A stretch of DNA of 41,879 nucleotides, taken from IMG/VR virus record IMGVR_UViG_3300044470_000021, positions 1-41,879 of that record, one strand, 5' to 3'. The notes beneath the pieces were generated by a model. The model did not search any database and was not told where the DNA came from. It was given only the letters and a program-made list of their open reading frames with translations. Below, piece after piece: positions 1 to 41,879 of the stretch. The stretch comes from a virus. The position numbers and the translations under genes are program-made. Position 1 is the stretch's first letter. Each line of letters starts with the position of its first letter.

Positions 1-546
1 CCCCATCCGCACCCAACGCGAACCGTCCTCGAATAGCACGGCCCACACCTGATATTCGTAGAGTTCGGTAAAGACGCGCATTGTGACGATCTTTTTCTTC
101 TCACCGTTGGCATCCCTGAGGTTGGCAACCCTGAGGTTGGCAACCCTGAGGTCGGCACCCCTGAGGTCGGCACCCCTGAGGTCGGCATCCCTGAGGTTGG
201 CAACCCTGAGGTTGGCACCCCTGAGGTTGGCACCGCTCAGGTTGGCACCGCTCAGGTCGGCACCGCTCAGGTCGGCACCGCGCAGGTCGGCACCGCTCAG
301 GTAGGCATCGCTCAGGTCGGCACCGCTCAGGTTGGCACCGCTCAGGTTGGCACCGCTCAGGTCGGCACCGCGCAGGTCGGCACCGCTCAGGTAGGCACCG
401 CTCAGGTAGGCATCGCGCAGGTTGGCACCGCTCAGGTTGGCACCGCGCAGGTCGGCACCGCGCTTTACAGCAGCTATTATTGCCTCTTTGATCGTTTGCG
501 ATTCGTGCGTAAATAGCACGACTCCGGCTAGATTCTTGATGTCCAT
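1..546 (-). CDS. Pentapeptide-repeat protein, 3' end cut by window edge
   Basis: The frame starts at ATG 546 and stays open for 182 codons to base 1 without a stop, so the C-terminus is missing. About 30 N-terminal residues precede 23 tandem pentapeptides of the A(D/N/Y)LxG type. After the repeats comes a non-repetitive tail rich in Lys then aromatics ([20 protein letters not shown]). Pentapeptide repeats fold into a right-handed quadrilateral beta-helix; some members (Qnr, MfpA) mimic DNA and act on gyrase. Whether this one does is not shown. It is the last visible gene of a leftward operon of small proteins. The 15-bp repeat is a multiple of three, so copy-number change keeps the frame. Confidence 0.85.
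112..456. repeat. 15-bp tandem repeat encoding pentapeptides
   Basis: Twenty-three in-phase 15-bp units (plus-strand consensus GTYGGCACCGCTCAG) with few substitutions. Blocks ending CTCAG/CGCAG and blocks ending CTGAG are clustered, which suggests local duplication. The array lies wholly inside the minus-strand pentapeptide-repeat gene. It is not a CRISPR because there are no spacers. Confidence 0.9.
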
Positions 547-589
547 CTTTGCATCTCCAGAGTTGCGGTTGAATTGCGTGGAGGGATAG

Positions 590-796
590 CTAGACCCACA
601 GAATTACCGTGTTCCCCTCTGCCGTGAGTCGTACGCGCCCGCTTCCATCCTGATTCTGCTGCTTCTCCATAAGATCGGTCGGCACTTTCTCGATTGCAGG
701 CCACACAACACGGCTCACTTTCGTCCATCCTTCCGAGTCTTGGTCACGCGCACATAGCCGCATGAGATGGAGCGATGAATTGTCAATCTTGCTCAT
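590..796 (-). CDS. Small hypothetical protein, 68 aa
   Basis: ATG at 796 is preceded on the minus strand by AGGAAACGAAG, a fair ribosome-binding site. The product is hydrophilic with no Cys pairs, signal peptide or membrane segment, and I recognise no family. It lies 44 bp upstream of the pentapeptide-repeat gene and 41 bp downstream of the Cys-rich gene, in the same leftward operon. An overlapping frame at 528-728 has no ribosome-binding site and is treated as a shadow. Confidence 0.6.
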
Positions 797-820
797 CTTC
801 GTTTCCTTTCCTCATTTAGT

Positions 821-840
821 GCTACTCCGTTAGGCTGCTA
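821..840. repeat. 20-bp direct repeat, copy 1
   Basis: GCTACTCCGTTAGGCTGCTA, identical to 1574-1593. It includes the stop codon of the Cys-rich gene (838-840) and the following intergenic gap. A third, partial match lies near 2370-2380. The element sits after gene ends in the leftward operon. Confidence 0.8.
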
Positions 841-1341
841 CTGCTTTGAATGTTCACGGCAAACTCCACAAGCAACCAAGCCGTTTGACCCAGGCCACGG
901 CGGCATCTTTCCAGTACCGCCGCATCGCTTACACGCATCACCCGTGCGAGGATCAATCCAGACAGTTTCCCGTGGCGCGGGTCCATTCGCTTGCGGCTTC
1001 CCGAACTCGCAGGAGCATCTGGGGCAGTTTTCGTCTTGAATCGTGCCAATCCAAGTGTGGCCGCAAACGCATTGCTTTCTAACTTCCCGCGCCTTGCATA
1101 ACGAATCACCAGGGTGCGGAATTGTCGCACCACAAGCTGAGCATTCCCTATGAGAAGGCTCCGTAGGTAAGCTCTTCTCGTAATTCGCTTGATCGAGACA
1201 ATTCTGGGAACAGTGCCAGACCATGTCGAGTACAAAGTTCTCACCTATCCCTTCGCAAAACCCTGGGTCTTCAAACGTCGAGGGGTAACGCTTTCCGCAA
1301 AACTCCCCGCATGTTGGGCAAATTATGTCGTTTGGTTTCAT
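838..1341 (-). CDS. Multi-zinc-ribbon protein, 167 aa
   Basis: ATG at 1341 follows GAGAGG on the minus strand. The product is packed with zinc-ribbon-like pairs: CPTCGEFC near residues 9-15, a CSACG pair near 67-70, CVCG near 91-93, CPRC near 106-109, then CKRCGGTGK and VACGVC towards the C-terminus, a DnaJ-type zinc-finger flavour. Such proteins bind zinc and often nucleic acid or protein partners, but no enzyme domain is visible. It is part of the leftward small-protein operon. Its specific role is unknown. Confidence 0.75.
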   Translation of the reverse strand: MKPNDIICPTCGEFCGKRYPSTFEDPGFCEGIGENFVLDMVWHCSQNCLDQANYEKSLPTEPSHRECSACGATIPHPGDSLCKAREVRKQCVCGHTWIGTIQDENCPRCSCEFGKPQANGPAPRETVWIDPRTGDACKRCGGTGKMPPWPGSNGLVACGVCREHSKQ

Positions 1342-1573
1342 TTTCTTGCCTCTCTGTGCTACTCAGTCTCTGTGAAACCAGGTGGTGCGCTCTAGTTCGC
1401 CTACTTCATCGCCTACTCTGTTTTCCCCACTCGGACTGAGCTACCACCGCAAGGGGATGTTCTCAATTTTCAGCTATCTCGGCGGCCAAGTCGTCGGTCT
1501 ATGTCGGCTTCCCATGTCGGCTAATCCGAGGTCTCAAGCGACTCAGGTTCTAAAGCGCACCCCTCATCCTGCA
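1342..1573. other. Intergenic gap without a convincing gene
   Basis: About 230 bp between the Cys-rich gene and the small genes upstream. All minus-strand frames are broken by stops. A plus-strand frame at 1382-1594 has no ribosome-binding site and runs against the operon. It contains a short direct repeat, ATGTCGGCT twice around 1501-1522. No promoter or terminator stands out. Confidence 0.5.
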
Positions 1574-1593
1574 GCTACTCCGTTAGGCTGCTA
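1574..1593. repeat. 20-bp direct repeat, copy 2
   Basis: Exact copy of 821-840. It overlaps the end of a 14-codon frame (1575-1619, minus) whose ATG overlaps the stop of the preceding 50-aa gene. Confidence 0.8.
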
Positions 1594-1615
1594 GCGTGTG
1601 ATTCTTTCGATTTGC

Positions 1616-1768
1616 TCATGATCGCCTCTTGTCCATCTCCAGACCGTCTGCGATGATTTCGAGTTCGCCAATCAGTTCCTTGACGAACTCCAGAGCCTCG
1701 CTCACAGACATTTCATCTGGAGAGATGGCGTTGTTTACCTGCCTGAGAATAGGGGCCATCTTATCCAT
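1616..1768 (-). CDS. Small acidic protein, 50 aa
   Basis: ATG at 1768 lies inside the last codons of the upstream 100-aa gene (8-bp overlap, ATGGATAA), the classic sign of translational coupling. The product begins MDKMAPILRQ, continues as a predicted amphipathic helix (SEALEFVKELIGELEIIADG) and ends KRRS. No family is recognised. The coding signs are the overlap and the regular helix pattern. Confidence 0.7.
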   Translation of the reverse strand: MDKMAPILRQVNNAISPDEMSVSEALEFVKELIGELEIIADGLEMDKRRS

Positions 1769-2063
1769 TGAGGATTGCCGCCTCCTCTTCGGGTGTGACC
1801 ACTACGAACTTGAGCGTGGCTGGAGTACCCTTACCGGGGCCAGCCTCAATGCGGGCGTAAACGCACTCAGCTACGGTGTCGTAAGACTCCATCGCTGGCT
1901 GTATTTCGTGCCCTTCGTGCCAAACAACAAACTTGTGACCGTCGCGGATTTGAGACTCTTCTCCCAGCCCAGCAATCAGGATAGCGGCATCTTCGGCGTG
2001 CTTGAAAGACGCAACGTACCCGCCCTCACGGTTGTAAACCTTCAGTCTTGGGGTGCTTGCCAT
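1761..2063 (-). CDS. Small hypothetical protein, 100 aa
   Basis: The open frame extends to 2261, but ATG 2063 is chosen because GGAGG lies 8 nt upstream on the minus strand. The product starts MASTPRLKVYNREGGYVASF, is mixed alpha/beta in pattern and ends in an acidic tail (TPEEEAAILNG). No catalytic motif is visible. A 15-codon frame with its own GGGAGG site (2042-2089) overlaps the start and may couple translation. Function unknown. Confidence 0.75.
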   Translation of the reverse strand: MASTPRLKVYNREGGYVASFKHAEDAAILIAGLGEESQIRDGHKFVVWHEGHEIQPAMESYDTVAECVYARIEAGPGKGTPATLKFVVVTPEEEAAILNG

Positions 2064-2142
2064 GATTTGTTCCTCCATAACGTACTCATTGTGCCTCCCG
2101 CTTGGCGATATCGCGCTTCGCCTTTCTCGCTGATTCTGTTGG

Positions 2143-2346
2143 TTAGTACAGACAGCCAGATAGGCCGCGCGTTGCTCTGTGGTTGATGATCGGCGTGGGA
2201 GTAAAAGAGATGTCAAACCAAATGAACTCTGATCCTCCTTCGACGGCGAAGATCCATCCACCGTAGATTGACCGATGGGACGCCGCGTCTTTCATGGTTG
2301 GGAAAGATGCATAGGACATGTGATCTGAATTGAGTTGCTGTGTCAT
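2143..2346 (-). CDS. Small hypothetical protein, 67 aa
   Basis: ATG 2346 follows GAGGACACACAG, nearly identical to the leader of the next gene upstream (GAGGACCCACAG before 2569). This fixes the start well inside the longer frame. The product is rich in aromatics (YGGWIFAVEGG, FIWFDISF), resembling a small beta-sheet protein. No family is recognised. Second gene of the leftward operon. Confidence 0.65.
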   Translation of the reverse strand: MTQQLNSDHMSYASFPTMKDAASHRSIYGGWIFAVEGGSEFIWFDISFTPTPIINHRATRGLSGCLY

Positions 2347-2398
2347 CTGTGTGTCCTCTGCAACAAAACGGTTAGGCTGCGATTGCGCGTGAATTGGA

Positions 2399-2569
2399 CT
2401 ATGCAATGGCGCGGTCACAGTAATCCTGATCGGCGGCGTCTTCGTCGCGTTGGTCAGTGAAACCGTCAGAGATGGGAGCGGTTGTGTGCAGGTCATCGCT
2501 GGGTTGATTGGCCATATCGCCCGTGTAGTTAATCCGCGTACCGGCTGGAAGGTTCGTATATCGTGTCAT
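2399..2569 (-). CDS. Small acidic hypothetical protein, 56 aa
   Basis: ATG 2569 follows GAGGACCCACAG and lies about 26 nt downstream of a strong promoter -10 (2600-2595). The product starts MTRYTNLPAG and is strongly acidic at the C-terminus (DQRDEDAADQDYCDRA). No domain is recognised. As first gene behind a regulated promoter it is probably expressed early. Confidence 0.65.
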   Translation of the reverse strand: MTRYTNLPAGTRINYTGDMANQPSDDLHTTAPISDGFTDQRDEDAADQDYCDRAIA

Positions 2570-2592
2570 CTGTGGGTCCTCATGCAACAAAT

Positions 2593-2623
2593 ACAGCATA
2601 ATGCTGTACACTGTCCTTGTCAA
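2593..2623 (-). promoter_or_regulatory. Leftward promoter with overlapping palindromic operator
   Basis: Minus strand: TTGACA (2623-2618), 17-bp spacer, TATGCT (2600-2595). A perfect palindrome ACAGCAT-A-ATGCTGT (2593-2607) covers the -10, as expected for a repressor operator. The transcript leader GTATTTGTTGCA is shared with the promoter at 40783-40811. Confidence 0.75.
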
Positions 2624-2632
2624 GCATTATTT

Positions 2633-2779
2633 TCAATTATTTTTAGCTTGTGTTTTCTTAGACTTGCGCTGAATACGCGCCCATTCAGTGTTACAAATAC
2701 GGCAATATCCCGCGCCGTTTTTGCGTTTCCCGCTCCATTTATGGCCTTTGCTGCATACCGGACTCTTGATTGGTGGCAT
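2633..2779 (-). CDS. Zinc-knuckle micro-protein, 48 aa
   Basis: ATG 2779 is chosen because the -10 hexamer (2791-2786) ends 6 nt before it, so the mRNA would start at the A of ATG (leaderless). There is no Shine-Dalgarno; the longer frame reaches 2944 through the divergent gene. The product carries one zinc site, C-x3-H then YCRIC, and a very basic tail (RIQRKSKKTQAKNN), suggesting nucleic-acid binding. This is a common type of small phage protein of unknown role. Confidence 0.65.
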   Translation of the reverse strand: MPPIKSPVCSKGHKWSGKRKNGAGYCRICNTEWARIQRKSKKTQAKNN

Positions 2780-2785
2780 CCATCT

Positions 2786-2814
2786 ATAGTACATAATGCT
2801 GTACATTGTGTCAA
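2786..2814 (-). promoter_or_regulatory. Leftward sigma70-type promoter, leaderless
   Basis: Minus strand: TTGACA (2814-2809), 17-bp spacer, TACTAT (2791-2786), then 6 nt to ATG 2779. The spacer holds TGTACAGCATTATG, related to the operator at 2593-2607. Confidence 0.7.
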
Positions 2815-2829
2815 GCATTATGCTATACT
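2814..2829 (+). promoter_or_regulatory. Rightward extended -10 with palindrome
   Basis: TGC-TATACT (2821-2829) is an extended -10 only 8 nt before ATG 2838. The palindrome AGCAT-T-ATGCT (2814-2824) overlaps it and also abuts the -35 of the divergent promoter, so one bound regulator could control both directions. Confidence 0.55.
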
Positions 2830-2837
2830 GCCCACAA

Positions 2838-2987
2838 ATGGACGTAAACGCCCAACTCGATCTGATCGCTCGCGGATTCCGCCCGGACCCCGTTTTCGAC
2901 GGCCTGTGGTGCAATTCAGAAACGGGCGAGACGTTGTGGCTCATCCACGGTGAGGTAGTTTATGTGCCGCAGAAGAAGGCGGCATGA
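2838..2987 (+). CDS. Small hypothetical protein, 49 aa
   Basis: The open frame can be extended to 2796, but ATG 2838 is favoured because a TATACT -10 ends 8 nt upstream, which would leave a near-leaderless message. The product MDVNAQLDLIARGFRPDP... is Trp- and Gly-containing with no Cys pair or membrane segment. It is the first gene of the rightward late region, directly before the terminase genes, and transcribed away from the leftward operon. Family unknown. Confidence 0.6.
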   Translation: MDVNAQLDLIARGFRPDPVFDGLWCNSETGETLWLIHGEVVYVPQKKAA

Positions 2988-3005
2988 CCTGGACTGCGCT
3001 TAGGA

Positions 3006-3011
3006 TATAAT
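3006..3011 (+). promoter_or_regulatory. Consensus -10 directly before terminase gene
   Basis: A perfect TATAAT followed by 6 nt and ATG 3018. No Shine-Dalgarno lies between. A weak -35 candidate (ATGACC, 2984-2989) sits 16 bp upstream. Confidence 0.55.
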
Positions 3012-3017
3012 TCAGCA

Positions 3018-3527
3018 ATGGCAAAGGCTGGCAGACCGAGCAGCTACACTCCCGATAGAGCAGAGGTTGTGCTTCAGAGGATGTATACGGGCGAGAGCAT
3101 ACGCTCTATCTGTCGCTCACCGGGGATGCCTGAGTATGAAACTATCTCAACATGGCGTATTCGCAATCCTGATTTCGCCACACAGTACGCGCACGCGAGA
3201 CGGGCGCAAGTTGAGGCAAGGATTGAGGATGCAACTGAGATGTTGCTTGAAACGCCTATGTGCAGCGTGCCTGATCCTGACGGCGGGGTGAGTGAGCGCG
3301 TAGACGGGGCGGCTGTGCAACTACTACGTACTCGCGTTGACCTCGCCAAGTGGGAGGCAAGCAAGCTGCTGCGCGGGTTTGCTAAAGCGGATACTCCATT
3401 GGATTACGGTGACAAGGTACAGCAGGAGATCAGCGGGCCGGACGGTGGGCCTATCCCCGTAACAGTGGCGGCGGTGGATTTGACGGATGACCAGCTGGCT
3501 AGCCTGATTGCAGAGCGCAAGGCGTGA
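3018..3527 (+). CDS. terS: Terminase small subunit
   Basis: 169 aa. It opens with a small-terminase signature: AGRPSSYTPD, then a helix-turn-helix-like segment (SIRSICRSPGMPEYETISTW), then RIRNPDFATQYAHARRAQVE and a long helical middle that would form the oligomerisation core. Small terminases recognise the packaging site on viral DNA and load the large subunit. The adjoining RHH-like gene and large terminase support the call. There is no Shine-Dalgarno; TATAAT ends 6 nt before the ATG, so translation is probably leaderless. Confidence 0.85.
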   Translation: MAKAGRPSSYTPDRAEVVLQRMYTGESIRSICRSPGMPEYETISTWRIRNPDFATQYAHARRAQVEARIEDATEMLLETPMCSVPDPDGGVSERVDGAAVQLLRTRVDLAKWEASKLLRGFAKADTPLDYGDKVQQEISGPDGGPIPVTVAAVDLTDDQLASLIAERKA

Positions 3528-3533
3528 TACACT
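3528..3533 (+). promoter_or_regulatory. Extended -10 before RHH-like gene
   Basis: TGA-TACACT (3525-3533) is followed by 6 nt (GTATTC) and ATG 3540. The element overlaps the terminase small-subunit stop codon. No clear -35 and no Shine-Dalgarno. Confidence 0.45.
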
Positions 3534-3539
3534 GTATTC

Positions 3540-3842
3540 ATGCGTGATACATCGCTCATTTCCATGCGAATCCCAAACGTCCTGCTTGCGGAGATAAATG
3601 CCCAAGCCAAGGCGGAGGATCGCAGCCGGTCTAAAGTGATCTTCATGCGCCTATCGGGGAATAGTTCAAACGCCCTAACCCAGAGCCGAGAGGACAGACG
3701 GGTTGAAAGAACGGCGGCTGCGGAGCCGTTGATGCGAGCGCGGTCACAGTCTGACGCGGGAGACTCGCAACCCCGACCAAAACCATACTATATCCCTACA
3801 CGGTTTCGCCAAGGCAAGTGCAAGCCGGGTGAGAAGGTGTGA
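3540..3842 (+). CDS. Ribbon-helix-helix-like protein, 100 aa
   Basis: The N-terminus (ISMRIPNVLLAEINAQAKAE, then SRSKVIF) has the strand-helix-helix pattern of CopG/Arc-type DNA-binding domains. The remaining ~55 residues are basic, Pro/Ser-rich and probably disordered. The last codons overlap the GTG start of the large terminase by 4 nt. It could be an autoregulator of the packaging operon or a terminase accessory. The DNA-binding call comes from pattern, not a search. Confidence 0.6.
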   Translation: MRDTSLISMRIPNVLLAEINAQAKAEDRSRSKVIFMRLSGNSSNALTQSREDRRVERTAAAEPLMRARSQSDAGDSQPRPKPYYIPTRFRQGKCKPGEKV

Positions 3843-5287
3843 TTACTCCATCCGAGGCCGCATCTGAGCTTCTAGCGCGGCGCAAGGCTCGCCGGTCGAT
3901 AGGCGAGTACATCTCCTACACCTTCCCGTCCTACCGGCACAGCGCGTATTCGGAGGCTGTCTGTGCCGCGCTCGACCAGTTTGTTGACGATGTGCAAGCG
4001 GGCAAGCGGCCCATTCTCGTATTGCAGGCACCTCCACAAAGTGGAAAATCGGAGATCGTATCGCGCAAGCTCCCCGCCTATTTACTCTCTCGATTCCCCC
4101 AGTGGCGCATCGGTGCGGCCAGCTATGCCGACTCGCTTGCTAACACAATGGCGCAAAGCGTTCGCATCAATCTGGCCTCTCCTGAGCATCAAAGACTCTT
4201 CCCAGTGTCGATAGAGAAGCGCAAGTTTGCTCTCGACCGCATGGGGGAGTTTACGGCACCCGGCGGATCGGGAAGCTATGTCGGAGTTGGTGTCGGCGCG
4301 GGACTCACTGGCAGGCCGGTAGACATCGGCATCATTGACGATCCGACGAAGGGCGAATCAGAAGCCCTCAGCGAGACAGTAAAAGAGTCACAATGGAACT
4401 GGTATCAGGCTGTATTCACCACGCGTCTCAGTCAGAACTCCGGGCAGATCATCATGGCAACTTCCTGGGCGATGGACGACTTGCCGGGGCGCATTCTGGA
4501 GATGTACGCAGGCAATCCACGCTTGACGCATCTGCGCTTCCCGGCCATCAACCTGCCGGATGAGGTTGGCTACAATCCAGACCTTCCAGCGGGTGCACTA
4601 TGCCCGGAACTGCACAGCATCGAAAAGCTGCGCGAGACGAAGGGGCTGCTCTCCGATTACTGGTGGTCGTGTTTGTACCAACAAAGCCCTCGTGCGCTGG
4701 GCGGCAACGTATTCAAAGAATCGGGGCTGCAATACTACCTACCCAAAGACTTGCCTCAGAAGTGGGACAAGGTTGTTACGTCGTGGGATTGCACGTTCAA
4801 GGATACGGATGGCACGGACTTTGTTGCAGGCGAGGTGTGGGGGCGGGCGGGCGCAAACGCTTACCTGCTCGACCAGGTACATGATCGTCTTAGTTTCAGC
4901 GCAACGGTAAAGGCGGTTGTGGCGTTGCATCAGAAGTGGCCACAGTCGCGCGAAATCCTGATTGAGGATAAGGCAAACGGCCCAGCGGTGATTGATGTTC
5001 TGAAAGCTCACGTTCCGGGTATCATTCCGATAGAGCCGGACGGGTCGAAGCTAGCTCGCGCTCATGCGGTGACAAGCTACTGGGAAGCCCTCAACGTGTT
5101 TCTGCCCCATGAGGCGATTGCTCCGTGGATTCGTGCCTACGTTGCCGAGGTGACGGCATTCCCGGCGGCAGCGCATGATGACTGGGTGGACAGCATGACG
5201 CAAGCCCTCCGCAGACTCTATCCGCTGTGGGGCAGGTTGAAAATCAATCAGGCGGCCCTCAACGCTGCGATGGGAGTTGTACAATAA
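3839..5287 (+). CDS. terL: Terminase large subunit
   Basis: 482 aa, starting at GTG 3839, which overlaps the previous stop by 4 nt and follows GAGAAG. Walker A is QAPPQSGKSE (residues 63-72), with a Walker B-like hydrophobic strand ending IIDD near 166-169. The C-terminal RNase H-fold nuclease shows D317 (SWDCTF), E376/D377 (LIEDKANGP) and D447/D448...D451 (HDDWVDSM). It pumps and cuts DNA into the prohead through the portal encoded next door. Length and motif order are complete. Confidence 0.95.
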   Translation: MITPSEAASELLARRKARRSIGEYISYTFPSYRHSAYSEAVCAALDQFVDDVQAGKRPILVLQAPPQSGKSEIVSRKLPAYLLSRFPQWRIGAASYADSLANTMAQSVRINLASPEHQRLFPVSIEKRKFALDRMGEFTAPGGSGSYVGVGVGAGLTGRPVDIGIIDDPTKGESEALSETVKESQWNWYQAVFTTRLSQNSGQIIMATSWAMDDLPGRILEMYAGNPRLTHLRFPAINLPDEVGYNPDLPAGALCPELHSIEKLRETKGLLSDYWWSCLYQQSPRALGGNVFKESGLQYYLPKDLPQKWDKVVTSWDCTFKDTDGTDFVAGEVWGRAGANAYLLDQVHDRLSFSATVKAVVALHQKWPQSREILIEDKANGPAVIDVLKAHVPGIIPIEPDGSKLARAHAVTSYWEALNVFLPHEAIAPWIRAYVAEVTAFPAAAHDDWVDSMTQALRRLYPLWGRLKINQAALNAAMGVVQ

Positions 5288-5292
5288 CTCGT

Positions 5293-6792
5293 ATGTGGCC
5301 ATTTCCCAAGCCCGTTACGCCTGCCCCCGCCGTTGAGAAGCGTCGCTCTCAGTTGTCCCATGCTCTCACACTGGCCCGCGAAGGCTCGAACGTACCAACC
5401 CATCACTTCCCGGTGCAGCCGCCCGTGTTGCCCCCCGGAGTCGTGCCTACAGGCCACACAGCGGGCGTAGCGATGGACTCCGCCATTCCGGGTATGCGGA
5501 ACACCTGGGCATACATGATGAACGGGATGCGCGATGCTGTTGGGTTTCCCGGCTATCAGTACCTCGCTATGCTTGCCACGCGGTCTGAGTTTCAGAAGAT
5601 GGTATCGAGGCTTTCAATCGAGCTGACCCGCGAATGGATCGAGCTGAATAGCTCCGAGACGGCGGGCGATGAGACGAAAGAGAAGATTACCGAACTGACT
5701 CAGGAGTTGAAGACACTTGGGCTGCAAAAGGTAATCCAAACCGCGGCGGAGCATGACGGGTACTTTGGGCGCGGGCAAATCTTCATCGACCTCAAGGGAC
5801 ACGACAATCAAACGCCGCTGGTTCTGGACTCGCGCACCATCGGTATGGACTCGTTTCGCGGCGTCAAGACGGTCGAAGCGATGTGGACAACTCCGGTCGC
5901 ATGGAACGCGCTGAATCCCGTTGCCCCAGACTTCTACAAACCGTCGCAGTGGTGGATGCTGGGGCAACAGGTACACGCCAGCCGGTTGATGACGATTATC
6001 ACGCGGCCATTGCCGGACATGCTCAAGCCCGCATTCAACTTTTCAGGGATGAGCCTGACCCAACTTGCGGAGCCGTATGTGGACAACTGGATTCGTACAC
6101 GACGGAGCGTTTCTGACCTCATCTCGAACTTCAGCGTTACGGCCCTGGCGACCAGCATGGATGAAGTATTGACCGGCGGGGATGATGGAACAGACCTATT
6201 CAAGCGGGCCGAACTCTTCACACTCACGCGCAACAATCGCGGGTTGATGCTGCTCGATAAAGACCGCGAAGAGCTTGTCCAGGTCAACACGCCACTGAGT
6301 GGGCTATCAGAGTTGCAGTCGCAGGCGGAAGAACACATGGGACTGCCTTCGGGGATGCCGATGATCGTTCTGACTGGCATCTCACCAACGGGATTGAACG
6401 CCTCAAGCGAGGGCGAGATTCGCGTGTGGTACGACCTGATTGCTGCGATGCAAGAGTCGAACTGGCGCGTCCCGATTGAAACCGTGCTGAAGGTGATGCA
6501 GCTTTCGATGTACGGCAAGATTGACCCTGACATCACGTTCGCATTCAAGCCGCTCTTCCAGTTGACAGCCAAAGAAGAGGCGGACGTGCTGACATCGAAG
6601 AGCACATCGGCCTGCAACTACATCGACCGGGGCGTACTGTCGCCAGCGGAAGAGCGGGAGCGGCTGGCGCGTGACACTGATTCGGGATATGAAGGGCTGG
6701 ACTTGTCAGTGGAGCCGCAGTTGCCGGAGCCGGATGAGCCGGACGAAACCAAGGGGCTGACCGATGGCAATAATTCCAAAGCCAAGAAGTAA
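5293..6792 (+). CDS. Portal protein (DUF1073 / Phage_portal_3)
   Basis: 499 aa from ATG 5293. A longer frame reaches 5227 but would overlap the terminase. The diagnostic DUF1073 block is present near residues 345-390: GLPSGMPMIVLTGISPTG followed by LNASSEGEIRVWYD. The portal ring is the DNA entry and exit vertex and the head-tail joint. There is no Shine-Dalgarno at usable distance; TACAAT lies 7 nt before the ATG, so this may be another leaderless start. The last ~10 codons overlap the next gene by 29 bp. Confidence 0.9.
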   Translation: MWPFPKPVTPAPAVEKRRSQLSHALTLAREGSNVPTHHFPVQPPVLPPGVVPTGHTAGVAMDSAIPGMRNTWAYMMNGMRDAVGFPGYQYLAMLATRSEFQKMVSRLSIELTREWIELNSSETAGDETKEKITELTQELKTLGLQKVIQTAAEHDGYFGRGQIFIDLKGHDNQTPLVLDSRTIGMDSFRGVKTVEAMWTTPVAWNALNPVAPDFYKPSQWWMLGQQVHASRLMTIITRPLPDMLKPAFNFSGMSLTQLAEPYVDNWIRTRRSVSDLISNFSVTALATSMDEVLTGGDDGTDLFKRAELFTLTRNNRGLMLLDKDREELVQVNTPLSGLSELQSQAEEHMGLPSGMPMIVLTGISPTGLNASSEGEIRVWYDLIAAMQESNWRVPIETVLKVMQLSMYGKIDPDITFAFKPLFQLTAKEEADVLTSKSTSACNYIDRGVLSPAEERERLARDTDSGYEGLDLSVEPQLPEPDEPDETKGLTDGNNSKAKK

Positions 6793-7567
6793 GGTCGCTC
6801 GCGCCATACACGCTAACGAAGGATTGTCTGCGCGGTATCGTGCGCGGATGCTCATGCTGATTGATGAGATGGCCAACAGCGTGGAGTATTGGCTCAAGGC
6901 GAACTATCGCGCCGCGCCCCCTTTGCTTGCTCAGGATGCAAGCCCGTACCGTGAGGCGCAAAGAACATTCCGCGAACTGGTCAAACGATGGCTCAAGCGA
7001 TTCGATGAAGCCGCCCCCACGGTTGCCGAGACGTACCTCAAGAATGCGTTTAGAGGATCTGACACAGCAATGCGTATGGCGTTGAAGGATGCCGGGTGGA
7101 CGGTGAAATTCACCATGACACCGGCGATGCGCGATGCGTTCGACGCTTGCCTTGCTGAGAACGTGGGGCTAATCAAGTCGATACCCCAGCAGTATTTGTT
7201 GCAGGTCGAGGGAATCGTAAGCCGGTCGTACACGGCGGGGCGTGACTTGCCGGGGATGGTGAAGGCGTTGCAGGCGTTGTATCCGCATACCGCAAACCGG
7301 GCGTACTTAATCGCAAGGGATCAGAGCAATAAAGCCACATCCGCGGTATCGCGCACCCGCAAACTTGAACTGGGGATTGTGGAAGCGATTTGGCTCCACT
7401 CCCACGGCGGAAAGAAACCACGTCCCACTCACGTTGCTATGAACGGCAAGCGATACAACATTGCGCAGGGGATGTGGGACAGCGCGGTGGGGAGATTCAT
7501 TTGGCCAGGTGAGGAAATCGAGTGCAGGTGCAGTGACCGCCCGATCCTTCCGCACATGACGGCTTAG
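6764..7567 (+). CDS. Phage head morphogenesis protein (SPP1 gp7 / Mu F-like)
   Basis: 267 aa. The C-terminal half has the family signature: ARDQSNKATSAVSRTR, then EAIWLHSHGGKKPRPTHVAMNGK, ending in the Cys-containing EIECRCSDRPILP. Family members are minor head proteins that accompany the portal into the procapsid. Translation overlaps the end of the portal gene. The stop overlaps the stop of the convergent minus-strand moron gene by 4 bp. Confidence 0.88.
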   Translation: MAIIPKPRSKVARAIHANEGLSARYRARMLMLIDEMANSVEYWLKANYRAAPPLLAQDASPYREAQRTFRELVKRWLKRFDEAAPTVAETYLKNAFRGSDTAMRMALKDAGWTVKFTMTPAMRDAFDACLAENVGLIKSIPQQYLLQVEGIVSRSYTAGRDLPGMVKALQALYPHTANRAYLIARDQSNKATSAVSRTRKLELGIVEAIWLHSHGGKKPRPTHVAMNGKRYNIAQGMWDSAVGRFIWPGEEIECRCSDRPILPHMTA

Positions 7568-7812
7568 ATTGTTTCTTCCCAATCAATAGTAAGGTATTCC
7601 CCGTCGCTCGTTTTGCAGTGCGGATCGACGGGCTTGTCCACTATCGACACGCTGACAGCCCTGATAGTTCGTATCAGTTGCGCGTGGCGTTTCTCTTGAG
7701 CGATACATGCGTTGCACTTCGACCCCCATCCGAGATTGAATGGCTTGCCACATTCTGAACACTGCCAAAGTATCTCGCGTCCGCTACCATCGCGCTCTAG
7801 GACTATCGTCAT
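7564..7812 (-). CDS. Zinc-ribbon micro-protein of moron operon, 82 aa
   Basis: ATG 7812 follows GGGGGAG (5 nt spacing) and overlaps the previous stop (ATGA). The product has one clear zinc ribbon, CSECGKPFNLGWGSKCNAC near residues 18-36, followed by a basic segment and an acidic C-terminus. It is third and last gene of a minus-strand operon set inside the rightward head genes. No family name recognised; likely a regulator or host-takeover protein. Confidence 0.75.
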   Translation of the reverse strand: MTIVLERDGSGREILWQCSECGKPFNLGWGSKCNACIAQEKRHAQLIRTIRAVSVSIVDKPVDPHCKTSDGEYLTIDWEETI

Positions 7813-7964
7813 TTCGCTCCCCCTTTGCACTGCGGTTTGTGCGCCCTGAAAGCGCGTGTGCCTACGATTGTCCGCTTGCACTTCGGGCAGAGATGCGGCA
7901 CGGGAGCGCGGGGCGGCTTGGTCTGTGATGCGCGGAGGATGCGGGCGGCGACGGAAGCGTTCAT
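7809..7964 (-). CDS. C2HC zinc-finger micro-protein, 51 aa
   Basis: ATG 7964 overlaps the upstream stop (TAATG), and the stop overlaps the downstream ATG (ATGA), so the gene is locked in by coupling on both sides. The product is very basic with one compact finger: HLCPKCKRTIVGTRAFRAHK then PQC (C-x2-C-x12-H-x3-C). This spacing resembles nucleic-acid-binding C2HC fingers. Confidence 0.75.
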   Translation of the reverse strand: MNASVAARILRASQTKPPRAPVPHLCPKCKRTIVGTRAFRAHKPQCKGGAK

Positions 7965-8059
7965 TAGAGATTCGTCTCCGGCCAGAGAGCAGCGATCATT
8001 TCGATTGTGCCTGCGAGGACGAAAGCGATTGCGGATGGTGCGATGAGGATGTAAAGCAT
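7964..8059 (-). CDS. 31-aa single-span membrane peptide, moron operon leader gene
   Basis: ATG 8059 has an excellent AGGAGG seven bases upstream and sits 24 nt from a predicted transcription start. The peptide is nearly all one transmembrane helix (MLYILIAPSAIAFVLAGTIE), with a short polar end finishing in NL. A paralogue of equal length (40662-40757) also heads a minus-strand operon; both share a PS motif, EM followed by a hydrophobic residue, and the terminal NL. Function unknown; such peptides can modulate membrane enzymes or exclude other phages. Confidence 0.7.
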   Translation of the reverse strand: MLYILIAPSAIAFVLAGTIEMIAALWPETNL

Positions 8060-8089
8060 GTGTGCCTCCTGATACTCAGTTCAATTTCC

Positions 8090-8133
8090 AGTATACGCAC
8101 ATTTCGCAAAGTGTCAACACAATTCGTAATGTG
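8090..8133 (-). promoter_or_regulatory. Moron promoter with two tandem operators
   Basis: Minus strand: TTGACA (8117-8112), 16-bp spacer, TATACT (8095-8090). Two 16-bp imperfect palindromes, CACATTTCGCAAAGTG (8098-8113) and CACAATTCGTAATGTG (8118-8133), match at 12 of 16 positions and start 20 bp apart, two helical turns. One covers the spacer and one lies just upstream of the -35, as in repressor-controlled promoters. Confidence 0.75.
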
Positions 8134-8157
8134 ATGAATCAGCTAGGTTTGCAGTGC

Positions 8158-8163
8158 TACAAT
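8158..8163 (+). promoter_or_regulatory. Extended -10 before DUF2213 gene
   Basis: TGC-TACAAT (8155-8163) ends 9 nt before ATG 8173, and there is no Shine-Dalgarno. This would restart rightward transcription beyond the opposing moron operon. No convincing -35. Confidence 0.4.
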
Positions 8164-8172
8164 GGCTACGAT

Positions 8173-9588
8173 ATGCCGATCATGGAATGCACATTGCCGG
8201 AGGGCGGTAAGGGTTTCAAGTGGGGCGATCATGGCCACTGCTATCCTGACCGTGCCGATGCCGAGAAGCAAGCTGCGGCGGCCCATGCCAACGGATACGC
8301 TGGGGACATTGCTTTAGACGCATCGGCCCGCACAATAGACGCGGACGGGCGAATGCACATCTCCAAGACGCATATCAGCAAAGCGTCTGTGAATCCGTAC
8401 TATGGCCGCGAGATTCCCGGTGCCGATGCGCTGGGGCTTGACCCCGATAAAATATACAATCTCTTCCGCGAACCCGGCGAACTCAAGAAGGCCGCGCCCA
8501 CATTTGAGCGCAATCAGATTCTCTCCAAACACGTCCCCGTGACGACTTACGACACGATGGATGAGCAGGAAAAGAAGAAGCTAATTGTCGGGGCCATCGG
8601 CTCGGACGTGGAGTTCAACGATCCGTACCTTGACGCCGACGTTGCAATCTGGGACTCGAAAGCTATTGCGGGGATCGAGACGGAAACTGTGATGGAGTTC
8701 TCCTGTTCGTACCACTATGTCCCGGTGATGACACCCGGCGATTACAAGGGAGAACACTATGATGGTATAATGACTCAGATTGTTGGCAACCATCTCGCTG
8801 TGGTAGAATCTGGGCGAGCAGGATCAGACGTAGCAGCAGCAGACAGTAATCCATTCACGAGGGTTGACATGACCAAGATGACCAAGTTGGGCAAGGCACT
8901 TTTCGTAACACTGGGCGCGGCTTCATCGAAGCTGGCGCAGGATTCCGCGTTGCCTGGTCTGGTAGGGCAGGCGGTCAAGAAGACTTTTGACAAGGCAGCG
9001 GTGGGCGCGAAGCTGCTTGCGATGGACGCCGAACTGAAGAAGGAAAAGGTGGACGCCGTGATGGACGCCATTCTCGATAACGACCCGGAGCCGAAGGAAA
9101 AGGCCGCGAAGGATGCGGACGAAACCGAGGAAGAGAAGAAGGCCCGCGAGAAGAAGGAAGCCGCCGCCGAAGACGAAGAGGAAGACGACGACGAAGAGGA
9201 CGAGCGCAAGAAGAAGGAAGCCAAGGACAAGAAGGCGAAAGACAAAGCCGCCAAGGACAAGGCTGCGAAGGACAGCGAAGAGGAAGTCGCCAAGAAGATC
9301 AAGCCCGCGATGGACTCGTTCAAGGCTGAACTCCGCGACGCTGCCGAAGCCGCTCGCATCGTTCGCCCGGTTGTGGGAGACGTTCTCGCTCAGGACTCCG
9401 CCGAAGAGATTTACGGCTTTGCGCTCGACCATCTGAAGGTTGACCACAAGGGCGTCACCGGCGTTCCGGCTCTCAAGGCTCTCTTCTCGCTCGCGTCTGA
9501 GAAGACTAAGCCGATTGCCACTCTCGCCCAGGATTCCGCCGGACTCAAGGCGAAGTTCCCCAATGCATCACGATTCAGCCACGCCTAA
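8173..9588 (+). CDS. DUF2213 prohead protease/scaffold-like protein
   Basis: 471 aa from ATG 8173; longer frames reach 8134 and 8062 but cross the moron promoter. The start agrees with the conserved opening ECTLPEGGKGFKWGDHGHCY. Next comes the DUF2213 core (HISKASVNPYYGREIPG, APTFERNQ), then EFSCSYHYVP and IVGNHLAVVESGRAGSD, where GRAG resembles the end of prohead-protease domains. The C-terminal half is a highly charged Lys/Glu/Asp-rich, probably coiled-coil segment typical of scaffolds. An in-frame ATG at 8869 with GAGGG 5 nt upstream could give the scaffold part alone. Confidence 0.85.
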   Translation: MPIMECTLPEGGKGFKWGDHGHCYPDRADAEKQAAAAHANGYAGDIALDASARTIDADGRMHISKTHISKASVNPYYGREIPGADALGLDPDKIYNLFREPGELKKAAPTFERNQILSKHVPVTTYDTMDEQEKKKLIVGAIGSDVEFNDPYLDADVAIWDSKAIAGIETETVMEFSCSYHYVPVMTPGDYKGEHYDGIMTQIVGNHLAVVESGRAGSDVAAADSNPFTRVDMTKMTKLGKALFVTLGAASSKLAQDSALPGLVGQAVKKTFDKAAVGAKLLAMDAELKKEKVDAVMDAILDNDPEPKEKAAKDADETEEEKKAREKKEAAAEDEEEDDDEEDERKKKEAKDKKAKDKAAKDKAAKDSEEEVAKKIKPAMDSFKAELRDAAEAARIVRPVVGDVLAQDSAEEIYGFALDHLKVDHKGVTGVPALKALFSLASEKTKPIATLAQDSAGLKAKFPNASRFSHA

Positions 9589-9603
9589 CCACAGGAGAAA
9601 ACG

Positions 9604-10758
9604 ATGCCCTTTCAATCAGTAGTCAATCTCACACCCGCTCCTGCCGTTGCCGGTGATTTCGCGTCGGCGAATCCTCGCGCATCGGTTCTTGCTGGCCCCG
9701 GTGGTTTGGTGGCTGGGCCTGCTGGCGTCACCGTTGGCAAGTTCGCATGGGTTGGGGCCGATGGTCGCACTGTTACCAACTACGGCGCGGCTGGCGTTGC
9801 ACCTTCGGGATTCGTACACCGCGAGCAGCAGGGACTCATCGTGCAGTACCTGGCCGAGTCCTCCATGCTCATCCCGGCGGGCTTCCCCGTCGTACTACAC
9901 CAGGAGGGAGACTTCTTCGCCAAGAACGGTGGCACAACGGCCTCCACGATGAACGAAGCCATCTATGCACTGTACGCCGATGGTTCCGCGCTCATGGGCA
10001 TTGGCTCTCTGCCAGCAGTTCCTTCGGCCATTACCGCCGCGCTCGGCTCAACCAACACCGGCGCACTCGGCTCGACCTCCACAGGCAGCGCACACACCGG
10101 CGATGCCAGCCGAATCGACATCACCTCCGTCACCGGACTTATCAGCATCGGCGACACGGTAAGCGGCACTGGAATCATCCCTGGAACCACTGTCGTCTCG
10201 CAGGATACCGGTGGCGTGACCGGCGGCGCAGGCACCTACGTTCTGAGCGCGAACAACACGACCAGCACAGCGACCGTGACCAGCTTTGGCAACGTGGTCA
10301 AGATCACGGCTTCGACGGGCCTCGTCTCGGTCGGCGATTCCATTGCTACGGCTGCGGGCGGATTCCCGGCCAATGCTACCGTGACTGGCGTTGTCAGTGG
10401 CGGCGGCGTGGCCACGGCGGGCGTCTACACAATCAGCGTTCGCGGCACAAGCTATGTGGCGAGCGCAACCGGCATGACCACCTTCGGGAGCGTCTTGAAC
10501 GTGACCGCCGTTACCGGAACGCTTGTCCCCGGAATGCCCATCACGGCAACAGGCGGAATCCCGGCTGGCACAAGCATCGCAAGTTTCATCAGCGGGACGA
10601 ATGGCGGGGTCGGACTGTATGGCCTCAACATTCCGGGCACCGCTTATACCCCCTCTGGCACCATCGTTATCACCGCTGGGGGAATCATCACGAACTTCAC
10701 AGCCCAGTCCGTTGCCGCTGTTGGCGAACTGGTAAAAATCTCGACATGGGGAGCGTAA
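9604..10758 (+). CDS. Gp24-like structural cement (decoration) protein with added repeats
   Basis: 384 aa. Residues 1-145 match the Gp24-like cement signature: DFASANPRASVLAGPGGLVA, VGKFAWV, GFVHREQQGLI and IPAGFPVVLHQEGDFF. Cement proteins clamp capsomers from outside. Residues ~150-370 are extra: three Gly/Thr/Val-rich repeats built around VTG...G..V.GTGI..GT.I and a GTY/GVY strand. These are Ig-like surface decorations of the same style as those in the sheath gene. It sits directly before the major capsid gene. Confidence 0.85.
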   Translation: MPFQSVVNLTPAPAVAGDFASANPRASVLAGPGGLVAGPAGVTVGKFAWVGADGRTVTNYGAAGVAPSGFVHREQQGLIVQYLAESSMLIPAGFPVVLHQEGDFFAKNGGTTASTMNEAIYALYADGSALMGIGSLPAVPSAITAALGSTNTGALGSTSTGSAHTGDASRIDITSVTGLISIGDTVSGTGIIPGTTVVSQDTGGVTGGAGTYVLSANNTTSTATVTSFGNVVKITASTGLVSVGDSIATAAGGFPANATVTGVVSGGGVATAGVYTISVRGTSYVASATGMTTFGSVLNVTAVTGTLVPGMPITATGGIPAGTSIASFISGTNGGVGLYGLNIPGTAYTPSGTIVITAGGIITNFTAQSVAAVGELVKISTWGA

Positions 10759-10759
10759 C

Positions 10760-11839
10760 ATGGACGCAATTCTTCAATCACTGCAAGAGCAGGCTGGTAT
10801 CCACTTTGTCGGCGTCCCCGACGTTGCGCTCCAGATGGACGGCGTAGCTGGCAACATCCGTCTTGCGATGGATGCCCAGCCCTCGCTCGTCACCACGAGC
10901 AACAGTGGCATCCCCGCGTTCCTGTCCACCTACATCGACCCCAAGATGATCGAGATTCTTGTGGCACCGATGAAGGCGGCTGAGATCGTCGGCGATGAGA
11001 TCAAGAAGGGCGATTGGACAACCGAGACGGCCATGTTCCCCATCGTGGAGTCCACCGGCGAAACCAGCAGCTACGGCGACTATGCCGAGAACGGCGTGGC
11101 CGGAGCCAACGTCAACTTCCCGCAGCGCCAGTCGTATCACTACCAAGTGATTACGCAGTGGGGCGAGCGTGAGTTGGAGAAGGCTGCGCTGGCCCGGATT
11201 GACTGGGCGAACCGCATCAACATCGCGTCCGTGCTGACTCTCAACAAGTTCCAGAACAAGACGTACTTCTTCGGCGTCGCGGGCCTGCAAAACTACGGCC
11301 TACTCAACGATCCGAGCTTGTTCCCGGCCATCACTCCAATCGTGAAGTCCGACACGCCGACGGGCAGTGGGCCTTCCGCCACTTCCTACACGGCATGGAC
11401 TACCTCGACCGGCGCACCGCTCGCGTCCGCGCTTGACGTACTCGGAGACATCCGATACCTCTACGCGCAGGCCGTGATCCAGGCGAACGGGTTGCTGGAA
11501 GAGGATGCCAAGATGACGCTGGTCATGTCTCCCATGTCCAAGACGGCTCTCTTCAGCAAGACGATCTACAACGTGGATGTCATCACGATGCTGAAGGGGA
11601 TTTTCCCGAACCTGCGAATCCTGACGGCGCCGGAGTACGCAACCGCCGCCGGAAACATTGTGCAGCTCATCATCGACGAGATTGAGGGGCAGCGCACCGC
11701 CTCCGTCGCGTTCACTGAGAAACTGCGGGCTCATCCCATCGTCGTCAACATGTCCAGCTTCAAACAGAAAAAGTCACAGGGCACATGGGGGTGCCTCGTG
11801 TTTCGCCCCTTCGCCATCACAACCATGATCGGCGTGTAA
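10760..11839 (+). CDS. Major capsid protein (DUF2184-like)
   Basis: 359 aa, ATG 10760 after GGGAGCG, one base after the cement-protein stop. The middle has TETAMFPIVESTGETSSYGD, QRQSYHYQVITQWGERELE and ARIDWANRINIASVLTLNKF. The C-terminus ends FRPFAITTMIGV. These fit the DUF2184/encapsulin-like HK97-fold major capsid family seen in phages with DUF4054 and DUF3383 neighbours. No N-terminal delta domain is obvious, so the separate scaffold region in the DUF2213 gene fits. A terminator follows 30 bp later. Confidence 0.9.
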   Translation: MDAILQSLQEQAGIHFVGVPDVALQMDGVAGNIRLAMDAQPSLVTTSNSGIPAFLSTYIDPKMIEILVAPMKAAEIVGDEIKKGDWTTETAMFPIVESTGETSSYGDYAENGVAGANVNFPQRQSYHYQVITQWGERELEKAALARIDWANRINIASVLTLNKFQNKTYFFGVAGLQNYGLLNDPSLFPAITPIVKSDTPTGSGPSATSYTAWTTSTGAPLASALDVLGDIRYLYAQAVIQANGLLEEDAKMTLVMSPMSKTALFSKTIYNVDVITMLKGIFPNLRILTAPEYATAAGNIVQLIIDEIEGQRTASVAFTEKLRAHPIVVNMSSFKQKKSQGTWGCLVFRPFAITTMIGV

Positions 11840-11868
11840 ATGTGACAGTTCGTTGGGTGTAGTATGGA

Positions 11869-11906
11869 TTGAGGGTTGGGCAAACACCCGGCCCTCAATT
11901 TGTTTT
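11869..11906 (+). terminator. Rho-independent terminator after major capsid gene
   Basis: The outer stem TTGAGGG/CCCTCAA encloses an inner GGG/CCC, followed by TTTGTTTT (11899-11906). It would reduce expression of downstream genes relative to the capsid protein. Confidence 0.75.
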
Positions 11907-11920
11907 AGAAGGGGAGACAC

Positions 11921-12244
11921 ATGGCAGAGAGCATCATCATTGCGAGCAGGTTGCCGCACGGCCTCACGCTGCATCACCCGACCAGCAAGGCTACGGTCAC
12001 GCTGTTGGGGTTGAATAGCTCCAAGATCATCGGCGCAACACACATGACCACGGAGGTCGAAAAGTCATTCTGGGAGGCCTGGAAGGCGAAGTATCCCGAT
12101 TACCAGCCGCTCAAGTCCGGCGCGATCTTCGAGTCCAGCAGCACAAACAATGCGGCGGCGAAGGCGCGGGAATTGAAGGATGAGAAGACCGGCCTCGAAC
12201 CGATGCCGCGGACAGCCGCCGGAGTCAAGCCCGCAACGGAGTAG
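11921..12244 (+). CDS. Conserved small head protein, 107 aa
   Basis: ATG 11921 follows AAGGGGAGACAC. The pattern MAESIIIASRLPHGLTLHHP... followed by VTLLGLNSSKIIGATHM... and a SFWEAWKAKYPDY block is one I recall as a short conserved protein between the DUF2184 capsid and DUF4054 connector in related phages. N-terminal beta-strands lead into a charged, probably flexible C-terminus. The exact role, perhaps capsid or connector assembly, is not known. Confidence 0.75.
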   Translation: MAESIIIASRLPHGLTLHHPTSKATVTLLGLNSSKIIGATHMTTEVEKSFWEAWKAKYPDYQPLKSGAIFESSSTNNAAAKARELKDEKTGLEPMPRTAAGVKPATE

Positions 12245-12246
12245 CT

Positions 12247-12663
12247 ATGGCGGTCGCTGTCTTCAATTCGGCTCTCTTTCTCGCACGTTACCCGGAGTTT
12301 CTACCCGTCAATGCCTCCAAGCCTTTGCGCCTGGGGGCATTGTTCTTGGAAGCGGGCCTGTATCTGTCCAACTGTGATGATTCTCCCGTACAGGACATTG
12401 CGCGGCGCGGCGTGTTGCTCAACATGATTACCGCACATATTTCTTTCCTGGCGGGCGATCTGAGCGCGGATGGGCAGGCGAGGCCGGTAGGACGTGTTAG
12501 CCAAGCGGGAGAGGGCACCGTATCGGCGAGCTTTGAGGGTGTGCCGCCCACGCCGGGCACGGGAGCATGGTTCCAACAGTCCCAGTATGGCGCGGCCTTC
12601 TGGCAGGCTACAACTTCACTACGCGGTATGAGGTACGTTCCATGCCTGCTGACAAACTACTAA
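12247..12663 (+). CDS. Head-tail connector (DUF4054-like)
   Basis: 138 aa. It opens with the family pattern FNSALFLARYPEFLPV and has a helical middle ending in LLNMITAHISFLAG. Then comes the characteristic loop GRVSQAGEGTVSASFEG and a C-terminal region with FWQATTSLRGM. DUF4054 proteins are adaptor/connector subunits that dock on the portal. Gene order supports it. Confidence 0.85.
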   Translation: MAVAVFNSALFLARYPEFLPVNASKPLRLGALFLEAGLYLSNCDDSPVQDIARRGVLLNMITAHISFLAGDLSADGQARPVGRVSQAGEGTVSASFEGVPPTPGTGAWFQQSQYGAAFWQATTSLRGMRYVPCLLTNY

Positions 12664-12815
12664 TCCGGCTGGGGATGTACACGTCGGAACTGCGAGACGA
12701 TCTTGAGCGCATCAACAATGGCGAATTGCGTTTGCCGACAGTCTCAGCAATCAAACTGGCGATGGATGACGATGGAATTGAGGAAGTGCTAGTCTACCTT
12801 TGTGGGGAGCAATAA
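12642..12815 (+). CDS. Small hypothetical protein, 57 aa
   Basis: ATG 12642 lies 22 bp inside the end of the connector gene with GAGG 8 nt upstream. The stop overlaps the next ATG (TAATG), so translation is coupled on both sides. The product MPADKLLIRLGMYTSELRDD... is an acidic, mainly helical protein with a Cys near the end. No family recognised; a minor head-completion or regulatory role is possible. Confidence 0.65.
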   Translation: MPADKLLIRLGMYTSELRDDLERINNGELRLPTVSAIKLAMDDDGIEEVLVYLCGEQ

Positions 12816-13330
12816 TGGAACTGGCACTCTCAGAACGTGTCACCGCAAAGCTCAAGGCAATAGCGAGCAAGATAGGCAGCGGGCATGTTGACGTTGGGTT
12901 TCTTGAGGGGCAGGAAGCGTCTATCGCATTCTGGAATGAGTTTGGGCATGGGGGACGCTTCCCCGCGCCGCCGCGCCCATTCTTTCGCACGATGGTTGCG
13001 AAGGAATCCCCGACATGGCCTGCAAAGATGGCAGCCGAGGCGAAGGCGACAAACTACGATGGACCTAAAGTTCTTGGCATGATGGGCGAAGACATTGCGG
13101 GCGCGATCACGCAGAGCATCTTCGATCTAACTGCCCCGCCGTTGTCGCCCACTACGCTCATGCTTCGCAAGCAGTTTGGCAACAGTCCGCAGAACATCCG
13201 GGCGCGTGATGTGGTTGCCGCGCAGCGAGCCGTGGCAGCGGGTGAGACGGGCGCAACGGGAACGCAGGGCAAGCCGCTGGTCTGGACTGGCACAATGGCG
13301 CGGTCGCCTGCGTATAAAGTGGAGTCATAA
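12815..13330 (+). CDS. gp10-like head-tail/tail-completion protein
   Basis: 171 aa. ATG 12815 overlaps the upstream stop and follows GGGGAG. The signature VDVGFLEGQEASIAFWNEFG then PAPPRPFFRTM is typical of the HK97 gp10 / virion-morphogenesis group that completes the neck or tail. The C-terminal half (ITQSIFDLTAPPLSPTTLML, then PLVWTGTM) fits the same group. Confidence 0.8.
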   Translation: MELALSERVTAKLKAIASKIGSGHVDVGFLEGQEASIAFWNEFGHGGRFPAPPRPFFRTMVAKESPTWPAKMAAEAKATNYDGPKVLGMMGEDIAGAITQSIFDLTAPPLSPTTLMLRKQFGNSPQNIRARDVVAAQRAVAAGETGATGTQGKPLVWTGTMARSPAYKVES

Positions 13331-13332
13331 TC

Positions 13333-13713
13333 ATGGACTTGCAGACCATAGCGAACGCGGCAGCGAACACGATCAATGAAAACGTGATTGTAACCATTCT
13401 GCGCTCTACGGGATTCACGATGGGCGCGGGGCTGAAACAGGTGCCAACCTACGCCGCGCCGGTGACTGGCCCCGCACAGATACAGGCGTTGGACTACTCC
13501 GACTTGCGGCAAGTTGAGGGATTGAATCTACAGGGACGCATCCAAGCGATCTATCTGCGCGGCATACTGCAAGGCGTTCTCCGCGCTGAGGGTGTTGGTG
13601 GCGATCTGATACAGTTCGGCGGGCAGACATATTTGGTGGTCAAGATTTTAGAGTCATGGGCAACGTGGACAAAGGCGGCGATTGTGTTGCAGGGGGCGTC
13701 TTCCAATGGCTAA
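13333..13713 (+). CDS. Neck/head-completion protein, 126 aa
   Basis: ATG 13333 follows GGAG. The protein is mostly beta-strand in pattern: VIVTILRSTGFTMGAGLKQV, then GPAQIQALDYSDLRQVEG, then a strand-rich C-terminus QTYLVVKILESWATWTKAAI. The position between the gp10-like and neck-terminator genes matches a head-closure or neck protein in related contractile phages. No specific family is firmly recognised. Confidence 0.7.
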   Translation: MDLQTIANAAANTINENVIVTILRSTGFTMGAGLKQVPTYAAPVTGPAQIQALDYSDLRQVEGLNLQGRIQAIYLRGILQGVLRAEGVGGDLIQFGGQTYLVVKILESWATWTKAAIVLQGASSNG

Positions 13714-14206
13714 CTACCAGCCCTCGATTGCCATTGACGACGTTATCACCGCCCTGGGCACATTCCTACAGCCGTTCGTGGGCAGCGCAGACATTATCCG
13801 CGCAGAGGTCAATCGCGTAGCTCCCCCAGCGGGGCCGTTCGTCGAGCTTACTGAGTTGATGACCGTCGATTTGGAAACGCCGCAGACTTTGAATAATGCA
13901 GACCAGACAACCTCCATCAAAGGCCCAGCGCGTATCGACGTGCAGGTAGATTTCTACGGCCCCGCGTCCGGCGATTGGTGCAGGGCAGTCAAGGGCGTTT
14001 TCCGCACTCCCTACGCCGCCGCACAGTTCCCGTGCAACATCAAACCGCTCTACTGCTCGGACGGGACGCAAGCCCCTTTGATGACGGGTGAGGAGCAATA
14101 CGAGGTTCGCTGGGTACTCACGGCGAGCCTCCAATACAATGCTGTTATAATAGTGCCACAGCAGTCCGCCGATGCTTTGGCGATGAATATAGTGGAGGAT
14201 TTATGA
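13706..14206 (+). CDS. Neck/tail terminator protein (LIC_12616 / gp12-like)
   Basis: 166 aa. ATG 13706 follows AGGGGG, overlaps the previous gene by 8 bp, and its stop overlaps the sheath ATG. Two blocks fit the neck-terminator family: PARIDVQVDFYGP near residues 73-85 and the C-terminal PLYCSDGTQAPLMTGEEQYE then VRWVLTASLQYN. Such proteins cap the tail tube/sheath and join it to the neck. Confidence 0.8.
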   Translation: MANYQPSIAIDDVITALGTFLQPFVGSADIIRAEVNRVAPPAGPFVELTELMTVDLETPQTLNNADQTTSIKGPARIDVQVDFYGPASGDWCRAVKGVFRTPYAAAQFPCNIKPLYCSDGTQAPLMTGEEQYEVRWVLTASLQYNAVIIVPQQSADALAMNIVEDL

Positions 14207-16212
14207 GCATACCTGCATCCGACATCGTTGGAGCAATTCCAAGCGTTCTCAGCGCGGGGGGCAGCGATGCTCTACTCAGCGGGCTTTTCCTGACGAAGAA
14301 TCCTCTCATGCCCGCATTGCAGGTGTTGAGTTTCCCCAGTACGGATGCGGTAATTGCTTTCTTCGGTCTTGCATCGGATGAGGCTGCGCTCGCCCCGACG
14401 TATTTCAATGGGTATGACAATTCGACCGTCAAGCCCAGCGCAATGCTGTTTGCTCCGTTCAATCTGACGGCCCGCGCCGCGTTCCTGCAATCCGGCAATT
14501 TGTCCGCACTCACGGAGGCGGAGTGGCAGGCGATGGCTGGGTCACTGAGTATCGTGGTTGACGGCTACACGCGCACGGCCCTGGGAATGAACTTCTCTGC
14601 GCTGTCTTCGCAATCGGCAGTGGCCACCGCGATCGCTACGGGGCTTAATGGATTTCTGACGGAAACCGGCGCGGCTGCGACATGCTCGATTGCAGCCAAG
14701 ATTCTGACCGTCGCCAGTACAGTGACCGGCGCATTCGTTCCGGGGCAGACTTTGGCCGGGGCAAGCGTCACCGCCGGATCGGTCATTGTCGCACAGTTGA
14801 CCAGCACGGAAACCGACTCGCATCTTGGCGGCATGGGAACGTATCAGCTTTCCGTCGCATCGACTGTGACGACACCCGAAGCGATGACCTCAAGCGCGGA
14901 TATTGGCTCGGCTGCGGATGGCTCAATCTCCACCACCACACTGACAATCGCCAGCGCAGTGACGGGATACTTTGCGCCGGGGCAGTTGGTCACATGCGCC
15001 GGTATCACGTCCAACTCGGTCATCCTTTCACAGTTGACGAGTACCGAAACGGACGGGCACATGGGCGGCATGGGAACGTATCAGCTTTCCCAGTCTTCCA
15101 CCGTTGCAGGCCCGGTCGCAACCTATTCGACTGGCGTTCCCGTCACCGTCGCGTGGGACAGCGTACAGACCGCCTTCGTCATCACGTCCGGCCTTACCGG
15201 GGTGCTGTCGAGCATGGGATACGCAACCGGGGCTGTGGCCGAAGACTTGAGCCTGAGTGCGGCAACCGCAGCGTATGTTTCCGCCGGGGATGCCGTCGAT
15301 ACGCCCGCAACTGCGATGGACAAGGCTGTAGCGGTCACGCAGAACTTCTGTGGCTTTACTACGCTGTGGGAACCCGATCTGGCAGACAAGCTCAACTTCA
15401 CCATTTGGAGCAACGGGCAGCTTTACAATCCGTACCTCTACACCGGATGGGACACGGACTCTCAGGCTATCATGCAGAACGTCACGGAGCCATTCGGGTG
15501 CGTCAGCAAGGCCGCAAAGTACAACGGCGTCATTGCAATCTCTGGCGATCCGAATGCGGCCTATGCTGCTGGCATAACGCTTTCTTCGATGCTTCTCAGT
15601 CAGGCTGCATTCTTGCTGGGCGCGATTGCTTCTGTGAACTTCGCGCAACCCAAGGGGCGCATCACGTTCATGTTTAAGTCGCAGTCTGGACTTCCGGTGG
15701 GCGTGACCAACTTGCAGATCAAAATCAATCTGGTCGCAAACGGGTACAACTTCTACGGGCAGTGGGCGAGCAAGGCGAATCGGTGGTCATTCTTCGCGCC
15801 CGGACAAATCCCCGGACAGAATCGTTGGCTTGATCCGTTCGTCAATCAAATCTGGATGGCCGATCAATTCCAGGTTGCCGACATGAATCTTCTGACGGCG
15901 GTTGGAATCATCCCTTACGATGAGGGCGGATACGGGTTGCTCCGCGCCGTGAAGCTCGACACGATCAACGCGGCTCTGAACTTTGGCGCAATCGTTCCGG
16001 GCGTTGCACTATCGGCGGCGGAGATTGCAGAGGTCAACATTGCCGCTGGTCAGAACGTGGCCTCGATCATCGCAACGTCGGGATGGTATCTGCAAATCCT
16101 CGATCCGGGTGCAACAATTCGCGCCGCTCGCGGAACTCCGATTCAGAATTTCTTTTTTACAGATGGAGGCGGAATCCAGAAGCTAATACTCAATTCTATA
16201 GATATGATGTAG
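14203..16212 (+). CDS. Tail sheath protein (DUF3383) with internal surface repeats
   Basis: 669 aa after GGAGG. The N-terminal and C-terminal thirds carry DUF3383 features: FLTKNPLMPALQVLSFPSTD, then ADKLNFTIWSNGQLYNPYLY, GRITFMFKSQSGLP and KANRWSFFAPGQIPGQ. The C-terminus has LQILDPGATIRAARGTP. It forms the contractile sheath. Residues ~165-310 (about 14698-15120) are an insertion of two near-identical repeats, each TVTG...PGQ...AG.....S.I..QLTSTETD.H.GGMGTYQLS. This makes the protein longer than ordinary family members of roughly 500 aa. Confidence 0.88.
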   Translation: MSIPASDIVGAIPSVLSAGGSDALLSGLFLTKNPLMPALQVLSFPSTDAVIAFFGLASDEAALAPTYFNGYDNSTVKPSAMLFAPFNLTARAAFLQSGNLSALTEAEWQAMAGSLSIVVDGYTRTALGMNFSALSSQSAVATAIATGLNGFLTETGAAATCSIAAKILTVASTVTGAFVPGQTLAGASVTAGSVIVAQLTSTETDSHLGGMGTYQLSVASTVTTPEAMTSSADIGSAADGSISTTTLTIASAVTGYFAPGQLVTCAGITSNSVILSQLTSTETDGHMGGMGTYQLSQSSTVAGPVATYSTGVPVTVAWDSVQTAFVITSGLTGVLSSMGYATGAVAEDLSLSAATAAYVSAGDAVDTPATAMDKAVAVTQNFCGFTTLWEPDLADKLNFTIWSNGQLYNPYLYTGWDTDSQAIMQNVTEPFGCVSKAAKYNGVIAISGDPNAAYAAGITLSSMLLSQAAFLLGAIASVNFAQPKGRITFMFKSQSGLPVGVTNLQIKINLVANGYNFYGQWASKANRWSFFAPGQIPGQNRWLDPFVNQIWMADQFQVADMNLLTAVGIIPYDEGGYGLLRAVKLDTINAALNFGAIVPGVALSAAEIAEVNIAAGQNVASIIATSGWYLQILDPGATIRAARGTPIQNFFFTDGGGIQKLILNSIDMM

Positions 16213-16220
16213 ACTTGTGG

Positions 16221-16226
16221 TATACT
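16221..16226 (+). promoter_or_regulatory. Extended -10 before free-standing HNH gene
   Basis: TGG-TATACT (16218-16226) followed by exactly 6 nt and ATG 16233, without a Shine-Dalgarno. It lets the inserted nuclease be transcribed independently of the tail operon, again as a leaderless message. Confidence 0.55.
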
Positions 16227-16232
16227 TGATGC

Positions 16233-16814
16233 ATGAGATATACCGAAGATCATGTAAGTACGTTTGATGCAGTGAAGTACCGGAAAGAACGAAGAATAGA
16301 ACGGGCTGAACTTGGATTGTGTACTCGCTGCGATAGGCCAAGAGTTGAAGGAAAGGCAGATTGCCAAGAGTGTCTGGATGAAACGGAAGTACGCGCAAAG
16401 GAATGGCGAGACGGTAAGCGAAAAGCGGGAGTTTGCATTTCATGTGGCAATCCTTCCGAATCAAAATTACTCCGCTGCGATAATTGTTCTAAGCGGTTGA
16501 ACGAAAGTAGCAGGCTACGACAGAAAGAAATAAAGACTGCGGTACTGATGCATTACGGAAAAGATGGAAGACTTCAATGCTGCTGGAATGGATGTAAAAC
16601 AGATGATCTCGATATGTTGACGCTAGACCATATCGAGAATGATGGAGCAGAACACAGAAAACGGTATACCAAAACCGGAAGAGGTGGGGGAGCTTGGTTG
16701 TATGACATGCTTATCCGCAACGGGTTCTCAGATGGGTTTCAAACTTTATGTGCTAACCATAACCTGAAAAAGCACATGCAGAATATTAGGAGTTCTAAGG
16801 GGAATAGACCATGA
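16233..16814 (+). CDS. Free-standing HNH homing-type endonuclease
   Basis: 193 aa. The N-terminal half holds two Cys-knuckle pairs (CTRCDRP...CQEC and CISCGNP...CDNC) in basic helices, a DNA-binding layout. The C-terminal half is an HNH core: CCWNGCKTDDLDMLTLDHIE, a GGAWLYDMLIRNGF helix, then FQTLCANHNLKKH. It splits the usually adjacent sheath and tube genes, and its DNA is visibly AT-richer than its neighbours, both signs of acquisition. The stop overlaps the tube ATG by 4 nt, so tube translation may be coupled. Confidence 0.85.
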   Translation: MRYTEDHVSTFDAVKYRKERRIERAELGLCTRCDRPRVEGKADCQECLDETEVRAKEWRDGKRKAGVCISCGNPSESKLLRCDNCSKRLNESSRLRQKEIKTAVLMHYGKDGRLQCCWNGCKTDDLDMLTLDHIENDGAEHRKRYTKTGRGGGAWLYDMLIRNGFSDGFQTLCANHNLKKHMQNIRSSKGNRP

Positions 16815-17248
16815 ATGACACGACGATCACATCCGCGAACTCGATATTTACCATCACCGTTCCCGGCCTGTTCAATTCCCCACAGCAGTTGCAGGGGTAC
16901 GCGGCGGATAAGGCTTGGACTACAGAGGGAATGCAGTTGGCGGAAACGCAGATGGGCGTGGATGGGCGTAAGACATCCGGCTATACGCCAGTCATCATCA
17001 AGCAAACCGTTTCCTTGCAGGCCGACTCGCCAAGCAAGATCATCTTCAACACCATCGCGGCGGCGACTATTGCAGCCCGTGACACATACAACATCGAGGC
17101 GACAATCTCGCTTCCCTCCACCGGCGAATCATTCACCTGCCATCGCGGGACGTTGACCAACTTCAAGCCCGTGCCGGACGCTGCAAAGGTTCTACAGCCG
17201 ATGGACTTTGTTTTGGAGTGGGAGTCGGTCACGCCGACGCTGCTGTAA
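16811..17248 (+). CDS. Tail tube protein
   Basis: 145 aa. The sequence follows a well-known small contractile-tail protein: SANSIFTITVPGLFNSPQQL, MGVDGRKTSGYTPVIIKQTV, then LQADSP and CHRGTLTNFKPVPDAAKVLQ near the end. Homologues are often mislabelled 'tail fiber'; position after the sheath and size indicate the inner tube. It starts within the HNH stop codon, and an inverted repeat follows in the downstream gap. Confidence 0.85.
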   Translation: MNDTTITSANSIFTITVPGLFNSPQQLQGYAADKAWTTEGMQLAETQMGVDGRKTSGYTPVIIKQTVSLQADSPSKIIFNTIAAATIAARDTYNIEATISLPSTGESFTCHRGTLTNFKPVPDAAKVLQPMDFVLEWESVTPTLL

Positions 17249-17255
17249 TCAAGTT

Positions 17256-17312
17256 CCGTGCGGGATTAAATCACCGGCCTGTGTTTCCTCCTTTCCATAG
17301 GTTCCCGCACGG
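17256..17312 (+). promoter_or_regulatory. Long-loop inverted repeat in chaperone leader
   Basis: CCGTGCGGGA (17256-17265) pairs with TCCCGCACGG (17303-17312) over a 37-nt loop. There is no U-run, so it is not a standard terminator. It sits between the tube and chaperone genes, 21 nt before ATG 17334, and could be an RNA processing or attenuation site. Confidence 0.45.
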
Positions 17313-17333
17313 TTAGAAAAGGGGCATCACGGC

Positions 17334-17801
17334 ATGAGAAAAGTAGCTCAGTACACGGTGACGGATGAGGGCCGCGATAAGGGCAAAGTTTTCTCCGTCA
17401 CAGAAATGTCCGCGTCTCGCGCAGAGGCGTGGGCTACTCGCGTTCTACTTGCGCTCATGGGGTCGAATGCCGATCTTCCTGAGAACTTCGATGAGCTTGG
17501 CATGTCGGGGCTGGCCGAGTTGGGGTTGAAGTCCATCGGCGGATTGAAGTGGGAGGTTGCGGAGCCTCTACTTGCTGAGATGATGGAGTGCGTACAAATC
17601 ATCCCCAACCCGGCAAAGCCCAACGTCATTCGCCCGCTGATCGAGGATGACATTGAAGAGGTTTTGACGCGCTTCAAGTTGAGAATCGAGGTGTGGAAGC
17701 TACACATGGATTTTTTGCAGGGAGGCGTCGCCTCCATCTCCCCCAACATCATGGCGGCCAAAAGTACGATCCAGTCGGCTACAAGAATGTCTCGAAAGTA
17801 A
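17334..17801 (+). CDS. Tail assembly chaperone, short form (G-type)
   Basis: 155 aa, ATG 17334 after AAAAGGGG. It is an acidic helical protein (DLPENFDELGMSGLAELGLK then WEVAEPLLAEMMEC) directly before the tape measure gene, the position of lambda G-like chaperones that coat the tape measure during tail assembly. The end of the frame carries a slippery heptamer and overlaps a second frame in -1 phase, so this is the unshifted product. Confidence 0.85.
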   Translation: MRKVAQYTVTDEGRDKGKVFSVTEMSASRAEAWATRVLLALMGSNADLPENFDELGMSGLAELGLKSIGGLKWEVAEPLLAEMMECVQIIPNPAKPNVIRPLIEDDIEEVLTRFKLRIEVWKLHMDFLQGGVASISPNIMAAKSTIQSATRMSRK

Positions 17802-17938
17802 TCGGCACCCTGATCTCCAAGCGCGTTGCGACGCTTCACGAACTGGATACGGTCTACGGAGTTGAAGACGCATACAATCTTTTGGAGGTAGTGATTGTAG
17901 ACGGGGCAAACAGTTTACTATCTCAGGGAGCGAAGTAA
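17334..17938 (+). CDS. Tail assembly chaperone, -1 frameshift fusion (GT-type)
   Basis: A -1 shift at TTTTTTG (17711-17717) joins the first ~128 residues of the G-type protein to a frame open from 17693 to 17938. The downstream part reads GYKNVSKVIGTLISKRVATL and LHELDTVYGVEDAYNLLEVV, a compact T-like domain with no start of its own near a ribosome-binding site. By analogy with lambda G/GT, the fusion is the minor product that recruits the tape measure. Coordinates are the outer limits of a two-frame product. Confidence 0.8.
17711..17735 (+). promoter_or_regulatory. Programmed -1 frameshift signal
   Basis: Slippery T-TTT-TTG (17711-17717), in the X-XXY-YYZ register of the chaperone frame, is followed 3 nt later by a hairpin GGAGGC-GTC-GCCTCC (17721-17735). 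Both parts of a canonical -1 signal are present exactly where the two chaperone frames overlap. Confidence 0.85.
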
Positions 17939-17941
17939 CCG

Positions 17942-19888
17942 ATGCCGACGATCATTGATGAATTAATCGTGCGTGTCGGGCTAGATCCCAGCGGAATCAC
18001 GTCTAAAACCCCAGGGGTAACGAAACACCTGAAAGACGTTGACGACGCAACCAAGAAAAACACAGATGGACTCAAGAAAGTAACGGCTGCTTCTAAAGAG
18101 ACGGGAACGGGCTTTGCGTCCCTCGCGCTGAGTGCGGGTAAGTTCCTTGCCGTGCTGGGCGGCACGGTAGCGATCAAGAACTTCATCGTCGATTCGGTCA
18201 CGGCGAATACAGCCCTTGAGAGGATGTCGCAGAACCTCAACATAGGGGTAACGTCCCTCTCGGCATGGGGAAGCGCGGCACGGGGGCTTGGCGGCTCGGC
18301 GCAGGGCATCCTAAGCACGTTTCAGATGCTCTCCGCAGCCCGGTATCAGCTATTCAATGGATCAGGAGAGATGCCCGCCGTTGGGCGGTACTTCACGCAG
18401 ATCGGATTAGCCCCCGGCGAACTGAATGCCCCGCATGAGCAGCAGATGTTGGACATTCAGAAGTACAGCCTCAATAGGTTCGGGGCCGGCGGAAAATATA
18501 CCGATTCGCAGCGCGAGACGGCGTATCAGGCGGGGCTGGCCGGTGGACTATCCCCGGACATGATGAACCTGATTTTGATGCCGGGGCAGCAACTCAAGGA
18601 CTATCTGAAGACGATGAAGGGGCTGGCGCCGTCGGATAAACAGGCGATGGAGCAGACCCAACTTCTGAAGTCTATGGTGATGATCGGGCTGGACTATCGA
18701 AAGCTCGGTTATGACCTGCTTGAATTGCTGAATCCCGTAGCCGAGGCCGCAAACAGGTTTCTCGTATGGGTCAACAAACAGACCCCCGCGGAGCGGGACA
18801 CGATACTTGGCGGGGCCGGGATACTTGGGACTCTGGGGACATGGCTGGCGGGAAGTTGGTTTGCCAAGAAGATCGGGAAGGCTGTAGGGACTGGGATCGG
18901 TGGTGGCGCGGCTACGGGGGCCGGAGAGCAGGTTGTCGAGAGGGCGGCGGCGAAGACGGTTGCTGAAAACGCGGCGGAGATTGCAGCCGCTAACGCAGCA
19001 GAGGCGGGCGGTGTTGGGGCTGTGGTGGCCGGAGCAGGGGCGGCGGAGGTTGGGACGGGTGGACTTGCCACGCCAATAATTATCGGGGCTGTAATCGCCG
19101 TGCTTGCAGGATTGGGAATATGGTGGCTGATAGATAAAGTCAAGAAGGATGGCTGGTCTGGGAGTGGGGATTCCGCCGCGTGGCAGGAGACAAAGGATTT
19201 CTGGTCTTCCGTGGGGAGCGGCATCGCTACCGCAGCCAAGGCCGTAGGACGCGGAACGGAAGCGGCGGGTAAGTGGGGTGCGAACCTCACCGGAGACGCC
19301 TTTACAAAGGCCGCTGAGGGATTGCGCCACTTCGCCTATCCCGATGCTGGCAAGATGGCGATTGGATACGGCCATCAGATTTTGCCCGGAGAGAACTTCG
19401 CAGGCGGGGTCACGACTGCACAGGCCGATGCGCTTTACAAATCCGACATGGGGAAGGCGCAAGCGACCGTCGCCAAGCTCACCGCCGGACTCAAACTAAG
19501 CAAGAACCAACTTGGCGCACTCGCCGATTATCAGTTCAATACCGGCGCACTGGCGAACTCGCACATTCTCGCCCTGATTCGTGCTGGGAAGTATGACGAG
19601 GCTGCAAAGGCATTCGAGACATCGCGGGTCACGTCGCGCGGAGTCTACAACCCCGGCCTATTCAGTCGCCGTCGGGGTGAAGAGCGCATGTTCCTCAATG
19701 GCATTCCCGGCGCATCCAGCGCGGCGGCGTACACTCCATCCTCGCAGACCAGCAGCCGGCGCGTGACGACGAACATAGGCGAAGTCCACGTCCACACCAC
19801 CGCGTCCGACGCTCACGGAATCGCTAAGGACATGAAGTCTTCGCTCGATTACAGGTTCGCAGTTCAGGCACAGGCGGGCCTTGGATAA
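17942..19888 (+). CDS. Tape measure protein with embedded GH24-type lysozyme domain
   Basis: 648 aa. The N-terminal ~290 residues are helical (LKDVDDATKKNTDGLKKVTA). An Ala/Gly-rich region follows with a membrane-like segment near 380-400 (PIIIGAVIAVLAGLGIWWLI). Residues ~455-595 are a phage lysozyme: E459 in AEGLRHFAYPD, D468, then AIGYGH, and later the family tail RRRGEERMFLNG. The tape measure sets tail length, and the lysozyme probably opens peptidoglycan during DNA entry. The usual catalytic Thr before IGYGH is Ala473 here. Confidence 0.85.
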   Translation: MPTIIDELIVRVGLDPSGITSKTPGVTKHLKDVDDATKKNTDGLKKVTAASKETGTGFASLALSAGKFLAVLGGTVAIKNFIVDSVTANTALERMSQNLNIGVTSLSAWGSAARGLGGSAQGILSTFQMLSAARYQLFNGSGEMPAVGRYFTQIGLAPGELNAPHEQQMLDIQKYSLNRFGAGGKYTDSQRETAYQAGLAGGLSPDMMNLILMPGQQLKDYLKTMKGLAPSDKQAMEQTQLLKSMVMIGLDYRKLGYDLLELLNPVAEAANRFLVWVNKQTPAERDTILGGAGILGTLGTWLAGSWFAKKIGKAVGTGIGGGAATGAGEQVVERAAAKTVAENAAEIAAANAAEAGGVGAVVAGAGAAEVGTGGLATPIIIGAVIAVLAGLGIWWLIDKVKKDGWSGSGDSAAWQETKDFWSSVGSGIATAAKAVGRGTEAAGKWGANLTGDAFTKAAEGLRHFAYPDAGKMAIGYGHQILPGENFAGGVTTAQADALYKSDMGKAQATVAKLTAGLKLSKNQLGALADYQFNTGALANSHILALIRAGKYDEAAKAFETSRVTSRGVYNPGLFSRRRGEERMFLNGIPGASSAAAYTPSSQTSSRRVTTNIGEVHVHTTASDAHGIAKDMKSSLDYRFAVQAQAGLG

Positions 19889-20577
19889 TGCCACTCATCC
19901 CCATCCCGGACGTTCCAAACTCCCCTGGCGTTCCATCTGTGCCGCGCTCAGGTGCGGCCCCGTCTACGGTGACATCGCTAGGGCCGATTCAATCTGTTCT
20001 GAATAACTCCCTCCAAACCGTGCAACAGTGGGGGATTTATCCGGTTGGGTCTGCGATCCAACTGGGCGCGAGCAGCGATGCAAACGCCGTTCTTTCTACC
20101 AACAGGTTTGAATATATCAAGGAAATGCACGTCAGTGACTTCCCTATTGAAGAGGGCGGATTCGCCAGCTACAACAAAGTTGAGATGCCGGGGCAGCCGA
20201 AGGTGACGCTGATCTTGGATGGGACACTGGAAGACCGCGCCGCATTCTTTACTGCGCTCGATGCGGCAGTGAAATCTACCGCTCTATATGATGTTGTCAC
20301 CCCAGAAGCTCAATATCTCAATTGCACACTTGAGAAATACAGCTATCAGCGAACGAATGAGAAGGGCGCGAATCTGATTGCAGTCGAGATTCCGCTCAAA
20401 GAGATTCGGCCTGTTACGTTCGCAGTGGTGACGACGCAAATCAACATCCCGCAAGCCCTCAGCGCGTTCGCACAGAAAAGCGGCGGCGTGGTGCAATCGC
20501 AGCCTCTACACTTCACCAAACTTAGCGAGATTCCGACTTCTGTCCCGCTGCTGATTCTGTCTCCGAGGATGCAATAA
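19888..20577 (+). CDS. Baseplate/tail-tip protein (Dit-like adaptor)
   Basis: 229 aa, overlapping the tape measure by 1 nt. A Pro-rich N-terminus is followed by the recognisable block SDFPIEEGGFASYNKVEMPG and KVTLILDGTLEDRAAFFTAL. Next come LYDVVTPEAQYLNC and ANLIAVEIPLKEIRPVTF. This block is typical of the protein that follows the tape measure in DUF3383/DUF2612 phages and connects tube to baseplate hub. The detailed fold assignment is inferred. Confidence 0.75.
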   Translation: MPLIPIPDVPNSPGVPSVPRSGAAPSTVTSLGPIQSVLNNSLQTVQQWGIYPVGSAIQLGASSDANAVLSTNRFEYIKEMHVSDFPIEEGGFASYNKVEMPGQPKVTLILDGTLEDRAAFFTALDAAVKSTALYDVVTPEAQYLNCTLEKYSYQRTNEKGANLIAVEIPLKEIRPVTFAVVTTQINIPQALSAFAQKSGGVVQSQPLHFTKLSEIPTSVPLLILSPRMQ

Positions 20578-20876
20578 TGCTGCAAGTCCCTCTACAGGCC
20601 GTCCCTAACCAACAGGTGCAAACCGTACTTGGAGGGCAGAACTGTTCGATCACGGTCTATCAGAAGCCGCAGGGATTGTTTGTGGACTTGAGCGTGGGCG
20701 GCGTAGTTTGTTCCACGGGGATTCTCGCGCTCAACGGAACGCCGCTCTGCCCGTTCGGATACGCTCCGTTTGTTGGCTATCTCATCTTCATAGACACGCA
20801 GGGTTCGAGCGATCCTACTTACGATGGACTCGCGGGTAGATACCAGATGATCTATCTGACCGAGGCGGAACTATGA
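20577..20876 (+). CDS. Baseplate plug protein (Pam3 gp18-like)
   Basis: 99 aa with GAGG upstream. The short beta-rich pattern fits the baseplate-plug family known from cyanophage Pam3: QVPLQAVPNQQVQTVLGGQN, SITVYQ, LSVGGVVCSTGILALNGTPL, then GYLIFIDTQG and a Tyr/Leu-ending tail. It would seal the hub interior between the adaptor and the hub encoded next. Confidence 0.7.
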   Translation: MLQVPLQAVPNQQVQTVLGGQNCSITVYQKPQGLFVDLSVGGVVCSTGILALNGTPLCPFGYAPFVGYLIFIDTQGSSDPTYDGLAGRYQMIYLTEAEL

Positions 20877-21736
20877 GCGATAATTCCTTCACAAACAAGA
20901 AAGAATTGCGCTTCGTTTTCACTCTGGCGATCCCCGGCACGACGATCATCATTGACGGGTTGCGCGCCATTGTGGAGATAGAGAAGGGCGGCGGAAATCA
21001 GATGGGAACGCTTCACACGCAGATTTATGGCGTGAGTCAGAGCGACATGAACTCCATCACGACGCTTACCTATGACCCCGTCAATATCACGAAGAACACA
21101 ATCCAGGTCTTCGCAATCGACGGCGATCAAGAGACGATGGTTTTTCAGGGTGACATTCGGCAAGCGTGGGGAGATTATCGTTCGATGCCGGATGTGTTTC
21201 TCATGGTCGAAGCGTTTACGAACGTCATCAACAAACTCACCCCGGCGACTCCTACCAGCTACAAAGGGTCTGTGTCCGTAGTGAACGCGATGAACGATCT
21301 TGCGAATGCGATGGGACTGACTTTTGAGAACAATGGAGTCAGTACGCAGATGGCAAAGGTGGCGCTCTCTGGGACATTGCATGACCAGGCCATGAGTCTC
21401 GCGCAGGCGGCGGGAATCGACATCTACATCGACGATAAAATCCTTGCCATCTGCCCGCGCAACATGCCGCGACAGTTCAACACGATGGCTCTGATTTCCC
21501 CCACTACGGGGCTGATCGGATATCCCACATTCGATGCGTTCGGCGTGGTGCTAAAAACGCTCTTCAATCCTGCAATCATGTTCGGTGGACATATTCAGGT
21601 TGTGTCCAGCCTACCCCGCGCGTGTGGGAAGTTCTTTGTTTCATCTATCGACCATTGGCTTGAAAGTGAGAAGCCCGGTGGACGGTGGGAGTCAACGGTT
21701 ATAGGGACGAAAAACGACGATGGCAGTTCAACCTAA
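20873..21736 (+). CDS. Baseplate hub protein (gp27/gp44-like)
   Basis: 287 aa, start overlapping the plug stop by 4 nt. Strand-rich N-terminus (FVFTLAIPGTTIIIDGLRAI) with NQMGTLHTQIYGVS, then FQGDIRQAWGDY, a domain with SYKGSVSVVNAMNDLANAMG, and DIYIDDKILAICP. This order resembles the double-barrel hub proteins of simple contractile phages (Mu gp44-type). The position between plug and spike genes supports the call. Confidence 0.75.
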   Translation: MSDNSFTNKKELRFVFTLAIPGTTIIIDGLRAIVEIEKGGGNQMGTLHTQIYGVSQSDMNSITTLTYDPVNITKNTIQVFAIDGDQETMVFQGDIRQAWGDYRSMPDVFLMVEAFTNVINKLTPATPTSYKGSVSVVNAMNDLANAMGLTFENNGVSTQMAKVALSGTLHDQAMSLAQAAGIDIYIDDKILAICPRNMPRQFNTMALISPTTGLIGYPTFDAFGVVLKTLFNPAIMFGGHIQVVSSLPRACGKFFVSSIDHWLESEKPGGRWESTVIGTKNDDGSST

Positions 21737-22400
21737 TTCGGTTTCTCTCGGTTCGTTTCGTCCTACTACAACGTCGGGCGAATACAACAATGTCAGTTTT
21801 GCAATCAGGCAAGCTCTGGCCAAAATGCAGACAGCGACATTGGTGGAGGTGATGGCTTGCTCGAATGACGGTGGACTCTCGCCAGTTGGGACGGTAGATG
21901 TCCGGCCTATGGTGAATCAGATTGACGGGAGCAACCCTCCGAATCCGACTCCGTTTGTGACCATCTACGACGTGCCTTACATGCGGATTCAGGGCGGCTC
22001 GAACGCAGTCATCATAGACCCGCAAGTGGGAGACATTGGAATCGCGGTGTTCGCCAGCCGGGACATAAGCAAGGTGCAATCGACGAAGGCGCAAGCGAAT
22101 CCGGGCAGCTACCGGCAATACGATCTTGGAGATGCGCTCTATGTCGGCGGCTTGCTCAACGGAACTCCCTTGCAGTACATCCTATTTACGGATGCGGGAA
22201 TCTCGATTGTGTCGCCTGCAACGGTAGCAATCACGGCCCCGACAATCGCTATGGATGGCACGGTGGATGGCATCATTATGACGGGAGACGCCAACGCTAC
22301 AGACAACCTGCATGTTGGATCGGGAGATAGCGGAATCTTCGCATCCTCTGACGGAAAAACAGTAACAGTGCAAGACGGGATAATCATCGACATATCATGA
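21720..22400 (+). CDS. Baseplate spike protein (Gp138 N-terminal domain)
   Basis: 226 aa, overlapping the hub end by 17 bp. The OB-fold-like N-terminal half has ATLVEVMACSNDG, VGTVDVRPMVNQIDG, PYMRIQGGSNAVIIDPQVGD and IGIAVFASRDIS, the Gp138/gpV spike pattern. The C-terminal third is repetitive short beta-strands ending in a hydrophobic tip (ITAPTIAMDGTVDG). As a trimer it pierces the outer membrane during contraction. Confidence 0.85.
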   Translation: MAVQPNSVSLGSFRPTTTSGEYNNVSFAIRQALAKMQTATLVEVMACSNDGGLSPVGTVDVRPMVNQIDGSNPPNPTPFVTIYDVPYMRIQGGSNAVIIDPQVGDIGIAVFASRDISKVQSTKAQANPGSYRQYDLGDALYVGGLLNGTPLQYILFTDAGISIVSPATVAITAPTIAMDGTVDGIIMTGDANATDNLHVGSGDSGIFASSDGKTVTVQDGIIIDIS

Positions 22401-22894
22401 ACATCGCCTATTTCAACTCGATAATAGCTCAACTAAATGGCCTGACAGCGCAACTCAACGCTATCGACAGTGAGGTAAACGGCCTTTTAGCAGATGCCAG
22501 TTCATGCCAAGCACTAGAGGCGTTGGTTATCCAGGCAGCGGAATATCTGGCGGCTTCATCTACCGAACTGACGGCTATTTCTACGAAGGCTACAGGCGAC
22601 ATTGCCACGATGCAATCGGACATCACGGCGGCACTGGCCTATCTCGCACCCATCGCGGCCTTCATTGAAAGTCCTCCTACGACGCCAACCGCAGTTATGA
22701 ATTGTGTGGTGGCTATGCTCAACACATACGCGGGGCCTTACAATAAACTGGTACTGCAAGAGGCCGTTCTCGTGACCGAACTGGGACGCATCACTGATGC
22801 CGTTACGGAAGCATCGGCGGCAATAGCATCCACCTTGTCCACGCTCAACGCGGCCATAAACATGAAACAGGTAGCGATGGGATGTGTGATATGA
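22397..22894 (+). CDS. Helical baseplate-region protein, 165 aa
   Basis: ATG 22397 overlaps the spike stop by 4 nt; no good Shine-Dalgarno, so translation is probably coupled. The product is almost entirely helical and Ala/Leu/Thr-rich with heptad-like spacing (FNSIIAQLNGLTAQLNAIDS), suggesting coiled coils. Two Cys are present. No family recognised; the location suggests a baseplate or tail-assembly role. Confidence 0.7.
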   Translation: MNIAYFNSIIAQLNGLTAQLNAIDSEVNGLLADASSCQALEALVIQAAEYLAASSTELTAISTKATGDIATMQSDITAALAYLAPIAAFIESPPTTPTAVMNCVVAMLNTYAGPYNKLVLQEAVLVTELGRITDAVTEASAAIASTLSTLNAAINMKQVAMGCVI

Positions 22895-23241
22895 ATACAC
22901 TTTTACTCTCGCGGGCGCAGTGGGATTTGTGCCTCGATAGCAACGGGAACATTGCGCTTGCATCTGAGCCGTATTCGCTCGCGCAGGACGTGGCCAGTGC
23001 GGTGCGCCTGTTTCTCGGCGAGTGCTACTACGACACGACGAAGGGCATCCCGTACTGGACTGAGGTGCTTGGGATGCTTCCCCCGGCATCCTTGCTCAAG
23101 GCTCTCATATCGAACGCCGCTCTGACGGTGCCGGAAGTGGTGACAGCACAGACTATAATAGGGTCATTCAACGCCCGCAGTGTGACGGGCGCGATTCAGT
23201 TTACGGATTCATCGGGGGGAACAACCAATGTCGTATTCTAG
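22891..23241 (+). CDS. Baseplate wedge protein (gp25/gpW-like)
   Basis: 116 aa. ATG 22891 overlaps the previous stop (ATGA). The family pattern is clear: a strand-rich start (WDLCLDSNGNIALASEPYSL), AQDVASAVRLFLGECYYDT, the TTKGIPYW motif and a C-terminal strand-turn segment ending in TNVVF. gp25-like proteins have a lysozyme-like fold and anchor the wedge to the sheath. Confidence 0.88.
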   Translation: MNTLLLSRAQWDLCLDSNGNIALASEPYSLAQDVASAVRLFLGECYYDTTKGIPYWTEVLGMLPPASLLKALISNAALTVPEVVTAQTIIGSFNARSVTGAIQFTDSSGGTTNVVF

Positions 23242-23289
23242 ACGGATTGCGCGGGCCAGATGGACGTTTTGGTCGCGGAAGTAGGGAAA

Positions 23290-24534
23290 ATGCCTAATCC
23301 AACAAGTGTCCCTCAGATTCAGTGGACTCCTCAAGGGGTTGTTCTTCCTCAGGAGAGCGATATTCTGGCAGGGGTACAGCAAGATATTTCGATAGCTTTT
23401 GGGGGCGGAGTCAATCCCGCGCTCGAAACTCCGCAGGGACAGCTTGCCTCAAGTGAGACGGCCATCATTGCGGACAAGAACAGCGAAATCGCCTATGTGA
23501 CCAATCAGGTCGATCCCCAGTACGCCTCTGGCCGCTTCCAGGATGCCATAGGACGCATCTACTTTATGACGCGCCAGCCTGCTACCGCAACAATGGTAAC
23601 GGCGACGCTAGGCGGTGCTGTGTTCGCTGTGGTGCCATCCGGTACGCAGGCCCAGGACACGTCCGGCAACAGCTACACGCTCATGGCTACCGTGACCATC
23701 GGCTCGACCGGGACGGTGCAGGGCGTATTTCAGAACATCGTTACCGGCCCGATCCCCTGCCCAGACAACACGCTCACCAAAGTTTACCAGGCCGTATCAG
23801 GTTGGGATTCGGTCAACAATCCCACGCTTGCCTACGGTGTACCGAGCGCGTTTCTGGGGAACAATGTTGAGAGCCGAGCCGAGTTTGAGTATCGCCGTCA
23901 GAACTCAGTTGCGATCAATGGGCAGGGAACTTTGCCGTCCATCTATGCAAACGTCTTCGCCGTGTCGGGCGTGAGTGATTGCTATGCAATAGACAATCCT
24001 CTGAGCACCGTTGTGGACAAAGGCTCGACAAACTACCCTCTTGCGCCGCATTCAATCTACGTTGCGGTGGTGGGCGGTGATGACACGGCGATTGCACAAG
24101 CCATCTGGGGCAAGAAGGACGGCGGCTGCAATTACAACGGCAATACGTCCGTGACCGTGATTGACCCCAGCGGGTACGAATATCCGCAGCCGAGCTATGC
24201 AGTGAAGTTCAATCGACCGTCTGCGCTTCCAATCTACTTCGCCGTACAGATCGTCAACAGCCCATCGCTCCCATACAACATCGTGAGCCTAATCCAGGAT
24301 GCGATCATCGCTCAATTCACCGGCGCGAACGGTGCGGCTCTGGCGCGGATTGGATCGCTGATTCTCTCCACAAACTACTACGGCGCGATTGCGAGTGTTG
24401 CGCCGAATGTGCTGATCCTGAGTGCGTTTGTTGGCGCATCCTCCATGCCAACGGGATTGCAGCAGCAGGTTGGGATTGACCAGGCTCCATCAATCACTGC
24501 GGCAAACATCTCGGTCGTTTTGGTCACGCCATGA
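23290..24534 (+). CDS. Baseplate J-like wedge protein
   Basis: 414 aa. ATG 23290 is chosen for the AGGG upstream; the frame also has an ATG at 23260 without a site. Typical J features: QESDILAGVQQDISIAFGG, NPALETPQGQLASSETAIIA, QDAIGRIYFMTRQPATATMV, FLGNNVESRAEFEYRRQNSV and VSGVSDCYAIDN. It forms the wedge arms with the gp25-like protein and the next gene. Confidence 0.9.
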   Translation: MPNPTSVPQIQWTPQGVVLPQESDILAGVQQDISIAFGGGVNPALETPQGQLASSETAIIADKNSEIAYVTNQVDPQYASGRFQDAIGRIYFMTRQPATATMVTATLGGAVFAVVPSGTQAQDTSGNSYTLMATVTIGSTGTVQGVFQNIVTGPIPCPDNTLTKVYQAVSGWDSVNNPTLAYGVPSAFLGNNVESRAEFEYRRQNSVAINGQGTLPSIYANVFAVSGVSDCYAIDNPLSTVVDKGSTNYPLAPHSIYVAVVGGDDTAIAQAIWGKKDGGCNYNGNTSVTVIDPSGYEYPQPSYAVKFNRPSALPIYFAVQIVNSPSLPYNIVSLIQDAIIAQFTGANGAALARIGSLILSTNYYGAIASVAPNVLILSAFVGASSMPTGLQQQVGIDQAPSITAANISVVLVTP

Positions 24535-25196
24535 GAGACGTAGAGAAAACGATAATTTCGGAATATAGCAATTCCCCAACCATGTTGCGACTCATCCACA
24601 ACATGAATGAATACGTGCGACCCGATGCGGATATTGACGCCTTCTTTTCGTACGTTTGGGACGTATCTACTGCGCAAGGCTTTGGGTTGGACATCTGGGG
24701 CCGCATAGTGGGAATCTCGCGCAGCCTACTTATCCCCTCCGCTGGCAGTTACTTTGGCTTTCAGACTGGCGCGGTGGATACTTTCCCGTTTGGGCAAGAG
24801 CCGTTCTGGGATGGAGTAGACGCGGCCACGCAGACCTATCTTCTCTCCGACGATTCTTACCGGACGCTCATCATGGCGAAGGCATTGAGCAACATCTCAT
24901 CGGCTACCGCTCCGGCCATCAATCAACTACTGCGAAACGTGTTTCCCGGCTTGCGTTGCTACCTCAACGATCTGGGCAATATGATGATTCGTTACACCTT
25001 TGAATCCATCCTCACGCCCCTGCAATTTGCCATCGTTACGCAGTCCGGCATCATGCTTAGACCGGCTGGGGTGGATGCTACAATGATACAAATTGCGCTC
25101 CCAGCATTCGGATTTTCGGAGGCGGGAACGATAACAGCGGCCCCGTTTGGGTCTGCACCATTTATTAGCCAAGAGGCAACAGCCACAATCAACTAA
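24531..25196 (+). CDS. DUF2612 baseplate protein (gpI-like)
   Basis: 221 aa, overlapping gene J by 4 nt. The pattern fits DUF2612: ISEYSNSPTMLRLIHNMNEY, a FFSYVWDVSTAQGFGLDIWG block with GRIVGISR, then DDSYRTLIMAKALSNISSAT. It fills the gpI/tail protein I position and links the baseplate wedge to fibres. The C-terminus is strand-rich and repetitive, suitable for fibre docking. Confidence 0.85.
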   Translation: MRDVEKTIISEYSNSPTMLRLIHNMNEYVRPDADIDAFFSYVWDVSTAQGFGLDIWGRIVGISRSLLIPSAGSYFGFQTGAVDTFPFGQEPFWDGVDAATQTYLLSDDSYRTLIMAKALSNISSATAPAINQLLRNVFPGLRCYLNDLGNMMIRYTFESILTPLQFAIVTQSGIMLRPAGVDATMIQIALPAFGFSEAGTITAAPFGSAPFISQEATATIN

Positions 25197-25210
25197 ACAC
25201 GAGGTATGTG

Positions 25211-26326
25211 ATGGAATTGAGCGCAGCACCAAGTAAGCTGACTGTACCATTCGCGGATAGTGGCGCGGTAAACGTGATTCCCGTTCCCTCGCAGATCGGC
25301 ATTACCCCCGGCGCGGCATCGTACACCGATGGATTCCCGCCGCTTACGCGCACCCCGATTGCATCTGGGGGAGTACCGCCGTCTGGTCTGGACATGAACG
25401 GCATCTTGCAGGCCGCAACCGCGCCCGCCGTCTGGTATAGCGCGGGTGGTGGTTTCCCGTTCGATGGCACGTTCGCCGCTGCGGTGGGAGGCTATCCGAA
25501 GGGTGCCCGCGTGATGCGGACGGATGGCACGGGCTATTGGCTCAACACGGCGGACAATAACTCTAACGATCCCGAAGGCTCTACGCCGACGGGTTGGGTT
25601 CCCGACGCGACGAACGGCATTGCAGCCGTGGCCATGACGAGCGCAAACGTGACGCTGACGCCCGCGCAATACGGCAAGCCGATCATCGTTATCTCTGGCA
25701 CGTTGAGCGCGGACTTGAGCCTGATATTCCCGAACATCGCTGGCATGTGGCTGGTCGCAAACAACTGCACCGGCGCGTACACCGTGACCTGCAAGACGGC
25801 GGCGGGTACGGGCGTGGCGTTGGCAACGGGTGTAGTTGAGAGCGTCTATGGCGACGCGACGAATATCAACCCGGCGAATCCTACGATGTCTGTCAACTGG
25901 GGCGCACCTGGGGCTATCGGGGCAACCACGCCGAACACCGGAGCATTTACCACGCTGACGGCAACCACTCCGACGGCGGGAGATAACACCACGAACGTCG
26001 CCACTACCGCATTCGTACAGGCAAAAGTTCCGTTCGGGACGGCTACCAACTACACCTCCAGCGGTCGCAGTCTCGGATCGGTCTATCAGAACACCGGCAC
26101 GACTCCGCGCTTCGTAAAGATCGCCTATAGCCAACCCTCAAGCGGAACATTCACGCTGTACGCTGCGAGCACATCCGGGGCAGCGTCATCCCAGATTGTG
26201 GATGTACACGCCGGGTCTGGTGGGACGGGGGCGCGCAACGTGTCGTTCATCCTGCCCGCCGGTTGGTACTACTCCGCGCAGACCGATACAGGCGGATCGC
26301 TTATTGCATGGTGGGAGGTTCAATAG
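25211..26326 (+). CDS. Tail fibre protein 1
   Basis: 371 aa. ATG 25211 is chosen (GAGG at 25201-25204, 6-nt spacing); an in-frame GTG precedes it at 25208. The N-terminal block, with FADSGAVNVIPVPSQIGITP, GAASYTDGFPPLTRTPIASG and GVPPSGLDMNGIL, is the classic baseplate-attachment segment of phage fibres. The rest is low-complexity Gly/Thr/Ala beta-structure with a possible receptor-binding C-terminus (ILPAGWYYSAQTDTGGSLIA). It overlaps the next gene by 1 nt. Confidence 0.8.
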   Translation: MELSAAPSKLTVPFADSGAVNVIPVPSQIGITPGAASYTDGFPPLTRTPIASGGVPPSGLDMNGILQAATAPAVWYSAGGGFPFDGTFAAAVGGYPKGARVMRTDGTGYWLNTADNNSNDPEGSTPTGWVPDATNGIAAVAMTSANVTLTPAQYGKPIIVISGTLSADLSLIFPNIAGMWLVANNCTGAYTVTCKTAAGTGVALATGVVESVYGDATNINPANPTMSVNWGAPGAIGATTPNTGAFTTLTATTPTAGDNTTNVATTAFVQAKVPFGTATNYTSSGRSLGSVYQNTGTTPRFVKIAYSQPSSGTFTLYAASTSGAASSQIVDVHAGSGGTGARNVSFILPAGWYYSAQTDTGGSLIAWWEVQ

Positions 26327-29300
26327 TGAAACGTCTCATCCCGTTGCTCGTCATCCTTACCGCAAGTATTGCATCCGCGCAGACGGTCACTATCACTTCG
26401 ACCAAGCTGCAAGATTCGGCGAAGAATAAGTACAGCGGCGTGGTGATGTTTCAGCCTACACTTTCGAGCGGACTTCCAACGTCCTACCGAATGTCCGGCG
26501 GCGGCGCAACCACGGCTGCGATGATCCAAGTTCTCTCTACGGCTGGCGCGTTTACCATTGCCGTTCCTGACACGACACAGACCAGCCCAGCAAACATCTG
26601 CTTCAAGCTGGTCGTTCCGGGGATCGTGAAAGGCTACGACTGCCTCCAACCCCACTACACTGCTCTCAACGCTGGCGATTGGTGCCAAGCGGGAACCTGC
26701 AATCTGGACAACTACCCGCCCAACCTTGCGCCACAGGTGACGGTGCAGACCGGCCCACAGGGGCCACCAGGCGTCAATGGCGGCGTCAATGGCGTGTTGG
26801 GGGTCGATCCTATCCACATCACCGGCGGACTGACTCCTACGGCATCCTGCCCCGATTGCGTACAGACGGCTCCAACAGCCTCGCAGGTGGTACAGCAGCC
26901 CACGGGGACGCAGTTTGGGGTTGTGGCCTCTGGCTCGGTTGATGGCACAGAGACGGGCTTCTTTGGCCTTCCGTGGTACTTCTATGAGCCAACACAATTC
27001 ACTGAGCCGAATGAATCAGATGGAGCGCAGAAAATCCAAGCTCCCGTTGTGGTTAGCTCGACAATTACCGGGCGCGGCGACGTATCCACCACGGGCGCGG
27101 TGCAAGACCTCAACGGCGTCTTCTCTCTCGGCGGACTCGCGCTGGGGAACATTCCCGTCACGACATCGCAGAGTATCACGTTTGTTTCCGGCACGGGCGG
27201 AGGCTTCAACTACCTTGCCAACGCGACCTCTGGCGCGATCTCGCTGACTCTTCCCGATGCGACGTTGCCCGTGGCGACTATCGGGGGAACCTTTACATCG
27301 TTCCCTACGCCTAGCAACCCAACGGCCCCAGTGACCCAGGCTGCGGCTTCTACCTACCCCATTGGGCAGATATACGTCTTCAAGAAAACGGACTCCTCGG
27401 CTAATGCTGTAACCATCACCGCAGCGGCGGGGCAGACGATTGACGGCGCGGCGGCTGTGAATCTGACGGCGCAAAATCAGTACATCATCATCCAATCGAA
27501 CGGCAGCGGAGCGTCAGCGGCTACAGGCTGGTCAATCATTGGGGCAACACCGAATCCCGGCACGCTCACTGCGGTCACGGCCACGGCCCCGGTGGATTGC
27601 ACGACGAGCGGATCGAGCGTGAATTGCGCGATGGCTCAGGCTACTTCTTCAGTGGATGGCTACCTATCGCACATTGACTGGGCCGCATTCAATGCAAAAC
27701 AAAATGCGCTCACCAACCCCGTCACCGGCACAGGGACAACGGGGTATTATTCACTACTCACAGGCGCATCGACGATTGGGAATGGGCATCTTGACGACGG
27801 GGTGACAACAGCAGGAGTAATAACCTCGACTGAGCCTATTGCAATTCCAGTTACAGGCCCACTTTATGGCAATGGTCAAAGCTCTGCAATTACTTTAGAG
27901 ACAAATGCACAGGCGCAAGCAGCACTCGGAACATTTAGTCAGTATGGATTATTGACATCACCCACGAATACATCGGTAGGGAGCCTGTTACCGAGTAACT
28001 GGACTACCGGCCACCAACTGCTCACTGGCTATCTACCTTTGGGGTCACCGATTGCGCCGACGATTGTGGACGCCAACACACTCAACGTGAACTCTGCGCT
28101 CAATGTACAGTGCTATGCGTCGGACACTTGCCCAACCGACTCTATCTGGCAGGCTCCGGTGACTGCAACCTCAGACCCGGTACTGACGGCACAATTGAAC
28201 TCAGGCGATACCACAATGCAGATAGCGACGTTGGCTGGGGTACCGATTACGGGTCACATGGTCACTGCGGCGAGAGAAGAAATTGGATATACTTTCGATC
28301 ATACCAGCGGCGGAAACAGTATCTACAATATCACGCGCGGGCATCATGGAACCACGCCAGCAACAGCGACATTGGCAGGCCCGAATCTGAATATAGTGAC
28401 CAGCGAATCCGCAAATTGTACAACTTGCGGGGTAAACTGGCAGACCACAGGAGGACGCACTGCATTCGGACAACAGGGTAATCCGGGATTGGGGCCGAAT
28501 GTTTTAGGCGATTATGGGATATTCCGCATTGCGTCGTTGACTCAGTACGCTGGCAATGCCGGTGAGTTTTATAAGGTTTGGACAGGTGGAGCTATTCAGG
28601 CCAGCGGATATTCTGCTGCCTCATTTGAACCCGCGCTCGGCAATCCCGGAACAAACGGTTATGTGCTTTCCTCCACTACAGGAGGGACGCGTAGTTGGAT
28701 TGCTCCGACAAGCGGCGGTGGGACGGTCACAACCAGCGGCTCTCCCGTAAGCCCAAATATCGCGGCATTTTCTAGTAGCACAGCGATCACGGCGGCAACC
28801 TCAGCTAATATCCAGACGGCAATCGGGGCCAGCGTGTATGACGCTTACGGAGCAGCGGCGGCACGTCAAGCGAACCTGAGCCTACTCCCAGGGACGTATA
28901 CAAACGGCGATATGTGCACCTACAATTCGTCGGGGACGCTGCTGAACTGCAACACAGCGATACCGACCGTAGGCAGTTGGGGCGCGTTGAATTATCCAAC
29001 GTGGGCAAGCGGCACACCGTTTGTAAAAATGTCGGCGTCGGGGACGTTCGCGCTGGACACGAATACTTATCTGACTTCATCTGCCATAGCCTCCACGTCC
29101 AATCTTCTCTCAGGTGATGGTAGTGGCAACGCCGTAAGCAGCGGCATCGCGGCCAGCAATGTGCCTCGGTTGAATGCGGCGAATACGTTTACCAACGGCC
29201 CACAAACAGCGCCAACGTTTGCCGCGACCACATCGGTAACGACGCCGATTGTCAATGGTGCTCCGATCAGTTGGTTCGGGAGTGCTAATGCCAATATCGG

Positions 29301-30261
29301 GGGGGGACTGCCATCCAACACGACCGGTAGCAACAACACGGCCAGCGGACTCAATGCTCTCTATTCCAACACCACAGGCTATAATAATACGGCTAATGGT
29401 ATGAATGCTCTCTCTTCCAACACCACAGGCAATTTTAATACGGCTAATGGTATGAATGCTCTCTATTCCAACACCACAGGCAATTTTAATACGGCTAATG
29501 GTTCGCAAGCTCTCTCTTCCAACACCACAGGCAATTCTAATACGGCTAATGGTTTGAATGCTCTCGTTTACAACACCACAGGCTATAATAATACGGCTAA
29601 TGGTTTGAGTGCTCTCGTTTCCAACACCACAGGCAATTCTAATACGGCTAATGGTATGAATGCTCTCTATTCCAACACCACAGGCTATAATAATACGGCT
29701 AATGGTTTGAATGCTGGTCGCTTTATCGCAGACGGAGTAACAGCCAATGCAACTTCAAGCAACAGCCTCTACGACGGCTATTTCACGGAGGCTCTTGCCG
29801 ACGGCGATACCAACGAAAATGTGATTGGCAATCAGGCCGTAGGCCACGGCAGTAACACTACCACGATAGGCAATAGCAGCATCACGGATACCTATCTGCA
29901 AGGTACGGCCCACATTGGTGCTAGCACCGTTTGCTTGACGGATGGGACGGGGTGCCCTCCTGCATTCGGAGGCGGCGGTACTTCGGGCTGTTCAGTGTCA
30001 GGGTTGGTATGGTATGAATTTGTCTCATCCATTAGCGCGAATTTTCCCACTCCTACATATCACAAGGCTATTTTTGGGAGTAGTGGAGGGTGCGTAGGGA
30101 CAGTTACTATTTCACTTCCAACATTTGCAGGGCCTCAAGGCGTGTTCTATTCCAACAATCTATCCACAGGGGTAACCGTTACTAGTTTATCCTCATCCTC
30201 AGTTACATTGACATCAGCAACTTCCTGGTCGGTGGGAACTGCTGTTATAGAAGGATGGTAG
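26326..30261 (+). CDS. Long tail fibre/adhesin-like protein with signal-peptide-like N-terminus
   Basis: 1311 aa from GTG 26326, seven bases after GGGAGG and 1 nt inside the previous stop. The N-terminus MKRLIPLLVILTASIASAQT looks like a Sec signal peptide with an Ala-x-Ala site, odd for a virion protein. A short collagen-like GPQGPPG occurs near residue 145. Long Gly/Thr/Ser beta-rich stretches follow, and near residue 1000 eight 17-aa repeats (NTTG.NNTANG.NAL.S) like trimeric-adhesin head repeats. The final ~100 residues are distinct and AT-richer. Base composition shifts several times, indicating a mosaic gene. Confidence 0.8.
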   Translation: MKRLIPLLVILTASIASAQTVTITSTKLQDSAKNKYSGVVMFQPTLSSGLPTSYRMSGGGATTAAMIQVLSTAGAFTIAVPDTTQTSPANICFKLVVPGIVKGYDCLQPHYTALNAGDWCQAGTCNLDNYPPNLAPQVTVQTGPQGPPGVNGGVNGVLGVDPIHITGGLTPTASCPDCVQTAPTASQVVQQPTGTQFGVVASGSVDGTETGFFGLPWYFYEPTQFTEPNESDGAQKIQAPVVVSSTITGRGDVSTTGAVQDLNGVFSLGGLALGNIPVTTSQSITFVSGTGGGFNYLANATSGAISLTLPDATLPVATIGGTFTSFPTPSNPTAPVTQAAASTYPIGQIYVFKKTDSSANAVTITAAAGQTIDGAAAVNLTAQNQYIIIQSNGSGASAATGWSIIGATPNPGTLTAVTATAPVDCTTSGSSVNCAMAQATSSVDGYLSHIDWAAFNAKQNALTNPVTGTGTTGYYSLLTGASTIGNGHLDDGVTTAGVITSTEPIAIPVTGPLYGNGQSSAITLETNAQAQAALGTFSQYGLLTSPTNTSVGSLLPSNWTTGHQLLTGYLPLGSPIAPTIVDANTLNVNSALNVQCYASDTCPTDSIWQAPVTATSDPVLTAQLNSGDTTMQIATLAGVPITGHMVTAAREEIGYTFDHTSGGNSIYNITRGHHGTTPATATLAGPNLNIVTSESANCTTCGVNWQTTGGRTAFGQQGNPGLGPNVLGDYGIFRIASLTQYAGNAGEFYKVWTGGAIQASGYSAASFEPALGNPGTNGYVLSSTTGGTRSWIAPTSGGGTVTTSGSPVSPNIAAFSSSTAITAATSANIQTAIGASVYDAYGAAAARQANLSLLPGTYTNGDMCTYNSSGTLLNCNTAIPTVGSWGALNYPTWASGTPFVKMSASGTFALDTNTYLTSSAIASTSNLLSGDGSGNAVSSGIAASNVPRLNAANTFTNGPQTAPTFAATTSVTTPIVNGAPISWFGSANANIGGGLPSNTTGSNNTASGLNALYSNTTGYNNTANGMNALSSNTTGNFNTANGMNALYSNTTGNFNTANGSQALSSNTTGNSNTANGLNALVYNTTGYNNTANGLSALVSNTTGNSNTANGMNALYSNTTGYNNTANGLNAGRFIADGVTANATSSNSLYDGYFTEALADGDTNENVIGNQAVGHGSNTTTIGNSSITDTYLQGTAHIGASTVCLTDGTGCPPAFGGGGTSGCSVSGLVWYEFVSSISANFPTPTYHKAIFGSSGGCVGTVTISLPTFAGPQGVFYSNNLSTGVTVTSLSSSSVTLTSATSWSVGTAVIEGW
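29317..29724 (+). repeat. Eight 51-bp tandem repeats in fibre gene
   Basis: Eight in-phase 51-bp units encode 17 residues each. Units 2-8 are nearly identical at DNA level, differing mainly in the codons after GGC and before GCTCT, so the array expanded recently. A run of eight G (29299-29306) lies just upstream. Confidence 0.9.
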
Positions 30262-30269
30262 GAGCTACC

Positions 30270-30452
30270 ATGCACGTTATCTTGTTTCTCGCGCTACTCG
30301 CACCGCCTACGCCGACCGTGCGCCAGCAGCAGTACCATGAGAGAGCAAGCAAGGCGCAGGTACATGCTTATCGGATGTTTATAGACGAGTGTCAGCATCG
30401 CAGGTTGAGGCATCTGTACAGGAAGTCGTCGTATTGCAAGGTTGTGAAGTAG
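30270..30452 (+). CDS. Small basic protein with hydrophobic N-terminus, 60 aa
   Basis: ATG 30270 follows TAGGAG at 5 nt. The first ~12 residues (MHVILFLALLAPPTP) are hydrophobic, like a short membrane anchor or signal. The remainder is very basic with Cys-containing segments (IDECQHRRLRHLYRKSSYC). It lies between the fibre and lysis genes, so a lysis accessory is possible. No family recognised. Confidence 0.55.
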   Translation: MHVILFLALLAPPTPTVRQQQYHERASKAQVHAYRMFIDECQHRRLRHLYRKSSYCKVVK

Positions 30453-30524
30453 GAGTAACTAGCACTGCCCTCTGTGCAGGTAAAGCGCAAGCCGAGAGGC
30501 GAGGGACGCAGCACCGGAGGAAGG

Positions 30525-30830
30525 ATGGACATGGACGACAGTGCAGAGCAAGCAGAAATCAGGCGACTCCGTGAGCAGCTTCTAGAGATGCGCGGCGATC
30601 AGATCAAAGAGATTTTGAAGCTAGTCACCTCTCACGGGGATACCCTTACTACCATGATGGTGGACATGGCTCTCGTGAAAGAAAGAACCGAGATGTTGTC
30701 CCCACTTAGCACGAGAATGGCTGCGTTAGAGCAATTCAAGTGGAAGGTAATTGGTTGGTCTGGAGCTATGGGAGCGTTAGGCACATTAGCAGCAATTATC
30801 GGATGGTGGTTCCCGCGAGGAATACACTAA
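30525..30830 (+). CDS. XhlA-like holin-associated membrane protein
   Basis: 101 aa. ATG 30525 is chosen because GGAGG lies 4 nt upstream; ATG 30531 is the alternative. A charged coiled-coil N-terminus (AEIRRLREQLLEMRGDQIKE) is followed by one C-terminal transmembrane helix (GWSGAMGALGTLAAIIGWWF). This matches the layout of XhlA-type proteins that work with holin and endolysin. Its stop overlaps the endolysin ATG. Confidence 0.65.
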   Translation: MDMDDSAEQAEIRRLREQLLEMRGDQIKEILKLVTSHGDTLTTMMVDMALVKERTEMLSPLSTRMAALEQFKWKVIGWSGAMGALGTLAAIIGWWFPRGIH

Positions 30831-31399
30831 TGACACAGCCGTACCAACTCGCCTACCTGCCCTATGTGAAGCAGTTTGAGGGGTGTGTGCCGTGGTTTTA
30901 CTTGGATACACGCGGCAACGTCACGGTCTGGGTTGGCTTTCTTGTCGAGTCCGCGCTGATTGCCCAGTCGCTCACGATGTACCTTCCCGGCGGGACAGTT
31001 CCCTGTACGGAGCAGGAGAAGGCGGCGGCATGGGAAACAGTGTCCGCGATGACTGCGGGGCGTCTGGCATCCTCCTACGAGTATTCGGGATGCCCTGTAA
31101 TGCTCCCCTCAGACGGCGATTCGCTGCTGCTGGCGAAGTTGGATGCGCTGGATAAGGGGTTGGCGGCGGGGATACCGGGCTTTGAGGTGTTGCCTGATTC
31201 GTGGAAGATGGCCCTACTGGACATGGCGTTCAATCTGGGCCTCAAAGGGCTGCTGGACGGCTACCCTCGAATGCTGGCAGCGGTACAGGCTGGCGATGGG
31301 ACGACGGCTGCGGCTGAGTCGCACCGCAACGGCATCGGGGACGGACGGAACGCATGGACAGCGGCGCAATTCAGCGGACAGGCTGTGGCGGAGCAGTAA
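30830..31399 (+). CDS. Endolysin, GH24-type muramidase
   Basis: 189 aa, ATG 30830 overlapping the upstream stop (TAATG). The E-x8-D-x5-T catalytic pattern is intact: E17 (KQFEGCVPWFYLD), D26 and T32 (RGNVTVWVG). The C-terminal half has the family helix WKMALLDMAFNLGLKGL and the ESHRNGIGDGRNAW segment. No signal-anchor is obvious, so release needs a holin. It cleaves the glycan strands of peptidoglycan at the end of infection. Confidence 0.85.
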   Translation: MTQPYQLAYLPYVKQFEGCVPWFYLDTRGNVTVWVGFLVESALIAQSLTMYLPGGTVPCTEQEKAAAWETVSAMTAGRLASSYEYSGCPVMLPSDGDSLLLAKLDALDKGLAAGIPGFEVLPDSWKMALLDMAFNLGLKGLLDGYPRMLAAVQAGDGTTAAAESHRNGIGDGRNAWTAAQFSGQAVAEQ

Positions 31400-31732
31400 A
31401 GTTTTAGTTGGATTGCTTTACTTGGATTGGACGCAGTAAAAGGAATTTCACTCTGGACAGACGGCAGAAACGGTGTAACATGGAGATGCAGCGGCGGCGT
31501 GAAAGGAAACGCGAAACGTAGAGATCACACAACGATGAGGTTCGGGAGGAATAAGGCCAACGCACTTCTACGATCTCGCCAGGCTCCGAACAAACCGCGC
31601 AGGAACACCTGCCTCTGATGTTTTCGGTAGAGCGAACTGAACCAAGTGGCTTGCAGTTTCATCGTCGGCGGTAACTTCCCATTGATCTGAGCCGGTATCA
31701 AGCCCGGCCCGCTGCAACAATTTGGAGGGGTT
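31400..31732. other. Gap between endolysin and holin genes
   Basis: About 330 bp. Short plus-strand frames (for example 31427-31618) lack a ribosome-binding site and have odd Arg/Asn-rich composition; a minus-strand frame runs through the holin gene. I see no convincing gene, promoter or terminator. The composition is AT-richer at the start. It may be a decayed gene or an untranslated RNA. Confidence 0.4.
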
Positions 31733-32014
31733 ATGAATCACGACTGGAAATCGACGGCGACGGGCATCTTGAGTTTTATCACTGTAACGTGCCTGACAGT
31801 GATGGGATTTACGGCCCCCTACATTGCCACGGCCCCAGCTTCGACCGCTGCACTGCTGGCGAAGATCATGGCTGGATGCAGCTTGCTCACCGCACTCTGC
31901 CGCGCATGGGTCGGCCTGATTACCAAGAACGCCGACGCTACAGCAGTCGCCCATGCAATCAACGATGGGAATGTCAATAATACCGGAGAGTCCCTTTCCG
32001 CAACCCCGAAATAG
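31733..32014 (+). CDS. Putative holin, 93 aa
   Basis: ATG 31733 follows GGAGGGG at 4 nt. Two hydrophobic segments are visible: ATGILSFITVTCLTVMGFTA (residues ~8-27) and LLAKIMAGCSLLTALCRAWV (~41-60), with a polar Asn/Asp-rich C-terminus. Size, topology and position after the endolysin fit a class II-like holin that permeabilises the inner membrane. Assigned by topology only. Confidence 0.6.
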   Translation: MNHDWKSTATGILSFITVTCLTVMGFTAPYIATAPASTAALLAKIMAGCSLLTALCRAWVGLITKNADATAVAHAINDGNVNNTGESLSATPK

Positions 32015-32023
32015 GAGAATCAC

Positions 32024-32386
32024 ATGAATTGGCTTAGTATGGCACTCGGGCTTTTGCCCGCAATCATCCACGGACTCCAGTCCATCGTCGGCGACAAGGC
32101 CAGCGGTGCAACGAAGGCTCAGATGGCCCAGGACGCGCTCGCGGCGGCAACATCAGGAGCCGCTGGCGTGTTGACGGGCGGGAATGCCGCATACGCTTCC
32201 GCGGCCTCGCAGATCGTCGGGCTGGCCATCAACCAGACCGTCGCCATTGCGAAGGCAACCGGCACCTACCAGAAGGCTACGGCCATCGCCACGGCGGCAC
32301 AGCAGGATGTGAACGTGGCCGCAGCGGTCACGGCGCTTGTCCAGGAAGTTCAGAACCCCACTCCGGCCCCCGTACCGATCCCGTAA
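32024..32386 (+). CDS. Ala-rich hydrophobic protein, 120 aa
   Basis: ATG 32024 follows TAGGAG. The N-terminus MNWLSMALGLLPAIIHGLQS is amphipathic or membrane-active. The remainder is Ala/Thr-rich helix with a Pro-rich end (NPTPAPVPIP). It is the last gene of the rightward run, beside the putative holin, so it could be a second lysis or structural component. Family not recognised. Confidence 0.65.
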   Translation: MNWLSMALGLLPAIIHGLQSIVGDKASGATKAQMAQDALAAATSGAAGVLTGGNAAYASAASQIVGLAINQTVAIAKATGTYQKATAIATAAQQDVNVAAAVTALVQEVQNPTPAPVPIP

Positions 32387-32389
32387 CAA

Positions 32390-32700
32390 GTTTGCCGCGA
32401 TGCACTGATAGACGGGGGAAGGTTTGTGAGTACCCCGGAACGGCGTGAAATCCAGAGCGGCACTTTGATGTGCTAGCGGCTCCAAGTTTCCCGTCGCGGG
32501 CCGGAGCCAATGGACGGTTAGTGACCGTTGCTTCTTGGGCCTTGGCTTACGGTCTGCGCGGGGAAGGGTTTGCAGCGTAAAGCGGTAATCCCTTAGCGGG
32601 GAATCCGGGCCGTGGTGGAGAGAAGCCGCAAGGCGAAGTACAAAGCCATGAGAGTCACGCTGCAATTCACACCCAGGTCTACCATCTTTCTCCCGGGAGG
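32390..32700 (+). ncRNA. Candidate structured RNA, class unknown
   Basis: About 310 bp without a supported gene but dense in stems. GGCTCC...GGAGCC (around 32477-32509) encloses CCCG-TCG-CGGG. ACGGT-TAGTG-ACCGT lies near 32513. GCC-GCAA-GGC with a GNRA tetraloop lies near 32625. GCAC-TTTGAT-GTGC lies near 32460. I matched it to no known RNA. Orientation is uncertain: a 30-codon minus-strand frame behind GGGAG, ending near 32598, is the competing reading. Confidence 0.35.
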
Positions 32701-32724
32701 TGCGCGGACAAATCAGGCAACAGG

Positions 32725-32746
32725 ACTCCCTCAGCAATGGGGGAGT
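32725..32746. terminator. Hairpin between convergent operons
   Basis: ACTCCC (32725-32730) pairs with GGGAGT (32741-32746) around a 10-nt loop, at the 3' end of the leftward HNH gene. Only weak T-richness follows, so it may be a bidirectional but imperfect terminator. Confidence 0.4.
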
Positions 32747-33099
32747 TACTGTTTGGGCACCGGGACGTACACGCCGTCAACCCAGTGATACCGTTTGCTG
32801 CCCTTCTCTGAATTGCATTGTCGGCACAAGGCGGCATTCTGCCAGTGCCCGTCAACCTCGATACGATCATCCCTATGCCCACCGCCTGATCCTCTACCGG
32901 CCTCATGGTCAAATTCTGCCCAGATGGGATGCAGGTTTTCGTGGCACACGGCACAAAGAAATCTCTGGCGTTGGAGCATGAGAAACGTGCGCGTGTAATA
33001 CTCCTGCTTCCCAGCCTTCACTTTCAGTTGGCAGACCTCACGGCCACCGGGGAACACTTTGACCGCAGGCTTGTGGGCAACGAAATACTTTGGGATCAT
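32746..33099 (-). CDS. HNH endonuclease, 117 aa
   Basis: Start overlaps the upstream stop by 4 nt. Zinc ligands C49/C52 (CAVCHENL) and C92/C95 (CRQCNSEKG) frame the nuclease core FDHEAGRGSGGGHRDDRI (D64, H65) with N88. This compact HNH type is widespread in phages as a small stand-alone nuclease. Role could be DNA processing, recombination or homing. It is the last gene of the leftward early operon, next to the folded stretch. Confidence 0.85.
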   Translation of the reverse strand: MIPKYFVAHKPAVKVFPGGREVCQLKVKAGKQEYYTRTFLMLQRQRFLCAVCHENLHPIWAEFDHEAGRGSGGGHRDDRIEVDGHWQNAALCRQCNSEKGSKRYHWVDGVYVPVPKQ

Positions 33100-33617
33100 G
33101 GCAGCAGCCCCATAATGTCACGGATGGCATCGCCGCGCTCCACCATTTGAGTCGCACTGAAACGGCGTGGGATCATCCCTAAACGCAATCTATATTCCTG
33201 GTTGCGCCGCTTATGGCATATCGCGCAGACACGCATCCGTGATCCACGCGCCTTCGCATACCGAGTATTTTCAGCGTCGAAGGGATGTCCCCAAGCACAG
33301 TGCGTCAATGTCGAACCATAGGAGATCCCAATGCGTACATTCTCCCCACGCTCCAGTTCCCGCATGTGATCGGGGTTGACGCAGTTTCGTGTACGGCAAA
33401 TGTGATCTACGACCAGGTGATCCGAAATGAACCCGTTGTGCGCGAAGAATGAAAGACGGTGGACATACATCACTTTCCGGCGGAGATAGAATACCCCGTA
33501 TCCATTCGGGAGCGTCGCTCCACTCCAGAGCCAACAGGAATCAGTTTTCTCCACCTTTGCCCAAAATCGGGTTTGGTCTGAATCGGAGAGGATATAATTC
33601 TCTTGTGGGGTTGTCAT
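33096..33617 (-). CDS. HNH_3-type homing endonuclease with second zinc site
   Basis: 173 aa. ATG 33617 is set by GGAGGG seven bases upstream; the longer frame reaches 33683. The core reads FWAKVEKTDSCWLWSGATLP, YVHRLSF (H53), VVDHICRTRNCVNPDHM (D71, H72, N81, H84), the HNH_3 arrangement. A C-terminal zinc site (C107, H111, C131, C134) and basic helix probably bind DNA. It overlaps the next HNH gene, an unusual tandem of two HNH enzymes. Confidence 0.85.
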   Translation of the reverse strand: MTTPQENYILSDSDQTRFWAKVEKTDSCWLWSGATLPNGYGVFYLRRKVMYVHRLSFFAHNGFISDHLVVDHICRTRNCVNPDHMRELERGENVRIGISYGSTLTHCAWGHPFDAENTRYAKARGSRMRVCAICHKRRNQEYRLRLGMIPRRFSATQMVERGDAIRDIMGLLP

Positions 33618-33679
33618 TGATCGGCCCTCCATGGCCTTGAGATGTGAGGAGGTTCGCGCCTCCACAACCCCATTATACA

Positions 33680-34189
33680 TCACCGCAATAGCCCTAAAAT
33701 TAAATCTCTAGCCTCTCCAGATAAGACCATTCTGGTTGAGAATCTCAGAACTGCCCAGCCCTGTATTGTAGCGGCTCCGTACTTCCGGCAGTCATCCTCG
33801 AATCCATCCCCTTGCGAATGGCGGGACTTGCCGAACTTGGTACCCCCTTCGACTTCTACGGCAAGGTGACGATCCGGCCAAGCGAAATCGAACTTCCACT
33901 GACGCTTAGGGTCGAATTGGTACTCGCGCTCATAATCGGTGATTCCGTTTGCCCGGAAAGCCAGTACAAGCCCCTCTTCGCCAGGACTCTTCTTCTTGGG
34001 CATTGTTCCACGTGGAACACTCTTCTTGGGAGCCTTGCTGCGGGGCCGCTGAGGGGGTCTAGGCGCGTCGGGAGCCTTTGGATGGCCTCCTACTACCCCC
34101 GAATCGCGCTGAAGCCACTCTGCGAAGCCCAGGTGACGCAGGCCACGCGGTCTATTCAGCCATTCGTCGTGCATGTCTGGTGAGGTCAT
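33680..34189 (-). CDS. PD-(D/E)XK endonuclease (VSR/DUF559-like)
   Basis: 169 aa, ATG 34189 after GAGGTGAAGG and overlapping the previous stop. A basic, Pro-rich linker (residues ~30-70) precedes the nuclease core: KFDFAW (D101), LAVEVEGG (E112, E114), then GFEDDCRKYGAATIQGWAVL and a C-terminal strand LRFSTRMV. This layout matches small VSR/DUF559-type nucleases found in phage replication regions, possibly Holliday-junction or mismatch processing. Confidence 0.8.
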   Translation of the reverse strand: MTSPDMHDEWLNRPRGLRHLGFAEWLQRDSGVVGGHPKAPDAPRPPQRPRSKAPKKSVPRGTMPKKKSPGEEGLVLAFRANGITDYEREYQFDPKRQWKFDFAWPDRHLAVEVEGGTKFGKSRHSQGDGFEDDCRKYGAATIQGWAVLRFSTRMVLSGEARDLILGLLR

Positions 34190-34440
34190 GCCTTCACCTC
34201 GACAACTTTCACCCGAATCGGTTGCGGGATACGCCAGCAGAACGGATAGCTACGCAGGTCTTTTCGTTTTCGGATATAGCCGAATGTTTGGTCAATCCAC
34301 GCCCTTGCTTCAGAGCGAGTCCGAAATAGAACAGGAAGACGGTTTTCGTACATGATGTGTTCGGCGGGGCTAACTCCAGTATTGCGCCACCTTACGCCCC
34401 ATCGGATTGCAGACTCTAGTTTCTTTTGTAGCTTAGGCAT
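34186..34440 (-). CDS. Small basic protein, 84 aa
   Basis: ATG 34440 follows GAGGAGG at 6 nt; the longer frame is rejected. A basic, aromatic product (SAIRWGVRWRNTGVSPAEHI, SYPFCWRIPQPIRVKVVEVK), probably alpha/beta. Both ends overlap neighbouring genes. No family recognised; nucleic-acid or nuclease accessory is a guess from context. Confidence 0.7.
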   Translation of the reverse strand: MPKLQKKLESAIRWGVRWRNTGVSPAEHIMYENRLPVLFRTRSEARAWIDQTFGYIRKRKDLRSYPFCWRIPQPIRVKVVEVKA

Positions 34441-34591
34441 CGTCAGCCTCCTCTTTTTCCAGTTGGCGCAACTGCTTCCATGCCCACAGTTGCCTGTCAT
34501 TCTCTGTAGAGAATGGGTGAGTCATCCCCATCCATAAAGCGCGCAGGATGTATCTCCACGGCCATCCCCACGGTCTTCGTAAATTACGCAT
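34433..34591 (-). CDS. Small Trp-rich protein, 52 aa
   Basis: ATG 34591 lies just after the upstream stop, with GAGAG nearby, and the stop overlaps the next start by 8 bp. The product has a Trp/Arg-rich N-terminus (LRRPWGWPWRYILRALWMGM) that may associate with membrane, then an acidic helical tail (LRQLEKEEADDA). It is too short for most automatic callers. Supported by coupling on both sides. Confidence 0.6.
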   Translation of the reverse strand: MRNLRRPWGWPWRYILRALWMGMTHPFSTENDRQLWAWKQLRQLEKEEADDA

Positions 34592-34594
34592 CGC

Positions 34595-34789
34595 TCATCT
34601 CTCTATCCCTAGCAGTTTGCAGTTTGCTAGATAGCGTTCTTTGCATGGCGCACATTCGCCCCCGAATACCAGGAACTCCCGCCGTTCGAGAGTATATGCA
34701 GCCGCAGCCTCACGAAGATCATCTTCGTCTGCGAGTGTGTCGTCATACCCTGCGACCATGATTCCGTGCTGACATAAACATGCGATCAT
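34595..34789 (-). CDS. Cys-containing micro-protein, 64 aa
   Basis: ATG 34789 follows GAGG at 7 nt. Acidic middle (DDTLADEDDLREAAAAYTLE) and a C-terminal half with CAPCKERYLANC, a possible metal site with the N-terminal C/C/H. Four bases separate its reading end from the regulator gene upstream. Function unknown. Confidence 0.65.
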   Translation of the reverse strand: MIACLCQHGIMVAGYDDTLADEDDLREAAAAYTLERREFLVFGGECAPCKERYLANCKLLGIER

Positions 34790-34793
34790 TGAA

Positions 34794-35204
34794 TTACCTC
34801 ATTCCCAGAATCGCCATTGTGCGATTCAATGCGTTGCGGTGTATCCCCATCTCACGCGCAGCTTCGCTCTGATTCCCGCATCTCCGCGCCAACACTTCCT
34901 GTATGTATCCTCGCTGAAACCATGCAACCGCCTCCCGATAGGGTAGCCGAGTCTTTGGTGCATAGTGTGCCGTAGGGCGCGGCAATAAACGCAGAACGGA
35001 GGCAGTGTGAACTTCCCCAGAATACGTCTTCAGTTGCTTATCCGGTTGCCATCCGCATTCCCTTGCAGCCGCGTCGGCCTCTTCTGTTGCGCTCTGTCTG
35101 CTTAGGCACGGGTCGCATATCCCTGTTGCGGCATGACTGCGACGCAGGAACGCTCCACATCCTGTACATCGCGTCCTTCCGCTGCTCGGTTCGCGCTCGG
35201 TCAT
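34794..35204 (-). CDS. Zinc-ribbon / Fis-type HTH regulator
   Basis: 136 aa, ATG 35204 overlapping the previous stop (ATGA) with a G-rich site upstream. An N-terminal zinc ribbon (CTGCGAFLRRSHAATGICDP, then C) is joined by a linker to a C-terminal Fis/NtrC-like helix-turn-helix: AVAWFQRGYIQEVLARRCGN, QSEAAREMGIHRNALNRTM. It likely binds DNA and may activate late transcription, but targets are not shown. Confidence 0.75.
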   Translation of the reverse strand: MTEREPSSGRTRCTGCGAFLRRSHAATGICDPCLSRQSATEEADAAARECGWQPDKQLKTYSGEVHTASVLRLLPRPTAHYAPKTRLPYREAVAWFQRGYIQEVLARRCGNQSEAAREMGIHRNALNRTMAILGMR

Positions 35205-35638
35205 GCGGCCCCCGGTACACATCCGTTTGGGCATCGGCGAACGTAGCTCGTAGATGCTCCGCCAGGGAGGTTCCTATATGCTGGCACGTTGCGCATTTCT
35301 GTAACCCATCCATTTTCACAAATGGTGCAGAACTGCTGGTGGACTCTCTTCTGCTGTGCAGCGTTCCGGCAAGCAACCTCCAATTCGTTTGGCGTAGGCA
35401 TACGACGGAACTCCGGCTGTGGAGTGTCTTCAAGAACCTTGCATCCTTGGTCGATAGCCTCCTGCGAGAACCCACTAATTGCCCCAGCAAGGCGTCGCAG
35501 ACCCTCAGCCGATGGAGGCTGCACCGTGAGCATCTCCGCCAGCAGCTTGAGCCTGTTCAGCATCCATGAGTGCAAGGGCTTCGCGGACATTGCGCTCCGC
35601 CCGTGTTTCGTTAAATCCGCTGCCGTGATTCGTTCCAT
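35201..35638 (-). CDS. Replication-region protein with zinc ribbon, 145 aa
   Basis: ATG 35638 has GGAGG five bases upstream but overlaps the upstream gene by 134 bp. Internal starts at 35590 (GGAG) or 35563 are alternatives. A helical N-terminal half (LRRLAGAISGFSQEAIDQGC then KVLEDTPQPEFRRMPTPNEL) is followed by a zinc ribbon (CTICENGW...RRCPNGC). The arrangement beside the replication gene suggests a helicase-loader or primase partner. No firm family. Confidence 0.6.
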   Translation of the reverse strand: MERITAADLTKHGRSAMSAKPLHSWMLNRLKLLAEMLTVQPPSAEGLRRLAGAISGFSQEAIDQGCKVLEDTPQPEFRRMPTPNELEVACRNAAQQKRVHQQFCTICENGWVTEMRNVPAYRNLPGGASTSYVRRCPNGCVPGAA

Positions 35639-36296
35639 TGTTGCCTCCGTTGTTTACCGCAAAAAGCCCCCGCCAACCCTTGAGGGTTGACTGATTCAAA
35701 ACCTGTACAGGATCGTTCCCCTGAAGACGCAAAGACTCAAGCTCTCTCACCGCTAACTTCCGCGCCTGGTCGGTCAGGGGATGCCGCTCTTTCCGGCGCA
35801 TCTCTTCAAAGCCTTGCCAAGCCTCTGAGTCAACCCAATCAGGAAGAACAAAGCCGCTTGCGGCTGCCTTCTTCTGTTTCTGTTTTGAGTCTGTATCTGT
35901 TCTGTTCTGTTCTGGTGCTGTTACAGTAACGTTTCCATCTGTTCCATGTAACGTTTCATCCTGTTCCAAGTCAATGGAAGTGGCGGCGCGCGTGGCGCGA
36001 AAGCGGCGAACTCTCTCTGTAGAACTGTCTGAAATAAACTGTCTGCGGTTCCAGTTTTCAATACTCCACCGCTCATCAATGAATCCGTTTTCGATGAAAA
36101 CAGCCTTTGTCTCGGCAAGCTCTGTTTCGGTAACGCGCAGACGAAACGCAATCTGCCGTTCCTGTAACGTTTCAAGTGTTTCCTCACATCGCAGACAGAG
36201 AATAGCAATCCACCGCCAGCGCATAGCCTCTGAGAGCATCTGGACTTTCGCATCATTGACGATTTCTGAATACAAGCGAAACCACGGATTAGGCAA
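35505..36296 (-). CDS. Phage replication initiator-like protein
   Basis: 263 aa using TTG 36296: GAGGAGG lies 6 nt upstream and the start overlaps the previous stop by 8 bp. ATG 36311 is the alternative and contains that site inside its codons. The opening NPWFRLYSEIVNDAKVQMLS then AMRWRWIAILCLRCEETLE is typical of phage replisome-organiser N-terminal winged helices. A Gln/Lys-rich linker and a C-terminal helicase-loader-like domain (WQGFEEMRRKERHPLTDQAR) follow. It probably binds the origin. Confidence 0.75.
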   Translation of the reverse strand: MPNPWFRLYSEIVNDAKVQMLSEAMRWRWIAILCLRCEETLETLQERQIAFRLRVTETELAETKAVFIENGFIDERWSIENWNRRQFISDSSTERVRRFRATRAATSIDLEQDETLHGTDGNVTVTAPEQNRTDTDSKQKQKKAAASGFVLPDWVDSEAWQGFEEMRRKERHPLTDQARKLAVRELESLRLQGNDPVQVLNQSTLKGWRGLFAVNNGGNNGTNHGSGFNETRAERNVREALALMDAEQAQAAGGDAHGAASIG

Positions 36297-36561
36297 ACGG
36301 AACCTCCTCATCGCTCGGAGGAAGCACCGCAGAATCTCCCCACACATTCTTGTTGAACCACTCGATATACTTCTCACCAACGCCATCCATGACGCCGGTT
36401 GCATCATCAATCATCGCGTCCAATGGGGTACGGGGAGAGGGGGGTAATCCATTCTCTGCACGAAACATAGCGAGAAAATCTGGGTCTTTGGAGGTGACAG
36501 ACCATAGCAAACAGTCACGCCATGCAATCTGCATAATCAGTTCGTATTCGGGACAATTCAT
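36289..36561 (-). CDS. Hypothetical protein, 90 aa, first gene after terminator
   Basis: ATG 36561 follows AAAGGAACGC. The product begins MNCPEYELIMQIAWRDCLLW, is helical and acidic with a disordered C-terminus (LPPSDEEVPFA). It opens the replication sub-operon immediately downstream of a strong hairpin. No family recognised. Confidence 0.65.
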   Translation of the reverse strand: MNCPEYELIMQIAWRDCLLWSVTSKDPDFLAMFRAENGLPPSPRTPLDAMIDDATGVMDGVGEKYIEWFNKNVWGDSAVLPPSDEEVPFA

Positions 36562-36574
36562 GCGTTCCTTTCCC

Positions 36575-36616
36575 AAAAAAGGCGGTGAAAGGGGAGTTTT
36601 GGGCCTCCCCCTCACC
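36575..36616 (-). terminator. Leftward terminator or attenuator
   Basis: Minus strand stem GGTGA-GGGGAG pairs with CTCCCC-TCACC (36584-36616), followed by T6 (36580-36575). It lies between a candidate promoter (36679-36674) and ATG 36561, so it may attenuate the replication genes as well as end the upstream operon. Confidence 0.65.
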
Positions 36617-36673
36617 TCGCCGAAGGAGCAACCCCACGGCTAAATGTCTTCACCTGGCGGCTAGGACAAATTC

Positions 36674-36679
36674 ATCATA
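36674..36679 (-). promoter_or_regulatory. Candidate leftward extended -10
   Basis: TGC-TATGAT on the minus strand, with no good -35 at 17 bp. The 40-nt context is AT-richer than the surroundings. It would drive the genes from 36561 leftward if the downstream hairpin is passed. Confidence 0.4.
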
Positions 36680-36722
36680 GCACACATGAATCCATCGCGC
36701 ACCGGGAACCGAGGGCGGGGGA

Positions 36723-36935
36723 TCATAGGTATTTGTCTTTCAGGTCTCGTAACCAGAAGAGTTGTTTGACGCTCACGGGCTTGCGTTTGTCGGCGATCTC
36801 AAGCACGAATTTGAGTTCGTTCTGCCTCATCGTGTAATCGCCAACCGCAGGCCGGATGATGTCACAGAGGCGGGTGGCTTCGTCGCGCATCGCTTCAGGT
36901 GACATGCCTGAATCGCTCAAGTCGTGATAGCTCAT
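36723..36935 (-). CDS. Small protein, 70 aa
   Basis: ATG 36935 overlaps the upstream stop (TGATG) after GGGGGCG. It is a helical, charged protein (SPEAMRDEATRLCDIIRPAV, YTMRQNELKFVLEIAD) ending in a basic/aromatic segment (VKQLFWLRDLKDKYL). It is last in the upstream sub-operon before the terminator. No family recognised. Confidence 0.7.
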   Translation of the reverse strand: MSYHDLSDSGMSPEAMRDEATRLCDIIRPAVGDYTMRQNELKFVLEIADKRKPVSVKQLFWLRDLKDKYL

Positions 36936-37174
36936 CACGCCCCCAGCTTGTATTCGTGTCTGCGTACCGTGTCGGTGTGCAGGTAACGGCAAGTGTAGCT
37001 GTGAGCGCCCCAGCGTGGTTCCTTCAATTCTCTCAGCCGTCTCGTTATGCTTCCCTCACTGAGCCACTTGCCGCTAAACAGGCGCACATAGGTCTGTATC
37101 TCTGCACCAATTAACCAGCGGCGCGTGATTGCCTTACGGATCGCTTCGTGGACTTCCATCTTCGGTTTGCTCAT
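36935..37174 (-). CDS. Winged-helix-like small protein, 79 aa
   Basis: ATG 37174 follows GGGGAG. The pattern of EVHEAIRKAITRRWLIGAEI, a turn, then GSITRRLRELKEPRW looks like a compact winged helix: helix, recognition helix and a Tyr/Arg-rich beta wing (AHSYTCRYLHTDTVRRHEYK). This suggests DNA binding. Coupled to both neighbours. Confidence 0.65.
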   Translation of the reverse strand: MSKPKMEVHEAIRKAITRRWLIGAEIQTYVRLFSGKWLSEGSITRRLRELKEPRWGAHSYTCRYLHTDTVRRHEYKLGA

Positions 37175-37175
37175 T

Positions 37176-37412
37176 TCAAATCTCCCCATGCTTTGAAGTT
37201 GCGATCCATACCTTGAATCCAAACACGCTGCGGCTTACCTCTTCCAGCGCATCATTGTAGCCAGCGTCGTGGTGCGTCTCCACGGCTAGAATATGCGCGT
37301 CACACCATGATTTCAGTCGTGAGCGCACTGCCTGCATCCCGCACCAGAAGCAGCCCACACCCCACGCCAGAAACGCGAGTATCGTCCAGAACGCTCCCCA
37401 GTCGTACATCAT
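37176..37412 (-). CDS. Single-span membrane protein, 78 aa
   Basis: ATG 37412 follows AGGAGGCGCA. An N-terminal transmembrane segment (FWTILAFLAWGVGCFWCGMQ) precedes a polar His-containing domain (LAVETHHDAGYNDALEEVSR). A possible phage membrane-associated early protein; no family recognised. One base separates its stop from the next start. Confidence 0.65.
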   Translation of the reverse strand: MMYDWGAFWTILAFLAWGVGCFWCGMQAVRSRLKSWCDAHILAVETHHDAGYNDALEEVSRSVFGFKVWIATSKHGEI

Positions 37413-37555
37413 TGCGCCTCCTGTTGCATCTTCTTCCACCAATCAGGAAGATCGGCGTCAGTGATCCCCAACTCAGGGTCGAAGGGAGGTTCAGGCACAG
37501 CGTCCTCTTCCTTGTACTTCCCGGCTGCTAGTTCCCAATCCATAAAATCAATCAT
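37409..37555 (-). CDS. Small acidic protein, 48 aa
   Basis: ATG 37555 follows AGAGGAAG, and the stop overlaps the next ATG (ATGA). The product begins MIDFMDWELAAGKYKEEDAV, is Pro/Glu/Asp-rich and ends in a Trp-Trp helix (LPDWWKKMQQEAQ). It resembles small acidic inhibitors or DNA mimics only in composition. Short, so often missed. Confidence 0.6.
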   Translation of the reverse strand: MIDFMDWELAAGKYKEEDAVPEPPFDPELGITDADLPDWWKKMQQEAQ

Positions 37556-37556
37556 G

Positions 37557-38162
37557 TTACTTCCTCTCAGGTACTTTATAGCCATTCTGAATCTTGAGGG
37601 ACGCCATTGTTACCGCAGCATCCCAGGCAAAAGTGTCGTCCATCTCAAACGGCATCCATTCATAACCCAGCCGAGGGCCGCCGCGTACTGTTATTCCGCA
37701 CTGAGGATGGAGATGCAAAACGGCTCGCTTCATTTGTTTGCCCAACTTCGTCCATAATTCTTTGTCTTCCTGTAGAGCTTCCAGATAACTTTGCGTCTGT
37801 AGTCTCCACTCAAAGGTTTTCATCATCTTCGATTTGCCGGATTGACGGAAGCAGGTTTTCATATCGACAACGAAAACCTCACTCCCGACTCGTCCAATCA
37901 TGTCCGGCGTACCACCGATGAGCATGTTGGTTGCGTGATGCTCATAAACCAGGCTTCTCTCTATCGGGCCGCACACTTCAAAGCCGGTAGCCTGCTTGAA
38001 TCGCAGGTACGCCGCTACTCTTTCCTGCGCTTCTTTTGTTCTTGGTGGGAGAGCAACTTTCATCTCGATACACTGGATTACCTCATGCACCATGCGCCCA
38101 CGTTCTGACGCATGATGCACGGCCTCAGATGGAACTCCATCAAACAAGCACAGCCCATTCAT
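37557..38162 (-). CDS. PD-(D/E)XK (RecB/Cas4-like) exonuclease
   Basis: 201 aa from ATG 38162. Core motifs: HEVIQ (H26), E69, GGTPDMIG (D87), VFVVDMKTC (D100, K102) and QTQSYLEAL, the RecB-family exonuclease order. The frame stays open upstream to 38252 and encodes plausible N-terminal sequence (HAYRVRGNYVLSTSDILS) directly behind GGAGG, yet with no ATG, GTG or TTG. The true start may be a rare AUU at 38243. It lies beside the OB-fold-like gene, a recombination pair in many phages. Confidence 0.8.
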   Translation of the reverse strand: MNGLCLFDGVPSEAVHHASERGRMVHEVIQCIEMKVALPPRTKEAQERVAAYLRFKQATGFEVCGPIERSLVYEHHATNMLIGGTPDMIGRVGSEVFVVDMKTCFRQSGKSKMMKTFEWRLQTQSYLEALQEDKELWTKLGKQMKRAVLHLHPQCGITVRGGPRLGYEWMPFEMDDTFAWDAAVTMASLKIQNGYKVPERK

Positions 38163-38257
38163 TGAGAGGATGTCTGAGGTAGACAGAACGTAATTACCGC
38201 GAACCCGGTACGCATGTCCCTGTCTCGTAAATGTATGCGGAATTAAGATAATACCTC

Positions 38258-38929
38258 CTAAAAGGGAACAGAATCCCCTGTTACCATCTCGCCATCGTCT
38301 TGCATGTTGTCAGGCAAGTCGGCGTCAGTATAGGAATCCGCAGGGGGATTATCGCCAGGTTCAGGGGCCGTCGTATTGCGCTGTTCGTGCGGCTTGACCT
38401 GTCCTTCCAGCTTCTCTTTGATCCACTGGGGAAGGAAATCGAACTGACTCACATCGTCAGGAGCATAGTAGATAAGTTTTCCCTCAGCTTTGGGTGCAGG
38501 GATGCCCTTTGGCATCGGCCCAACAGATGAGATGTTCGAGTAGGTCTTTCCTTTGGAATCTTTCTCGACAATACCCAACATGCAGGGCTTTCCGAGCACC
38601 GTGGCAACGTCGAAGACAGCGGCCTCATCGTCCGTGAAAGCACGACCGCGCCAGGACTCCAGAATCTTCCTCACCCGTGCTTTCTCGTGCATGGATGCGG
38701 TGAACGCTTGACCGATGACGCACGGTCCTTCCTGCTTCTTCCCATCCTTCTCAAACTCGACTCGCTCGGAAGGCACCTGATAGCGGATGTAGACCTGAAA
38801 CTTCGGGTCAGGATACAGCCCGCTTCCCGGTTGACGTCCGAGAAACACAACCATGTCGCAGATAGCAATGTAGCTACCACTTGGCAGTCCCTTGAAGTCG
38901 CCGCCACCCTTTACCGGAAAAGTTAGCAT
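38258..38929 (-). CDS. Putative single-strand DNA-binding protein
   Basis: 223 aa, ATG 38929 after AGGAGAATCACA. Pattern typical of a phage replication/recombination protein: FKGLPSGSYIAICDMVVFLG, FQVYIRYQVPSERVEFEKDG, GQAFTASMHEKARVRKILES, and LGKPCMLGIVEKDSKGKTYS with NISSVGPMPKG, suggesting an OB fold. The C-terminus is acidic, a feature of SSB proteins. Its stop overlaps the ribosome-binding site of the nuclease. Function inferred from family memory and context. Confidence 0.65.
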   Translation of the reverse strand: MLTFPVKGGGDFKGLPSGSYIAICDMVVFLGRQPGSGLYPDPKFQVYIRYQVPSERVEFEKDGKKQEGPCVIGQAFTASMHEKARVRKILESWRGRAFTDDEAAVFDVATVLGKPCMLGIVEKDSKGKTYSNISSVGPMPKGIPAPKAEGKLIYYAPDDVSQFDFLPQWIKEKLEGQVKPHEQRNTTAPEPGDNPPADSYTDADLPDNMQDDGEMVTGDSVPF

Positions 38930-38944
38930 TGTGATTCTCCTGTG

Positions 38945-39136
38945 TTATCTGATTTGGTTCCATTCCTCTGCAATCTTCATAATTTCGGCCAGTTTGTATC
39001 CCTTGCTGTCCGGGCCAGGTACGCAGGTCAACAGGCGATCCAGCAGAGCGCGTTGCTGTTTGCCGTGCTCCATGAGTGCTGTCACGCACGTTTGCAGCCG
39101 ATCCATCATCTCAGGCAGTTCAAGCAAGCGGGTCAT
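38945..39136 (-). CDS. Small helical protein, 63 aa
   Basis: ATG 39136 overlaps the upstream stop (ATGA) with GAGG 8 nt upstream; the frame to 39193 uses a non-ATG start and no site. Heptad-like helix (MDRLQTCVTALMEHGKQQRA) with two Cys. No family recognised. Confidence 0.65.
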   Translation of the reverse strand: MTRLLELPEMMDRLQTCVTALMEHGKQQRALLDRLLTCVPGPDSKGYKLAEIMKIAEEWNQIR

Positions 39137-39321
39137 TTGGTGCGCCTCACTTGCTTGCGCGATGCCCAACGCCTCAACCATCCGGGAATCCAATCGGTAA
39201 GGTGCTTCACCTGTTTACGCAGGCGGTACATGCGTTGCTGCTTGCGCCGCGCTGATTTGCAGTCATCGCAGCAATCGGCAATCTTCATCCGTGATGGGCA
39301 GTGCCATTTACGCCGCTTCAT
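39133..39321 (-). CDS. Basic Cys-rich micro-protein, 62 aa
   Basis: ATG 39321 follows AGAGGAG. Zinc-like cluster near the N-terminus (HCPSRMKIADCCDDC) followed by a Lys/Arg-rich helix (RKQQRMYRLRKQVKHL). It is probably DNA- or RNA-binding. Coupled on the downstream side and overlapping the previous gene by 14 bp. Confidence 0.65.
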   Translation of the reverse strand: MKRRKWHCPSRMKIADCCDDCKSARRKQQRMYRLRKQVKHLTDWIPGWLRRWASRKQVRRTK

Positions 39322-39454
39322 TTGCGTTCTCCTCTCGGTTGCCAAAGTTCGGGTCATTGTCGTGATCGTATTCGCGCTGATACGGTGTAGAGCAATCAGG
39401 CGCGTCCTCTTCGTCGAGCGGCTGTTCTGGGATTCCAGTGTAATAATCTTTCAT
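39308..39454 (-). CDS. Small acidic protein, 48 aa
   Basis: ATG 39454 overlaps the upstream stop (ATGA). MKDYYTGIPEQPLDEEDAPD then a Tyr/Asp/Asn-rich, probably disordered chain. It resembles the acidic 48-aa product at 37409-37555 in size and charge. Stop falls inside the next gene. Confidence 0.55.
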   Translation of the reverse strand: MKDYYTGIPEQPLDEEDAPDCSTPYQREYDHDNDPNFGNREENANEAA

Positions 39455-39648
39455 AGCTGGCCTTCAGAGGTGCGCTCAAACTCCTGCCGAGTGTCTTCCA
39501 AGGCGACCATGCAAACCCCCACGTCTTCACGCCATGGGTCGCCACCTAAGCCGTGACGAAGCGCATAGGCGTTGGTAAGTCCTGCGGCAAACTGCGCGAG
39601 ATTGTCTTCCTCGAAGATGCTTGCCGGATTCTTAGGATCGTATGCCAT
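39451..39648 (-). CDS. Small protein, 65 aa
   Basis: ATG 39648 follows AAAGGAG at 5 nt. Helical, acidic product (NPASIFEEDNLAQFAAGLTN) with a Gly-Gly turn and a C-terminal charged helix. No family recognised. Third gene down the right-hand early operon after the membrane protein. Confidence 0.65.
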   Translation of the reverse strand: MAYDPKNPASIFEEDNLAQFAAGLTNAYALRHGLGGDPWREDVGVCMVALEDTRQEFERTSEGQL

Positions 39649-39672
39649 GATGCTCCTTTGTGGTGGGTTGAG

Positions 39673-39801
39673 TTACCGTTTGGCGCGAAAAATCCCGTAA
39701 GCGAGTACGGCAAGGAATGTGCCGTAGACCGCGAGGCAGCATTCCAGCACGATTCTGAGGCCATGAATGCAGGCGGCGTGGATGGCGGGGTCGAGGGTCA
39801 T
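39673..39801 (-). CDS. 42-aa single-span membrane protein
   Basis: ATG 39801 overlaps the upstream stop (ATGA) and follows GGGGG. The C-terminal two-thirds is one transmembrane helix (LECCLAVYGTFLAVLAYGIF) closed by RAKR, giving a likely inside-positive C-terminus. Possibly an early membrane effector. The longer frame to 39879 lacks a site. Confidence 0.55.
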   Translation of the reverse strand: MTLDPAIHAACIHGLRIVLECCLAVYGTFLAVLAYGIFRAKR

Positions 39802-40034
39802 TTGGAGTCCCCCGTGCAGGCGGCGATGGCCGCGTCCAGATGTTTGAATGCTCCAGCTACGTCCTCGCAGGACAGACATCCCTTCGCAGTCTTAGATTCC
39901 GCGAGAGCGCGGTTCCGCTGGCAGGCAAGCTCGATAGCATCCGTATAACATATTGAGCCGTCGTTATTGAACCGCAGTGGGTCGCAGAGTTGATTGTGCG
40001 CCGTCTGGCGTTCTTGATGAGTCCATTCTGCCAT
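39798..40034 (-). CDS. Small Cys-containing protein, 78 aa
   Basis: ATG 40034 overlaps the upstream stop (TGATG) after AGGCAAG. Helical product with four Cys spread along it (LCDPLRF, SICYTDAIELACQ, GCLSCED). No recognisable metal-binding spacing except CLSC. Function unknown. Confidence 0.65.
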   Translation of the reverse strand: MAEWTHQERQTAHNQLCDPLRFNNDGSICYTDAIELACQRNRALAESKTAKGCLSCEDVAGAFKHLDAAIAACTGDSK

Positions 40035-40288
40035 CACTTGCCTGCTTTCTGGTGGATCGGTGCGTCGGCTGGCTGACCGCAGAATGCTACAGCGCACGGG
40101 CCCATGAGTGCCCACCATGGCGCAACGTAAAAGCTCCTGAATCGGTGCGGCTTCTCCTCCGCCTTGACCGCTTCCACGGCTGCGTCAATCCGTGCTATAT
40201 GCTTGTCTCTCATCCCACCACTATTCTTCATGGCGCGTCGTCCCTGTTCCACCGATGCCACCAGCTCTCTGACTGCATCCGATTGCAT
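40034..40288 (-). CDS. Small protein, 84 aa
   Basis: ATG 40288 overlaps the upstream stop (TAATG). N-terminal helix (DAVRELVASVEQGRRAMKNS), then a basic linker and an aromatic patch (FRSFYVAPWWALMGPCAVAF). No family recognised. Coupled to both neighbours. Confidence 0.6.
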   Translation of the reverse strand: MQSDAVRELVASVEQGRRAMKNSGGMRDKHIARIDAAVEAVKAEEKPHRFRSFYVAPWWALMGPCAVAFCGQPADAPIHQKAGK

Positions 40289-40665
40289 TAGCTCGCCTTT
40301 CCTTTCTCGTCGAAGAATATGGCGCACAGCAGCCGCTCGTCGCCTGCGTCCTTCTTCACGGCCTCTTTCTCCCGTCGTATCGCGCGCATCAAACCGCGGT
40401 GGAGCGCGTCCCGTTGGTCACGCACCCGCTGAAACACCCGCTCTGGGTCGGCATAGTACTCACTGCCGATGATCCCCACTTCACAGTGGGCCTTCTCCCA
40501 TCGCTTGCATAGTGCGACGAGCTTTTCGCGGGACATCCCCTCAATGAGATAAGAAGGTGCCGACCGCTCCTCTTGCTCCTCGTCTTCGCCGCCGATCTCC
40601 GGGATTGGCTCGGACGGCTCGCACTCACAGTCGTATTCCAGTCTTCCGCATACGGGACAGTTCAT
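40288..40665 (-). CDS. Zinc-knuckle/acidic protein, 125 aa
   Basis: ATG 40665 overlaps the stop of the 31-aa membrane peptide (ATGA). N-terminal metal site CPVCGRLEYDCEC, an acidic linker (GGEDEEQEERSAP), then a long charged helix (REKLVALCKRWEKAHCE) and basic C-terminus. The layout, small zinc module directly behind the membrane peptide, mirrors the moron operon at 7564-8059. Confidence 0.65.
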   Translation of the reverse strand: MNCPVCGRLEYDCECEPSEPIPEIGGEDEEQEERSAPSYLIEGMSREKLVALCKRWEKAHCEVGIIGSEYYADPERVFQRVRDQRDALHRGLMRAIRREKEAVKKDAGDERLLCAIFFDEKGKAS

Positions 40666-40757
40666 AGGTTGGACTTTCCGCCGCGAAGCTCAGAAACCAT
40701 CTCCATCACGGCCATAACGATGAGCGAAATTGACGGGACGATGAATAGCAGGTACAT
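40662..40757 (-). CDS. 31-aa single-span membrane peptide heading early operon
   Basis: ATG 40757 follows CAGGAG at 7 nt. MYLLFIVPSISLIVMAVMEM then VSELRGGKSNL: one transmembrane helix and a short basic tail. Same length as the peptide at 7964-8059 with shared PS, EM and terminal NL, so probably a paralogue. First gene of the right-hand leftward operon. Role unknown. Confidence 0.65.
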   Translation of the reverse strand: MYLLFIVPSISLIVMAVMEMVSELRGGKSNL

Positions 40758-40782
40758 GGGTAATCTCCTGTGCAACAAATAC

Positions 40783-40811
40783 AGCGTATCGGACATTCGA
40801 TACCTTGTCAA
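40783..40811 (-). promoter_or_regulatory. Right-hand leftward promoter with palindromic operator
   Basis: Minus strand: TTGACA (40811-40806), 17-bp spacer, TACGCT (40788-40783). The palindrome GTATCG-GACATT-CGATAC (40786-40803) fills the spacer. The transcript leader GTATTTGTTGCA is identical to that of the promoter at 2595-2623. Confidence 0.75.
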
Positions 40812-40819
40812 GAAAAAAG

Positions 40820-40848
40820 TTGACAAAGTTGCGAAATAGTTTTACGGT
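40820..40848 (+). promoter_or_regulatory. Repressor promoter
   Basis: TTGACA (40820-40825), 17-bp spacer, TACGGT (40843-40848), then 6 nt to ATG 40855. The -10 is weak, as in many activator-dependent maintenance promoters. Message would be leaderless or have a 0-2 nt leader. Confidence 0.5.
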
Positions 40849-40854
40849 AGGAGA

Positions 40855-41037
40855 ATGGACATCGGAGCGATGGTCACAAAACGCCGTGGGAAGCAGTCAA
40901 TGGCCGATTTTGCGCGTTCTCTTGGCGTGACTCGGCAGCGCGTATGGCAATGGGAGCACAACGATCACAAGCCCCCCGCGCTCATTCGCAGGAAACTTGG
41001 CATCCGAATACGGTACGAGATGAAGGCAGTGAAGTGA
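40855..41037 (+). CDS. Cro/CI-like XRE repressor, 60 aa
   Basis: ATG 40855; AGGAG lies only 1-2 nt upstream, too close for normal use, and a -10 ends 6 nt before it. A single helix-turn-helix fills the protein: MADFARSLGVTRQRVWQWEH, with a basic end (IRRKLGIRIRYEMKAVK). No dimerisation or cleavage domain, so it is Cro-like in size. It is divergent from the large leftward operon and sits beside a palindromic operator. Operator recognition is inferred. Confidence 0.75.
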   Translation: MDIGAMVTKRRGKQSMADFARSLGVTRQRVWQWEHNDHKPPALIRRKLGIRIRYEMKAVK

Positions 41038-41056
41038 ACCGCATTGGAGGCAACAC

Positions 41057-41404
41057 ATGGCAGAACTGAGTGAGGTAAAAAAGAGGGTACCGAAGAAGAT
41101 CGGAGAAGTTATGCACCGTACTTACGATCCGATCATCCTTGCCGACGCAATCATTCCGCTGGCGCAATTTCAGTTGGATAAGCCGACCGAGAAAGAGTTG
41201 GACTATCTAACTACCCGGTGGAGCGCGTCACAAGAGGAGGCGATTCGTGATTCTGTGATTGAGTTCGTCCGTCGCCGCAACGCAGCTCTTCAGTCGAAGC
41301 CAGTTGACCCGCGCATCGCAAAGGTAGTTGTGATACTGGATGAGCCGTGGATCACACCGGAAGATCGTGCGGTAAAGATTCTCGCTGTAATCGACAGGGT
41401 TTGA
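41057..41404 (+). CDS. Early hypothetical protein, 115 aa
   Basis: ATG 41057 follows GGAGGCAACAC. Helical, charged product with VKKRVPKKIGEVMHRTYDPI, a DYLTTRWSASQEEAIRD helix and an IAKVVVILDEPWITPEDRAV C-terminal part. No family recognised. Second gene after the repressor in the rightward operon. Confidence 0.7.
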   Translation: MAELSEVKKRVPKKIGEVMHRTYDPIILADAIIPLAQFQLDKPTEKELDYLTTRWSASQEEAIRDSVIEFVRRRNAALQSKPVDPRIAKVVVILDEPWITPEDRAVKILAVIDRV

Positions 41405-41452
41405 GAACCTGCTACTCACGTCTGTGGGCGGCGAGAAAAGGTACGGTGATGG

Positions 41453-41608
41453 ATGGCTCTGACTTTCCTGAATGAAGGATATTGCAACGTCGGCGGTGAT
41501 TGTACTCTGTGCTGGTGGGACAGGATGCGAAAGGGACTGCTCGTAAAGCCTCGGAAGCGCAGACCTAAATGTTTTGTAGCATGGAAGTGGAGAGTAATTG
41601 CAAGGTAG
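41453..41608 (+). CDS. Cys/Trp-rich basic micro-protein, 51 aa
   Basis: ATG 41453, after the segment GGTACGGTGATGG. An 8-codon frame at 41449 overlaps it. Contains CNVGGDCTLCWWDRMRKG followed by a Lys/Arg-rich run and another C, a likely zinc-bound nucleic-acid-binding protein. It is too short for standard callers. Supported by the repeated leader (see 41638) and coherent composition. Confidence 0.45.
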   Translation: MALTFLNEGYCNVGGDCTLCWWDRMRKGLLVKPRKRRPKCFVAWKWRVIAR

Positions 41609-41637
41609 TAGCCCCTAGGGGCGAGAGGAGTACGGTG

Positions 41638-41739
41638 ATGAGATTCCTGGATCGCCTTGGGTGCCTGCTATTCGGCCACCACCCAATTTCGCTTGGATGG
41701 GTGAGCCAGTACTGTCTTCGCTGTGGGAGGGATTTATGA
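41638..41739 (+). CDS. 33-aa micro-protein
   Basis: ATG 41638 follows GAGGAG with the same TACGGTG leader as the previous gene. MRFLDRLGCLLFGHHPISLG... and a C-terminal CLRCG give a C-x2-C pair with HH upstream. The stop overlaps the next ATG (ATGA). Confidence 0.45.
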   Translation: MRFLDRLGCLLFGHHPISLGWVSQYCLRCGRDL

Positions 41740-41879
41740 CATTGACAAAGGAAACGGCTGAGAAGTTGGTTGCGGCGGCGAAAGTCGTAGTCGAAGTCCT
41801 CAACAAAGATGAGCGCGTTGATCTCGGCCAATATAAGAGACTTCGCGATTCGGTTGCACAAGCAGAACGTGAATTGGCG
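41736..41879 (+). CDS. Helical protein, 3' end cut by window edge
   Basis: ATG 41736 overlaps the upstream stop and follows GGGAGG. Forty-eight codons are visible to the last base without a stop: MTLTKETAEKLVAAAKVVVE then VLNKDERVDLGQYKRLRDSV, a long charged helix. No family can be assigned from this fragment. Confidence 0.6.
   Translation, partial: MTLTKETAEKLVAAAKVVVEVLNKDERVDLGQYKRLRDSVAQAERELA

Follow-up and report, generated by a model that had tools for sequence, protein, structure and literature searches.

Predicted leaderless promoters at the small-terminase and protease genes, and at inserted accessory genes, of an uncultured phage and its relatives

Introduction

Many bacterial groups have leaderless genes, and such genes have also been predicted in phages. 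In the bacterial cases a TANNNT hexamer lies ~12 bp upstream of the start codon, the Shine-Dalgarno (SD) sequence is missing and, in some groups, the hexamer carries an extended TG (PMC3160421, PMC12340547); they include the -10-adjacent genes of Deinococcus (PMC12340547). A -10 box placed ~12 bp upstream of a start codon indicates that the start codon itself is where transcription initiates (Zheng et al. 2011, PMC3160421), and 70S ribosomes initiate leaderless translation on the 5'-terminal AUG (PMC9031893). The Xanthomonadales have been reported to carry leaderless genes (PMC3160421). Among phages, lambda cI is a model leaderless mRNA (PMC9031893), and predicted SigA promoters of cluster O mycobacteriophages have their +1 at the first nucleotide of the start codon, one such predicted leaderless promoter lying in the structural operon (PMC4351075). 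The host group of these phages is rich in leaderless genes, and no conserved feature of the small terminase or protease was described for them (PMC4351075).

Here we analyse an uncultured phage, IMG/VR record IMGVR_UViG_3300044470_000021, whose whole length (41,879 bases, 41.9 kb; GC 55.8%) is referred to as the window. Several of its genes have a -10-like box next to the start codon. They resemble the bacterial TANNNT-led genes in an above-chance spacing of ~12 bp and in SD absence, but those genes are cellular whereas here the arrangement occurs in a phage lineage, concentrated at two head genes and at accessory genes. As with lambda cI transcribed from PRM, one (40855) is a regulatory-type phage gene with a -10 box placed for transcription to start at the AUG; unlike cI, it encodes a short YdaS/Cro-like helix-turn-helix protein, a putative regulator, and most of the box genes are non-regulators. 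A literature search covering few subscription papers found no description of a conserved leaderless arrangement of small terminase and protease.

Materials and Methods

The gap is the number of nucleotides between the -10 hexamer and the start codon. For the window, 71 curated genes were compared with dinucleotide shuffles of their own upstream stretches. Because curated starts could be biased by the finding, the test was repeated with a rule blind to it, the first ATG 3' of the upstream gene. Searches with the large terminase subunit (TerL) and the capsid protein gave about 160 related loci (numbered L...). A raw TANNNT scan of these relatives yielded little signal, since the starts set by an automatic gene caller were poor; homology-anchored starts were used in its place. 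The boxes at protease genes (CATAAT) escape the TANNNT pattern; a 5-of-6 match to the -10 box was used instead and shuffles were scored identically.

Relatives of the window phage infect Xanthomonas and Burkholderia. A GTDB search for its own host via prophage relatives returned an unclassified proteobacterial MAG and, beyond it, nothing but distant matches. An Rfam scan of the window and of locus L086 gave no match.

Results

Predicted boxes adjacent to start codons

The head module runs in the order small terminase (TerS, 3018), TerL (3839), portal (5293), Mu-F head protein (6764) and DUF2213 protease (8173), followed by gene 9604, a capsid-type gene (10760) and tail genes; leftward genes flank the module. 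The genes concerned are:

2633..2779, minus strand: 48-aa gene with a weak HNH endonuclease profile match (phrog_826, E=9e-6)
2838..2987, plus strand: 49-aa gene without a family match in profile searches
3018..3527, plus strand: terminase small subunit (TerS), Sf6 type (phrog_1482, E=7e-29; PF20901, E=5e-21)
3540..3842, plus strand: 100-aa gene with weak CopG/RHH similarity, swapped between phages
5293..6792, plus strand: portal protein, Phage_portal_3 (PF06381, E=1e-79)
8173..9588, plus strand: head maturation protease, DUF2213 (phrog_2229, E=8e-115; PF09979, E=1e-43)
16233..16814, plus strand: 193-aa zinc-ribbon gene, HNH-like by inspection
40855..41037, plus strand: 60-aa helix-turn-helix gene, weakly YdaS/Cro-like (PF15943, E=1.4e-4)

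Their predicted promoter boxes, all recognized from sequence, are:

2809..2814, minus strand: -35 box TTGACA of the 48-aa gene (TTGACA-17-TACTAT)
2786..2791, minus strand: -10 box TACTAT, gap 6 to the ATG at 2779
2824..2829, plus strand: -10 box TATACT, extended TGC, gap 8 to the ATG at 2838
2984..2989, plus strand: -35-like ATGACC of TerS 3018
3006..3011, plus strand: -10 box TATAAT, gap 6 to the TerS ATG at 3018
3528..3533, plus strand: -10 box TACACT, extended TGA, gap 6 to the ATG at 3540
5280..5285, plus strand: -10 box TACAAT, overlapping the TerL stop, gap 7 to the portal ATG at 5293
8158..8163, plus strand: -10 box TACAAT, extended TGC, gap 9 to the protease ATG at 8173
16221..16226, plus strand: -10 box TATACT, extended TGG, gap 6 to the ATG at 16233
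40820..40825, plus strand: -35 box TTGACA, 17 bp 5' of TACGGT
40843..40848, plus strand: -10 box TACGGT, gap 6 to the ATG at 40855

All six sites claimed in an earlier note on this DNA (2779 on the minus strand, 2838, 3018, 3540, 16233 and 40855) are thus present at gaps 6–8, as are the near-cases it gave at 5293 and 8173. The terminase gene that it counted in the set is the small subunit; TerL (3839) is without such a box in the window. Its statement that these genes have no usable SD holds for eight of the nine window genes with a box, in the sense that no SD is well placed, although SD-like sequences do exist at 40855 (AGGAG 1 nt from the ATG, too close for normal SD use) and at TerS 3018 (AGGA ~12 nt from the start). 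At the ninth gene, 14203, a good SD (GGAGG) is present and the box (TATAGT, gap 9) is probably coincidental.

Perfect -35 boxes, TTGACA at 17 bp, occur at two sites (2779 and 40855) and extended TGN -10 boxes at four (2838, 3540, 8173 and 16233); the -35 is poor at 3540, 5293 and 8173. The portal box has neither a TTGACA -35 nor an extended -10.

Enrichment over chance

The spacing proved commoner than in shuffled sequence. With curated starts, TANNNT occurs at gap 6 in 5 of 71 genes (0.66 expected, P=0.0007) and at gaps 6–9 in 9 of 71 (2.7 expected, P=0.0005–0.004). With blind starts there are 5 genes at gap 6 (0.63 expected, P=0.0007) and 7 at gaps 6–9 (2.45 expected, P=0.01). A well-placed SD is absent from 8 of the 9 box genes and from 21 of the 62 others (Fisher P=0.003 with curated and P=0.04 with blind starts).

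Chance combined with the choice of start codon could in principle generate such boxes, since gene boundaries are TA-rich and stop codons (TAA/TAG) can overlap TANNNT. The portal box consists of the last TerL nucleotides, stop codon included, and the match at 14203 is of the chance type; a chance origin is possible for single sites such as 5293. As a general explanation it is very improbable: the gap 6 excess survives blind start calls, adjacent boxes are depleted in SD genes, and the box is conserved across relatives and TerS families, which largely refutes chance for TerS and the protease.

The small-terminase slot

Among 32 divergent, homology-anchored TerS starts, TANNNT lies at gap 9 in 21 and at gaps 6–9 in 25. 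In a second, separate comparison under the -10 match rule, a box at gaps 6–9 is found in 23 of 32 relatives, against 1.4 +/- 1.0 in shuffles, a count which, like those for other genes below, is set against a null model of composition only and is inflated because the sequences are related by descent and not independent. An SD-like sequence occurs at only 2 of these 32 starts, and 16 of the 23 promoters have a TTG-initial -35 hexamer 16–18 bp upstream.

The objection of shared descent is weakened because the box is kept across differing TerS families. The slot is occupied by PF20901 in the window, by Terminase_2 (PF03592) in L042 and by phrog_16968 in Bcep781 and KPhi1, and the TerS of L086 has only its C-terminus in common with that of the window; in all of these the box lies at 6–9 nt. 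The families may be remotely related, judging from a weak match of phrog_16968 to the L042 protein. TerS of the window type in L177, L178 and L179 keeps gap 6 with the box changed to TACAAT. The Naesvirus phages Bcep781, Bcep1, Bcep43 and BcepNY3 have TACACT at gap 7, and Xanthomonas phages XapPhi1/5 have TACACT at gap 6. The annotation of KPhi1, phiXaf18 and PhiXhv-2 puts the start six codons upstream of the Met that aligns with Naesvirus, and it is this Met that TACACT precedes at gap 6.

A universal association of the box with TerS was rejected: no adjacent box accompanies TerS of HK620 and LKA5, both members of the family found in the window. The box is therefore a feature of this lineage and not of TerS in general.

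The TerS upstream regions of L042, L036, L033 and others also contain a direct repeat, TTGTGGYYGC, with copies ~12 bp apart. It spans -35 to -20 of the predicted promoter and may be a site for a late activator.

The protease and its neighbours

At the DUF2213 protease a -10-like box is found at gaps 6–9 in 24 of 45 relatives (4.8 +/- 1.9 in shuffles) and an SD-like sequence in 5 of 45; 14 of the 24 promoters have a TTG-initial -35 16–18 bp upstream. In KPhi1, phiXaf18, PhiXhv-2/7 and XapPhi1/5 the box is TAACAT or TATCAT at gap 7; the Bcep phages have no adjacent box at the protease start.

Genes 3' of the protease present a different picture. SD-like sequences precede gene 9604, the first structural gene after it, in 46 of 46 relatives and the major capsid gene (MCP) in 44 of 48, and adjacent -10 boxes occur in none or almost none. 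At TerL the adjacent box (5 observed, 1.4 expected) is weaker than at TerS or the protease. The portal box TACAAT recurs at gap 8 in L004 and L086, but only 9 of 60 relatives have an adjacent box at the portal (4.2 expected), so that the window box is weakly supported; the portal was rejected as a conserved leaderless gene, most relatives having a -10 at 26–28 nt and an SD. Among 1280 other genes of the relatives the signal is slight but has a direction: of the genes with a strong -10 at gap 6, 8 are SD-less and 1 has an SD, and the -10 boxes of SD genes peak at gap 27–29, the ordinary leadered spacing. Beyond the TerS slot, the leaderless signal is limited to the protease and a small share of SD-less genes. 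The predicted leader classes are similar to those obtained by 5'-end mapping in Lactococcus cremoris, with leaders of <5 nt or ~40 nt and none of 4–14 nt (PMC10986495).

The boxes could also be real promoters whose genes truly start further downstream, giving ordinary leaders and wrongly called starts. The family match of the window protease begins only at residue 46, which leaves room for a later start. The gaps nevertheless cluster sharply at 6–9 nt at both TerS and the protease, with no spread, and the called ATG must therefore matter; moreover, the family match of TerS 3018 begins at residue 3. Of the explanations considered, we give wrongly called starts the least credence, slightly below chance. 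A further ATG exists upstream of the called start in the frames of both 2838 and 8173; at 8173 the call is backed by L086, in which the equivalent ATG is the sole one because the frame has a stop 72 nt upstream.

Two further differences concern this module. In the TerL of close relatives, L086 (1675–4074) and also L005–L009, ~320 aa with a LAGLIDADG match (PF14528, E=3e-6) are inserted in frame at the Walker A motif (GK|S); the insert, most likely an intein, is absent from the window. Window positions 7568–8150, between MuF and the protease, hold ~540 nt absent from L086 and bounded on either side by TTTGCAGTGC.

Inserted accessory genes and the helix-turn-helix gene

A moron is an inserted phage gene that forms a self-contained unit and carries its own promoter. 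Genes 3540 and 16233 likewise bring a promoter, predicted from sequence, and in close relatives their positions are empty or taken by another gene. They are called moron-like rather than morons because no terminator-like site was found at the end of 3540; unlike in morons, too, the predicted promoter would leave no leader. Gene 16233 is absent from the corresponding place in L086. Its homologue in L164 (57% aa identity), at the corresponding place 3' of a 517-aa sheath-like gene, keeps TGGTACACT at gap 6; the two have in common TGGTAYACT-N6-ATG within an intergenic space of 19–20 nt. For gene 3540, an IMG/VR search found no relatives and blastn against the related loci found homologues in L157 (TACAAT, gap 7) and L158 (without a box). 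In L086 another small gene occupies the slot, and its TACAAT is at gap 7. The box moves together with genes 3540 and 16233, which behave as self-contained units, and 2779, 2838, 3540 and 16233 look like independently inserted accessory genes with their own promoters.

Upstream of the small inserted gene of L086, positions 1406–1460 resemble the reverse complement of the 5' half of a tRNA; ARAGORN found no intact tRNA in this sequence.

The layout of the helix-turn-helix gene is TTGACA-17-TACGGT-6-ATG, and matches to 40855 homologues were too weak for promoter comparison.

Discussion

From the observed sequence, spacing, enrichment, conservation and SD absence, we infer promoter activity, transcription starts, leaderless translation and its purpose. 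We consider it likely that predicted host sigma70-type promoters yield leaderless or near-leaderless mRNAs for TerS, the protease and several independently inserted genes. The -10 placement would set transcription to start at the A of the ATG for gap 6 and 1–3 nt before it for gaps 7–9; gap 9, that of the window protease and of most TerS genes of the relatives, predicts a leader of 2–3 nt and not of zero. Such mRNAs, devoid of an SD leader, would be translated through direct recognition of the 5'-terminal AUG. Transcripts from further upstream could also cover the box genes, which are part of operons.

The arrangement would have two sources. One would be an old feature of the head module, in which the small-terminase slot and the DUF2213 protease would have promoters giving leaderless or near-leaderless transcripts; the other would be the accessory genes 2779, 2838, 3540 and 16233 and the putative regulator 40855, self-contained through a promoter that reaches the ATG. 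The probable effect is a low output of packaging and processing proteins, set by transcription and not tied to the capsid and tail genes, which are SD-led. Promoter-limited output is plausible because TerS and the protease, which act on an SD-led capsid, are required in low quantity. More tentatively, and with somewhat less than even confidence, we propose that this lineage of uncultured environmental viruses and Xanthomonas and Burkholderia phages has kept a two-class late module through replacement of TerS, in which leaderless TerS and protease genes are expressed from their own promoters beside SD-led capsid and tail genes, the start-abutting promoter being selected to set the stoichiometry of packaging and maturation, or their timing.

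The earlier note had instead suggested a separate translation regime. A class of genes would then be routed through leaderless initiation and translated when 70S ribosome or initiation-factor levels shift late in infection. Timing to ribosome state is possible: the conserved genes TerS and protease are late assembly genes, and initiation factors and S1 are phosphorylated during T7 infection, with effects on leaderless mRNA described as unstudied (PMC9031893). Few genes are involved, however, SD-led genes being the majority in the phage and its relatives, including MCP, sheath and tube of the same late module, and the window members include a helix-turn-helix regulator and accessory genes of differing expected timing. 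Since the accessory genes bring their own promoter, no special translation regime is needed for them, and we regard such a regime as unlikely, if less so than either chance or misplaced starts.

If predicted leaderless expression is correct, this group of phages would need revised start codons and operon maps, and the annotated N-terminus of the TerS-slot protein in KPhi1, phiXaf18 and PhiXhv-2 would be encoded by the promoter itself. The cultured phages would offer a tractable case of leaderless structural-assembly genes beside SD-led ones, and the fate of leaderless mRNAs during infection would become directly testable.

Additional features of the window

A pentapeptide-repeat gene (1–546, minus strand) of at least 181 aa runs past the left end of the record. 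The near-palindrome TACAGCATWATGCTGTA is repeated at 2592–2612, 2789–2806 and 2811–2829, overlapping the predicted promoters of 2569 (minus), 2779 (minus) and 2838, and is possibly a phage operator. Between the divergent predicted promoters of 40757 (minus) and 40855 (plus) lies an inverted repeat, GTATCG-N6-CGATAC (40786–40803), which is terminator-like by pattern scan and may be an operator. The leaders at 2569–2595, 2346–2372 and 40757–40790, all on the minus strand, have TTTGTTGCA in common, followed by a GGA-type SD directly before the ATG, and two of the three are located 3' of predicted promoters with TTGACA at 17 bp.

Follow-up and report, generated by a model that had tools for sequence, protein, structure and literature searches.

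The cassette and its surroundings

The DNA analysed here (the window) is the IMG/VR virus record IMGVR_UViG_3300044470_000021 at its full length of 41,879 nucleotides. Its plus strand carries a myovirus-like head and packaging operon with genes for terminase, portal protein (PF06381), a Mu F-like (MuF) head morphogenesis protein, a DUF2213 head maturation protease, a minor head protein and the major capsid protein. Between the MuF gene (6764..7567, plus strand; PF04233, phrog_324 with 1e-66) and the DUF2213 gene (8176..9588, plus strand) lies a segment at 7564-8133 that is read from the minus strand and is referred to as the cassette. The probable start of the DUF2213 gene at 8176 was inferred from the related locus L003; its longest open frame begins at 8062.

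The cassette contains three small genes, all on the minus strand: tm31 (8059-7964) for a hydrophobic, probably single-pass membrane peptide of 31 amino acids (Kyte-Doolittle maximum of 2.14 in a 19-residue window), cf51 (7964-7809) for a 51-amino acid protein with a single C-X2-C-X12-H-X3-C finger (C2HC), and zr82 (7812-7564) for a RanBP2-like C4 zinc ribbon of 82 amino acids. A Shine-Dalgarno sequence AGGAGG (8065..8070, minus strand) ends 5 nt upstream of the first ATG of tm31, the stop codon of tm31 and the start codon of cf51 overlap in TAATG, those of cf51 and zr82 overlap in ATGA with GGGGGAG upstream of the zr82 start, and the convergent stop codons of zr82 and the MuF gene overlap in cTTAGa. 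The original prediction of three coupled micro-genes of 31, 51 and 82 amino acids, transcribed against the head and packaging operon, agrees with these reading frames in position and direction; the junction that it named, portal-DUF2213, has to be corrected to MuF-DUF2213, the portal gene being one gene further back. An intrinsic terminator downstream of the cassette was not predicted between 6500 and 9200, and a search of Rfam gave no match.

Three other features of the window may be mentioned. The minor head protein (9604-10758) and a 669-aa tail protein (14203-16212), by position likely the sheath, both contain repeats with the pattern GxxxSGTGIxxGTTVxSQ...GGxGTYxLS; one decoration has apparently been inserted into two virion proteins. 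At 33096-34189 (minus strand) an HNH endonuclease gene (phrog_826) adjoins that of a phrog_503 protein with a weak match to homing endonucleases. A pentapeptide-repeat gene (1-546, minus strand) runs off the left end.

The promoter and its palindromes

The cassette has a near-consensus promoter of its own, as had been proposed: TTGACA-16-TATACT at 8117-8090 (minus strand), with 11 of 12 consensus bases. The -35 hexamer TTGACA (8112..8117) and its surroundings are also conserved in three relatives described below (L083, L084 and L085), where the -10 hexamer TATACT (8090..8095) is found as TATATT or TATACT. The GC content of the promoter stretch is 41% vs. 56% for the window. An operator-like palindrome O1, CACATTTCGCAAAGTG (8098..8113), fills the 16-bp spacer between -35 and -10, and a palindrome O2, CACAATTCGTAATGTG (8118..8133), abuts the upstream edge of the -35 hexamer. 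Each is self-complementary in 6 of 8 positions and the two are identical to each other in 13 of 16. The two 16-bp palindromes of the original prediction are therefore real, a second such pair being found neither elsewhere in the window nor in 100 local shuffles, but they are not placed on either side of the promoter, since one lies within the spacer and the other upstream of -35. O2 is found in the window only and not in the promoters of the relatives. At the position of O1, the spacers of the three relative promoters contain CACATTGCGTAATGTG, which is the core of a perfect-armed ACACATT-GCGT-AATGTGT. This arrangement is, as far as can be read from the DNA, the layout of a repressor operator.

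Related cassettes in other phages

When a pattern made from the promoters of the window and of L083 was scanned over all of IMG/VR, it led to three contigs, L083, L084 and L085. A separate scan of IMG/VR with a cf51 profile led to the identical three contigs (L086 is the L084 contig), this profile having been built from the window sequence together with the homologues in these contigs. By sequence, one homologue of cf51 was found (L083, 74%); the homologues in the three contigs are 64-74% identical to cf51 over 47 amino acids. L083 comes from a related phage (capsid protein 63% identical), and its cassette promoter, TTGACACATTGCGTAATGTGTGTATATTGGGAATTGA, is identical to that of the window in 32 of 37 bp in an ungapped alignment, with the perfect-armed palindrome at the same position in the spacer. 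Among about 100 related loci no resembling promoter was found elsewhere. A looser operator pattern scanned over IMG/VR added L109 and L110, which do not have the context of promoter plus cf51 and were rejected as chance matches.

The cassettes of the three relatives are likewise antisense to their surroundings and lie at homologues of the connector genes 12800-13330 and 13333-13713 of the window, that of L083 between the two. Their cargo is different. In L084 and L085 the promoter is followed by a gene for a 68-aa Cys-rich protein, cf51 carries an N-terminally fused 72-aa domain in L083 and L084, and L084 and L085 have in common a 75-aa extension C-terminal to cf51. Searches with the 68-aa protein and the 72-aa domain found only contigs already collected. 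A terminator was not predicted after the cassettes of L083 and L085. Because tm31, zr82 and the cargo of the relatives differ between cassettes, promoter/operator and cf51 are the constant elements around which all other parts have been exchanged. Conservation of the frames in relatives with the insert thus holds for cf51 (three phages), for zr82 only in one unrelated contig, and for tm31 nowhere.

In L083 a minus-strand frame next to the cassette (4716-5221) begins GIY-YIG-like (MSGIYAIVSPSGNLYIGNAKDTEKRW) and runs into cf51 antisense, which looks as though the remainder of a homing endonuclease gene had given way to the cassette. A second GIY-YIG-like gene is located at 3059-3772 of the same contig.

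The three proteins

For none of the three proteins was there a match above cut-off in Pfam, PHROGs, NCBIfam or PADLOC, in agreement with the statement that they belong to no recognised family; the matches obtained were sub-threshold zinc-finger matches, and in PADLOC there was none up to an E of 1. The best Pfam matches of cf51 were Sgf11 (15.7 bits) and Phage_zn_bind_3 (15.3 bits), both below their cut-offs, and tblastn with cf51 yielded no match in 50,697 phage records, in 72,556 plasmid records or in the genome contigs database. The spacing of the finger is invariant in the four homologues, which also conserve an N-terminal helix and a PPxxPVxH linker. AlphaFold predicts the N-terminal helix followed by a beta-beta-alpha finger (pLDDT about 90).

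A homologue of zr82 is a 68-aa protein in L082 (57% identical over 56 amino acids), an unrelated contig in which it adjoins a DUF551 gene. Otherwise zr82 was found only in the window, with marginal matches in phage records; its structure prediction (pLDDT 62) was too poor to be used. L082, like the window, has a pentapeptide-repeat gene, in its case just upstream of the zr82 homologue. For tm31 there was no homologue in the loci fetched.

Most of the differences between homologues are in third codon positions, which supports translation. This was found for cf51 (except for the pair L083-L084), for zr82 compared with L082, and for the 68-aa gene. It should be noted that for cf51 only, the opposite strand likewise has one reading frame that is uninterrupted in each of the four sequences, and the strand call therefore also rests on the promoter, the ribosome binding sites and the coupling.

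Presence and absence of the cassette

Relatives of the window were gathered via the MuF protein, and the comparison indicates a discrete cassette, as predicted, which is missing from the close relatives L002 and L003. In L002 the stop codon of the MuF gene is joined directly to TTGCGGTGCTACAATG. L003, whose DUF2213 and major capsid proteins are 95 and 98% identical to those of the window, retains 51 bp corresponding to the final 17 codons of zr82 (88% identical) and, after them, has the right flank. This stump ends at the 10-bp sequence TTTGCAGTGC, which in the window is present as a direct repeat, with the left copy inside zr82 (7612..7621, plus strand) and the right copy at 8148..8157 (plus strand). 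Deletion between the repeats and insertion with a 10-bp target duplication give the identical outcome. Deletion is favoured, though tentatively, by the zr82-frame codons left in L003 and by the absence of the 51-bp piece from L002. The simplest series would thus be an empty site in L002, the full cassette in the window, and in L003 a deletion between short repeats.

The MuF-DUF2213 junction is a hotspot for cargo. It is tight in only 26 of the 78 loci that contain it, and several of the other junctions, including those of annotated Aeromonas phages, hold unrelated minus-strand genes; since minus-strand frames are over-called in loci of high GC content, this rests on examples that are annotated and named and not on an overall count. 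In L004 an antisense endonuclease VII-like gene (3491-4138, minus strand) is found at the MuF junction and alters the last residues of MuF. At the junction upstream of DUF2213 in L083 there are two coupled ORFs of 64 and 100 amino acids (12097-12590, plus strand), which are antisense to the head genes and have no match in PHROGs.

Interpretation of the cassette

The best explanation is a cargo cassette of the moron type, namely a small, separately transcribed and repressible operon with exchangeable effectors that has been placed backwards between head genes. We give this reading a probability of roughly 0.6. The cassette is accordingly best described as a putative mobile and regulated cargo unit that is not part of the phage shell. 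A protein would bind to the palindrome in the spacer and block RNA polymerase; the cassette would be off by default and be opened at some stage of infection. The exchangeable effectors (tm31 and zr82 in the window; the 68-aa, 72-aa and 75-aa parts in the relatives) may be directed at the host cell or at competing phages; superinfection exclusion, host control and anti-defence, the roles originally suggested, are candidate functions. Recombination at those head-gene junctions where homing-type endonuclease genes also settle is probably how the cassette spreads, and it may be lost by deletion between short repeats.

In this scheme cf51 would be the constant regulatory part, a candidate single DNA-binding finger that perhaps autoregulates its operator. 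It is a natural candidate for this role because of its strict co-occurrence with the operator-promoter in the known cassettes, of which there are only four, all on incomplete contigs. That cf51 is indeed the autoregulator of the accompanying operator is conceivable, if doubtful: shared descent alone could explain the linkage of promoter and cf51, and one zinc finger is often insufficient for specific DNA binding. Somewhat unlikely is the more far-reaching proposal of a portable cartridge, in which a 37-bp operator-promoter and a dedicated single-finger autorepressor, cf51, bring interchangeable effectors into different head-gene junctions; we know of no example among phage repressors of one made from a single C2HC zinc finger.

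The main rival explanation is that the antisense transcript itself is selected, the small ORFs being secondary. An RNA without terminator would extend across the MuF and portal genes in the antisense direction and dampen the head genes of the phage or of a superinfecting relative. Its rank among the rivals comes from the lack of a predicted terminator after the cassette, in the window as in L083 and L085, and from a precedent: STnc6030 from the Salmonella prophage BTP1, an RNA complementary to structural genes, is reported to exclude superinfecting phage (PMC7067206). Moreover, all known copies of the cassette run antisense to head genes. However, the strong Shine-Dalgarno sequence, the tight coupling and the third-position excess argue for selection of the proteins, and with the cassette at two different junctions the antisense target differs. 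We consider this explanation unlikely.

It is also quite unlikely that the immunity repressor of the phage controls the genes and that these serve host takeover or anti-defence early in the lytic cycle, being switched on at infection and shut in lysogens. Small zinc proteins are frequent among early phage genes, and the window has a region that looks like a phage immunity switch: at 40781-40858 divergent promoters, TTGACAAGGTATCGAA (left) and TTGACAAAGTTGCGAA (right), which form an 81% complementary inverted repeat, precede a 60-aa HTH gene (40855-41037). The rightward promoter PR (40820-40858) has TTGACA and TTGCGAAAT in common with the cassette promoter/operator, which is of marginal significance (p about 0.03). 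Against this, a position-weight matrix of the cassette operator found nothing above background in the immunity-like region (40781-40850 and the HTH gene at 40855), the alignment of the cassette promoter with the leftward promoter PL was not significant, and none of the three proteins has a match among defence or anti-defence families. The matrix and alignment results led to rejection of the operator as a component of the immunity circuit. A tyrosine or serine integrase was not found in the contig, and a host search with the capsid gene returned a mixture of Proteobacteria, none above 66% identity, and no host was therefore assigned.

Type II toxin-antitoxin loci have promoters that overlap operators, and the cassette, with coupled small genes, a palindrome between -35 and -10 and one hydrophobic 31-aa peptide, recalls such an addiction-like pair, in which tm31 would be toxic and cf51 or zr82 would restrain tm31 or repress the promoter. 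This is improbable, however, with tm31 conserved in no relative cassette, no match to a toxin-antitoxin family, and cargo that changes while cf51 stays. A decaying insertion of the homing-endonuclease type, with the fingers as remnants of a free-standing intergenic endonuclease, is highly improbable, for although L004 has an endonuclease VII-like gene at this junction and a GIY-YIG-like fragment (read from the translation) lies beside the cassette of L083, the three genes lack a nuclease motif, their frames are intact and the promoter is conserved in four phages.

Cargo of phages mostly goes unnoticed unless its genes resemble known ones. In the moron-type cassette proposed here the constant element is an operator-promoter switch plus a 47-aa finger, and the cargo changes around both. 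The switch can therefore be used as bait for new phage effectors that protein-family searches would miss. The cassette also poses a directly testable question, namely whether a single small finger regulates its companion promoter.

Comparison with known systems

GAGA factor is an example of a DNA-binding protein with a single finger, and cf51 is similar to classical C2H2/C2HC fingers of this type in its C-X2-C-X12-H-X3-C spacing, which falls within C-X2-4-C-X12-H-X3-5-H/C, and in the beta-beta-alpha fold predicted by AlphaFold. It differs in that no family is above cut-off and that its Foldseek neighbours, although classical C2H2 fingers, all have E-values >0.1 (best 0.72); its DNA binding is putative. 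With the RanBP2-type ribbon (PF00641) zr82 has in common W-x-C-x2-C-x4-N-x6-C-x2-C, and the Mdm4 finger (2cr8) is among its weak matches. It has, however, an extra residue in the stretch from the second Cys to the Asn, its L082 relative has Asp in place of this Asn, and its score of 17.6 bits is below the Pfam cut-off of 27 bits. A conserved toxin/antitoxin pair, as in type II systems, is not discernible, and PADLOC assigns none of the proteins to known anti-phage defence.

Uncharacterised minus-strand genes are also found at the same head-morphogenesis/protease junction in the Aeromonas phages 4_D05 (KE336_gp46-47; L106, 2628-3840) and vB_AsaM-56 (F394_gp52-55; L108, 2440-3829). These inserts differ from the cassette in that they encode unrelated, mostly larger hypothetical proteins (up to 298 aa) and do not have the operator-promoter in common with it. 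The insert of 4_D05 differs, in addition, by a strong terminator-like hairpin downstream, just before the head gene, and therefore looks like a complete moron.

Among prophage morons, accessory loci with a promoter that run antisense to lytic genes are a known pattern (PMC7067206). The cassette is like these in its own promoter (11 of 12 consensus bases and conserved in four phages, at the sequence level), its opposite orientation, its position among structural genes and its presence or absence between conserved flanks in close relatives (the window vs. L002 and L003). It is unlike them in that neither a terminator of its own nor an integrase of its phage was found; its promoter carries a conserved operator and so may be repressible rather than constitutive. 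Membership of the cassette among the morons is partial because of the missing integrase and terminator and because its expression in lysogens is putative. The rare modular cassette family is new; its kind, the moron, is already known.
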